Source: Lachnospiraceae bacterium (GTDB lineage: Bacteria; Bacillota; Clostridia; Lachnospirales; Lachnospiraceae). From it: a stretch of DNA of 43,346 bases. The notes under the pieces are model-generated. The model saw only the letters and a program-made list of their open reading frames with translations, did not search any database and was not told the DNA's origin. The stretch lies in NCBI GenBank assembly GCA_015057435.1, contig SVEJ01000025.1, forward strand, positions 1-43,346, given 5' to 3'. The stretch's first letter is position 1; each line of letters begins with the position of its first letter. Below, piece by piece: positions 1-43,346 of the stretch. Both the position numbers and the translations under genes were made by a program.

Positions 1-1
1 T

Positions 2-121
2 AAGACAAATAGCATAAAAAATAACAATATAGGGCAGGGACTGCCCGAATTAACGCCTGTGGAGATAGTAGGTTACGAGGTCTGGGAAGCAGGAAGCCCA
101 TTGGCTTTAGACAATGGGTAG
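2..121 (+). pseudogene. tnpB: 3' end of IS200/IS605-family tnpB (partial, cut by window edge)
   Basis: Reading the frame that ends at the tag stop (119-121) gives a tail with GLPELTPVEIVGYEVWEAGS followed by PLALDNG. This is the typical C-terminal tail of TnpB proteins of IS200/IS605 elements, which lies beyond the RuvC and zinc-ribbon domains. TnpB is an RNA-guided nuclease that helps retain the transposon. The rest of the gene lies left of the window, so completeness cannot be judged. The last codons overlap the conserved right-end hairpin, as is normal for these elements, where the omega RNA scaffold overlaps the tnpB 3' end. The family call rests on this tail and the hairpin only. Confidence 0.7.
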
Positions 122-126
122 TTCAC
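91..126 (+). mobile_element. IS200/IS605 right end (omega RNA scaffold 3' end)
   Basis: A CCCATTG / CAATGGG hairpin (97-103 with 112-118) sits inside the tnpB stop region and is followed by GGGTAGTTCAC ending at 126. A subterminal hairpin followed by a short conserved TTCAC-type end is the usual right end of IS605-group elements and the 3' end of the omega RNA. The base just after 126 is probably the element-flank junction, so the guide region would start there. Confidence 0.65.
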
Positions 127-128
127 AT

Positions 129-162
129 AAGTATAGCTTATAGGGGCTATACTTATTTTTTT
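129..162 (+). terminator. Rho-independent terminator after the tnpB end
   Basis: A 9-bp stem AAGTATAGC / GCTATACTT (129-137 with 146-154) is followed by a run of T (156-162). It lies just outside the transposon right end, so it probably belongs to the host locus and would stop readthrough from tnpB. Confidence 0.7.
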
Positions 163-179
163 GTAAAAATTAAAAAAAT

Positions 180-205
180 TGTAACAGAAGGTCGTTTCGT
201 GTGTC
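180..205 (+). promoter_or_regulatory. Probable ECF-sigma-type promoter
   Basis: TGTAAC (180-185) resembles the AAC-containing -35 element of ECF sigma promoters. After a 16-base gap comes TGTC within CGTGTGTC (198-205), in the position of the -10. It lies about 260 bases upstream of the ECF sigma gene, with no terminator visible between. It could therefore be an autoregulated promoter of the sigma/anti-sigma operon. The match is by eye against the general ECF pattern; the cognate sigma is inferred from position. Confidence 0.4.
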
Positions 206-247
206 TTTTTATCAGAAGCTTCAATAAATCTGAAAGGGGAAGAGGAA

Positions 248-438
248 ATGAAAGGAATTATCAAGTCTCAATTATATGAGACGAAAGGATCATGGTATGT
301 GTGATTCTTACATTGATTCCGTGTCTAACGAGTGAAGCATACAGAAAAACACATTATAAAAATGAGTTTTTGGACGGATTCCATGTGATGAAAGAACATT
401 ATGTGTTAAAATGTGCAATAGCATATTTGAAAGATTAA
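248..438 (+). pseudogene. Decayed leader ORFs between ECF promoter and sigma gene
   Basis: An ATG at 248, preceded by GGGGAAGAGGAA, opens an 18-codon frame (MKGIIKSQLYETKGSWYV) ending at tga. A second ATG at 292 in another frame opens 48 codons ending at 436-438, starting hydrophobic (MVCVILTLIP). The two frames overlap by a few codons, and read together they resemble the start of a membrane protein (polar start, then a hydrophobic stretch) broken by frameshift and truncation. ECF operons of this type often carry ABC-transporter permease genes, so a permease remnant is possible, but I cannot identify the parent. The second frame could also be a real 48-residue small protein. Confidence 0.3.
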
Positions 439-462
439 GGAAAGGAGTGTGAAAAACAGCAT

Positions 463-972
463 ATGCGTGACATGGATATAATTTACAACAAATACTACAA
501 AGATGTGCTGTTTTTTGCAAAGTCTTTATCCGGTGATATGGATATTGCAGAAGAAATAACACAGAATACGTTTTGTAAAGCAATTGAGTCGGTGCATCGG
601 TTTCGCGGTGATTGTGACATTCGAATATGGTTGTGTAAGATTGCAAGAAATGATTACCTTAACTATATGCGAAAAGAAAGAAGAATCGTCCTTGGTGAAA
701 AGACAGAGGAATTGATTGCAAATACGCCGGATACGGCGGAACCTGTTTTGACGCAGATAGAAGATAGTGAGTCTGCAAAAGAAATTCAAAAGATTTTAGA
801 AAAATTGGAAGAGCCTTATCATGAAGTGTTTATCCTTCGTGCACTACACGATATGCCTTATGAAAAAATAGCGCGTGCGTACGGAAAGACAGAAAGCTGG
901 GCGCGCGTCACCTATCGAAGGGCAAGGCTTAAGATTGTGGAAGAACTTGAAAAGACAGGAGGTAAGTTATGA
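463..972 (+). CDS. ECF-type RNA polymerase sigma factor (sigma-70 family)
   Basis: This 169-residue protein has the two-domain build of ECF (group 4) sigma factors. Region 2 spans about residues 6-68 (YNKYYKDVLFFAK, AEEITQNTFCKAIE, then IWLCKIARNDYLNYMRK), which binds core polymerase and the -10. Region 4 (about 112-160) has a helix-turn-helix around YEKIARAYGKTESWARVTYRRAR for -35 recognition. The ATG at 463 follows AAAGGAGTG; a second ATG at 472 is possible. The stop overlaps the next gene's start by four bases (ATGA), so the sigma factor and its anti-sigma are translationally coupled. It probably responds to an envelope signal through the membrane anti-sigma and may drive the TGTAAC promoter at 180. 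Confidence 0.93.
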   Translation: MRDMDIIYNKYYKDVLFFAKSLSGDMDIAEEITQNTFCKAIESVHRFRGDCDIRIWLCKIARNDYLNYMRKERRIVLGEKTEELIANTPDTAEPVLTQIEDSESAKEIQKILEKLEEPYHEVFILRALHDMPYEKIARAYGKTESWARVTYRRARLKIVEELEKTGGKL

Positions 973-1568
973 AAAAGATGAATTGTAATATCGCTAATGA
1001 TTTGATCCCGTTGTACATAGATGATGTGCTAAGTGCTGATAGTAAGGAGATGTTGGAGGACCATGTTTCGTGTTGCAGAAAATGTCAGCAGACAATTAAG
1101 AAGATGCAACAGGATATTCCGATGATGGAAGATCGAGATTTTAATCCGTTTAAGAAACTTCGGAAAAAAATATTAATCCGTACAAGTGTAATTGTCTTGG
1201 TGATGTTATTGTTGTATGGTGCATTTTTATTCTGTGACCTTACGGTATTGCCTGTGTTTTATTACGGACCGACTTTAAGGAATGATTTGTCTGTGATTGA
1301 GACGGAAGAGGGTTTGTTCTTGCGTCGCGAAGAGCTTGCGGCAAGAGGAGATGTTGTTATACTGGATCAAAATTGTAACGGAGAAATTAAGTTGTATATC
1401 GGTGAGAATATATTTGGTCGTTTTCGAATGGGTTGGACAGATCGCTTAACTTATACACAGATTGCACCGAGTGAGCCGGCATTTGGTGAAGAGCCGTTTT
1501 CTAAGGTTTCATATTGTGATAAAGATGGAAATGTAAGAGATGTTCTTTGGGAGAAAGAGGAGAAATAG
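969..1568 (+). CDS. Membrane anti-sigma factor with N-terminal zinc-binding (ZAS) domain
   Basis: This 199-residue protein starts with Cys6 and His32-x3-Cys36-x2-Cys39 (in HVSCCRKC), the zinc-binding anti-sigma motif that holds ECF sigma factors inactive in the cytoplasm. One membrane segment follows at about residues 71-92 (SVIVLVMLLLYGAFLFC), leaving a roughly 105-residue extracytoplasmic domain of unknown fold that could sense the signal. Its start overlaps the sigma gene stop, the common arrangement for a sigma/anti-sigma pair. Topology and partner are inferred from the family and the gene order; the ligand is unknown. Confidence 0.85.
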   Translation: MKKMNCNIANDLIPLYIDDVLSADSKEMLEDHVSCCRKCQQTIKKMQQDIPMMEDRDFNPFKKLRKKILIRTSVIVLVMLLLYGAFLFCDLTVLPVFYYGPTLRNDLSVIETEEGLFLRREELAARGDVVILDQNCNGEIKLYIGENIFGRFRMGWTDRLTYTQIAPSEPAFGEEPFSKVSYCDKDGNVRDVLWEKEEK

Positions 1569-2888
1569 ATGCGTAAGAAGATAATGGTAATCTGTGTGGG
1601 AATATTGCTCGCCCTGGTGATTGTTTTATCAGTAACGAGTAGTTCGCCACGATTTCATGATACGGTTTATGATTATTCTGATGAAGCACCGAGGGTTGGT
1701 AACAACGTATATGGATATATAGATATGCCAAAAGGGTTTTCGATGACGGGTTCGTTCAATCCGGCGGATGCAGATTATGCAGGGGGCGCAGATGGAATCC
1801 CGGAAGGTGTTCAGTTAAAAAATCAGGATGGAAGTGCGTATATTATCATATCTTTGTTGACTGCAGATAAATCAAGGGACGATTACATCGGCCTTGGTGA
1901 CGGAATGTATCAGCCTCATAGCAAGCGATTGATTGCAGCAAAGTGGGATAATATATTTGATTATGTACTTGAAGATTTACAACAATCCGAAGTGACAAGT
2001 TTGAAAAATGGTGTCAGTCATACGATTGAAGGCGGATTCATAGAAGTGAACGGAATGACAGGAAGTACGATGCAGTGGAAACATGAACGGAATGGAACAG
2101 ACTATAACTATCGGTTGCACCTGATTCAAAATCCGGAACAAGTTGGTGTGTTTCACTGTGTTACAGTCATCTACAAGGACGGACACGAGGAATGCATTGA
2201 TGTTGTACAGACATTTTCTCTGACAAAAGGTTCCCCCGAGGCAGAGCGTTTTGTCGGAATTGAAGACCGTGTGGGTAATGATAAAACGGGATATATGAAC
2301 ATTCCAAAAGGATTTCAGGAGTATAAGGGTTCGGCACTTTTTACGTTTGCGGATGATTTGAAAAAAGATGCACATTATACATATTGTGCTTCAAATGCGA
2401 ATGAAGAAGATGACACGCCTGTTTTTGAAGGAACGTTGTGTGGAACGATTACAAAATCAGAGAGATTCGATGAGGATCCGAAGACGTTTGTAGAGAACAA
2501 TTTTTATGAAGTGTTTGGAAATATGTATCTTCTTGACTATTTTGACACATCACGCTTTAACTGGGATAACAAAAATATAGAGTTTGGGGCTGAAATGTTC
2601 GTGCAGATTATGGAGCAAAATCTCGGCGAATACGGGGAGTTTAGCAGTGAACGTGCAGTGCTTGACGGACATAGTGGTTATCGTATTCGTTGGCATGGTC
2701 GTGATGCGGTAGGAAAAGAGGATATGTACCTATCCGGCTATGTGCTCGATAGTTCTACCGATCAGGATGTGGTATATATCACGTTTGGAAAAGAACGGAC
2801 CGATGCGGGATGGATGTGGCAATATCTTGAAAGCTTCAGGGCAAACGATAAAGAAAAGCAAAGCTACGACAAGGATATGACAAAGTAA
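1569..2888 (+). CDS. Membrane-anchored extracytoplasmic protein with two related domains
   Basis: The 439-residue protein starts directly after the anti-sigma stop (GAGGAGAAATAG then ATG), so it is the third gene of the ECF operon. An uncleaved signal anchor or signal peptide covers about residues 5-24 (MVICVGILLALVIVLSV). The rest is extracytoplasmic. It contains two related units, each opening with a similar phrase (RVGNNVYGYIDMPKGF near residue 41 and RVGNDKTGYMNIPKGF near 236) and each ending with a trailing part that includes a WKHERNG- or WHGRDAV-like strand. I do not recognise a named family. Its place in the operon suggests an envelope-stress effector or co-sensor, which is an inference only. 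Confidence 0.75.
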   Translation: MRKKIMVICVGILLALVIVLSVTSSSPRFHDTVYDYSDEAPRVGNNVYGYIDMPKGFSMTGSFNPADADYAGGADGIPEGVQLKNQDGSAYIIISLLTADKSRDDYIGLGDGMYQPHSKRLIAAKWDNIFDYVLEDLQQSEVTSLKNGVSHTIEGGFIEVNGMTGSTMQWKHERNGTDYNYRLHLIQNPEQVGVFHCVTVIYKDGHEECIDVVQTFSLTKGSPEAERFVGIEDRVGNDKTGYMNIPKGFQEYKGSALFTFADDLKKDAHYTYCASNANEEDDTPVFEGTLCGTITKSERFDEDPKTFVENNFYEVFGNMYLLDYFDTSRFNWDNKNIEFGAEMFVQIMEQNLGEYGEFSSERAVLDGHSGYRIRWHGRDAVGKEDMYLSGYVLDSSTDQDVVYITFGKERTDAGWMWQYLESFRANDKEKQSYDKDMTK

Positions 2889-2900
2889 ATAGCTGTTAAA

Positions 2901-2942
2901 AATGTACAGAATAAATCGAAAGTTTGTTCTGTACATTTTTTG
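2901..2942 (+). terminator. Rho-independent terminator of the ECF operon
   Basis: AATGTACAGAA (2901-2911) pairs with TTCTGTACATT (2927-2937), followed by TTTTTTG. It separates the ECF operon from uvrA. Confidence 0.85.
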
Positions 2943-2995
2943 TGTCACATGATACAATGCGAGTAGCAATTTCGCTTGAAGAAAAAGGAGAAACT

Positions 2996-5824
2996 ATGAA
3001 GCAATATATTACTATAAAAGGTGCGAAGGAGCACAATTTGAAAAATATAGATATTAAGATTCCAAGAGATGAGCTGGTTGTTATAACCGGACTTTCCGGT
3101 TCGGGAAAGTCATCTCTTGCGTTTGACACCATCTATGCGGAAGGACAACGACGCTATATGGAATCCCTGTCTTCTTACGCAAGGCAATTCTTAGGACAGG
3201 CGGAAAAACCGGAAGTGGAGAAGATTGAAGGATTATCTCCTGCAATTTCAATAGATCAGAAGTCGACGAATCGTAATCCGCGTTCCACGGTAGGAACGGT
3301 AACGGAAATCTATGACTATTTCCGTTTGCTCTATGCAAGAATCGGTGTGCCACATTGTCCTTGCTGTGGAAAAGAGATTAAGAAACAGACGGTTGATCAG
3401 ATGGTGGATACGGTGATGGAACTGCCGGAAGGGACAAAGTTTCAGCTTCTTGCACCGGTAGTAAGAGGTCGTAAGGGTCGTCATGAAAAAGTGCTTGCAG
3501 CGGCTAAGCGCAGCGGATATGTCCGTGTGATTGTAGATGGTTCGTTGTATGATTTATCAGAAGAGATTGAATTGGATAAGAACAAAAAGCATGATGTTTC
3601 CATTGTGGTGGATCGTCTTGTGGTAAAACCGGGAATTGAACGCAGATTGAATGATTCCATTGAAGCAGTTATGAAGCTTGCAGAAGGTATCATGGTAGTC
3701 GATGTAATTGGTGGCAAGGCAATTAACTTAAGTTCGAGCTTTTCTTGTCCGGATTGTAATGTCAGCATTGATGAGATTGAACCGAGAAGTTTTTCGTTTA
3801 ATAATCCGTTTGGTGCATGTCCGACGTGTTTCGGTCTTGGATATAAGATGGAGTTTGATGTGGATTTGATGATTCCGGATCAGAATCTATCCATCGCGGA
3901 TGGCGCAATTGTAGTGCTTGGATGGCAGTCTTGTACAGATAAAAAGTCTTACACCAGAGCAATTTTAGATGCATTGGCTAAGGAGTTTCACTTTGATCTT
4001 ACGACTCCGTTTAATCAGATGTCCGAAGAAGCGAGAAACATTATTCTCTATGGTACGAATGGCCAAGAGGTAAAAGTACATTACAAGGGTCAGCGTGGAG
4101 AAGGTGTCTATGATGTTGCATTTGAAGGCTTGATTCGGAATGTGCAGCGTCGATACAGAGAGGCGAGCTCTGATTCCATGAAGGAAGAGTATGAGAGCTT
4201 TATGACGATTACACCATGTGATGTGTGTGACGGACAGCGATTGAAGAGAGAATCACTTGCAGTGACTGTTGCGGATAAGAATATCTATGAGATTACCAAC
4301 ATGTCAATTGAAAAGTTGGTAGCATTCTTGGAGAATATAGAACTGACGGATAGACAACAGTTTATCGGTGGAGGAATTTTAAAGGAGATTAAGGCACGAT
4401 TGTCTTTCCTTATGAATGTGGGACTTGATTATCTTGCGTTATACAGACCAACGGCGTCTTTGTCCGGTGGTGAGGCGCAAAGAATTCGTCTTGCGACACA
4501 GGTTGGCTCGGGTCTTGTTGGTGTTGCTTACATTTTGGACGAGCCAAGTATTGGTTTACATCAGAGAGATAATGACAAGTTAATTGGAACGCTTAAGCAT
4601 CTTCGTGATCTGGGTAATACATTGATTGTTGTGGAGCATGATGAGGATACGATGCTTGCGGCAGACCATATTGTGGATATTGGTCCGGGAGCAGGAGAAC
4701 TTGGCGGCGAGGTGATTGCGCAGGGAACTGCAGCTCAGATTATGAAATGTAAGAAGTCTATTACGGGTGCTTATCTTTCCGGTCGTATGAAGATCCCGGT
4801 GCCGGAAACAAGAAAAGAACCGACCGGCTGGATTACAGTTAAGGGCGCAAGACAGAATAATCTGAAGAATGTAGATGTTGCATTTCCGCTTGGTGTGATG
4901 ACTTGTGTAACAGGTGTATCGGGTTCCGGAAAAAGTTCTTTGGTTAATGAGATATTATACAAACATCTGGCAAAGGAATTGAACAGGGCGAGAATTAAAG
5001 CCGGCGACCATGATGGAATTGAAGGTATAGAGCAACTTGATAAGATTATCGATATCGACCAGTCTCCGATTGGAAGAACGCCACGTTCGAATCCGGCGAC
5101 GTATACCGGTGTGTTTGATATGATTCGTGATTTGTTTGCCGGAACGAAGGATGCAAAGTCAAGAGGATACAAGAAGGGTAGATTTTCATTTAACGTATCG
5201 GGCGGACGCTGTGAAGCGTGCAAAGGTGACGGTATTATTAAGATAGAAATGCATTTCTTACCGGATGTGTATGTTCCTTGTGAAGTGTGTGGCGGTAAGC
5301 GCTATAACCGCGAGACATTAGAGGTACAGTATAAGGGTAAGAATATATTCGATGTATTGGATATGACAGTTGATGAGGCTTGCAAGTTCTTTGAAAATGT
5401 TCCGTCAATTCTCAGAAAGATCGAGACATTGAAGGAAGTGGGACTTGGCTATATTCGTCTGGGACAACCATCTACAACATTGTCAGGCGGTGAAGCACAG
5501 CGTGTGAAGCTTGCGACAGAGTTGTCTAAGAGAAGTACAGGTAAGACTATCTATATCCTGGATGAACCGACAACAGGATTACATTTTGCAGATGTGCATA
5601 AGCTTGTGGAGATTTTGCATCGTTTGGCTGACGGCGGCAACACCGTTGTCGTAATTGAGCACAATCTTGAAGTGGTTAAGACTGCAGACTATATTATTGA
5701 TATCGGACCGGAAGGCGGAGACCGGGGTGGTACGATTGTAGTTGCGGGAACACCGGAGAACGTAGTACAATGTGACAGAAGTTACACAGGACAGTATCTG
5801 AAGAAAATGTTAATTTCACATTGA
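2996..5824 (+). CDS. uvrA: Excinuclease ABC subunit A
   Basis: UvrA recognises bulky DNA lesions as a dimer and loads UvrB in nucleotide excision repair. At 942 residues the protein has normal length. It shows two ABC ATPase modules: Walker [10 protein letters not shown] near residue 32 with signature [13 protein letters not shown], and GVSGSGKSS near residue 640 with [13 protein letters not shown]. It also has the zinc modules [13 protein letters not shown]...CPTC and CEACKGDG...[10 protein letters not shown]. The open frame extends upstream to 2924, but the ATG at 2996 follows AAAAAGGAGAAACT and begins with the family-typical [18 protein letters not shown], so I chose it. No uvrB lies in the window; the gene has its own transcription unit after the terminator at 2901. 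Confidence 0.97.
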
Positions 5825-5881
5825 TTTAATAGTGTATGTGTAGCATGGAAAACGTACGATAAGATAACGGAGAGATATACG

Positions 5882-7399
5882 ATGAGAAAAAATCTTAAGA
5901 AGATATGCGGTACGCGTGTGAAAAAAGGAATATGGATTGGGTTGTTTGTGTTGCTGCTGTCTTGCATGCAGAATGTGACGGTGCAGGCGGAGACGATTGA
6001 TTTTGCAACGAGAATTGCAGAATTGCAAAAGAAATTCCCGGAAGATAAATATTGGAATCATGTAGGGTCGACACAGGATAATTCAGATGGATATACGGAT
6101 AGTCCTTGCTATCTCCACAAAACAGCCGGTGTCAGTCATACGTACGGCACCAATGGGTGTGTATGTAATCACTTTACCGGCGGCGGTGGTCATTTGATGG
6201 CAACACAATGTATGGGGTTTGCGAATAAGCTTGCATATGATGTGTTTGGTGCAACAACATGGAATAAGATTAGCGCTCCGAACGCAACACAGATTGCAGA
6301 TATTCGTGTTGGTGATATTGTAAGGTTTGATTACGACAGTCATTCTACTTTTGTAATTGCAAGAAGCGGTAATGTGATTACGGTAGGTGAAGCGAATTAT
6401 ACGGGACCTTGTCAGATATCTTGGGATAGAACGATTGACTTATCTACAGCCAATATCACCTACTACGAACGTGCGGCTAACTATGATTTGGTGATTGGAA
6501 ACCAGACATCAGGCGGAACAACACCCGGTACGACTGAGGCGCCGACAACGGAGACAACAGAGTCAACACAGACAGATGGTAATAAGACAGAGACACCAAC
6601 AACACAGGAGAGTGAAACGGTATCAGCTGATTTTACCGGCTGGAAGGAGACATCGGACGGAGCACATTACAGATATTACAAAAAAGGCACATTGCAGAAA
6701 GCAAAGTGGATTACCGTTAAGAAGAAAAAGTACTATGTAGATGAGAACGGATACCGTGTAACCGGTTTTTATGATGTTAAGGGAGTCACATATTATTTTA
6801 ATGATGATGGTGTGATGCAAAAAGATCAATGGTTTACAAAAGATGGTGAAACATATCATGTGAATAAGAGTGGCTTGGTTTTGAAATCACAGTGGCTCTA
6901 TTATAAAAATACACTTGTCTATGTTACGAAAGACGGAAGCATTGCGAAAAGTGAGATTGTGAAAATCGGTTCTAAGAAGTATTACTTTAACGCAAAGGGT
7001 AAGCGCTCAAAAGGATTCAAAAAATATAAGGGTAAGTATTATTATACCAATAGCAGTGGTGTGATTCAGAAGAAAAAATGGATTACCAAGGGTAAGAATC
7101 GCTACTATGTACAAAAAAGTGGTGTAAGAGTACAGTCGAAGCTTATTAAGATTGGAAAATATCGCTATTACTTTGATAAAAAGGGAAGACTTGTCAAGAA
7201 TAAGAGGATTACCTATAAGGATAAGATATACAAGGCCGACAAAAAAGGACGTTGTAAGTTTGTAAGGAACCTTCCGAAAAAGGAAGAATATACGACGCAG
7301 GAAGATTCTACGAAGGAAGATACTACTGAAACCACTACACAGACCAATACTGAGGCAACAGCAGGGGATAAGGATTTTGTGACTGATTTGTCAAAGTAA
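5882..7399 (+). CDS. Secreted CHAP-like cysteine hydrolase with C-terminal cell-wall-binding repeats
   Basis: A 505-residue secreted protein. Residues 1-37 are a signal peptide (basic start, VLLLSC core, VQAE cleavage region). The N-terminal domain (about 38-205) carries Cys110 in TQCMGFANKLAYDVFG and His154 in DSHSTFVIARSG, with GDIVRF before the histidine. This order of Cys, G-D-x-V and His is typical of CHAP/NlpC-type cysteine amidases or peptidases of peptidoglycan. A Thr-rich linker (about 210-245) follows, then roughly ten aromatic cell-wall-binding repeats of the GW/choline-binding type (for example YYFNDDGVMQKDQW) and a Thr-rich tail. It is probably a wall-attached hydrolase. Catalytic activity and ligand are inferred from motif order. 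It is monocistronic, with an uninformative 112-base gap on its right. Confidence 0.8.
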   Translation: MRKNLKKICGTRVKKGIWIGLFVLLLSCMQNVTVQAETIDFATRIAELQKKFPEDKYWNHVGSTQDNSDGYTDSPCYLHKTAGVSHTYGTNGCVCNHFTGGGGHLMATQCMGFANKLAYDVFGATTWNKISAPNATQIADIRVGDIVRFDYDSHSTFVIARSGNVITVGEANYTGPCQISWDRTIDLSTANITYYERAANYDLVIGNQTSGGTTPGTTEAPTTETTESTQTDGNKTETPTTQESETVSADFTGWKETSDGAHYRYYKKGTLQKAKWITVKKKKYYVDENGYRVTGFYDVKGVTYYFNDDGVMQKDQWFTKDGETYHVNKSGLVLKSQWLYYKNTLVYVTKDGSIAKSEIVKIGSKKYYFNAKGKRSKGFKKYKGKYYYTNSSGVIQKKKWITKGKNRYYVQKSGVRVQSKLIKIGKYRYYFDKKGRLVKNKRITYKDKIYKADKKGRCKFVRNLPKKEEYTTQEDSTKEDTTETTTQTNTEATAGDKDFVTDLSK

Positions 7400-7511
7400 T
7401 GTCGACTTGTGGAAAAAATCAGAAGAATTTTGAATATGATACCCACTACAACAGCTTGTCTCCTCTCATTTATAATGTTTTTACATTAGGAAGTGACAGG
7501 AGGCTATAGGT

Positions 7512-8171
7512 ATGAAGGAAGAAAGTTACCTAATTAAAGAGGCGGCAACAATGGTGGGAGTGGAATCACATGTGTTGCGGTACTGGGAAGAAGAACTGAA
7601 GATGGATATTCATCGCAATGCGATGGGACATAGATTTTACACGAAAAAAGATATTGATTTGCTGACGAAAGTACGCAATTTGAAGGAAAAAGGGTTGCAG
7701 TTAAAGGCAATTCGTAATTACATAGATATGAGAAGAGAACAGATGACAGAAGGTGAGAACAAAGTGATTCCGATTTCTGATCATTTGGTTCCGGTAAAAC
7801 AACAGATATTATCCAATGAAGCGAAGATGGAACAGTTTCAGCAATTGATGAATCAGATTGTGTCCAATGCAATTCAGGAGAACAACGAGTTGATCGGCAA
7901 ATCAGCAGGAGAGCATGCGGCACAAGCAGTCGTTGGACAGATTTCCGGTATGACGAAGGAGCAGGAAGTAAGAGCTGAAGAGAGATATCGTAAGTTGGAC
8001 CAGACGTTAAGGGAGATACAAAAAGCAAGACAGGAAGCTGCGGCGGCGCATATCCGTCCGGTGGATAAGAGAAGACAAGCTCGCCTTAATCGTAAAAGTA
8101 AGTCAGCTAATAAAATGCAGGATATGGTAGCGGTTGCCGGTGTGATGGTGGACGAAACGAACAAGGAATAA
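7512..8171 (+). CDS. MerR-family transcriptional regulator
   Basis: The 219-residue protein opens with a winged-helix MerR DNA-binding domain (YLIKEAATMVGVESHVLRYW, then RFYTKKDIDLLTKVRNLKEK, residues about 5-75). A long polar, coiled-coil-rich region follows instead of a metal-binding cysteine loop. The C-terminus is basic. Such proteins act as DNA-binding regulators; the effector is unknown. The ATG at 7512 follows GACAGGAGGCTATAGG. A 7-bp inverted repeat lies just past its stop at the promoter of the next gene, which may be a target (see findings). Confidence 0.8.
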   Translation: MKEESYLIKEAATMVGVESHVLRYWEEELKMDIHRNAMGHRFYTKKDIDLLTKVRNLKEKGLQLKAIRNYIDMRREQMTEGENKVIPISDHLVPVKQQILSNEAKMEQFQQLMNQIVSNAIQENNELIGKSAGEHAAQAVVGQISGMTKEQEVRAEERYRKLDQTLREIQKARQEAAAAHIRPVDKRRQARLNRKSKSANKMQDMVAVAGVMVDETNKE

Positions 8172-8179
8172 CGTTTTTC

Positions 8180-8208
8180 TTGCAAATTTTGACAAAACGT
8201 AGGATAAT
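8180..8208 (+). promoter_or_regulatory. SigA-type promoter for the carbamoyltransferase gene
   Basis: TTGCAA (8180-8185), a 17-base spacer and GATAAT (8203-8208). The -35 is flanked by the inverted repeat ACGTTTT / AAAACGT (8171-8177, 8194-8200), a possible operator. Confidence 0.55.
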
Positions 8209-8280
8209 AGACCACATATTGGAAAATGTAGAACAATATTCGTGTTGCATAGATTATTTTTTAGAAAAGGAAGGTTACTG

Positions 8281-9216
8281 ATGATGAAGAACATGATTAA
8301 TTTTAGTAATTTCAGCAAAGAAGAATTACAAGCCATTTTGGATTTGGCATATGATATGAAAAAGACACCGGATAAGTATAGTGAAGCGTTGAAGGGAAAG
8401 AAGTTATATACATTATTTGAAAAGACATCTACCCGTACATTTTTATCATTTACAACAGGTATTACAGAATTAGGCGGAAGCTATTTTAACCAGTTGTGGG
8501 AAGACTCTAACTTTGTGTTAGGCGAGCCTGTTTCGGAAATTAAGTATGTATGCCGTAACGTAGATATTATTATGGCACGTTTGGTTAAGAATGAAACCGT
8601 GAATTTGTTTGCAGATAATGTGACGGTTCCATTTATTAACGGCTGTGATTCTACATATCATCCATGTCAGATTCTTGCAGATGCTTTGACATTCAAAGAA
8701 CATTTTGGAGGATTGAATATCAAGCTTATGTATATTGGTGCTAAGAACAATGTGTTTAATTCCTTGGTGGAATTCTTTGCGAAGATGGGTGAAGGTACAA
8801 TCTATGGCTTGACCCCACTTGTGAATAACACAGCGGTAGAAGATGATTTCTATGAAAAGGCGAAAGCAACCGGACATTATGTTGAGTTAGACCCTACAAT
8901 GTCAATGGAGGAAGCGAAGAAGTACGTTGCAGATATGGACGTATTATATACGGATACATGGGTGGATATGGAATTCTTTAACAATCCGGCTTATCAGCAA
9001 CAGAAGGAAGAGACGCTTGCGAAGATGATGCCTTATCAGATTAATAAGGAATTATTAGAAGGAAGTCATGCAAAGGTGATGCATGATATGCCGATGCATG
9101 TAGGATTTGAGATTAGCCAGGAAGTTGTCGATGAGAATCTTGATTTGATTCTTGATCAGGCAGAGAACAGACGTCACGCTGAGAAGGCAGTGATGGTTAC
9201 CTTGTTAACAAAATAA
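8281..9216 (+). CDS. Atypical aspartate/ornithine carbamoyltransferase-family protein
   Basis: The 311-residue protein keeps the carbamoyl-phosphate half of the transcarbamylase fold: STRT at 50-53 and HPCQ at 127-130. The amino-acid half departs from ornithine carbamoyltransferase. Where that enzyme has DTWVSMG, this one has DTWVDME (225-231) plus an insertion, and the ornithine-binding HCLP is HDMP followed by MH (268-273). The substrate is therefore probably not plain L-ornithine, although the STRT/HPCQ pocket should still bind carbamoyl phosphate. An automatic label of argF would be unsafe. The start is the first of two adjacent ATGs (8281, 8284) after AAAAGGAAGG; the open frame reaches back to 8242 without support. 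It has its own promoter and terminator, so it is not in an arginine operon here. Confidence 0.85.
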   Translation: MMKNMINFSNFSKEELQAILDLAYDMKKTPDKYSEALKGKKLYTLFEKTSTRTFLSFTTGITELGGSYFNQLWEDSNFVLGEPVSEIKYVCRNVDIIMARLVKNETVNLFADNVTVPFINGCDSTYHPCQILADALTFKEHFGGLNIKLMYIGAKNNVFNSLVEFFAKMGEGTIYGLTPLVNNTAVEDDFYEKAKATGHYVELDPTMSMEEAKKYVADMDVLYTDTWVDMEFFNNPAYQQQKEETLAKMMPYQINKELLEGSHAKVMHDMPMHVGFEISQEVVDENLDLILDQAENRRHAEKAVMVTLLTK

Positions 9217-9227
9217 AGACAAAAAAG

Positions 9228-9267
9228 ACTCTAATATGATACAATATGTATATATTAGAGTTTTTTG
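9228..9267 (+). terminator. Rho-independent terminator
   Basis: ACTCTAATAT (9228-9237) pairs with ATATTAGAGT (9252-9261), followed by T6. It ends the carbamoyltransferase transcript. Confidence 0.85.
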
Positions 9268-9291
9268 TTGTAGCATTTATGCCGATATAAT
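9265..9291 (+). promoter_or_regulatory. Probable SigA promoter for the DUF342 gene
   Basis: TTGTTG (9265-9270) and a perfect TATAAT (9286-9291). The spacer is short (15 bases; 16 if the -35 is read as TTTGTT), and the -35 overlaps the T-run of the preceding terminator. Confidence 0.45.
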
Positions 9292-9341
9292 ACGTAGATG
9301 ATGCAATTAGAGCAAGGTTTTGAAAAAAAGGGGTGAATGAC

Positions 9342-10724
9342 ATGGAACGTCAGACTAGACCGTGTATTCCGGAAGTCAGTATTAGTGATGACAAAATGTC
9401 TGCTAAGATGAAGCTTACTCTGAATGAGGAAGGGAGTAAGTGGACTGTAGAGGAATTGAAAAACCTAATAATTTCAAAAAATGTGAAGACCGGTATTATG
9501 GAGTCTTCTATTTGTGATGTTTTGGATAATGAAATATATGATATTGCGATTGAGATTGCAAGAGGAAAAGAACCTGTACCGGGCAAGGACGGATATTATG
9601 TGTATCATGTAGCGATGCCTGAGGTGGAAGATACGCCGAAGGAATTAGAAGATGGTACGGTACAATATGTCAAGACTGCAAGTCATACAGTAGTAGATGA
9701 AGGAGATTTGCTCGCGGAATATGTACAGGCGACGAATGGTGAATATGGATATACAGTAGATAACACGATGTTGCCTCCTAAGAGAGGTAAAGATTTACCA
9801 AGATTAAAAGGAAAAGGCTTCAGTATAGAGGAGAATCGTTACATTGCTTCTACGCATGGTATGGTGGAGATTACCGAAAGGGGATTCCGTATTACGAATC
9901 TTTTGGAAGTGAGCGGCAATGTGGATATCAACTATGGTCATATTGATTTTGACGGTGATGTGAATATACGCGGAGATGTCAAATCCGGTATGAATGTGAA
10001 GGCGACAGGCAATATTGAGATTACGGGTCATGTGGGTAATTGCCAGATTGAAGCAGGGAAGAATATTGTCGTACACAATGGTATGCAAGGCAAATTTGCC
10101 GGTAAGCTTGTTGCAGGTGGCGATATTGAATGTAAGTTTTTTGAAAATTCGCAGGCAGTTGCGAAAGGTAATATCAATGTGCGTTCAGTTATGAATTCTC
10201 AATTAGAAGCTGAGGGCAAGGTTACCGTTGAAGGAAAAGATTCGGTTGTGTTAGGTGGTTCTGTACATGCCGTACAAGGCATGGAACTGTCGGAAGCAGG
10301 TAACGAAACGGAGATTGAAACATTATTGGTAGCAGGAGCCTTGCCGGATACACTTAGACGGGATGCAGAATTAAGAGGTCTGATTCAAAAAGTAGAAGGT
10401 GAAGTGGATTTGCTTGATCGTTCGGCCAAGGTCTTAGAGCGTATGACGAACACGAATATTACGAAAGAGACGAATGTCCGTAGAATGAAGATTATTCAGG
10501 CAAAAGTGATTAAGTCTGCAGAGTTAAAGAAATACCAGCTAGAAAAAGTCAGAAGTGAGGCGCTGATTCATAGTGGCAAAGACGCCAGTGTTGTTATACA
10601 GAAAGTGATTTTCCCGGGATGTCATGTTGAGATTGCGGGTACCGGTGTTGAAGTGCGACAAGAGATGAAACATGTAAAATTTGTACTTAGGGATGGAATT
10701 ATTGAGGCAGCTTTGCTATACTAG
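9342..10724 (+). CDS. DUF342 (FapA) family protein
   Basis: This 460-residue protein matches the DUF342/FapA layout. It has an N-terminal globular part and a central right-handed beta-helix rich in G-D/N-x-V/I repeats (about residues 190-320, for example GHIDFDGDVNIRGDVKSG and GNIEITGHVGNCQIEAGK). A C-terminal coiled coil and beta region ends in HVKFVLRDGII. Family members are cytoplasmic and often linked to polar or flagellar functions, but no flagellar genes are near. The open frame can begin at a GTG (9333), but that sits directly on the AAAAGGGG ribosome binding site. The ATG at 9342 is properly spaced, so I chose it. Confidence 0.8.
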   Translation: MERQTRPCIPEVSISDDKMSAKMKLTLNEEGSKWTVEELKNLIISKNVKTGIMESSICDVLDNEIYDIAIEIARGKEPVPGKDGYYVYHVAMPEVEDTPKELEDGTVQYVKTASHTVVDEGDLLAEYVQATNGEYGYTVDNTMLPPKRGKDLPRLKGKGFSIEENRYIASTHGMVEITERGFRITNLLEVSGNVDINYGHIDFDGDVNIRGDVKSGMNVKATGNIEITGHVGNCQIEAGKNIVVHNGMQGKFAGKLVAGGDIECKFFENSQAVAKGNINVRSVMNSQLEAEGKVTVEGKDSVVLGGSVHAVQGMELSEAGNETEIETLLVAGALPDTLRRDAELRGLIQKVEGEVDLLDRSAKVLERMTNTNITKETNVRRMKIIQAKVIKSAELKKYQLEKVRSEALIHSGKDASVVIQKVIFPGCHVEIAGTGVEVRQEMKHVKFVLRDGIIEAALLY

Positions 10725-10759
10725 ACGAAGAGTGGCAGATAGAGTTGGAGTGGAAGATT

Positions 10760-11236
10760 GTGAAGATAGACGTTTGGTTAGATGCAACTGCTATTATCTT
10801 GTTTCTGGGATTTGGAATGGCGGCATTGATTGCATTTTCAACAATAGACAAGCAAAAAGAGATTACGATTGATAGTCGGTATGGAAGACAAACAGGACCG
10901 TTAGAGATTTTGTATGTCAATATTGCGCTTTTGCTTGTGGGTGTTACCCTTTATCTGAATAGTTATCGGTTTTTGCCGGCACTTTGCGTGTTTGTATTAC
11001 TGATTATCTTTAACAGCCGTATGCAAAGTGGTATTGCACCAATCGGTGTATTTATCGGAATGACGTATCTCGATTGGAATAAGATAGAAGCTTACAAGAT
11101 TGTGAATGACGAGATTAGCACAATACAGGTTCGTGTATATGCTAACAAAAAGCAGTATGTACTTCGTTGTGCCAAGGAGCAACGTGCACAGATAGAAAGC
11201 TATTTTTGGGACCATAATATACAGGAAAAATCATAA
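10760..11236 (+). CDS. Small membrane protein (DUF5673-like)
   Basis: About 158 residues. There are three hydrophobic segments ([34 protein letters not shown] and [13 protein letters not shown]). A C-terminal soluble part containing [15 protein letters not shown] and [15 protein letters not shown] resembles the PH-like cytoplasmic domain seen in DUF5673-type proteins. The start is uncertain: GTG at 10760 is spaced about nine bases from GGAG (10747-10750), whereas the longer frame would need a TTG at 10745. The gene starts 35 bases after the DUF342 gene and ends 11 bases before pyrB, so it probably joins the two in one transcript. The function is unknown. Confidence 0.6.
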
Positions 11237-11247
11237 GGAGGATGGAT

Positions 11248-12171
11248 ATGAGACACTTAATTGACCCAATGGATTTGACAGTACAAGAGATTGATGAATT
11301 ATTAGAGTTGGCGGATGATATCATTGAGAACAAGGAAAAGTATTCTAAAGTTTGTGATGGTAAGAAATTGGCAACTTTATTTTTTGAACCAAGTACAAGA
11401 ACTCGATTAAGCTTTGAAGCAGCGATGATGGAGTTAGGAGGAAATGTACTTGGTTTTTCTTCGTCAGATTCTTCTTCTTCAGCGAAGGGAGAAAGTGTAT
11501 CTGATACAGTGAAAGTTGTTTCTTGCTATGCGGATATTATTGCAATGAGACATCCTAAGGAAGGTGCACCGTTTTTGGCATCCCTAAAGTCGGATTCTCC
11601 GATTATCAATGCAGGTGACGGCGGACATAACCATCCGACTCAGACATTGACGGATCTGCTTACAATTCATAGAGAAAAGAAAAGACTTGGTAATATTACG
11701 ATTGGTTTTTGCGGTGACTTGAAATTCGGTAGAACGGTACACTCGTTGGTCAAAGCGTTGTCTCGCTATGAGAATGTGAATTATATTATGATTTCACCAC
11801 AGGAATTAGAGATACCGCAATACCTTGTGGAGGAAGTCTTTGAAAAGGAAAATATAACTTATCAACAGGTGAGAACGATTGATGAGGTGATTGAACAATT
11901 GGATGTACTCTATATGACAAGAGTACAGAAGGAACGTTTCTTTAATGAGGCGGATTACGTTCGTTTGAAAGACACGTATATATTGGATATGCCGAAGTTA
12001 AAGAATGCAAAAGAAGATTTGAGTATCTTACATCCGCTTCCGCGTGTGAATGAGATAGCGGTTGAGGTCGATGATGATCCGAGAGCATGTTATTTCAGAC
12101 AGGCATTATATGGAAAATATGTAAGAATGGCATTGATTATGAAAATGTTAGGAATAGAAAAACCGCAATAA
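11248..12171 (+). CDS. pyrB: Aspartate carbamoyltransferase catalytic subunit
   Basis: PyrB condenses carbamoyl phosphate and aspartate in the first committed step of pyrimidine synthesis. The 307-residue protein has the full set of motifs: [37 protein letters not shown] and [11 protein letters not shown]. The ATG at 11248 is six bases from the GGAGG at 11237-11241; the in-frame ATG at 11242 abuts the ribosome binding site and is unlikely. It is followed by pyrI, so the enzyme is probably the allosteric class-B holoenzyme of catalytic and regulatory chains. No PyrR attenuator was recognised upstream and the other pyr genes are not in the window. Confidence 0.96.
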
Positions 12172-12196
12172 TTCGAATATAGAAAGGATGAAAGAT

Positions 12197-12628
12197 ATGA
12201 ATATCGATAGTATACAAAATGGAATTGTGCTTGATCATATTACGGCAGGCAAAGCGATGTTAGTATATAAGTATCTTGGATTGGACAAATTAGACTGTTC
12301 TGTTGCGATTATTAAGAATGCAACAAGTCGTAAGATGGGCAGAAAAGATATTTTGAAAATTGATCATCCGGATTATGATATTAATTTGGATGTTTTGGGT
12401 TATGTGGATCCTGATATTTCTGTCAGCATTATCAAAGATGGTGTTACGGTAGAAAAGAAAAAAGTAGAATTGCCAGAGCAGATTGTTAACATTGTAAAAT
12501 GTAAGAATCCTCGTTGTATTACAACGACAGAGCAGAGCGTGAATCAGATTTTCCGCCTGACAGATCGGGAAAAAAGAATCTATCGTTGCGTGTATTGTGA
12601 GGCTGAAAACCAAGGCGAAGAATATTAA
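12197..12628 (+). CDS. pyrI: Aspartate carbamoyltransferase regulatory subunit
   Basis: PyrI binds CTP/ATP and gives feedback control to the PyrB catalytic trimers. The 143-residue chain has the allosteric domain at the N-terminus (IQNGIVLDHITAGKAMLVYK). The C-terminal zinc domain has all four cysteines in the classical spacing: Cys102 and Cys107 (CKNPRC), Cys131 and Cys134 (CVYC). The first in-frame ATG at 12188 touches the GAAAGG ribosome binding site; the ATG at 12197 is better spaced and begins like other PyrI chains. The gene starts 25 bases after pyrB and is co-transcribed with it. Confidence 0.95.
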   Translation: MNIDSIQNGIVLDHITAGKAMLVYKYLGLDKLDCSVAIIKNATSRKMGRKDILKIDHPDYDINLDVLGYVDPDISVSIIKDGVTVEKKKVELPEQIVNIVKCKNPRCITTTEQSVNQIFRLTDREKRIYRCVYCEAENQGEEY

Positions 12629-12664
12629 TTTTTGTGATTTTTTTCACATAGATTACAAAAATTG

Positions 12665-12692
12665 TTTACAAAATCAACTTTCGTGATATAAT
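12665..12692 (+). promoter_or_regulatory. SigA-type promoter for murA
   Basis: TTTACA (12665-12670), a 16-base spacer and TATAAT (12687-12692). About 20 bases upstream lies the perfect palindrome TGTGA-N6-TCACA (12633-12648). Confidence 0.65.
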
Positions 12693-12744
12693 TATGATAA
12701 TTACGTCTGCCTATAGGCGACATAAAACCTACACGAGGTGCATT

Positions 12745-14046
12745 ATGGAACAATATGTTATAAAGGGAGGCAATCCATTAGTTGGAGAGGTTTCCATTGC
12801 GGGAGCGAAGAATGCAGCATTAGGAATTTTGGCTGCAGCAATTATGACGGATGAAGAAGTTATTATTGATAATGTTCCCAATGTAAGAGACACAAGAGTA
12901 CTATTGCAAGCGATTCAGGGAATCGGTGCAAGGGTGAAATATATAGACGAGCATACAGTTAAGATTTGTGGTGGAACAATTAATCCGGATGGAGATAATT
13001 GTGTGGATGATGAATTTATTCGAAAGATTCGAGCATCTTACTATTTGTTAGGAGCGATGCTTGGAAAGTATAAGCGTTCTAGCGTAGCGTTACCGGGTGG
13101 CTGTAATATTGGTAGCAGACCGATTGATTTACACATCAAGGGATTCCGTGCGTTAGGTGCTGAGGTGGATATCCATAGCAGTATGATTCATGTTGAAGCT
13201 GAGAAGTTAGTTGGTAACCACATTTATATGGATGTCGTTTCAGTTGGTGCAACCATTAATGTTATGATGGCTGCGGTACTTGCTGAAGGTAAGACAACGA
13301 TTGAGAATGCGGCAAAGGAGCCACATATTGTCGATGTGGCAAACTTTTTGAATAGCATGGGTGCGAACATCAAAGGTGCAGGAACAGATGTTATCCGTAT
13401 CCGTGGCGTAGAGAAGTTGAAGGGAACAGAATATTCGATTATCCCTGATCAGATTGAGGCCGGTACATTTATGGTGGCGGCAGCAGCGACAAAGGGTGAC
13501 ATCACGATTAAGAATGTGATTCCGAAGCATCTTGAGGCAATCTCTTCTAAGTTAAAAGAGATTGGTGCAGTTGTAATGGAATACGATGATTCTGTTCGTG
13601 TAGTAAGCAATCACAGATTGCGTTCTACGAATATTAAGACATTGCCGTATCCGGGATTCCCAACAGATATGCAACCGCAGATGGCGGTCGTATTGGCATT
13701 GTCAGAAGGTACATCTATTATTACCGAGAGTATTTTTGAGAACCGTTTTAAGTATGTGGATGAATTGTTCCGCATGGGCGGTCAGATTAAGGTAGAAGGT
13801 AACACAGCCATCATTGATGGTGTGGAAGGATTTGTAGGTGCGAATGTTGTGGCACCGGATTTGAGAGCGGGTGCAGCGCTCGTGATTGCTGGTTTGGTAG
13901 CAGAGGGATTTACAGTTGTGGAAGATATCAGATATATCTTGCGTGGATATGAAGACTTTGATGAGAAGATTCGTGGATTAGGTGGCAAGATTGCTGTTGT
14001 CGAGACTGACAAAGAAATACAGAAATTCAAGTTAAAAGCAGTTTGA
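12745..14046 (+). CDS. murA: UDP-N-acetylglucosamine 1-carboxyvinyltransferase
   Basis: MurA transfers enolpyruvate from PEP to UDP-GlcNAc, the first committed step of peptidoglycan synthesis. The 433-residue protein has the family start (YVIKGGNPLVGEVSIAGAKN). The active-site loop PGGCNIGSRPIDLH carries Cys120, the residue alkylated by fosfomycin. It also has IIPDQIEAGTFM, YPGFPTDMQPQ and DLRAGAALVIAGL. The open frame extends back to 12694 through the promoter region; the ATG at 12745 follows ACGAGGTG and starts like other MurA proteins. A strong terminator follows. Confidence 0.96.
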   Translation: MEQYVIKGGNPLVGEVSIAGAKNAALGILAAAIMTDEEVIIDNVPNVRDTRVLLQAIQGIGARVKYIDEHTVKICGGTINPDGDNCVDDEFIRKIRASYYLLGAMLGKYKRSSVALPGGCNIGSRPIDLHIKGFRALGAEVDIHSSMIHVEAEKLVGNHIYMDVVSVGATINVMMAAVLAEGKTTIENAAKEPHIVDVANFLNSMGANIKGAGTDVIRIRGVEKLKGTEYSIIPDQIEAGTFMVAAAATKGDITIKNVIPKHLEAISSKLKEIGAVVMEYDDSVRVVSNHRLRSTNIKTLPYPGFPTDMQPQMAVVLALSEGTSIITESIFENRFKYVDELFRMGGQIKVEGNTAIIDGVEGFVGANVVAPDLRAGAALVIAGLVAEGFTVVEDIRYILRGYEDFDEKIRGLGGKIAVVETDKEIQKFKLKAV

Positions 14047-14073
14047 TTGTTCTGTGCATATTAGTTCTGAATG

Positions 14074-14113
14074 AAGAAGCCGAAAAGCCGTATGGTTTTC
14101 GGCTTCTTTGTTT
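14074..14113 (+). terminator. Rho-independent terminator of murA
   Basis: AAGAAGCCGAAAA (14074-14086) pairs with TTTTCGGCTTCTT (14096-14108), followed by TGTTTT. Confidence 0.88.
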
Positions 14114-14144
14114 TGGGGATGTTTGTTGAAAGAGGGGAAAAAAG

Positions 14145-14819
14145 ATGTACAAAGTCTTATTGTTGCATGAAAAGAATAATTATGATGTGCGCGTGAAGGA
14201 GTATCTTGCATTAGGGGAGTGTTATATCGAGGTGTCTTGTATGGCTGATGAAGAATATCTGACTCGATTGCATGGCTTTGATGTAGTGTTAATGGATTGC
14301 AATGATATTATGGAATGTTTGAAATCCGTAAGGCGAATTCGTTCTTATGAACAGTTTCCGATTGTTGTATTGTCGGAGTTGGATGATGAATGGGAAAAGA
14401 TACGGTTATTTCAAAACGGAATTGATGATTACCTGGTGAAACCATGCTGGCAAGGTGAGTTGCTGGCACGTGTTCAGGCGCATGTTGATCGGTATAAGCG
14501 TCTGACAAAGCCGTTTGGTGTAATTAAGGTGGAAGAACTTGAACTGAATACATTAAGTAGGATTGTTACACTTGCAGGCAAAGAGATTGACTTGCGGCCA
14601 AAGGAATATGAACTGCTTTTGTATCTGACGCAGCATATGGATGAAGTCATAACGAAAAAGGAACTTTACGAGATGGTGTGGAAGGATGGGCTTGCAGATG
14701 AGTTTTATAATACGGTTGCAGTCCATGTGAAAAAGCTTAGAGAAAAGATTGAGAAGGATATTACGAATCCGAGATACATTCAGACGGTTTGGGGAGTAGG
14801 ATATATGCTGCGTTCGTGA
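14145..14819 (+). CDS. OmpR-family response regulator (orphan)
   Basis: The 224-residue protein has a receiver domain (1-115) with a probable phospho-acceptor Asp51 (VVLMDCND), Ser in place of the usual Thr (IVVLSE) and the conserved Lys in DDYLVKP. The acidic pair expected after strand 1 is His8-Glu9, so metal binding may be altered. The C-terminal winged helix (about 127-222) has KEYELLLYLTQH and the family end VWGVGYMLR. No histidine kinase gene is adjacent. It could be driven by a distant kinase or act without phosphorylation. The ATG at 14145 follows AGAGGGGAAAAAAG. Confidence 0.88.
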   Translation: MYKVLLLHEKNNYDVRVKEYLALGECYIEVSCMADEEYLTRLHGFDVVLMDCNDIMECLKSVRRIRSYEQFPIVVLSELDDEWEKIRLFQNGIDDYLVKPCWQGELLARVQAHVDRYKRLTKPFGVIKVEELELNTLSRIVTLAGKEIDLRPKEYELLLYLTQHMDEVITKKELYEMVWKDGLADEFYNTVAVHVKKLREKIEKDITNPRYIQTVWGVGYMLRS

Positions 14820-14852
14820 ATCATTTATTTTAGAAGAATTCTTGGCATCTGG

Positions 14853-14882
14853 TTGACATTGTGTGACGGATAAGAGTAGAAT
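14853..14882 (+). promoter_or_regulatory. SigA-type promoter for the pseudouridine synthase gene
   Basis: A perfect TTGACA (14853-14858), an 18-base spacer and TAGAAT (14877-14882), 26 bases before the start codon. Confidence 0.6.
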
Positions 14883-14908
14883 GATGAAAAATGAATGTGA
14901 GGTGCTAC

Positions 14909-15610
14909 ATGAAAGTAGAGATTTTATATGAAGATGCAGATTTGATTGTATGTGTAAAACCGTATGGAATGCCGACACAAGGTGACAAGAGTCATGATAT
15001 AGATTTATTAAGCTATCTCAAGCGTTACATCTATGAGAAGGAAGAGTTAGAGGAAGAACCATACCTTGCAGTTGTGCATCGCCTAGACCGTCCGGTAGGC
15101 GGAATTATGGTGCTTGCGAAGACGCAAAGCGCAGCAGCACGTCTGTCAGATCAGGTACAGGATGGCGGAATGGTGAAGTTCTATCAAGCGGTACTGACGG
15201 GAGAACTTCCGAATGAATTTGGTACGATGGAAGATTATCTTTTGAAGGATGGTAAGACCAATACATCCAAGATTGTGAAGAAGGGTACGAAAGGGGCCAA
15301 GCGTGCAGAATTAGATTATGAAGTATTAGATGTGATGGAGACGGATGATGGAATTTTGACGTATGTTCTGATTCAGTTGATTACAGGAAGACATCACCAG
15401 ATCCGTGTGCAGATGGCAAGCCGAGGTGCAGGTATCTATGGTGATACGAAGTACAATCCACGCTTTGCCAAGACAAAAAGAATTTACAAACAAGCCGCGT
15501 TATTCGCTACGCGACTAGAGTTTGAACATCCTGTTACGGGAGAACATATGGTGTTCAAGTGTGAGCCGGAAGGGGAAGCATTTGAAGTGATTGAATTGGA
15601 TGAGTTTTAG
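14909..15610 (+). CDS. RluA-family pseudouridine synthase
   Basis: This enzyme class isomerises uridine to pseudouridine in rRNA or tRNA. The 233-residue protein has the catalytic motif HRLDRPVGGIMVLAKT with the nucleophile Asp60, and the RluA motif TGRHHQIRVQMA with YGDTKYN. It lacks an N-terminal S4 domain, so it is the short form. The open frame begins at 14891, but the ATG at 14909 is correctly spaced from GTGAGG. The target uridine cannot be told from the sequence. Confidence 0.92.
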   Translation: MKVEILYEDADLIVCVKPYGMPTQGDKSHDIDLLSYLKRYIYEKEELEEEPYLAVVHRLDRPVGGIMVLAKTQSAAARLSDQVQDGGMVKFYQAVLTGELPNEFGTMEDYLLKDGKTNTSKIVKKGTKGAKRAELDYEVLDVMETDDGILTYVLIQLITGRHHQIRVQMASRGAGIYGDTKYNPRFAKTKRIYKQAALFATRLEFEHPVTGEHMVFKCEPEGEAFEVIELDEF

Positions 15611-15622
15611 TATGATGATATG

Positions 15623-15659
15623 AAAAAAAGGGTAACCTAGCAATAGGTTCCTTTTTTTA
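15623..15659 (+). terminator. Rho-independent terminator
   Basis: AAAAAAAGGgTAACCT (15623-15638) pairs with AGGTTcCTTTTTTT (15645-15658) with one mismatched position. The A-rich and T-rich sides would let it work in both directions. Confidence 0.75.
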
Positions 15660-15695
15660 TTGAATTTTTTGGGGAAGATGGAAGGAGGTTGGGCT

Positions 15696-16721
15696 TTGAA
15701 GAAATTTGCTTTATTGATTCTTATTTCGTTGAGTATTTATCTTGTGTTTCGGTTTTTGCTGCCGTTGGTTGTTCCGTTTTTGGTTGCGGCAATCGTGGCT
15801 GCCTTATACTACCCTTGCTTGAGGAAAGTATATAAGTCGTCTGATGCGTGGAATGGCCCCCGCAAAAGACTTGTACTTATCTTTTGGGTGTTATTATTCT
15901 ATATAATTCTTTTTGTTGTAGGCATTGCTCTGTTTTCACTCCTGTTTGAACAGTTCCATAGTATATGGTTAAACCTACCGCATTATAAAGAGAAAATGTT
16001 AGAGGTTCTTCGGGTATGTTGCCAAAGAACGGATGTATTTTTGAATGTAGGGCAGGGTGCAAGCTTGGCATATGTGCAAGGATTGATGCAGGATGTGGGT
16101 GATGTGTCGTTTGAGGGGGCGCTGCCTAAGGTTACTTCTTATTCGGTTCATGCGGCGGGAACAATCTTTGCGATTGTGTTTGAGGTGGTTATTACGATTA
16201 TGGCTACCGTGTATCTGATTCAGGATTATGAGAAGTTGCGAACACGTATGATAGAGTCGGAATGGGGGAAGCATGTGTGTCACATGATTGTGAAGGGAAA
16301 GGAAACACTTGGTGGTTATCTGAAAGCACAGACAATCATCCTGCTTTGCAATGGGCTATTATGTACGCTTGCTTTTTTGGTGATTGGTCAGTCTTATTAT
16401 CTGATCTTGGGGCCGCTTGTTGCCTTGTTAGATGCATTGCCGATTTTAGGGGCCGGTTTGCTTTTAATTCCTTATGCGATTTATCTTCTTTTGATAGGCA
16501 AGGTGGGAAAAGCATTGCTGATTGTTTTGGCTTATATCGGTTGTGTGGTTATTCGCCAGATGATAGAACCGCGCTTTATAGGGAAAAGAATCGGTATGCA
16601 ACCGATAGTTACCTTGTTAAGCATGTATGTGGGATATCGGCTTTTTGGATTTGTCGGATTCTTGCTGGGACCGGTAGGAGTGCTGGTAGGAAAGGAAATA
16701 TATGATGTAGTATCAGCGTAG
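15696..16721 (+). CDS. AI-2E family transporter (YtvI-like membrane protein)
   Basis: A polytopic membrane protein of about 341 residues with the PF01594 layout. Paired N-terminal helices come first (FALLILISLSIYLVFRFLLP, VVPFLVAAIVAALYYPCL), then a soluble amphipathic stretch. A C-terminal bundle includes GPLVALLDALPILGAGLLLIP and the family motif PRFIGKRIGMQPIVTLLSMY. Members export or exchange small molecules, and YtvI relatives are linked to sporulation or ion antiport; the substrate here is unknown. The start is TTG at 15696, seven bases after a perfect AAGGAGG (15682-15688). The longer frame from 15660 has no ribosome binding site and lies in the terminator. Confidence 0.88.
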   Translation: MKKFALLILISLSIYLVFRFLLPLVVPFLVAAIVAALYYPCLRKVYKSSDAWNGPRKRLVLIFWVLLFYIILFVVGIALFSLLFEQFHSIWLNLPHYKEKMLEVLRVCCQRTDVFLNVGQGASLAYVQGLMQDVGDVSFEGALPKVTSYSVHAAGTIFAIVFEVVITIMATVYLIQDYEKLRTRMIESEWGKHVCHMIVKGKETLGGYLKAQTIILLCNGLLCTLAFLVIGQSYYLILGPLVALLDALPILGAGLLLIPYAIYLLLIGKVGKALLIVLAYIGCVVIRQMIEPRFIGKRIGMQPIVTLLSMYVGYRLFGFVGFLLGPVGVLVGKEIYDVVSA

Positions 16722-16733
16722 ATGTAAATGCAC

Positions 16734-16762
16734 TTGCAAATGCGGTGCAATAAAGCTATAAT
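16734..16762 (+). promoter_or_regulatory. SigA-type promoter for proS
   Basis: TTGCAA (16734-16739), a 17-base spacer and perfect TATAAT (16757-16762). The -35 is part of the inverted repeat TTGCA-N7-TGCAA (16734-16750). The leader to the start codon is only about 85 bases, too short for a T-box, and no T-box sequence was seen. Confidence 0.75.
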
Positions 16763-16854
16763 GTGAAAGTATTCGTAACGAAAAGGAGTCGTTGCGTTAT
16801 TGGATGGAGTAAGTTCGGTAGAGTGCCGGATGCGTAATAGAAGGAGATAAAGAG

Positions 16855-18288
16855 ATGGCGAAGGATAAGAAGTTAGTAGAACAGATTACCTCTATGGAAG
16901 AGGATTTTGCGCAATGGTATACAGACGTTGTGTTGAAGGCGGATTTGGTAGACTATACAAGCGTGAAGGGATGTATGGTAATTAAACCGGCCGGATATGC
17001 AATCTGGGAATTGATTCAAAGCCAGTTGGATGCACGTTTCAAAGCAACAGGTGTTGAGAATGTGTATCTTCCGATGTTCATTCCTGAAAGTTTATTACAA
17101 AAGGAAAAGGATCATGTAGAAGGTTTTGCGCCGGAGGTTGCGTGGGTAACACACGGCGGTCTTAATCCGTTACAGGAAAGACTTTGTGTAAGACCGACTT
17201 CTGAGACGCTGTTTTGTGATTTTTATGCCAATGAAGTAGAGTCCTATAGAGACTTGCCGAAGGTGTATAACCAGTGGTGTTCGGTTGTTCGTTGGGAAAA
17301 GGAAACAAGACCATTTCTTCGTTCAAGAGAGTTCTTGTGGCAGGAGGGACATACTGCACATGCCACAGCTGAAGAAGCAGAAGAGAGAACAATCCAGATG
17401 TTGAATGTGTATGCAGATTTCTGTGAGGAAGTACTTGCCATTCCGGTTGTGAAGGGTAGAAAGACAGAAAAAGAGAAGTTTGCAGGTGCTGAAGCAACTT
17501 ATACAATTGAAGCATTGATGCACGATGGTAAGGCATTGCAGTCAGGTACAAGTCACAACTTTGGTGATGGATTTGCAAAGGCATTTGGTATTCAATATAC
17601 AAGCAAAGATAATAAGTTAGAATATGTACATCAGACTTCATGGGGTATGACAACCAGATTGATTGGTGCTTTGATTATGGTTCACGGTGATAATTCCGGA
17701 TTGGTGTTGCCACCGAGAGTTGCTCCGACACAGGTTATGATTTGTCCGATTATGCAAAAGAAAGAAGGCGTATTAGATAAGGCATTCGAGCTTAAGAATA
17801 TGTTGTCAGATTACCGCGTGAAGGTAGATGATTCTGACAAGAATCCGGGTTGGAAATTTGCTGAACAGGAGATGCGTGGAATTCCGCTTCGTGTTGAGAT
17901 TGGACCAAGAGACATTGAGGCAAACAAGGCATTGATTGTTCGTCGTGATACAGGAGAGAAACTTGAAGTATCATTAGATGAAATCAACGAAAAGGTTGGC
18001 GCACTTCTTGAGACAATCCAGAAGGATATGTTTGAGAAGGCATTGAAGCATCGCGAGGAGAATACACATGTAGCGGATACATGGGAAACATTTACAGATA
18101 TTCTTGAGAAGAAGCAAGGCTTCATCAAGGCGATGTGGTGCGAGGAAAGAGAATGTGAGGAAGCGATTAAGGAAGAGACCGGAGCTTCTACACGTTGTAT
18201 GCCGTTCGTACAGGAAACATTAGGGGATGTATGTGTTCACTGTGGAAAGCCTGCGAAGAAGATGGTTTATTTTGGAAAAGCATATTAG
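16855..18288 (+). CDS. proS: Prolyl-tRNA synthetase, type 3 (archaeal/eukaryal-like)
   Basis: ProS charges tRNA-Pro with proline. The 477-residue protein is the short form without the bacterial editing insertion. Class II motifs are visible: [16 protein letters not shown], then [20 protein letters not shown] (motif 2), and [17 protein letters not shown] (motif 3). A C-terminal domain with Cys residues ([36 protein letters not shown]) is typical of type 3 enzymes. The ATG follows AGAAGGAGATAAAGAG. Its own promoter and terminator make it monocistronic. Confidence 0.96.
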
Positions 18289-18295
18289 AAAAAGT

Positions 18296-18330
18296 AAAAT
18301 GCAATCGGATGAATTCCGGTTGCATTTTTT
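18296..18330 (+). terminator. Rho-independent terminator of proS
   Basis: AAAATGCAATCGG (18296-18308) pairs with CCGGTTGCATTTT (18316-18328, one G-T pair), followed by TT. Confidence 0.85.
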
Positions 18331-18345
18331 GTCAGAGTATTCATC

Positions 18346-18374
18346 TTGACATATACCCTATGGGGGTATATCAT
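18346..18374 (+). promoter_or_regulatory. copA promoter with CsoR-type operator in the spacer
   Basis: A perfect TTGACA (18346-18351), a 17-base spacer and TATCAT (18369-18374). The spacer is occupied by the palindrome ATATACCC-N5-GGGTATAT (18351-18371), which fits the C- and G-tract inverted repeats bound by CsoR copper-sensing repressors. A csoR gene lies at 22454. Repressor bound here would block RNA polymerase until Cu(I) releases it, inducing the copper exporter. Confidence 0.82.
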
Positions 18375-18465
18375 TTGTAAGAGGATGTATGTAGAATACA
18401 CACCATTACATTACGAATAGATGTATGTGTTTGAAGATAATGACATAGATGAAGAGGAGAACCCT

Positions 18466-20823
18466 ATGACAGAACAAAAATATCGCATTACAGGTATGAG
18501 CTGTGCAGCTTGTAGTGCATCGGTGGAACGTGTGACAAGAAAGTTAGACGGTGTATTAGAAAGTGAAGTGAATCTGACAACCGAAACGATGAGAATTCTC
18601 TACGATGAAAATGTAGTGGGAGAAGAACAGATTGTAGCCAAAGTGAATAAGGCCGGATTTGGTTGCGAGAAATTGCAGGATGAAACGGTGGAGTTAGATG
18701 AATCCGAAACGGGACATGCGAAGGGGCAAGCAGAAAAGTGTACTGTATCATCGATTGAAACAAAGATACAGGCGGCACCGCGTGTTAGTAAAAAACAGGA
18801 GCAGCGAAAACGAGATCAGGAAGAAGCAAAGAGAGTCCTCAAGGCGAAGAAACAGAAATTGATTGTAACTATGCTGTTTGCAATATTGCTGTTGTATGTG
18901 TCGATGGGACATATGTTACCGACACCGTTGCCGTTGCCGGAGATTATGAGCATGAAAACGTATCCGGTTAACTTTGCATTGACACAGTTGTTGCTCACAG
19001 TTCCGATTCTTGTCTTGAATTTTGAGCTGTTTGTGTCCGGTGTGAAATCATTAAAGAATCTGCATCCGAATATGAATGCATTGGTTACCATAGGCTGTGT
19101 TACATCATTTGTGTATAGTCTGATTATCACATATCTGATTTCTGTGGATAACAGTCATGTGCATGAACTTTATTATGAGTCTTCTGCAGTTGTGGTAGCA
19201 TTTGTAAGTCTCGGGAAATACTTAGAGAGTAACAACAAGGAAAAGACGAAGGGTGCAATCTATGAATTGATGTCGTTGGTGCCGGATATTGCATATAAGG
19301 TAGGAGCTGATGATACAGTTTTGGAGGTACCGATAGAACAGGTGAGAATTGGCGATGTTTTGTTAGTAAAGCCGGGTGAAAAAGTACCGCTTGACGGTCT
19401 TGTGACGAAAGGTGAAAGCGGTGTTGATGAATCTATGCTGACAGGAGAGAGTTTGCCTGTTGAAAAGCATATCGGAGATGTTTTAATTGGTGGAAGTGTC
19501 AATCAAAATGGTGCACTCTATATGGAGGTTACCAAGATTGGTGAGGATACGACGCTTTCTAAGATTATTCATTTTGTGGAGGAAGCACAGGGCAAGAAGG
19601 CACCGATTTCTAAGATTGCAGATCAGGTGGCGGGTGTGTTTGTTCCGACGGTTATTGTGATTGCATGTATTGCAGCAGGTGTGTGGGCGTTTCTTGGTTT
19701 TCCGACAGCATTTGTACTAAAAATATTCACGGCGGTGTTGGTGATTGCGTGTCCTTGCGCATTGGGACTTGCTACACCGACTGCTATTATGGTAGGAACA
19801 GGACTAGGTGCCAAGCACGGTATTCTTGTGCGGAGCGGAGAGGCGTTAGAATTGATTCACAAGGTAAGTTCGGTGGTGCTTGATAAGACAGGAACCGTTA
19901 CGAAGGGTGAACCGGAAGTGGTGGATATGCTGGTAAAGGAAGAAATGGATCCGAGCGAGGTGCTATATCTGGCAGCCGTTGTGGAAAAAATGTCGGCACA
20001 TCCATTGGCACAGGCAGTAGTACATTGCTACGAAGGTGTGTATGGTGAAATTAAGAGTGATATTGCAGATTTTGAAAATATTTCAGGAAAAGGAATACGT
20101 GCCAAGGTTGCTGAGGAAGAAATCTGTGTTGGCAATGAGGCATTGATGAAGGATGACAAGGTCGATTTGTCAGACTGGGATGAGGAGTTAAAAAAAGCAG
20201 CGAACACAGGTGCTACGTTGTTATGTGTTGCGAGAAATGGCAAATTAATCGGACTGATTCTTGTAGCGGATGCAGTGAAAGAAACCTCTAAGGATGCTGT
20301 GGCGGTACTGAAGGAAAAAGGTCTTAAGGTATACATGATAACCGGTGATCGAGAGCAGGCAGCGAAAGAGATTGCTGGTCAAGTAGGCATTGAACATGTA
20401 TTTTTTGATGTGTTGCCTGAACAAAAAGCAATCCATATTAAGGAATTGCAAGGTAATCAGGAAGTTGTTATGATGGTAGGAGACGGAATTAATGATGCAC
20501 CTGCACTCACACAGGCGAATATCGGTTGTGCTATTGGGAATGGAAGTGATATTGCATTAGAGTCCGGTGATATTGTTTTGATGAAGTCAGATTTGCAGGA
20601 TGTAGCCAAAGCAATCAAACTATCGAAGATGACGATTCGTAATGTAAAACAGAATCTGTTTTGGGCTTTTTGTTACAATGTGATTGGTATTCCGATTGCA
20701 GCGGGAGTGTTGTATCCTGTGACAGGGCATCTGTTAAGTCCGCATTTTGCAGGACTGGCTATGGCATTAAGTTCGGTTTGCGTGGTTAGCAATGCTTTGC
20801 GATTGAGAAGAAAGAAACTGTAG
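18466..20823 (+). CDS. copA: Copper-exporting P1B-type ATPase
   Basis: CopA pumps Cu(I) out of the cytoplasm using ATP. The 785-residue protein has one N-terminal heavy-metal-binding domain ([14 protein letters not shown], Cys13 and Cys16). A charged linker and eight predicted membrane segments follow. The transport motif is [13 protein letters not shown], with phosphorylation site [25 protein letters not shown], and [13 protein letters not shown]. The C-terminal membrane segments contain the N-V-x-Q-N and S-S-V motifs expected for P1B-1 pumps ([30 protein letters not shown]). The ATG at 18466 follows GAAGAGGAGAACCCT; the frame open from 18421 has no such site. Control is by the CsoR-type promoter at 18346. 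Confidence 0.96.
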
Positions 20824-20840
20824 GAAGTGATATCAGCTTG

Positions 20841-20870
20841 TTGCAGTTATATAGCGAGATATGATATATT
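20841..20870 (+). promoter_or_regulatory. Possible promoter upstream of the methyltransferase gene
   Basis: TTGCAG (20841-20846), an 18-base spacer and TATATT (20865-20870). It sits just before the inverted repeat at 20889-20916. Confidence 0.4.
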
Positions 20871-20888
20871 TTGCAACCTTACCATGTA

Positions 20889-20916
20889 AAATGTTGTTAA
20901 AGTAATAACAACATTT
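20889..20916. repeat. Perfect 11-bp inverted repeat in the methyltransferase 5' leader
   Basis: AAATGTTGTTA (20889-20899) and TAACAACATTT (20906-20916) are exact reverse complements six bases apart, ending just before the AAGGAGG of the next gene. There is no T-run, so it is not a terminator. It reads as a repressor operator or a 5' leader hairpin. Confidence 0.75.
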
Positions 20917-20931
20917 GGATGAAGGAGGAAA

Positions 20932-21723
20932 ATGATGACAGGAGTGAATAAAACCTTATATATACCCTTGTATGGAAAGTCTTATGTGAGCAAGAAAGGT
21001 GTTATCTTGCAAGACAAGAAAGCAGAAGAGATTTGGGAACGAGAAGGTTTTGCATTGAAAGGTAAATCCAAGTCTAAGTGGCTTGCTTATTATATGGGAA
21101 TGCGTTCTGCTGTTTTTGATGATTGGCTGCGCAATAAGATGGAAGAAGACGAGAAAGCGGTTATTCTTCATATCGGTTGTGGTATGGATAGCAGAGTGCT
21201 GAGAGTCGGAACGAAGAGTCACCTTTGGTATGATGTGGATTTTCCGGATGTGATAGAGGAAAGGAAGATATATTATACAGAAGATGATGATTATTCTATG
21301 ATTGCCTCTGATGCAAGACATATAGAATGGTTAGATGATGTTCCGAGTAATGCCAATGCAATTGTTGTGTTGGAAGGAATCAGTATGTATTTTCAGATAG
21401 CGGAACTGCAAGATATGTTACAAGTGATCACAGATCATTTTAATCACGTTTCTTTGCTGATGGATTGTTATACAGAATTTGCGGCGAAAGCATCTAAGTA
21501 TAAGAATCCGATTAATGATGTAGGTGTGACAGAGGTTATCGGAATTGATGATCCGCATGTTTGCGAAGATAATACCGGGTTGAGTTATGTCAAAGAACAC
21601 GAAATGACACCGGATTCAATGGTAAATGAGTTACAAGGGATGGAGCGAACATTTTTTAAAAAAGTATTCGGTGGAAAGATATCGAAGAAGATGTATCGCT
21701 TGTATGAGTTTGAATCTGTCTGA
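20932..21723 (+). CDS. Class I SAM-dependent methyltransferase, TcmP/LCM-like
   Basis: The 263-residue protein begins with KTLYIPLYGKSYVSKKG, typical of the tetracenomycin TcmP-like branch of the leucine carboxyl methyltransferase family. The SAM site is VILHIGCGMDSRVLRVG, followed by an acidic strand end WYDVDFPDVIEERK and the family phrase AIVVLEGISMYF. These enzymes O-methylate small molecules or protein carboxylates; the substrate here is unknown. Two ATGs (20932, 20935) follow AAGGAGGA. A SUFU-domain gene and csoR follow closely and may be co-transcribed with it. Confidence 0.82.
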   Translation: MMTGVNKTLYIPLYGKSYVSKKGVILQDKKAEEIWEREGFALKGKSKSKWLAYYMGMRSAVFDDWLRNKMEEDEKAVILHIGCGMDSRVLRVGTKSHLWYDVDFPDVIEERKIYYTEDDDYSMIASDARHIEWLDDVPSNANAIVVLEGISMYFQIAELQDMLQVITDHFNHVSLLMDCYTEFAAKASKYKNPINDVGVTEVIGIDDPHVCEDNTGLSYVKEHEMTPDSMVNELQGMERTFFKKVFGGKISKKMYRLYEFESV

Positions 21724-21760
21724 TTGATGCAAGATATGAATAGAATACGGGAGGTAGGTT

Positions 21761-22441
21761 ATGGGATTTTTTGATAAATTCAAGAAGAAAAAGAAAGAAG
21801 AAATGCCGATGTATGCATATTCCGAGAAGGAGATGCAGGAGTTTGAATGTTTTATACAGGAGAATTTTGGAGAGTTTAAGGATGTATTACATGAGATATT
21901 TTCTCCGGATGTGCATCTGGATATTGTGATGGTACCGCCTACCGATGATGACCCGTATTATAAGATGATTACGATGGGGATGGGGGCTTATGCCATGCAT
22001 GTTCCGGAAGAATTGAAGGAATATAATCTGGAGCATGCTGAGATGGTATTCTATCTTCCGAAGAATTGGAGTGTAAAATCTTCGGATGAGAAGGATTACT
22101 GGCCGATTCGTTATATGAAGATACTTGGCAGATTGCCGCTTGATATGGATACGTGGTTGGGTTATGGGCATACAATACATGGCAATGAGGATATGAGTCC
22201 GTTTGCTGAGAATACAGAATTGAACAGTTTTGTTTTGTTGCCTGCCAATAATCTGATGTATGAAGCACTTGATTTGACACTTAGTTCAGGCAAGAAGATT
22301 AATTTCTATCAGATGGTACCGTTGTATCAGGAGGAGTTAGATTACAAGTTGGAGAACGGATTAGAATCTTTGCTTTCCTTGTTTGATGAAGAAGATCGTC
22401 TTGCGGTATTGGATATTAAGCGAAGAAACTATTGCAAGTAA
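21761..22441 (+). CDS. Suppressor-of-fused (SUFU) domain protein
   Basis: The 226-residue protein has a basic N-terminus (FDKFKKKKKEE) and then a domain matching the bacterial SUFU family. The recognisable parts are HLDIVMVPPTDDDPYYKMIT, then GMGAYAMHVPEE, EHAEMVFYLPKNW and later LDMDTWLGYGHTIH. Bacterial SUFU proteins are frequent in toxin-immunity repertoires, where they act as immunity or scaffold proteins. No toxin partner is visible here, so the role is open. It ends 12 bases before csoR. Confidence 0.75.
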   Translation: MGFFDKFKKKKKEEMPMYAYSEKEMQEFECFIQENFGEFKDVLHEIFSPDVHLDIVMVPPTDDDPYYKMITMGMGAYAMHVPEELKEYNLEHAEMVFYLPKNWSVKSSDEKDYWPIRYMKILGRLPLDMDTWLGYGHTIHGNEDMSPFAENTELNSFVLLPANNLMYEALDLTLSSGKKINFYQMVPLYQEELDYKLENGLESLLSLFDEEDRLAVLDIKRRNYCK

Positions 22442-22453
22442 GAGGTACAGGAG

Positions 22454-22789
22454 ATGAATCAAGAACAATTAGAGCGTGATATGGCAGATGCTTGTGAGAA
22501 ACGATGCAACTGTTGTAAGAAGAAACAAAGAGAGGAAGCGGAACTTAGAAAACTTATGAATCGTCTAAGTCGAATAGAAGGACAGGTTCGCGGCGTGAAG
22601 GGGATGCTTTCTAATGATGCGTATTGTATTGATATTATAACGCAAGTGGCTGCGATTCAATCCGCATTAACAAGCTTCAATAAGGCGTTATTAAAAGAGC
22701 ATATTACTACCTGCGTGGTAGAAGATGTAAAACTGGGCAGGGAAGAAAAGGTGGATGAACTGATTACTACTTTGCAGAAACTAATTTGA
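22454..22789 (+). CDS. csoR: CsoR-family copper-sensing transcriptional repressor
   Basis: CsoR proteins are all-helical tetramers that repress copper export genes and leave DNA when Cu(I) binds. The 111-residue protein has the family core RLSRIEGQVRGVKGML and the copper ligands Cys58, His83 and Cys87 (AYCIDII, EHITTC), the C-H-C set of true CsoR. The N-terminus has extra cysteines (CEKRCNCCKKK), which are unusual. It lies in the same locus as copA, whose promoter spacer holds a matching operator. The start at 22454 follows TACAGGAG. Confidence 0.9.
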   Translation: MNQEQLERDMADACEKRCNCCKKKQREEAELRKLMNRLSRIEGQVRGVKGMLSNDAYCIDIITQVAAIQSALTSFNKALLKEHITTCVVEDVKLGREEKVDELITTLQKLI

Positions 22790-22802
22790 CAAAAATCAAA
22801 AA

Positions 22803-22833
22803 AATTATACGCAAAATGGTACGAATTATACGC
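22803..22833. promoter_or_regulatory. Direct repeat AATTATACGC with 21-bp period, upstream of the giant surface gene
   Basis: AATTATACGC occurs at 22803-22812 and again at 22824-22833, exactly two helical turns apart. A run of seven C (22836-22842) and five A follows immediately. This looks like a two-site activator or repressor binding region for the gene starting at 22914. The rest of the 124-base gap shows no convincing -35/-10 pair. Confidence 0.4.
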
Positions 22834-22913
22834 GGCCCCCCCAAAAATATGTGTTGCAATGTTACTATTAGAAAACAATATATGAGGGAATTTATGACGA
22901 GGAGGAATTCAAA

Positions 22914-25900
22914 GTGAAAAATGTAAAAACCAACAAACCCGGAAGGAGAATACTAAGCATTGTATTGACCGTAGTTCTAATGGTAGGACTAATGCCGGGC
23001 AATATGCTGACAGTATCGGCAGAAGAAAGCAACTCTACTGAGCTAAGTGTGACAGCTTTTGCTACACCGGAGCAGTTGATGAGTAGTTTTGATTTGGACG
23101 GAACGGATGATACTGTGGGAAAGGTATATTTTGGAACAAGCGGAGAAAACCCTCTCAAGTGGTATATCGCAGGAAAAGACAGTGCACAGGAAACGGATAA
23201 TATCGTCCTGTTTTCTGCACAGAGTTTGGGAAATAGTGAATTTGGCTCTAACAGTACCTATGCCGGCAGTACACTTGCGGATACCATAAAGGGATATGAG
23301 TATGCGGGGAATAGTTTGACTTCCAAATTTACTGCTGCTGAAGATAGCCTGATGCTATCTACCAGACTTGCAAACAAACCGCCAAACGGTGGTTCTGCAA
23401 AACTGTATGCTTTAAATCAAAGGGATATGTTTACTAAATATATTACAGCAGGGGAAAAAGACGATATTAAAATAGATATAAGTTACTGGGGAAATAATTT
23501 CTGGCTGCGAGCATCGTCTGATAACGACTATGCGTACGTTGCGTATAGGGGCACTTTCGTGTTCCACGACGCAGTCAACAATGTCTACCCGGTTGTGCCC
23601 GCATTTGATTTAAATCTGTCATCTGTTCTCTTTGCCTCTACTGCGCCGGCAGCAACATCCGGTGCAAACCTGACGGATACCATGACCTTCCGTGTGGATG
23701 GAGCAGAAACAGATAATGAAAAAATAACAAGTAAGGCAACTTATACCACTGACAGCGTAATGGTGGATGCGTCAGATAGTGAAACCGTATACCTCTATGT
23801 AGCGGGCAATGACGGAACTACTGACTGGGTATATTCTCAGGAAGTAAGTACAGATAGTACCATAGCTATAGAGACGATTATGTCCGGTGCGAAGGATAGC
23901 AGTGGAATGGCTGTCACTCCGGCAAGTGTTGATTTAAGCCGGTGCAGGATTTGGATTGAAAAGAAGGTTGCAGAAGATAATCTGGTGTATGCAGTTATGG
24001 CAAGAGAAGCAATTACTTCGGTGGAAGTAATGGATATTACTGTTCCGGTAGCAGGAACTGCGCTTGATGTGGCTGCTACATGCAATACCACAGGCGTAAG
24101 CACCACAACACCGAATGTCAGCTATACAAAGAATGGCGAGTCTGTTTCAGGTAATGCGGGAGCTTATGCAAGTTATACAGCTATAGTGGAATTAGAAGCT
24201 GCTGATGGTTATGTATTCACTGACGAAACCACTGCTGCCGTTAATGGTAAGGAAGCAAGCGTTTCTTACGATGCTGATACAGGCAAGATTGCCGTAAGCT
24301 ATACATTTGATAAGACCGCTAAACTTCCTCTTGGGAATACATATTTTGCAACTGTTGATGAGCTAATGGGAAGTTTTGATTTGGACGGAACGGATGATAC
24401 CGTAGGAAAGGTATATTTTGGTACCAATACGACCGGAAATAGCACAGTACCACAGACATGGTACATTGCAGGTTCAGATGCAGATAACAGTATCGTATTG
24501 TTGTGTGACCCGGAACTTCCGCTGGCAGAGACTGTGTTTGAAGATGATTGCGGTATGAACAAGACTTATGATAATAGTTGGAACTGTACCTATGAAACAG
24601 CCCCAAGTTGGGTCTATCCAAACCACTATGGAGCAAGTGATTTAAGGGGAGTGTTACAGGGGTATACCGGTAATGATAATACCGAGAAATTTTCAGCGGC
24701 TGAAAAAGAGCTGATGCAGACTACCAGGATTTATACGGATGATCAGAAACAAAAGGATGATGGTAGTGCGGAGTATACCTATTATACCGAGGATAAGCTG
24801 TATGTGGCGTATGGAGACGATAACGATAACCAATATATCACGGTAGGAGCAAACAGCGCAGACAGCTTAAATGGCGGATTAAAAGTAAGTCTGACATCAG
24901 CACCTTACACTAACGGAGGTCTTTTTTGGCTGCGGGCGACGTACGCTGGCTATAGCTCCCGTGCGCTCGTTGCGTTTCCGGAACTTTACGTGGACTTCAG
25001 GATTGTCGACGTGGACCTCTCGGTTGTGCCCGCTTTTCGGTTAAATCTGTCATCTGTCCTCTTTGCATCTGCTGCGCCGGCAGCAATATCTGGTACAAGC
25101 CTGACGGATACCATGACCTTCCGTTTAGCTGGAGATGATAAGATAACAGGCAACGTATATTACAGCACAGACAGTGTGGTGGTAGATGTGGCAGATGAAG
25201 AACCTGTATATCTGTATGTACAGGGCAATGATGGAACTACTGACTGGGTATATTCCAAGGAGATAAGTGCAGATGATACGATAACTGCAAGTGACATTAA
25301 GAACGGTGCGAAAGACAGGGATGCTGCCGCTGCCGGCCTAACAAACATTGATTTAAGCCGGTGCAGGATTTGGATTGAAAAGAAGGTTGCAGAAGATAAT
25401 CTGGTGTATGCAGTTATGGCAAAAGAAGCAATTACTTCGGTGGAAGTAATGGATATTACTGCACCGGTAGCAGGAACCGCGCTTGATGTGGCTGCTACAT
25501 GCAATACCACAGGCGTAAGCACCACAACACCGACTGTCAGCTATACAAAGAAAGGCGGGTCTGTTTCCGGTAAGGCGAGATATCTGGCAGATTATACAGC
25601 TACCGTAGAGTTGGAAGCTGTTGTGGGTTATGCATTTACTAACGAAACCACCGCTACCATTAATGGTAAGGAAGCAAGCGTTTTTTACGATGCTGATACA
25701 GGCAAGCTTACCGTAAGCTATACCTTTGATAAGACTGCTAAGCTTCCTCTTGGGAATGCATATTATGTAACGAAAGACGAGCTGATGAGTAGCTTTGATT
25801 TGGACGGAATGGATGATACTGTAGGAAAGGTATACTTCGGAACCAATGGAAGCAATAAGCAGACCTGGTACATCGCAGGTTCAGATGCAGCTGACAGTAT

Positions 25901-28900
25901 CGTACTGTTGTGTGACCCGTCACTTCCGATGGCAACCGGTACTATGTTTGAGAATGATAAGGAAAATAACAAAACATATAGTGCAGATTGGAACTGTACC
26001 TATGAAACAGCCCCAAATGAGGTCTATCCAAACCACTACGGAGCAAGTGATTTAAGGGGAGTGTTACAGGAGTATACCAGTAATGATAATACCGAGAAAT
26101 TTTCAGCGGCTGAAAAAGAGCTGATGCAGTCAACCAAGGTTTATACAGATGATGATAAGCGAAAAGATGAGAGTAAAACGGACTATACTTATTATACAGA
26201 GGATGTGCTGTATCCGGCATACGGAGACTATTACGATGACCAATATATCACGGTAGGAGCAAACAGCGCAGAAAGCTTAAATGGCGGACTAAAAGTAAGC
26301 CTGCAATCAGCACCTTACAATAGCGGAGATAAATTCTGGCTGCGGGCGCCGAACTATGACTTTAGAGACGGTGCGCTCGCTGCGTCTCCGGACATTTGCG
26401 TGCTCATCTACAATGTCAACCGTGAACACTCGGTTGTGCCCGCTTTTAATTTAAATCTGTCATCTGTCCTCTTTGCATCTGCTGCACCGGCAGTAACATC
26501 TGGTGTAAGTCTGACGGATACCATGACCTTCCGTGTGGACGGTACTAAGAAGCTTGCATCCAAAGCTGCTTATACCACAGGCGGTGTTACAGTAAATTAT
26601 GATGAAGATGATGGAAATGTATTCCTCTATGTGCAGGACGCAGATAGTGTGTATTCTGTGGAAATCACAAAGGATACTACAGTGCTATTGTCTGATATGA
26701 CAGGAATTAGTAGTCTGACTGATGAAAACACGAAGATTTGGCTGGAAAAGTCAGAGGATAATGTGACTTATGCTGTGATTACAGAGGATATGCCGAATTT
26801 TGCAGAAGCCGGCATACAGAGTCATACACTTACTTATAACAGCCTACCACAGACTCCTGCATTTATCGTAAAACTAGGCAATATCATACTTACCGCTGAT
26901 GATTATGATGTAACAGTTACAGAACAGAAAGATGTAGGAGACTATACAGCAACAATCACAGGTAAAGGTATTTACGAGGGTACTATTGAAAATGTAGCCT
27001 GGTCTATCAGAAAGGCAACACCTACGCTCGCATGGAATAACCAGACGATTGCAAGTACGGGTAAGGAAGCAGTAATTACTGAACCGACACTTACATTTGC
27101 CGGAACCGATAAACCGGAAGTGGAGCTGGCATACTCTTATAAAGCACAGGGTGATGAAGAATATACAGTCGGACTTCCGAGTGCATGCGGAACATATGAT
27201 TTGAAGGTAAATGTGCCGGAGTTAACGAATTATGCGGCAGTAGAAAAGATCATTACACTGACCATTACCTGTACAGATGCAGATAACAATGGAATTTGTG
27301 ACCATTGTGGTTCCTATGATGAACCGGAACATGAAGATGAATATTATCAGATTGCAAATGCCGGTAATTTGATATGGTTTGTCCAGCAGGTAAATGAAGG
27401 ACAGACTGCTATCAACGCAAAGCTTACAGCGGATATTAATCTGAAAGGCATTGACTGGACGACTATGGAAAACTTTGCAGGTACATTTGATGGAAATGGA
27501 TATACGATTTCCGGATTGAACGGACATAAGTCTTATACACCGAATACACATGGATTTATAAGAACCCTTGCTAACGGTGCTGTTGTAAAGAATCTTATTT
27601 TTACGGAAGCAGACATATTCAATCACGAAGGTAATGGCGCAATTTCTGCGGTAATCGTTTATACAAACAACGGTACTGTTGAGAATTGTGTGGTTAAAAA
27701 CTCTTTAATTCAGCATGGTAATTATGATGCTCTGGGTGTTGTAGTTGGTGTAAATGGCGGCACGATTCGTAACTGTGCTTCAATATCCAACACCATGAAG
27801 AGAAGACATGAAGGTGTAAATAATAAAGCGGCGTGTGGTTTTGTTTGGTCAAATGGAACGAATGCTACAATCGAAAACTGTATGGTTTATGATTGTACGT
27901 ATGTGGAGGCTTTGGGAAATTATGCATTCACCGGTATAAACAAAGGAACTATAAATAACTGTTATTATTATGAATCATCGGAAACACTGGAAGCTGCAGC
28001 AGGAACAGCAAAGACAGCTGACCAGTTTGCAAGCGGTGAGGTTGCATATCTCTTAAATGATAGCAAGACGGATGGCACGCAGAGCTGGTATCAGACTCTT
28101 GGTAATACAGAGGATGAAACGGCAGATAAGTATCCGGTTTTATCGAATACACATAAAACGGTTTATTCATATGGTGGATATTATGCAAATGCATTTACTA
28201 CAGATGAAGCAGGTAACATTTCAACAGAACGTGATGATAAAATAGGCACAGTTACACTAGATGATACAAATGCAACCTATGACGGAACAGAAAAAGCACC
28301 GGTCGTTACCGTGACAATAGGAACTGGTGTAAATAAAGTGACATTTGCAAAAGATACGCATTATACAGTGATCTATCCGGCAGATATGACAAATGCAGGA
28401 GAGAAGACAATTACTATAGCAATGAAAGAGAAAAGCGGACTGGAAGGAACAGTGAAGCTGAAATTTATGATTAAAAAGAAAGCTCCAACACTTGCAGATT
28501 TCGTATTTAGTGCCCCGGAGGACCTTACTTATAGTGCTGTTGCTAAGTCAGCAACCGTAAAGGCGAAAGATGGCATCAAAGGAATGGGTGCGATTACCGT
28601 TTCTTATACGGATAGTAACGGCGAAACAGTATCACCGGTTAAGGTAAATGAGGAAGAGAAACCATACGTTGCTGTAATTAATGTAGCAGAAGGTGATAAC
28701 TACGAAGCATTTGAATCAACCTATATAGACACAAAAGCTGCCGGATGGACGTTCCATATTACGAAAAAGGCTGCCAAAGATGTAGCGACACCGGTAATCG
28801 AGAATTCTATTATATATGGTACAAAGTTATCTGCTGTTACACTTCCGGACGGATGGGAATGGCAGTTACCGGATACGGTTCCGGCAATAGAGAATAATGG

Positions 28901-29933
28901 TTTCGAGGCATCCTATGCTATTTTGGATGATGTAAATTATGATTATTCTGCAATTGATGGATATGATGCAGAGAAACATGCGATTGTAAGAACAGTTGCC
29001 GTTACAGTAACAAAAGTATGTAAGCATGACGGCAAAACAGAAGTGAAGGATGCAAAGAAAGCAACCTGTGCAGTAGATGGATATACCGGAGACACGTACT
29101 GTAAGGATTGTGGAGTAAAGATTGCAACAGGAACAAAGATTGATAAATCAACTGCTCATACATGGGATAACGGCGTTGTAACCAAAGAAGCAACTGCTAC
29201 AGAAAAGGGTGAAAAGACTTATACATGTAGTGTGTGTAAGACCACTAAGAAAGAGGAAATTCCGGTAATCATAGACAAATCGGAAGACACCACAGCTCCG
29301 ATGGACTATGATTCTGCAGAAGATACAGACAAGATTATTACCTCTGCCAACACAGATAAAGGGGATGTAAAAGGTTCCGGTTTTGCGAAATTGCAGTTAA
29401 AAGCCATAGGAAAGAATAAAGCTGTAAATCTGACATGGAAAAAGGTGAAGGATGCAGACGGTTATATCGTATACGGTGCACAATGCAACAAGAAGCTGGA
29501 GAAATTAGAAACCCTTACCGTAGCTTCCAAAGTAAAATATACCCATAAGAAGCTGAAAAAAGCAAAATACTATAAGTACATGGTGGTTGCTTACAAGACC
29601 ATAGACGGCAAAGATTATACGATTGCAACCTCCAAATCCGTACATACTGTAACTAATGGCGGCAAATATGCAAACCCGACGAAAGTTACTGTAAAATCGG
29701 CAAAGCTTACAGTAAAGAAAGGTTCCAAAAAAACCATAAAAGCAAGTTTGAAACTGCCAAAGAATAAAAAGCTAAAAACCCATATCGCAAAGTTCCGTTA
29801 CGAAAGTGACAACACCAAGGTTGCAACCGTAACGAAAAAAGGCGTAGTCAAAGGCATGAAAAAAGGAACCGCAAACATTTATGTATATGCCCAGAATGGT
29901 GTGTATAAGAAAGTAAAAGTAAACGTGAAATAA
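22914..29933 (+). CDS. Giant secreted protein with three DUF6273-like lectin-fold units, GLUG-like, FN3 and Big_2 domains; candidate DGR target
   Basis: This 2339-residue protein starts with a GTG eight bases after AGGAGG (22900-22905). Residues 1-36 are a signal peptide (ILSIVLTVVLMVGLMPG, VSAEE). Three related units follow, starting near residues 49, 477 and 951. Each begins SFDLDGxDDTVGKVYFGT, continues with a WYIAG strand, and ends FWLRA-variable-VVPAFxLNLSSVLF, like DUF6273 domains of the C-type-lectin/FGE fold. Each is followed by a beta-rich linker domain. An Ig/MBG-like part (about 1300-1440), GLUG-like beta-helix repeats (about 1477-1690) and cysteine-paired modules (2033-2117) follow. 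The end is an FN3-like domain (2159-2250) and a bacterial Ig-like Big_2 domain (2254-2339). There is no LPxTG. The variable segments (about 201-232, 676-709, 1146-1179) look like DGR variable repeats. It sits between csoR and copZ, unlike a copper gene, so lateral insertion is likely. Confidence 0.88.
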   Translation: MKNVKTNKPGRRILSIVLTVVLMVGLMPGNMLTVSAEESNSTELSVTAFATPEQLMSSFDLDGTDDTVGKVYFGTSGENPLKWYIAGKDSAQETDNIVLFSAQSLGNSEFGSNSTYAGSTLADTIKGYEYAGNSLTSKFTAAEDSLMLSTRLANKPPNGGSAKLYALNQRDMFTKYITAGEKDDIKIDISYWGNNFWLRASSDNDYAYVAYRGTFVFHDAVNNVYPVVPAFDLNLSSVLFASTAPAATSGANLTDTMTFRVDGAETDNEKITSKATYTTDSVMVDASDSETVYLYVAGNDGTTDWVYSQEVSTDSTIAIETIMSGAKDSSGMAVTPASVDLSRCRIWIEKKVAEDNLVYAVMAREAITSVEVMDITVPVAGTALDVAATCNTTGVSTTTPNVSYTKNGESVSGNAGAYASYTAIVELEAADGYVFTDETTAAVNGKEASVSYDADTGKIAVSYTFDKTAKLPLGNTYFATVDELMGSFDLDGTDDTVGKVYFGTNTTGNSTVPQTWYIAGSDADNSIVLLCDPELPLAETVFEDDCGMNKTYDNSWNCTYETAPSWVYPNHYGASDLRGVLQGYTGNDNTEKFSAAEKELMQTTRIYTDDQKQKDDGSAEYTYYTEDKLYVAYGDDNDNQYITVGANSADSLNGGLKVSLTSAPYTNGGLFWLRATYAGYSSRALVAFPELYVDFRIVDVDLSVVPAFRLNLSSVLFASAAPAAISGTSLTDTMTFRLAGDDKITGNVYYSTDSVVVDVADEEPVYLYVQGNDGTTDWVYSKEISADDTITASDIKNGAKDRDAAAAGLTNIDLSRCRIWIEKKVAEDNLVYAVMAKEAITSVEVMDITAPVAGTALDVAATCNTTGVSTTTPTVSYTKKGGSVSGKARYLADYTATVELEAVVGYAFTNETTATINGKEASVFYDADTGKLTVSYTFDKTAKLPLGNAYYVTKDELMSSFDLDGMDDTVGKVYFGTNGSNKQTWYIAGSDAADSIVLLCDPSLPMATGTMFENDKENNKTYSADWNCTYETAPNEVYPNHYGASDLRGVLQEYTSNDNTEKFSAAEKELMQSTKVYTDDDKRKDESKTDYTYYTEDVLYPAYGDYYDDQYITVGANSAESLNGGLKVSLQSAPYNSGDKFWLRAPNYDFRDGALAASPDICVLIYNVNREHSVVPAFNLNLSSVLFASAAPAVTSGVSLTDTMTFRVDGTKKLASKAAYTTGGVTVNYDEDDGNVFLYVQDADSVYSVEITKDTTVLLSDMTGISSLTDENTKIWLEKSEDNVTYAVITEDMPNFAEAGIQSHTLTYNSLPQTPAFIVKLGNIILTADDYDVTVTEQKDVGDYTATITGKGIYEGTIENVAWSIRKATPTLAWNNQTIASTGKEAVITEPTLTFAGTDKPEVELAYSYKAQGDEEYTVGLPSACGTYDLKVNVPELTNYAAVEKIITLTITCTDADNNGICDHCGSYDEPEHEDEYYQIANAGNLIWFVQQVNEGQTAINAKLTADINLKGIDWTTMENFAGTFDGNGYTISGLNGHKSYTPNTHGFIRTLANGAVVKNLIFTEADIFNHEGNGAISAVIVYTNNGTVENCVVKNSLIQHGNYDALGVVVGVNGGTIRNCASISNTMKRRHEGVNNKAACGFVWSNGTNATIENCMVYDCTYVEALGNYAFTGINKGTINNCYYYESSETLEAAAGTAKTADQFASGEVAYLLNDSKTDGTQSWYQTLGNTEDETADKYPVLSNTHKTVYSYGGYYANAFTTDEAGNISTERDDKIGTVTLDDTNATYDGTEKAPVVTVTIGTGVNKVTFAKDTHYTVIYPADMTNAGEKTITIAMKEKSGLEGTVKLKFMIKKKAPTLADFVFSAPEDLTYSAVAKSATVKAKDGIKGMGAITVSYTDSNGETVSPVKVNEEEKPYVAVINVAEGDNYEAFESTYIDTKAAGWTFHITKKAAKDVATPVIENSIIYGTKLSAVTLPDGWEWQLPDTVPAIENNGFEASYAILDDVNYDYSAIDGYDAEKHAIVRTVAVTVTKVCKHDGKTEVKDAKKATCAVDGYTGDTYCKDCGVKIATGTKIDKSTAHTWDNGVVTKEATATEKGEKTYTCSVCKTTKKEEIPVIIDKSEDTTAPMDYDSAEDTDKIITSANTDKGDVKGSGFAKLQLKAIGKNKAVNLTWKKVKDADGYIVYGAQCNKKLEKLETLTVASKVKYTHKKLKKAKYYKYMVVAYKTIDGKDYTIATSKSVHTVTNGGKYANPTKVTVKSAKLTVKKGSKKTIKASLKLPKNKKLKTHIAKFRYESDNTKVATVTKKGVVKGMKKGTANIYVYAQNGVYKKVKVNVK
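23514..23609 (+). other. Variable repeat 1 (VR1), candidate DGR target segment
   Basis: The segment lies between conserved FWLRA and VVPAF, ending at the variable codon after VVPAF. It is 96 bases long, 6 bases shorter than VR2 and VR3, with the loss before the invariant gcg at 23532. The 20 aligned codons from 23532 keep gcg, gcg, gtg and gtc at core positions 1, 4, 10 and 15 like the other two copies, while AAY/TAY-type positions differ. Confidence 0.7.
24939..25040 (+). other. Variable repeat 2 (VR2), candidate DGR target segment
   Basis: 102 bases between cgg-gcg and the codon after VVPAF (cgg). Compared with VR3 it differs at almost every codon that could derive from AAY, GAY or TAY. 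The flanks, from gttgtgcccgct onward, are identical to VR3 except for the variable codon. Confidence 0.75.
26349..26450 (+). other. Variable repeat 3 (VR3), candidate DGR target segment
   Basis: 102 bases, the same length and frame as VR2. The encoded segments of VR2 and VR3 share only the residues from A-free codons and a few others (A, A, P, V, V, S), although the DNA on both sides is nearly identical. That contrast is what marks the segment as a mutagenesis window. Confidence 0.75.
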
Positions 29934-30195
29934 AAGAAATAAACATTATTTAAGCTGCACTATCAAAAACTTCGAAGCTAACAAAGATTAATGATTAAAC
30001 AGATACAGCGGAGCGATGAAAGTTGTTCCGCTGTATTGTCGTTGTACGCCTGGCGGCGCACGTTTCCAATAGGTGCAAGACCTGGATCCGGCCGGTAGTG
30101 GGAAGATAGATGCCAAGGCAATAATTTATTTGACGAAAAGGCCCAAGAGTGGTTAACAAGAGAAAGGCCCATTTATATAAAAGAATACAAAATAA
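29934..30195 (+). ncRNA. Noncoding region with candidate structured RNA of unknown class
   Basis: The 313-base gap before the copper chaperone has no supported gene. It holds a 14-bp stem capped by a GAAA tetraloop: TACAGCGGA-GCGAT (30004-30017) pairs with GTTGT-TCCGCTGTA (30022-30035), using G-U pairs that hold only in the plus-strand RNA. Next comes GTACGCC-TGGC-GGCGCAC (about 30043-30060). A GC-rich part with AGGTGCAAGACCT and CCGGCCGG follows, and then AAGGCCCA appears twice (about 30138 and 30164). No U-run follows, so it is not a terminator. It may be a structured RNA or an intron or mobile-element remnant; I cannot name it. Confidence 0.4.
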
Positions 30196-30225
30196 AATAA
30201 TCACTCAGGATTCTGAGAGATTATT
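30196..30225. repeat. 30-bp inverted repeat just upstream of the copper chaperone gene
   Basis: AATAATC-a-CTCAG (30196-30208) and CTGAG-a-GATTATT (30213-30225) are reverse complements except for one symmetric A/A mismatch, around a GATT loop. It ends nine bases before the AGGAGGA of the chaperone gene and lacks a T-run. It could be an operator or an mRNA 5' hairpin. It does not look like a CsoR box. Confidence 0.7.
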
Positions 30226-30246
30226 AGATAATTAGGAGGATGAATT

Positions 30247-30438
30247 ATGAATACATTAAAAGTAGAAGGTATGATGTGCGAAGGATGTGTGAACAGAGTG
30301 ATTGCGGCTTTGAAGGAGATTAACGTAGTTGCAGAGGTGTCACTTGAGAATAAGTCGGTTTCTTTTGAAGGAGATAGCGAACTTGTAAAGACGGTTGTTT
30401 CGGAAATTGAAGATCTGGGATTTGAAGTAGTAGAATAA
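30247..30438 (+). CDS. copZ: CopZ-like copper chaperone (heavy-metal-associated domain)
   Basis: The 63-residue protein is a single HMA domain: MNTLKVEGMMCEGCVNRV with the metal-binding Cys11 and Cys14, then VSLENKSVSFEG and IEDLGFEVVE. Such proteins carry Cu(I) in the cytoplasm and hand it to the CopA N-terminal domain. The ATG follows TTAGGAGGATGAATT. The gene is 7.4 kb from csoR and separated from it by the giant surface gene, so it now needs its own promoter; no CsoR-type box is seen directly upstream. Confidence 0.85.
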   Translation: MNTLKVEGMMCEGCVNRVIAALKEINVVAEVSLENKSVSFEGDSELVKTVVSEIEDLGFEVVE

Positions 30439-30472
30439 AGAAAGCCATGGGATATGTCCCATGGTTTTCTTT
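30437..30472. terminator. Bidirectional terminator between copZ and cls
   Basis: AAAGAAAgCCATGGGA (30437-30452) pairs with TCCCATGGtTTTCTTT (30457-30472), A-rich on the left and T-rich on the right. It can end both the plus-strand chaperone transcript and the minus-strand cls transcript, whose stop codon it touches. Confidence 0.82.
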
Positions 30473-32051
30473 ATAGTAGCGGAGCGTAGAGTCGCAGTAA
30501 GCTTTGCCAGATACGGTAAGGCTTATTTAACTGCAGACAAGATTCATAAGTGATTTCCTTAGAAACAGATATTGTCTCTAAAATATCTTCTTTGATTTCT
30601 TCGATTTCTTTGCAATGATATAAAAAAGCTGCGCATTCAAAATGCAGATATAAGCTTCGATAATCCAGGTTGATGGAACCGACTACGGCATATTGTCCGT
30701 CGGCAATCACGGTTTTGGAATGAATGAATCCCGGGGTGTATTCGTATATCTTGACTCCGGCTTTCGTAAGTGGCTCATAGAAGGAGCGTGTCATCATAAA
30801 TACGGTCTTTTTATCAGGAACACCGGGCGTGATGATTCTTACATCGACACCACTTTGGGAGGCGAGCGTCAGAGCAGTTATCATTTCATTGTCTACAATC
30901 AGATATGGTGTGGTGATGTAGATGTAGCGGGTGGCACGATGTATCATATTAAGATATACATTTTCTGCTACGATTTCACTAAAGAGAGGGTTGTCAGCAT
31001 AAGGCTGGATATAGCCCTCTTGTTTTGTTGGAGCGTGTTCTTTCAATATCTGTGGCGTGGCACGATATTGTTCGTAATTGATGGGTTCCTTAGAGAGATA
31101 TCGCCAGAATTGGAGAAACATCACTGTAAAATTCCATGTCGCTTCCCCTTTTATCATAATACCGTTATCTTTCCAATAACCGTTTAGTTTCTGCCGCTGA
31201 TTGATGTATTCGTCTGCAAGATTGATTCCGCCGGTAAATGCCGTATGGCCGTCAATGACCATGATTTTCCGGTGGTCACGGTTATTGAGTCTAAGAGATA
31301 ACGTAGGTGAAAATGGATTAAAACAAAAGCATTCGATGCCGTATGTTTTTAACTCTTTGTCATAGTCAGGCGGGAGGGTTCGTAAGCTTCCCATATCATC
31401 ATAGATTACTTTTACTTCCACACCATCGCGCGCTTTTTGCTTAAGGATATCAAGCACACTATTCCAGAATACACCATCCTGAATGATGAAGTATTCGATG
31501 AAGATGAAACGAGTTGCTTTTTCTAATTCATTCAGCATTGCGATGTAAAGTTCTTCACCGGATGAATAATAAGAAATCGTTCCATTTTTATAAACAGGAT
31601 ATTTTGCAAGATTATATATATATTGTGCCTGAAGTGCAGAGTCTTCGTCGATGTCTTGTAGGTGTTGCATGATTGTAGTGTCCTGGGTAAAATGCGTCTT
31701 CGATTCTAAGACGGCTTCTCGCATACTTTTTCTGAATTGATATCTTGTATTGTTGATGGAAAGTGTAATATACAACAGTCCTCCGAAAATCGGAAATATT
31801 AATATTGTAATACACCATGCAAGCTTGTAGGAGGGATTCATATCGGTGTTAACCAAAAAGAATACAACAAGCAAACTGATTGCGGATAATATAGTCTGTA
31901 AATGCAGATATTTTTCTTGTAATAACATATAGGTTGCAATGATAAATACAACTTGTAAAAGCAACAGAATGATAACCCAGATGCTTTTTTCTACGAATAG
32001 TGTATAGTCACCACGTTTGCGTTCTTTGTCGATTACAGAATATTTTGCCAT
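30471..32051 (-). CDS. cls: Cardiolipin synthase (phospholipase D family)
   Basis: Cls joins two phosphatidylglycerols into cardiolipin at the membrane. The 526-residue protein has two or three N-terminal membrane helices (WVIILLLLQVVFIIATYML, AISLLVVFFLVN, LAWCITILIFPIFGGLLYI). Two PLD catalytic HKD motifs follow: HRKIMVIDGHTAFTGGINLA and HSKTVIADGQYAVVGSINLD. Length and layout fit the bacterial ClsA type. The start (cat at 32049-32051) follows AAAGGAGG on the minus strand. It is downstream of the methyltransferase gene on the same strand, but a terminator lies between them. Confidence 0.94.
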   Translation of the reverse strand: MAKYSVIDKERKRGDYTLFVEKSIWVIILLLLQVVFIIATYMLLQEKYLHLQTILSAISLLVVFFLVNTDMNPSYKLAWCITILIFPIFGGLLYITLSINNTRYQFRKSMREAVLESKTHFTQDTTIMQHLQDIDEDSALQAQYIYNLAKYPVYKNGTISYYSSGEELYIAMLNELEKATRFIFIEYFIIQDGVFWNSVLDILKQKARDGVEVKVIYDDMGSLRTLPPDYDKELKTYGIECFCFNPFSPTLSLRLNNRDHRKIMVIDGHTAFTGGINLADEYINQRQKLNGYWKDNGIMIKGEATWNFTVMFLQFWRYLSKEPINYEQYRATPQILKEHAPTKQEGYIQPYADNPLFSEIVAENVYLNMIHRATRYIYITTPYLIVDNEMITALTLASQSGVDVRIITPGVPDKKTVFMMTRSFYEPLTKAGVKIYEYTPGFIHSKTVIADGQYAVVGSINLDYRSLYLHFECAAFLYHCKEIEEIKEDILETISVSKEITYESCLQLNKPYRIWQSLLRLYAPLL

Positions 32052-32095
32052 GTAAAATCCTCCTTTGCATATAGTGTGTGCGAAAATAGGATATT

Positions 32096-32144
32096 TAAAA
32101 ACGCATTTTAAAGAATATTGTGCGTTCTTTTAAAATGCGTTTTA
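32096..32144. terminator. Bidirectional terminator between methyltransferase and cls
   Basis: AAAACGCATTTTAAAG (32098-32113) pairs with CTTTTAAAATGCGTTTT (32127-32143). Its A-run on the plus strand gives a U-run for the minus-strand methyltransferase transcript. Confidence 0.8.
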
Positions 32145-32154
32145 TAAACAATGA

Positions 32155-33018
32155 TTAATTGTTTTGCCAACGTCCTGCTGCACCGCAAGGAAGTACGAGT
32201 CCGTTGTCGGATACCGGAAGTCCGATTTCGTCAGAGATAACAGTTCCACCATGCTTGCTCACTACTTCTGTTGAAATCAGATATGTAAGAACAGCAGGTG
32301 CAAGACCGGTCGTATAAGAGTTGACTAAGAAGAATAAAGGATCATCACTTAATAATTGCTGGCATAGCGCAATAAATGGATGAATCTTTTCTTCAATTTT
32401 CCATATTTCACCTTTTGGACCTCGTCCGTAAGAAGGAGGGTCCATGATGATTGCGTCATAATGATTGCCGCGACGAATCTCACGCTCAACAAATTTCACA
32501 CAGTCATCAACAATCCAACGAATCGGTGCATCAGCAAGTCCTGATGCAGCGGCATTTTCCTTTGCCCATGTGACCATACCTTTGGAAGCGTCTACGTGTG
32601 TAACGCTGGCGCCGGCTTTGGCTGCAGCACAAGTTGCGCCGCCTGTATAAGCAAAAAGATTCAATACCTTGATTGGACGATTGGCGTTCTTGATCAAATC
32701 AGAAAACCAATCCCAGTTAGCAGCCTGTTCCGGAAATAGACCGGTATGTTTGAAACTGAATGGTTTTAGATGGAATGTCAAATCCTTATAGTGAATAGCC
32801 CATTGCTCCGGTAAGTCGAAAAATTCCCATTCACCGCCGCCTTTTTTGCTTCGGTGGTAATGCGCGTTCAGCTTTCTCCATGCAGGGTTTTTCTTGGGTG
32901 TATCCCACAAAACCTGTGGGTCCGGTCTTAACAAAATATAATTACCCCAACGTTCTAATTTCTCACCGTTAGATGTATCAATTACTTCATAATCTTTCCA
33001 ATTGTTTGCAATCCACAT
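32155..33018 (-). CDS. Class I SAM-dependent methyltransferase (RlmI/RlmK-like, PF10672 type)
   Basis: The 287-residue enzyme has the SAM-binding loop VLNLFAYTGGATCAAAKAGA, then VTHVDASKGMVTWAKENAAA and the catalytic motif IIMDPPSYGRGPKGEIW. DPPSYG-type motifs fit RNA m5C/m2G-type methyltransferases of the RlmI/RlmK group, but this one lacks their N-terminal PUA domain. It is likely an rRNA or nucleic-acid methyltransferase; the target base is unknown. The frame extends to a GTG at 33033, but the ATG at 33018 is better spaced from GAGGA and was chosen. Confidence 0.85.
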   Translation of the reverse strand: MWIANNWKDYEVIDTSNGEKLERWGNYILLRPDPQVLWDTPKKNPAWRKLNAHYHRSKKGGGEWEFFDLPEQWAIHYKDLTFHLKPFSFKHTGLFPEQAANWDWFSDLIKNANRPIKVLNLFAYTGGATCAAAKAGASVTHVDASKGMVTWAKENAAASGLADAPIRWIVDDCVKFVEREIRRGNHYDAIIMDPPSYGRGPKGEIWKIEEKIHPFIALCQQLLSDDPLFFLVNSYTTGLAPAVLTYLISTEVVSKHGGTVISDEIGLPVSDNGLVLPCGAAGRWQNN

Positions 33019-33052
33019 AATGGTTGTCCTCACTTGTTATTAGTATACGTTT

Positions 33053-33081
33053 ATTATATAGAGTGAGCGTTGTTTCGTCAA
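33053..33081 (-). promoter_or_regulatory. SigA promoter for the minus-strand methyltransferase
   Basis: On the minus strand: TTGACG (33081-33076), a 17-base spacer and perfect TATAAT (33058-33053), about 35 bases before the start codon. Confidence 0.8.
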
Positions 33082-33119
33082 ACGATGTTTTCTTGTGTAA
33101 AAATATGGAAATCTTTTAC

Positions 33120-33148
33120 TTGTGAAAACCAAAAGAACAATATATAAT
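33120..33148 (+). promoter_or_regulatory. SigA promoter for the plus-strand gene pair at 33184
   Basis: TTGTGA (33120-33125), a 17-base spacer and perfect TATAAT (33143-33148). It is divergent from the minus-strand promoter at 33053-33081. Confidence 0.75.
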
Positions 33149-33183
33149 AAAATTACTTTAGTTTGCTAGTGAGGTGGAGTTTT

Positions 33184-33579
33184 ATGTATTCTTTACATGG
33201 TGTGCAACAGGTTTATGTGTATGCGGATAAAAGAATAGTGAAATCTAGTGCAGTTGGTGAGACGACGGTAGAAGAAATTCAATGGCTTTCAGAGAAATTG
33301 TTAGAATATGCTGCTGGCTGGAAAGAGGAAGGCTTCGGATATCTTGTCGGGATTGAGGAGATGACCCCGGTGAAGGCAGATGTTAGCAAGGAATTGATTA
33401 CGCTGCATAAGCGTTTGGAAGATGCCGGATGTAAAGCGATTGCATTTGTGGATCCGAATGCGTACGTAATTGCCACACAGGCGAAATCTCATCAACGAAA
33501 GTCAAAAGTTTCCTATAAAGAGAAGCACTTTAGAACAGAAGAAGAGGCAATTGCCTGGTTAGAGGAACGATTGAAGTAG
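33184..33579 (+). CDS. Small protein of unknown function (possibly SpoIIAA/STAS-like)
   Basis: A soluble 131-residue protein, MYSLHGVQQVYVYADKRIVK to a C-terminal helix EEEAIAWLEERLK. Alternating strands and helices (VYVYADKR, FGYLVGIEEMTPV, AIAFVDPNAYVIA, and the basic QAKSHQRKSKVSYKEKHF before the last helix) resemble the SpoIIAA-like STAS fold, but the match is weak and I claim no function. The ATG at 33184 follows GTGAGGTGGAG; the open frame from 33163 has no site. It is eight bases from the next methyltransferase gene, so the two are co-transcribed. Confidence 0.65.
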   Translation: MYSLHGVQQVYVYADKRIVKSSAVGETTVEEIQWLSEKLLEYAAGWKEEGFGYLVGIEEMTPVKADVSKELITLHKRLEDAGCKAIAFVDPNAYVIATQAKSHQRKSKVSYKEKHFRTEEEAIAWLEERLK

Positions 33580-33587
33580 GTGAAAAG

Positions 33588-34784
33588 ATGCTGGATAGTG
33601 TGAATAAAAAAAGAATAGAAGATGTTTTATTGGAACAACCGAACAAAGTCGTATTAAGCAATCCGATTGATAAGAATGCAGAATATAAAAAAGCTGTCAT
33701 TCAGAAGATATCCATGAAGAATGGAACAATGTATCAGATAGAGCGCTTTACAGAAAAGCAAGCATTCCATACGAATGTAGCACCGGAACAACTAGTGGCT
33801 ACTGTGATGGAGTGCTTTCCTTATCTTTACACGCAGATGAATGTATTTTGCGAAGAGGCACAATATGATTATAAATGGACGAAGAAAGGAAAATTGCTTT
33901 CTAACAGACATGTCATATCGCCTGATGAGAAAAAGGAACCGAAACGTATTACGATAGAAGGAACACCGCTTCCGTCGCACAATCGCAAGAAACGTTATAT
34001 CTTAGAAGAAGGTGTTGTGATTCCTCCGTTGGTTGATCTTGGTGTTTTTACAAAGGAAGGCAAGGTTGTGCGAACGATGTACGACAAGTACAAGCAGATT
34101 AACCGCTTTTTGGAGATGGTAGAAGATGTGTTGAAAGACCAAGGGAAGAAATGTTTGCATATCATTGATTTCGGATGCGGAAAGTCATATCTTACATTTA
34201 TTTTGTATTATTATCTTGTGCATATGAAAGGATATGAAGTTCATATGACAGGACTTGATTTGAAAGCAGATGTGATTGCCAAATGTAATGAAACGGCTAA
34301 GAAATACGGATATGACGGATTGCGTTTTGAAGTGGGAGATGTGAATGGTTATAAGACAGATGAACCGGTAGATATGGTTGTCACATTGCATGCTTGTGAT
34401 ACTGCGACAGATTTTGCGTTATATAATGCGATTTCATGGGATGCGAGAGTGATTCTTTCCGTTCCTTGTTGTCAGCATGAATTAAATGCAACTATAAAAA
34501 GTGAGGAATTTTCAATCCTTACCAAGTACGGAATTGTGAAAGAGCGAATGGCAGCGTTGATGACGGATGCAATTCGGGCGAATGTTTTGGAATACAGCGG
34601 GTACAAGACGCAGTTGCTAGAGTTTATTGATATTTCGCACTCGCCTAAGAATATACTAATCAGGGCAGTTAAGACGAATGTATCGAAGGTAAAAAAGGAT
34701 GAAGCAAGAAGGGAAGTAGAGCGTATATTAGAAACGTTTTCTGCGGAACAGACACTTGCAAAATTAATCTTCGAAAACGAGTAA
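33588..34784 (+). CDS. SAM-dependent methyltransferase, Methyltransf_32/METTL25-like
   Basis: The 398-residue protein has an N-terminal domain (1-165) of unknown fold. A methyltransferase domain follows with IIDFGCGKSYLTFILYYYL (SAM-binding GxG) and MTGLDLKADVIAKCNETAKK. The family motif is MVVTLHACDTATDFALYNAI, with VPCCQHELN afterwards. The HACDTATD and CCQHE motifs are characteristic of the METTL25/Methyltransf_32 family, whose targets are thought to be RNA or translation components in most members; the target here is unknown. It starts eight bases after the small upstream gene, with AGGTGAAA as ribosome binding site. Confidence 0.85.
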   Translation: MLDSVNKKRIEDVLLEQPNKVVLSNPIDKNAEYKKAVIQKISMKNGTMYQIERFTEKQAFHTNVAPEQLVATVMECFPYLYTQMNVFCEEAQYDYKWTKKGKLLSNRHVISPDEKKEPKRITIEGTPLPSHNRKKRYILEEGVVIPPLVDLGVFTKEGKVVRTMYDKYKQINRFLEMVEDVLKDQGKKCLHIIDFGCGKSYLTFILYYYLVHMKGYEVHMTGLDLKADVIAKCNETAKKYGYDGLRFEVGDVNGYKTDEPVDMVVTLHACDTATDFALYNAISWDARVILSVPCCQHELNATIKSEEFSILTKYGIVKERMAALMTDAIRANVLEYSGYKTQLLEFIDISHSPKNILIRAVKTNVSKVKKDEARREVERILETFSAEQTLAKLIFENE

Positions 34785-34800
34785 AATCCTGTTTTTTTTC

Positions 34801-35850
34801 TTGAAAAATGCACAAAAAAATGACACACCTTTATTAGAAGTTGATGTGGAAAATGATAGTGAATATGCCCTTTCTTATCAATGGTATTATTCAGATCGGG
34901 ATACAGATTATGCTGAGATAAAGGGTGCAACAGAACCTGTATACAGAGCAAAGCCGATTGCGCGAGATGGAATATATGAATGTAAGATTTCGGATATGTA
35001 CGACAATATTGAATATGTTACATTCTGTATGGATGTAAGTGTTGCTGTGAAACATACCCATGTATATGGTGATTATGAGGTGACACAGTCAGAAACTTGT
35101 AGCAAAGACGGCGAAAAGACAAGAGTTTGTATCGGTTGCGGTAATGAAGATAAGCTTGCGATTCCTGCACATGGTAAGCATAAGTTTACGGATTACAAGG
35201 TAACAAAGGAAGCAACTTGTACGGTAAACGGAACAAAGACAAGAACTTGTACTGTATGTAAGAAGGAAGAGTCTGAGGCAATCAAGGCAACCGGTACACA
35301 TACATTTGGTGAATGGTCTACAACCAAGGAGCCAACTTGTGATCAGGCCGGTTCAAAAGAAAGAACATGTAAGGTATGTACTTTGAAGGAGACATCTGCA
35401 ATTCCTGCAACAGGATATGTAAAGGGTGCAAGTTTCCAAAAGGGAAGTTATGCTTATAAGGTGCTTACACAAAAGGGTAAAAAAGGTACTGTGGTGTGTA
35501 CAGGTGCAACGAAGAAAGTTACGAAGGTTTCCATTCCAAAGACTGTTAAAATCGGTGGTATTACATTTACTGTGACAGAGATTGGCGACAATGCTTTCAA
35601 GAGCAATACGAAGCTTAAGTCTGTAACAATCGGCGCCAATGTAACCAAGATTGGCAAGAATGCATTCAGTGGTTGTAAGAAGCTTAGCAAGATTACAATC
35701 AAAGGAAGCAAGTTGAAGTCTGTAGGTAAGAATGCAATTAAGGGTATTAATAAGAAAGCAACAATCAAAGTACCTAAGAAGAAGCTTAAGAAATATAAGA
35801 GCTTATTCAAGAGCAAAACAGGATTTAAGAAGTCCATGAAAGTAAAATAA
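34801..35850 (+). pseudogene. Signal-less LRR/cysteine-repeat surface-protein fragment, probably 5'-truncated
   Basis: An open frame of 349 codons starts at TTG 34801, only 16 bases after the methyltransferase stop. It has no ribosome binding site (CCTGTTTTTTTTC precedes it) and no signal peptide. The translated parts belong to secreted proteins. An Ig-like piece comes first (ALSYQWYYSDRDTDYAEI...DGIYECKISD), then three cysteine-pair repeats (HVYGDYEVTQSETC, then TRVCIGCGNED, and relatives). A leucine-rich-repeat LRR_5/BspA-type end follows (IGDNAFKSNTKLKSVTIGAN). The N-terminal half seems lost, probably through a deletion joining it to the preceding gene. A rare internal start could express a cytoplasmic product, but that is unlikely. 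The terminator at 35862 is intact. Confidence 0.7.
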
Positions 35851-35861
35851 AAAGCAATAGG

Positions 35862-35895
35862 CAAAAGACCTCGTCAGAGGTCTTTTGTTATTTTT
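35862..35895 (+). terminator. Rho-independent terminator
   Basis: CAAAAGACCTC (35862-35872) pairs with GAGGTCTTTTG (35877-35887) around a GTCA loop, followed by TTATTTTT. Confidence 0.88.
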
Positions 35896-35899
35896 GCTC

Positions 35900-35928
35900 T
35901 TGTTGAAACGGGTAGCTTATTGTAAAAT
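35900..35928 (+). promoter_or_regulatory. SigA-type promoter for the ROK kinase / GH1 operon
   Basis: TTGTTG (35900-35905), a 17-base spacer and TAAAAT (35923-35928), 35 bases before the start codon. No catabolite-response (cre) box was recognised. Confidence 0.6.
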
Positions 35929-35963
35929 TATCTCTAGGAAAATGGTGAGTAAGGAGGGCTTTC

Positions 35964-38397
<2,434 letters not shown>

Positions 38398-38484
38398 AAT
38401 AAATAAAAATATTGTTTTTTCTTTTATTTTCCATATAGATATGTTAGAATGGGATTAACTTTTGGGTAGAAGGAGGCACATGGT

Positions 38485-38528
38485 TTGCAGATATGTGAAT
38501 CATGGATAATTGCATGGAGGAAAAAAGA
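38485..38528 (+). promoter_or_regulatory. Strong ribosome binding site and TTG frame upstream of the zinc-ribbon gene
   Basis: AAGGAGG (38470-38476) is followed at eight bases by TTG 38485, and at three bases by ATG 38480. Neither is in the zinc-ribbon frame. The TTG frame (MQICESWIIAWRKK) runs into AAAAAAG (38521-38527), where a -1 slip would enter the zinc-ribbon frame. The ATG 38480 frame ends at 38509, overlapping the start of the zinc-ribbon gene. Confidence 0.4.
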
Positions 38529-38846
38529 ATCGAAGGCCTTTGGGACTGTGCATATTGTGGACAAGTGGGAATCAAAGCACGTTATGATGCGTGTACATCC
38601 TGTGATAGACCAAGAGGGATTGAAACAGTGTTCTATCTTCCGGATGATTTGGATGCGGCTACTTTGACGGAGGAAGAGAAAGCGAAGACAACCAATGGAC
38701 CGGATTGGTTATGCGAATACTGCGGTTCTTATAACAAATGTACTGCTACTTGTTGTGAGAATTGTGCGGGAGATAAAACAGAGTCGAAGTATAATTACGG
38801 AATGCTTCATAAGCTTACCGGCAAATTATTTCGAAAGAAAAACTAA
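38502..38846 (+). CDS. Double zinc-ribbon protein
   Basis: The 114-residue protein (110 if it starts at ATG 38514) has two CxxC pairs in its N-terminal half, in GLWDCAYCGQVG and ACTSCDRPRGIE, and two more at LCEYCGSYN and CCENCAGDK. It therefore holds two zinc-ribbon modules with about 50 residues between them. Its start is unclear: no ribosome binding site suits 38502 or 38514, while a strong one serves other frames (see the separate entry). It leads a likely operon with speD (15 bases downstream), DUF4178, DUF350 and the spermidine-synthase-like gene. Zinc-ribbon proteins of this kind are often accessory or regulatory factors; the function here is unknown. Confidence 0.7.
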   Translation: MDNCMEEKRIEGLWDCAYCGQVGIKARYDACTSCDRPRGIETVFYLPDDLDAATLTEEEKAKTTNGPDWLCEYCGSYNKCTATCCENCAGDKTESKYNYGMLHKLTGKLFRKKN

Positions 38847-38861
38847 TTGGAGTGAAAGCAG

Positions 38862-39227
38862 ATGGCTGTACAGATAGTTGCAGATTTATATGGCTGCAAA
38901 GATATGTTAGATGATATGGCTGCGATAACAGATGCTGCACATAAGGCGATTGATTACGTGGGAGCGCAGATAGTAGAAGAATGTGTACACAAGTTTGAAC
39001 CGATAGGAATTACTTATTTTGCGGTAATTTCCACTTCTCATTTTTCAATACACACATGGCCGGAATACGGCTATGCAGCGGTAGATGTTTTCTCGTGTAA
39101 TGATACTGTGGCGGATGGTATTTCGCGGATGTTAAAAGAATTGTTTGGCGCAGATAAGATTTTGTTCCGACAGATGGAACGTAAGATTGATTCTGTTGGT
39201 TCTTTGCAAGTAACGCAATCTGAATAG
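38862..39227 (+). CDS. speD: S-adenosylmethionine decarboxylase proenzyme
   Basis: SpeD makes decarboxylated SAM, the aminopropyl donor for spermidine synthesis. The 121-residue proenzyme has normal length for the class 1B form. The processing and active-site motif reads ISTSHFSIHTWPEYGYAAVD, with the predicted pyruvoyl Ser59, His64 and catalytic Cys79 (DVFSC). The residue before the serine is Thr58 where most members have Glu (ESH), which may affect self-cleavage. It lies in an operon with a spermidine-synthase-like gene, supporting the assignment. The ATG follows TTGGAGTGAAAGCAG. Confidence 0.92.
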   Translation: MAVQIVADLYGCKDMLDDMAAITDAAHKAIDYVGAQIVEECVHKFEPIGITYFAVISTSHFSIHTWPEYGYAAVDVFSCNDTVADGISRMLKELFGADKILFRQMERKIDSVGSLQVTQSE

Positions 39228-39274
39228 AAGCAATTGTAAAAGAAACAATTTTATAATGAGGAAAGGAGTAAGCT

Positions 39275-40372
39275 ATGTTTTATGCGGTAGGTACGCGCCT
39301 TGGAATCAATGGTATAGAAGGAAAAATCATCGGATATATTACTTACGCAAATCCGAATGATGGCCACAAAGAGTGGACGGAATACCGATTGATGACAAGT
39401 CGTGGAGAATGCTGGCTGTCTTGTGATGACGTGTATAATGAATATTCCGTCTCGTGGCCGGCGAATGATGTAAGAGGACAGATTGGTCCTGAATGGCATA
39501 AGGTAGACGAAGGAACGCAGGTGGTTCGAGCCGCCGGAGGTAGTGTGGATGTGGATCCCGGAGAAAGAGCTTCCTTTGTTGAGTACGAGGATGCTACTGA
39601 AGACCATACACTTTCTGTTGAAATGTGGAGTGATGGTACAGAATATTCGAAGGGTGAGTATGTAGACAAGGGTAATATTGTCGTGATGGGATATGAGGAG
39701 CCCGGGGCTGATAATGCGGCACGCGCACCTAAGATGATTGCGATTTTTGTTGCTTTTATGGTCATTCTTGGTTTTGGCTCTACGGTGATAGATCTTATTG
39801 GTGTCACGAATGTTTTTAGTGGCAAAACCCGGATTAAAGATCATTTGACCAATTCCACTTTATACACATATGAAACAAGTATAACAGGACAGGAGCAACA
39901 ACAGGCATCGGTATATAAGTATAATATCTCATCTACAACAGATGATGTAGCCATGGAGATTATTCAAGGTATTGATGGTCAGACGGAATCGGTTACGCAA
40001 AAAGATGATGTGTCAGATGCAGAGATTGGAATTCTGACATCGCACGAATACTGTCTCGTATATCATCCGGAAGGTGAAGAGGATACTGTGTACGTACAGG
40101 TGTCGGACAGAAAGTATAATTATACTTCGGATAATTCGCCATATAGATCGTCACGTTCGACGACAACATGGTATCGAAGTCATTATTACAGTGCCGGTTA
40201 CAGTAGCGATTCGTCATCTTATTCAAGTTCACCGTCAGCATATTCCATGTATAACGGAAGTACGGTACATAATATTGGTAACGGATATTTTGACAGTTAT
40301 TCTAACTCAATCAGACAATCTAGTATGAACAGTCGAAGTTCATCGGGTGGTGGATTGAGTAGTGGTAAATAA
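39275..40372 (+). CDS. DUF4178 membrane-anchored protein
   Basis: The 365-residue protein has an N-terminal DUF4178-like domain (about 1-150) with strands such as GTRLGINGIEGKIIGYITYA and YRLMTSRGECWLSCDDVY. One membrane segment follows near residue 155 (IAIFVAFMVILGFGSTVIDL). The outer domain ends in a Ser/Tyr/Gly-rich low-complexity tail (SYSSSPSAYSMYNG, SRSSSGGGLSSGK). DUF4178 proteins commonly sit in operons with DUF350 and polyamine-linked genes, as here. The ATG follows GGAAAGGAGTAAGCT. Its own activity is unknown. Confidence 0.82.
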   Translation: MFYAVGTRLGINGIEGKIIGYITYANPNDGHKEWTEYRLMTSRGECWLSCDDVYNEYSVSWPANDVRGQIGPEWHKVDEGTQVVRAAGGSVDVDPGERASFVEYEDATEDHTLSVEMWSDGTEYSKGEYVDKGNIVVMGYEEPGADNAARAPKMIAIFVAFMVILGFGSTVIDLIGVTNVFSGKTRIKDHLTNSTLYTYETSITGQEQQQASVYKYNISSTTDDVAMEIIQGIDGQTESVTQKDDVSDAEIGILTSHEYCLVYHPEGEEDTVYVQVSDRKYNYTSDNSPYRSSRSTTTWYRSHYYSAGYSSDSSSYSSSPSAYSMYNGSTVHNIGNGYFDSYSNSIRQSSMNSRSSSGGGLSSGK

Positions 40373-40397
40373 TTTATTTTAGAAAAGGAGAATTGAT

Positions 40398-40820
40398 ATG
40401 TTAACAGTTGCAATTGAAACGATAGTTTATCTTGGTGTTGGGCTCGTAATGATGATGTTGGGATACTTTATTATTGATTTACTGATCCCGGTTGATTTTC
40501 CGCAGGAAATTAACGATGGTAACAAAGCAGTAGGCTGGGTGTCTGCAGGTATCTATGCTGCACTTGGTTATGTGATTCGTTCTGCTATTATTTCTAATTC
40601 GATGGCAGAAGCTGCATCACTTTTACAGGGAGTAGCTGAAACTGCTATCTATGGAGTGATTGGTGTTTTGGCGTTGGTGTTAGGATATTTTCTTGTAGAT
40701 ATCGTTAACCGCAAGTTTAATTTTAACGAAGCATTGAAGGAAAAGAATGAGGCCGCAGGTATTATGGTACTTGGCATTTTCCTTGGCGTAGCATTTATCG
40801 TTAGCGGTGTGATTCAATAA
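40398..40820 (+). CDS. DUF350 family membrane protein
   Basis: A 140-residue protein with four membrane segments arranged as two related pairs: LGVGLVMMMLGYFIIDLL and SAGIYAALGYVIRSAII, then AIYGVIGVLALVLGYFLVDI and AGIMVLGIFLGVAFIVSGV. This is the DUF350 internal repeat. Relatives in other bacteria (such as YjfL) are in operons with DUF4178-type and polyamine-conjugation genes. Biochemistry is unknown; a channel or scaffold role is possible. The ATG follows AGAAAAGGAGAATTG. Confidence 0.86.
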   Translation: MLTVAIETIVYLGVGLVMMMLGYFIIDLLIPVDFPQEINDGNKAVGWVSAGIYAALGYVIRSAIISNSMAEAASLLQGVAETAIYGVIGVLALVLGYFLVDIVNRKFNFNEALKEKNEAAGIMVLGIFLGVAFIVSGVIQ

Positions 40821-40839
40821 TTGGGAAGAAGGCAATAAT

Positions 40840-42345
40840 ATGAGCAAGAAATACAGACTCCTGATGCTGACAACCTTAATTATCTCGGGTTGTTCCATGT
40901 GTTATGAGCTGATAATCAGTGCTGTAAGTTCTTACCTTTTGGGAAATAGCACATTACAGTATTCCATAACCATCGGACTGTATATGGCGGCGTTGGGTCT
41001 TGGTTCATACTTATCGAAGTATTTTAAAAAGAATCTGTTTAACGTATTTGCAACAATCGAGTTAAGTATTGGAGTAGTTGGGGGTGTAAGCTCCCTTCTG
41101 CTTTTTCTGTCTAATATTTACATTGCGAATTATGCAGTGGTGATGTATCTCGAAATTATTGTGATTGGTACATTGGCCGGTGCGGAAATTCCGATTATGA
41201 CAAGAATCATTGAGGCGGATGAGAAAAACTTATCTGTAACACTTTCTTCTATCTTTAGTTTTGACTATATTGGAGGATTGATTGGTGCAGTGGCATTTCC
41301 GTTGCTTATGTTGCCGAAGCTTGGCTACTTTGCAACCGCTTTTCTTTGCGGTTTTTTGAATATACTGTGCGCTATCTTGATTCTCTGGCGTTTTGGGGAG
41401 CGGATTATTCAAATTAGATTATACCGTGTACTTGCCCTGGTAATTGCTTCGCTTATGATTGTCGGAATGATCTTTGCAGACAACATTTCTAACGCAATTG
41501 AGAATGGGTTATATAGAGATCACGTAATCTATACGGAGCAGACGGAATATCAGAAGATTGTGATTACAAAGCATAGAGATGATGTGCGTCTTTATATTGA
41601 TGGCAATTGTCAGTTTTCTACAGTGGATGAGTACCGATATCATGAAGCGTTGGTGCATATTCCGATGAGTGCGACAAGTGTACATTCGAACGTATTGGTT
41701 CTTGGTGGCGGAGACGGTATGGCGGTGAGAGAAATATTAAAGTATGATGATGTGGATAGAATTGATCTTGTGGATTTGGATGCGGGCATGATTCAGGTGT
41801 GCTCCACCAATCCGAATATCACTTCGATTAATCAGAATAGCTTACTGTCTGAGAAGTTATCTGTACACAATGTGGATGCATTTGAGTATCTGGAGGAAGC
41901 TGATAAAAAATATGATATTATTATTGTAGACCTTCCGGATCCAAACAGTGAATCGTTAAACAAACTGTACTCTAACATTTTTTATAGAATGTGTAAAAAC
42001 CGCTTGGAAGATTCCGGCGTGATGGTGGTACAATCCACAAGTCCCTACTATGCGACGGATGCATTCTGGTGTATTAATAAAACAATTGAAAGTGAAGGAT
42101 TGGAAGTGAAGCCTTATCATCTTCAGGTTCCGGCATTTGGAGATTGGGGATTTAATATGGCGAGTAAGAAGGAATTGACCACGGATATTCAATTTGACAT
42201 AGAAACAAAATATCTGACAGAAGAAAATGTTGCAGCGTTGTTCTCATTTGGTAAAGATGAGATTGCAGAATCTGTTGAAATCAATCATCTCACAAAACCG
42301 GTTTTGATGGAGTATTATAACAAAGCGGTAGAGATGTGGAATTAG
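40840..42345 (+). CDS. Membrane-fused spermidine-synthase-like protein
   Basis: The 501-residue protein has about seven N-terminal membrane segments (residues 5-215, for example IGLYMAALGLGSYLSKYF and VVMYLEIIVIGTLAGAEIP). A spermidine synthase/aminopropyltransferase fold follows. The SAM-type loop is VLVLGGGDGMAVREIL, then IDLVDLDAGMIQVC and the D-x-P-D motif in IIIVDLPDPNSESLN. It ends with the family phrase FGDWGFNMASK. With speD upstream it could aminopropylate a polyamine or a membrane-linked acceptor. It ends the operon before a strong terminator. The acceptor substrate is not evident. Confidence 0.85.
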   Translation: MSKKYRLLMLTTLIISGCSMCYELIISAVSSYLLGNSTLQYSITIGLYMAALGLGSYLSKYFKKNLFNVFATIELSIGVVGGVSSLLLFLSNIYIANYAVVMYLEIIVIGTLAGAEIPIMTRIIEADEKNLSVTLSSIFSFDYIGGLIGAVAFPLLMLPKLGYFATAFLCGFLNILCAILILWRFGERIIQIRLYRVLALVIASLMIVGMIFADNISNAIENGLYRDHVIYTEQTEYQKIVITKHRDDVRLYIDGNCQFSTVDEYRYHEALVHIPMSATSVHSNVLVLGGGDGMAVREILKYDDVDRIDLVDLDAGMIQVCSTNPNITSINQNSLLSEKLSVHNVDAFEYLEEADKKYDIIIVDLPDPNSESLNKLYSNIFYRMCKNRLEDSGVMVVQSTSPYYATDAFWCINKTIESEGLEVKPYHLQVPAFGDWGFNMASKKELTTDIQFDIETKYLTEENVAALFSFGKDEIAESVEINHLTKPVLMEYYNKAVEMWN

Positions 42346-42351
42346 TTGTAG

Positions 42352-42394
42352 AAAAAAGAAGTTGAAGTAAAAAAATACTTCAACTTCTTTTTTT
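42352..42394 (+). terminator. Rho-independent terminator of the polyamine operon
   Basis: AAGAAGTTGAAGTA (42356-42369) pairs with TACTTCAACTTCTT (42376-42389) over 14 bp, followed by T5. Confidence 0.9.
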
Positions 42395-42410
42395 GACAGA
42401 ATGCTTAGAA

Positions 42411-42440
42411 TTGACAAACTATAAAACACAGTGCTATAAT
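42411..42440 (+). promoter_or_regulatory. SigA promoter with extended -10
   Basis: TTGACA (42411-42416), an 18-base spacer and TATAAT (42435-42440) with TG just upstream (42432-42433) as an extended -10. It drives the small gene at 42484. Confidence 0.85.
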
Positions 42441-42483
42441 TGCAACTATCGACGAAAAAAACGGAATGAGGAAGGGCTAGTTT

Positions 42484-42882
42484 ATGAAGATACATATTAC
42501 GAGATGGTGTTTTTTAGATTCAGATGCGAATGTACTTATTATTGATTCTTCCGGATATAAGATTTCCGCAAAGTTAAGAGAAACTATGGAAAAAGATGCG
42601 TGTTCGTGGAACGTCTCTTATTCAATCGAAGAGTATGTGAATGCGAATGACAATAAGGATATGGAGCAATATGATTACATTTTTGTATTGTCAGACGGAA
42701 CGATTCGTAATAGTAAGGGCTTATTTGAATGGTCCCGTTTTGTGAGAAAAGCAGTGGAAAGCGACAAAGATGATGAGGCTGAGATTGTGGTTAAGCAGAT
42801 TCGGGCTTTGTCAGGAAAGGAATGTATTTGTTTTAAGAAAAAAGGAGAGAAGTTCCACTGGAAAAAAGATATACTTGTATAA
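42484..42882 (+). CDS. Small soluble protein of unknown function
   Basis: A 132-residue protein, MKIHITRWCFLDSDANVLI at the start. It has no signal peptide or membrane segment. The alternating pattern (ANVLIIDSSGY, YDYIFVLSDGTIRNSKG) suggests an alpha/beta fold. Several Cys (Cys9, Cys40, and the pair in KECICFKK) are not in a clear metal motif. The C-terminus is basic. I do not recognise a family. It has its own strong promoter and terminator. The ATG follows GAGGAAGGG. Confidence 0.7.
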   Translation: MKIHITRWCFLDSDANVLIIDSSGYKISAKLRETMEKDACSWNVSYSIEEYVNANDNKDMEQYDYIFVLSDGTIRNSKGLFEWSRFVRKAVESDKDDEAEIVVKQIRALSGKECICFKKKGEKFHWKKDILV

Positions 42883-42902
42883 CTGTCAATATTTGATTAG
42901 AC

Positions 42903-42946
42903 AACACCTTGTGAACCATACGTCACAAACGCAAGGTGTTTTTTTG
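42903..42946 (+). terminator. Rho-independent terminator
   Basis: AACACCTTG (42903-42911) pairs with CAAGGTGTT (42932-42940), followed by T5. An inner TTGTGA/TCACAA pairing can extend the structure. Confidence 0.82.
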
Positions 42947-42971
42947 TGTGGATTTTGAAATTCACATTACG

Positions 42972-43098
42972 AAAAAAAAAGCTGAACAACCGTAGCCCAT
43001 ACGAAACGTTCAGCTTTTACCACGGAGAAGATGTGCTGCGTAAGCTTGGATGTCGACCGGTTGCCGCCAGTGACATAATGCTAAAACCAGCTCTTCTC
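42972..43098 (-). ncRNA. Candidate structured small RNA with its own terminator (unknown class)
   Basis: Read on the minus strand, GAGAAG (43098-43093) pairs with CTTCTC (43030-43025) as a closing stem. Inside, AGCTGG pairs with CCaAGCT, and that encloses ATGTCACTGG-CGGCAA-CCGGTcGACAT. A U-G pair in that hairpin holds only in minus-strand RNA. Just after it, GCTGAAC / GTTCAGC forms a terminator with U9 (the plus-strand A-run 42972-42980). Length is about 127 nt and no ORF is supported. It could be a small RNA or riboswitch-like element, or it could belong to the adjoining IS3 element. I cannot name its class. Confidence 0.45.
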
Positions 43099-43248
43099 AA
43101 AAAATAAAAATACAAATACAGAGCCGCCAACAATCAAACTATTCATACACCTACTACTAGGGGTGGATTCTCCGATTACAAAAAAATGGTCAAATGAAAA
43201 AGTAAATTCCAGTTCAAGTTGATTTGGGGGTGCGGACGTTTTCTTGGA
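43099..43248. other. Gap between candidate RNA and IS3 remnant, no gene seen
   Basis: The stretch has no supported reading frame. It must include the right end of the IS3-family element (terminal inverted repeat not recognised) and any minus-strand promoter for the candidate RNA, but no clear -35/-10 pair was found. Confidence 0.4.
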
Positions 43249-43346
43249 CTAAGTTGCTATTCCTAGACTACGTCTATACTCAAGTGGACTCATTCCACCA
43301 AGAGACATTTTTATGCGTTCCTCGTTGTACCAGCGCATGTATTTAT
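43249..43346 (-). pseudogene. 3' end of IS3-family transposase (partial, cut by window edge)
   Basis: The minus-strand frame ending at tag (43251-43249) encodes YMRWYNEERIKMSLGGMSPL, then EYRRSLGIAT. This is the typical C-terminal end of the integrase-type (rve) domain of IS3/IS150-group transposases, downstream of the DDE catalytic glutamate. Only 32 codons are in the window, so activity cannot be judged. Confidence 0.85.

Follow-up and report, generated by a model that had tools for sequence, protein, structure and literature searches.

Results

The stretch of DNA analysed here (43,346 nucleotides, contig SVEJ01000025.1 of the Lachnospiraceae bacterium assembly GCA_015057435.1; hereafter the window) harbors a long open reading frame in which each of three DUF6273-type repeats ends in a hypervariable segment. 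The features are as follows.

22914..29933, + strand: target gene, defined by its open reading frame; 2339-aa protein with three DUF6273-type repeats and a C-terminal Ig-like Big_2 domain
23049..23714, + strand: DUF6273-type domain copy 1 (repeat families D1 and D4; alignment A1)
23499..23591, + strand: variable region 1 (VR1), two codons shorter; last 20 codons 23532-23591
23592..23602, + strand: GTTGTGCCCGC after VR1, identical in the three copies; candidate initiation-of-mutagenic-homing (IMH) site
24336..25139, + strand: DUF6273-type domain copy 2 (repeat families, alignment A1, Pfam DUF6273 match)
24924..25022, + strand: variable region 2 (VR2); last 20 codons 24963-25022
25023..25033, + strand: GTTGTGCCCGC after VR2, identical in the three copies; candidate IMH
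25755..26549, + strand: DUF6273-type domain copy 3 (repeat families, alignment A1; DUF6273 E 0.0015, 18.9 bits, below the curated cut-off)
26334..26432, + strand: variable region 3 (VR3); last 20 codons 26373-26432
26433..26443, + strand: GTTGTGCCCGC after VR3, identical in the three copies; candidate IMH
29679..29915, + strand: Big_2 bacterial Ig-like domain (Pfam, residues 2256-2334)

The N-terminus of the 2339-aa protein resembles a signal peptide when judged by eye, and the product of this gut bacterium is probably a secreted surface protein. Pfam recognized Big_2 (3.8e-9) as well as DUF6273, the latter exactly at its curated cut-off (5.8e-5, 23.5 bits; residues 567-710, inside copy 2), and the DUF6273 profile matched eight of the ten members of alignment A1 at E<=0.1. 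A sequence search for relatives of the domain with a solved structure found none at E<=1. By the resemblance described for DUF6273 in passages of PMC10743442, the domain is putatively C-type-lectin-like. Further DUF6273 loci of the same genome (L015-L018) and a fragment (L020) were considered as additional targets and rejected, as their frames showed no AAY-type repeat pattern by eye.

The three segments are anchored by GTTGTGCCC at 23592, 25023 and 26433, all in frame with the reading frame 22914-29933; the two codons that copy 1 lacks relative to copies 2 and 3 lie upstream of the 20 codons. A recount of the 20 codons before GTTGTGCCC reproduced the 30 variable columns of the preliminary description, distributed 11/14/5 over the three codon positions, and its 15 of 20 third bases identical in all copies. 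The adenine richness also stood, with a corrected figure: 21 rather than 22 of the 30 columns have A in at least one copy. Variation follows the ordinary pattern both in the flank after the segment (3, 5 and 7 variable columns of 31 at each codon position) and in the N-terminal part of the repeat (6/5/12 of 29/29/28). GTTGTGCCCGC occurs three times in the window (<=1 mismatch) versus 0.22 occurrences expected by shuffling, and is regarded as a candidate IMH because of its 3'-terminal position: in the control loci L155, L156 and L166, template and VR do not diverge there. An IMH-like 17-mer on four IMG/VR contigs (L184-L187) was dismissed as chance, as it is not associated with a VR-like frame and the contigs matched neither of two reverse transcriptase (RT) queries.

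Among 16 amino-acid-variable columns, the third base is the same in all three copies at 11. Synonymous resampling predicts a mean of only 2.6 fixed third bases under the codon usage of the window's reading frames, 2.3 under that of the target gene and 4.3 under the segments' own codons, and none of 5000 simulations under each of these usages reached 11. As a control that does not assume codon independence, the third base was scored in pairs of codons that differ at both of the first two positions, leaving out the six codons after the segment. In the window copies it was kept in 16/23 pairs within the segments versus 35/88 elsewhere in the domain (nominal p 0.018, the pairs not being independent), and in a set of nine copies, the VRs of the window and of five other loci, in 187/262 versus 331/995. 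From these nine VRs 22 of 69 columns were inferred to be adenine in the template, a partly circular assignment since it was taken from the same copies; 10 of the 30 variable columns of the window fall outside this set. Eighteen of the 22 are the first and second positions of codons where seven to nine of the nine copies agree on the third base, which is C or T, set by column.

From the nine segments an all-adenine template (111 nt) was guessed and searched against 38 genomes. The 13 matches comprised the nine VR places, three weak hits and one stretch in a genome of another genus, G332:C146:37528-37610 (E 1.5e-15, 77.9 bits), whereas the best of 200 codon-shuffled guesses scored 32.8 bits. This stretch (L174) is flanked by remnants of Avd on one side and of an RT on the other, and we read the locus from its sequence as a fossil diversity-generating retroelement (DGR). 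The AAY-rich template form that had been predicted thus exists beside Avd and RT remnants, in a different genus. In an alignment of the G332 template with the VRs of the window family, for which one codon gap was set manually, 17 of the 21 columns with A in the template vary in the window, compared with 12 of the 48 others; the difference in diversity is nominally significant for the window copies (p 8e-7) and for the six non-window copies (2e-6). Over all nine copies the contrast between variable and invariant columns is weak (19/21 versus 29/48, Fisher p 0.02), and the two classes are well separated by amount of diversity only. Since the adenine columns of the G332 template predict the variable columns of the window, the window segments are best read as DGR variable regions. 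Genome G332 also carries a homologue of the target gene, 41% identical to window copy 3, behind a C-terminal RT fragment (L162, contig C218), and in genome G048 (L161) an RT running to the contig end lies upstream of a related target. The 3' end of the G332 template reads GTTCAGCCCGC, in contrast to GTTGTGCCCGC in the window copies.

The preliminary description had called for a DGR-type RT, an Avd gene and a template in the source genome. None was found in this draft of 74 contigs and 92.8% completeness, so that their absence is not proof. DGR RTs bear the motif GxxxSQ. The sole RVT_1 hit of the genome, also the only place found with the L057 RT as query (E<=0.001), is UG26-type with the motif GTPISP and was rejected as the mutator. 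No template was detected beyond the three VRs and short chance matches; a search for further segment copies at E<=10 returned the three VRs and nine matches of <=24 bases with E>=0.7. Six relatives carrying the same segments likewise yielded no DGR-type RT, Avd or template, their RTs being group II-, UG26- or retron-like by motif. The Avd search (phrog_3206) gave no match in these seven genomes and matched four of 21 genomes overall; since the Avd remnant identified in G332 went undetected, small remnants may have been overlooked.

Within the same genus, genome G001 has a phage-like DGR-type RT with Avd, template and VR, and G007 an Avd-RT fusion whose RT lacks its N-terminal part. RTs related to that of G007 were found in 96 phage records, four of them Butyrivibrio phages, at best with 46-47% identity over 62% of the query. 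The RT query gave only distant matches at two IMG/VR loci (26% identity) and in 76 plasmid records (<60% identity). No relative of the domain was found in plasmids, nor in IMG/VR with patterns that reach close relatives only. The phage record MT836599.1, 40% identical to the domain, was rejected as a DGR source for want of an FWLR-type VR, a credible RT match and a template.

With copies compared leave-one-out, copies 1-3 show deviations at 6, 4 and 2 of the 47 columns inferred as non-adenine, versus 6, 8 and 8 of 90 flank columns, and four template/VR pairs elsewhere show a single change in 281 non-adenine bases. Copies 2 and 3 differ at 4/47 non-adenine columns (hand count) and 9/93 flank columns, both small numbers. 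Such variation had been named beforehand as counter-evidence to a DGR; it is present at a low level similar to that of the flanks. With drift at the non-adenine columns close to that of the flanks, VRs that are no longer rewritten fit better than ongoing mutagenesis.

Discussion

Our analysis identifies the three segments as DGR variable repeats by sequence tests; the claim that they are DGR targets holds to that extent, and a working DGR in this genome is unsupported. Given the missing RT, Avd and template together with the drifted non-adenine columns, the best reading is that they are former DGR variable regions whose machinery was lost from the lineage or is absent from the assembly, which we consider probable. 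An adenine-templated origin is demonstrated at the level of the sequence pattern; the retrohoming steps for the window VRs we infer from known DGRs. An error-prone RT with Avd would have copied a template RNA rich in AAC and AAT codons, with random incorporation at template adenines; the resulting cDNA would have overwritten the 3' portion of every DUF6273-type domain as far as GTTGTGCCCGC. Domain residues would thereby have changed while the frame was kept and stops were avoided. With the machinery then lost (or missing from the assembly), the three VRs would survive in the secreted protein as frozen versions of a putative binding domain that change only by slow drift.

An active DGR out of sight, on a phage, a plasmid, a missing chromosomal contig or in other strains, might still rewrite the three VRs. 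DGR-type RTs do occur in the same genus (G001, G007), with related ones in phage records, and passages of PMC10907252 describe remote VRs served in trans; in the published locus DGR 7, the VRs match nothing in the assembly and intact parts exist only in other strains (passages of PMC10907252, PMC3521204). The copies at L021 and L026 share their 5' part and differ in much of their 3' part, as after recent homing, which argues for DGR activity after those lineages split and counts against orphaning. However, neither the own genome nor the six relatives yielded machinery, the domain has no relative in plasmids or, with close-relative patterns, in IMG/VR, the sole domain-matching phage record shows neither an FWLR-type VR nor a credible RT match or template, and the non-adenine columns are not clean. 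We therefore regard an active DGR as unlikely.

A scenario without any retroelement, in which a lectin-like domain was duplicated and point-mutated in the ordinary way and came under positive selection, would likewise let first and second positions dominate the variation, and the domain is indeed repeated in a probably secreted protein. But selection acts on amino acids and would not fix the third base when both others change (16/23 versus 35/88), and it gives no reason to expect a template flanked by Avd and RT remnants; this scenario is highly improbable. Gene conversion or cassette shuffling between silent copies, which the three tandem homologous copies with near-identical ends might suggest, is the least credible of all, given the link of variation to adenine and the lack of additional segment copies in the own genome (only short matches at E<=10).

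Several elements of the orphaned-target reading are already published, according to passages of the cited sources: DUF6273 targets, multi-VR genes and degenerate DGR loci. DGR targets of Faecalibacterium prophages have VRs that map to the DUF6273 C-terminus (PMC11792537), and in phages nd4 and nd12 the VR is surface-exposed on a DUF6273-like domain resembling a C-type lectin (PMC10743442). As described there, these targets share the Pfam domain of the window protein but belong to phage genomes with RT and template, whereas the window gene is chromosomal, its product probably secreted; it carries three VRs, and no machinery was found. A single reading frame with three VRs, one per tandem domain, is reported for Marichromatium purpuratum 984, where the domains are FGE-sulfatase domains and the authors call the frame possibly an artefact or pseudogene (passages of PMC3521204); a target gene of Thiohalocapsa PB-PSB1 DGR 4 also has three VRs (passages of PMC10907252). 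Both resemble the window protein in bearing several VRs per polypeptide, but by these accounts have a DGR RT in the genome. VR genes with RT or template missing or mutated are described as degenerate loci or remote targets (PMC10907252; Pseudogulbenkiania, PMC3521204), among them PB-PSB1 DGR 7, with VRs lacking a perfect match in the assembly (PMC10907252). In these passages intact DGRs persist elsewhere in the genomes or strains and most VRs match the template at non-adenine sites. For the window VRs, in contrast, no template was found and the non-adenine sites have drifted. Passages of PMC8144416 and PMC4372165 do not address orphaned VRs; PMC4372165 uses 'orphan' for target genes without homologues.

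A broader scenario is quite possible, and we put it forward tentatively: DGRs may repeatedly enter this gut-bacterial family, diversify multi-domain surface proteins and get lost, leaving a frozen repertoire. In favour are the VR genes without visible machinery in seven close-group genomes (the own genome and six relatives), the fossil DGR in G332, RT fragments in G332 and G159, and the truncated Avd-RT fusion in G007. A further point is the single-contig genome G421, where a related gene is duplicated along with its VR-like segments and where searches with the L057 RT and for Avd gave no match. The 10.1-kb locus was duplicated recently, which explains why the VR segments of the two gene copies are identical; the pair is thus uninformative about diversification.

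Our results highlight that DGR targets can be recognized even when no reverse transcriptase is present, and that a lost template can be guessed well enough to locate a fossil one in another genus. RT-first surveys would overlook targets of this kind. Should orphan VRs prove widespread among gut bacteria, vanished retroelements would have generated some of the surface-protein diversity of these organisms.

Target gene and variable segments

The variable segments belong to a single gene, where each forms the end of one of three DUF6273-type repeats and is directly followed by GTTGTGCCCGC:

22914-29933, + strand: target ORF, 2339 aa, three DUF6273-type repeats, C-terminal Big_2 domain (ORF and profile matches)
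23592, 25023 and 26433, + strand: GTTGTGCCCGC, in frame with the target ORF, after each variable segment

The N-terminus is signal-peptide-like (judged by eye), and the neighbouring genes look chromosomal (metal-sensitive repressor, SUFU-domain protein, heavy-metal ATPase, UvrA). The SUFU-domain protein (Suppressor of fused, 4.1e-43; window 21761-22441) adjoins the metal-sensitive repressor.

The column counts of the preliminary description hold: 30 variable columns per 20 codons, split 11/14/5 by codon position, and third bases shared by all three copies at 15 of 20 codons. Adenine does occur in at least one copy at most variable columns, the recount giving 21 of 30 instead of the reported 22. 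Flank divergence is ordinary and highest at third codon positions (3/5/7 and 6/5/12 variable columns).

Two third-base tests speak against selection as the source of this pattern. Third bases in the variable regions (VRs) agree at 11 of 16 columns, a value reached in 0 of 5000 draws when synonymous codons for the same amino acids were resampled (5000 draws under each of three codon usages; means 2.6, 2.3 and 4.3). Because resampling assumes codon independence, a second test was added without that assumption, comparing third-base retention between VRs and the rest of the domain in codon pairs with first and second base both changed, the six codons following the variable segment being left out. 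Retention was 16/23 versus 35/88 in the window copies, 73/106 versus 125/421 in six non-window copies and 187/262 versus 331/995 in all nine; p-values are nominal here, since pairs share sequences.

Related loci and the inferred template

A contig search yielded six related loci (L025-L030), MAGs throughout, four labelled Lachnospiraceae, one Oscillospiraceae and one Candidatus Colinaster equi; gut of goat, water deer or roe deer is named as origin for four of the six. At the DNA level, matching genomes numbered 4 among the 26 of the genus and 16 among the 397 of the family, with the source genome counted in both. As L021 and L027 come from one genome (G003 = G028, judging by identical matches and segments), only one was used, and the nine-VR set comprises the three window copies, L021, L025, two from L026, L028 and L029. 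Excluded were L030, truncated at a contig end, and the more distant L162, L090, L089 (two), L098 and L073. Of 22 inferred template-adenine columns, 18 fall on codon positions 1 and 2, with a column-specific C or T as third base in 7-9 of 9 copies, the form that an AAC/AAT template would give.

The all-adenine template implied by the nine VRs was searched in 38 genomes (E<=0.01) and gave 13 matches in 8 genomes, namely the nine VR places, three weak matches (<=35 bases, E>=0.002) and one in contig 146 of genome G332:

G332:C146:37528-37610, strand not given: template-like stretch, 80% identity to the guessed template, E 1.5e-15

G332 stands outside the nine-VR set behind the guess, its variable segment (L162) having been seen beforehand. 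The stretch belongs to no longer reading frame and lies between an Avd (DGR accessory protein) remnant before it and a reverse transcriptase (RT) remnant with a GNQSSQ motif after it, both fragmentary and adjoining stops. The match scored 77.9 bits, the maximum from 200 codon shuffles being 32.8. With this template as guide (one codon gap placed by hand), the window copies vary at 17/21 A columns versus 12/48 others. Mean diversity over nine copies is 0.62 at template A, 0.22 at C, 0.20 at G and 0.17 at T; a variable/invariant count separates less well (A columns 19/21 versus 29/48, Fisher p 0.02). An RT C-terminal fragment lies upstream of the window-gene homologue in G332 (L162). Directly upstream of a related target in G048 (L161) is an RT truncated at the contig end. 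Taken together, these loci therefore identify the window gene family as a DGR target family. The variable segments of the window gene itself are, on sequence grounds, very probably of DGR origin, and the proposal of probable DGR targets in the preliminary description is upheld by the adenine-linked columns, the third-base tests and the G332 template beside RT and Avd remnants.

In four control template repeat (TR)/VR pairs, changes affected 12/22 (G001), 19/38 (G327), 24/33 (G416) and 15/27 (G313) template adenines, and 0/91, 1/58, 0/63 and 0/69 other template bases, respectively. The G327, G416 and G313 comparisons were cut at the homing-site end (CGCCCCGC or CGGCCCGC); past that point, the target bears no relation to its template. 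The same-genus G001 locus (L051, contig 15) is a phage-like DGR in which Avd, template, RT and VR are all present, its differences lying at template A in 12/12 cases. The G327 DGR (L156 5058-6729, contig 10) has a template of AAY codons and an RT match in two pieces, the middle part being missed.

Search for the element

RVT_1 detected one RT in the source genome (2.73 Mb, 74 contigs):

L001 1093-2493 (source genome C9:40458-41081), - strand: UG26-type RT, DRT class, 520.9 bits

RTs similar to it by motif recur in relatives. Its place was the sole match of an RT query (L057) in the draft; the Avd search there gave no match, and VR and guessed-template queries gave no further copy, short chance matches aside. 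Within the window, RT and Avd queries gave no credible match (top: a 44-aa stretch, E 0.01-0.09). The DGR RT, Avd gene and template repeat that the preliminary description proposed to seek in the source genome were thus not found in this 92.8%-complete draft.

The Avd search matched 4 of 21 genomes (G001, G007, G327, G416) and missed the G332 remnant, so small remnants can escape it. Neither Avd nor template was found in six relatives' genomes (one 21-base match in G029, E 0.0098), and our motif reading of frames assigns the relatives' RTs to group II-, UG26- or retron-like types, sub-threshold fragments G003:C128 and G027:C63 being left unclassed. DGR-type RTs occur by motif in 2 of 26 genus genomes, G001 and G007 (some short frames gave no motif). 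The phage-like G001 DGR carries a different template. In G007 (L089 120-1175, contig 36), an in-frame fusion joins Avd to an RT without roughly its first hundred residues, which looks like a deletion product though the frame is open; the DUF6273 gene directly downstream contains a pair of VR-like segments that are 87% identical and differ at 19 columns, 14 of them with A in one copy.

Active or frozen segments

After recent homing, non-adenine columns are expected to match a common template. Relative to a leave-one-out majority, copy 1 departs at 6 (0.13), copy 2 at 4 (0.09) and copy 3 at 2 (0.04) of the 47 columns inferred as non-A; the A/non-A split derives from the same copies, and the majority mixes species, so that species-specific template changes would score as deviations. 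Their flanks deviate at 6, 8 and 8 of 90 columns (0.07-0.09), and the six other copies at 1-13/47 versus 3-22/90. Since the window VR rates resemble those of the flanks, and the pooled controls changed at 1/281 non-A bases, the window VRs appear about as old as the surrounding sequence. Against frozen VRs counts the comparison of L021 with L026, whose segments agree in the 5' part and diverge over much of the 3' part; at least there, homing continued after their split. Given a DGR origin, orphaning of the VRs in this lineage is probable, and more likely than continued service by an unseen element. In G421, a 10.1-kb stretch occurs twice on a single contig (L090 and L091, 99.98% identical), and carries a DUF6273-type gene with two VR-like segments, which are identical between the two copies of the stretch.

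Published parallels

DUF6273 is already described as a DGR target in passages of PMC11792537 and PMC10743442, and three VRs within one ORF in PMC3521204. Degenerate loci and trans activity are reported in PMC10907252, together with a target gene carrying three VRs and one locus whose VRs match nothing in its assembly. The window gene is a further case of this known kind; what makes it unusual is that targets occur throughout a close group of genomes in which the element was not found. Judging from its family, the target would be a binding domain on a secreted protein.
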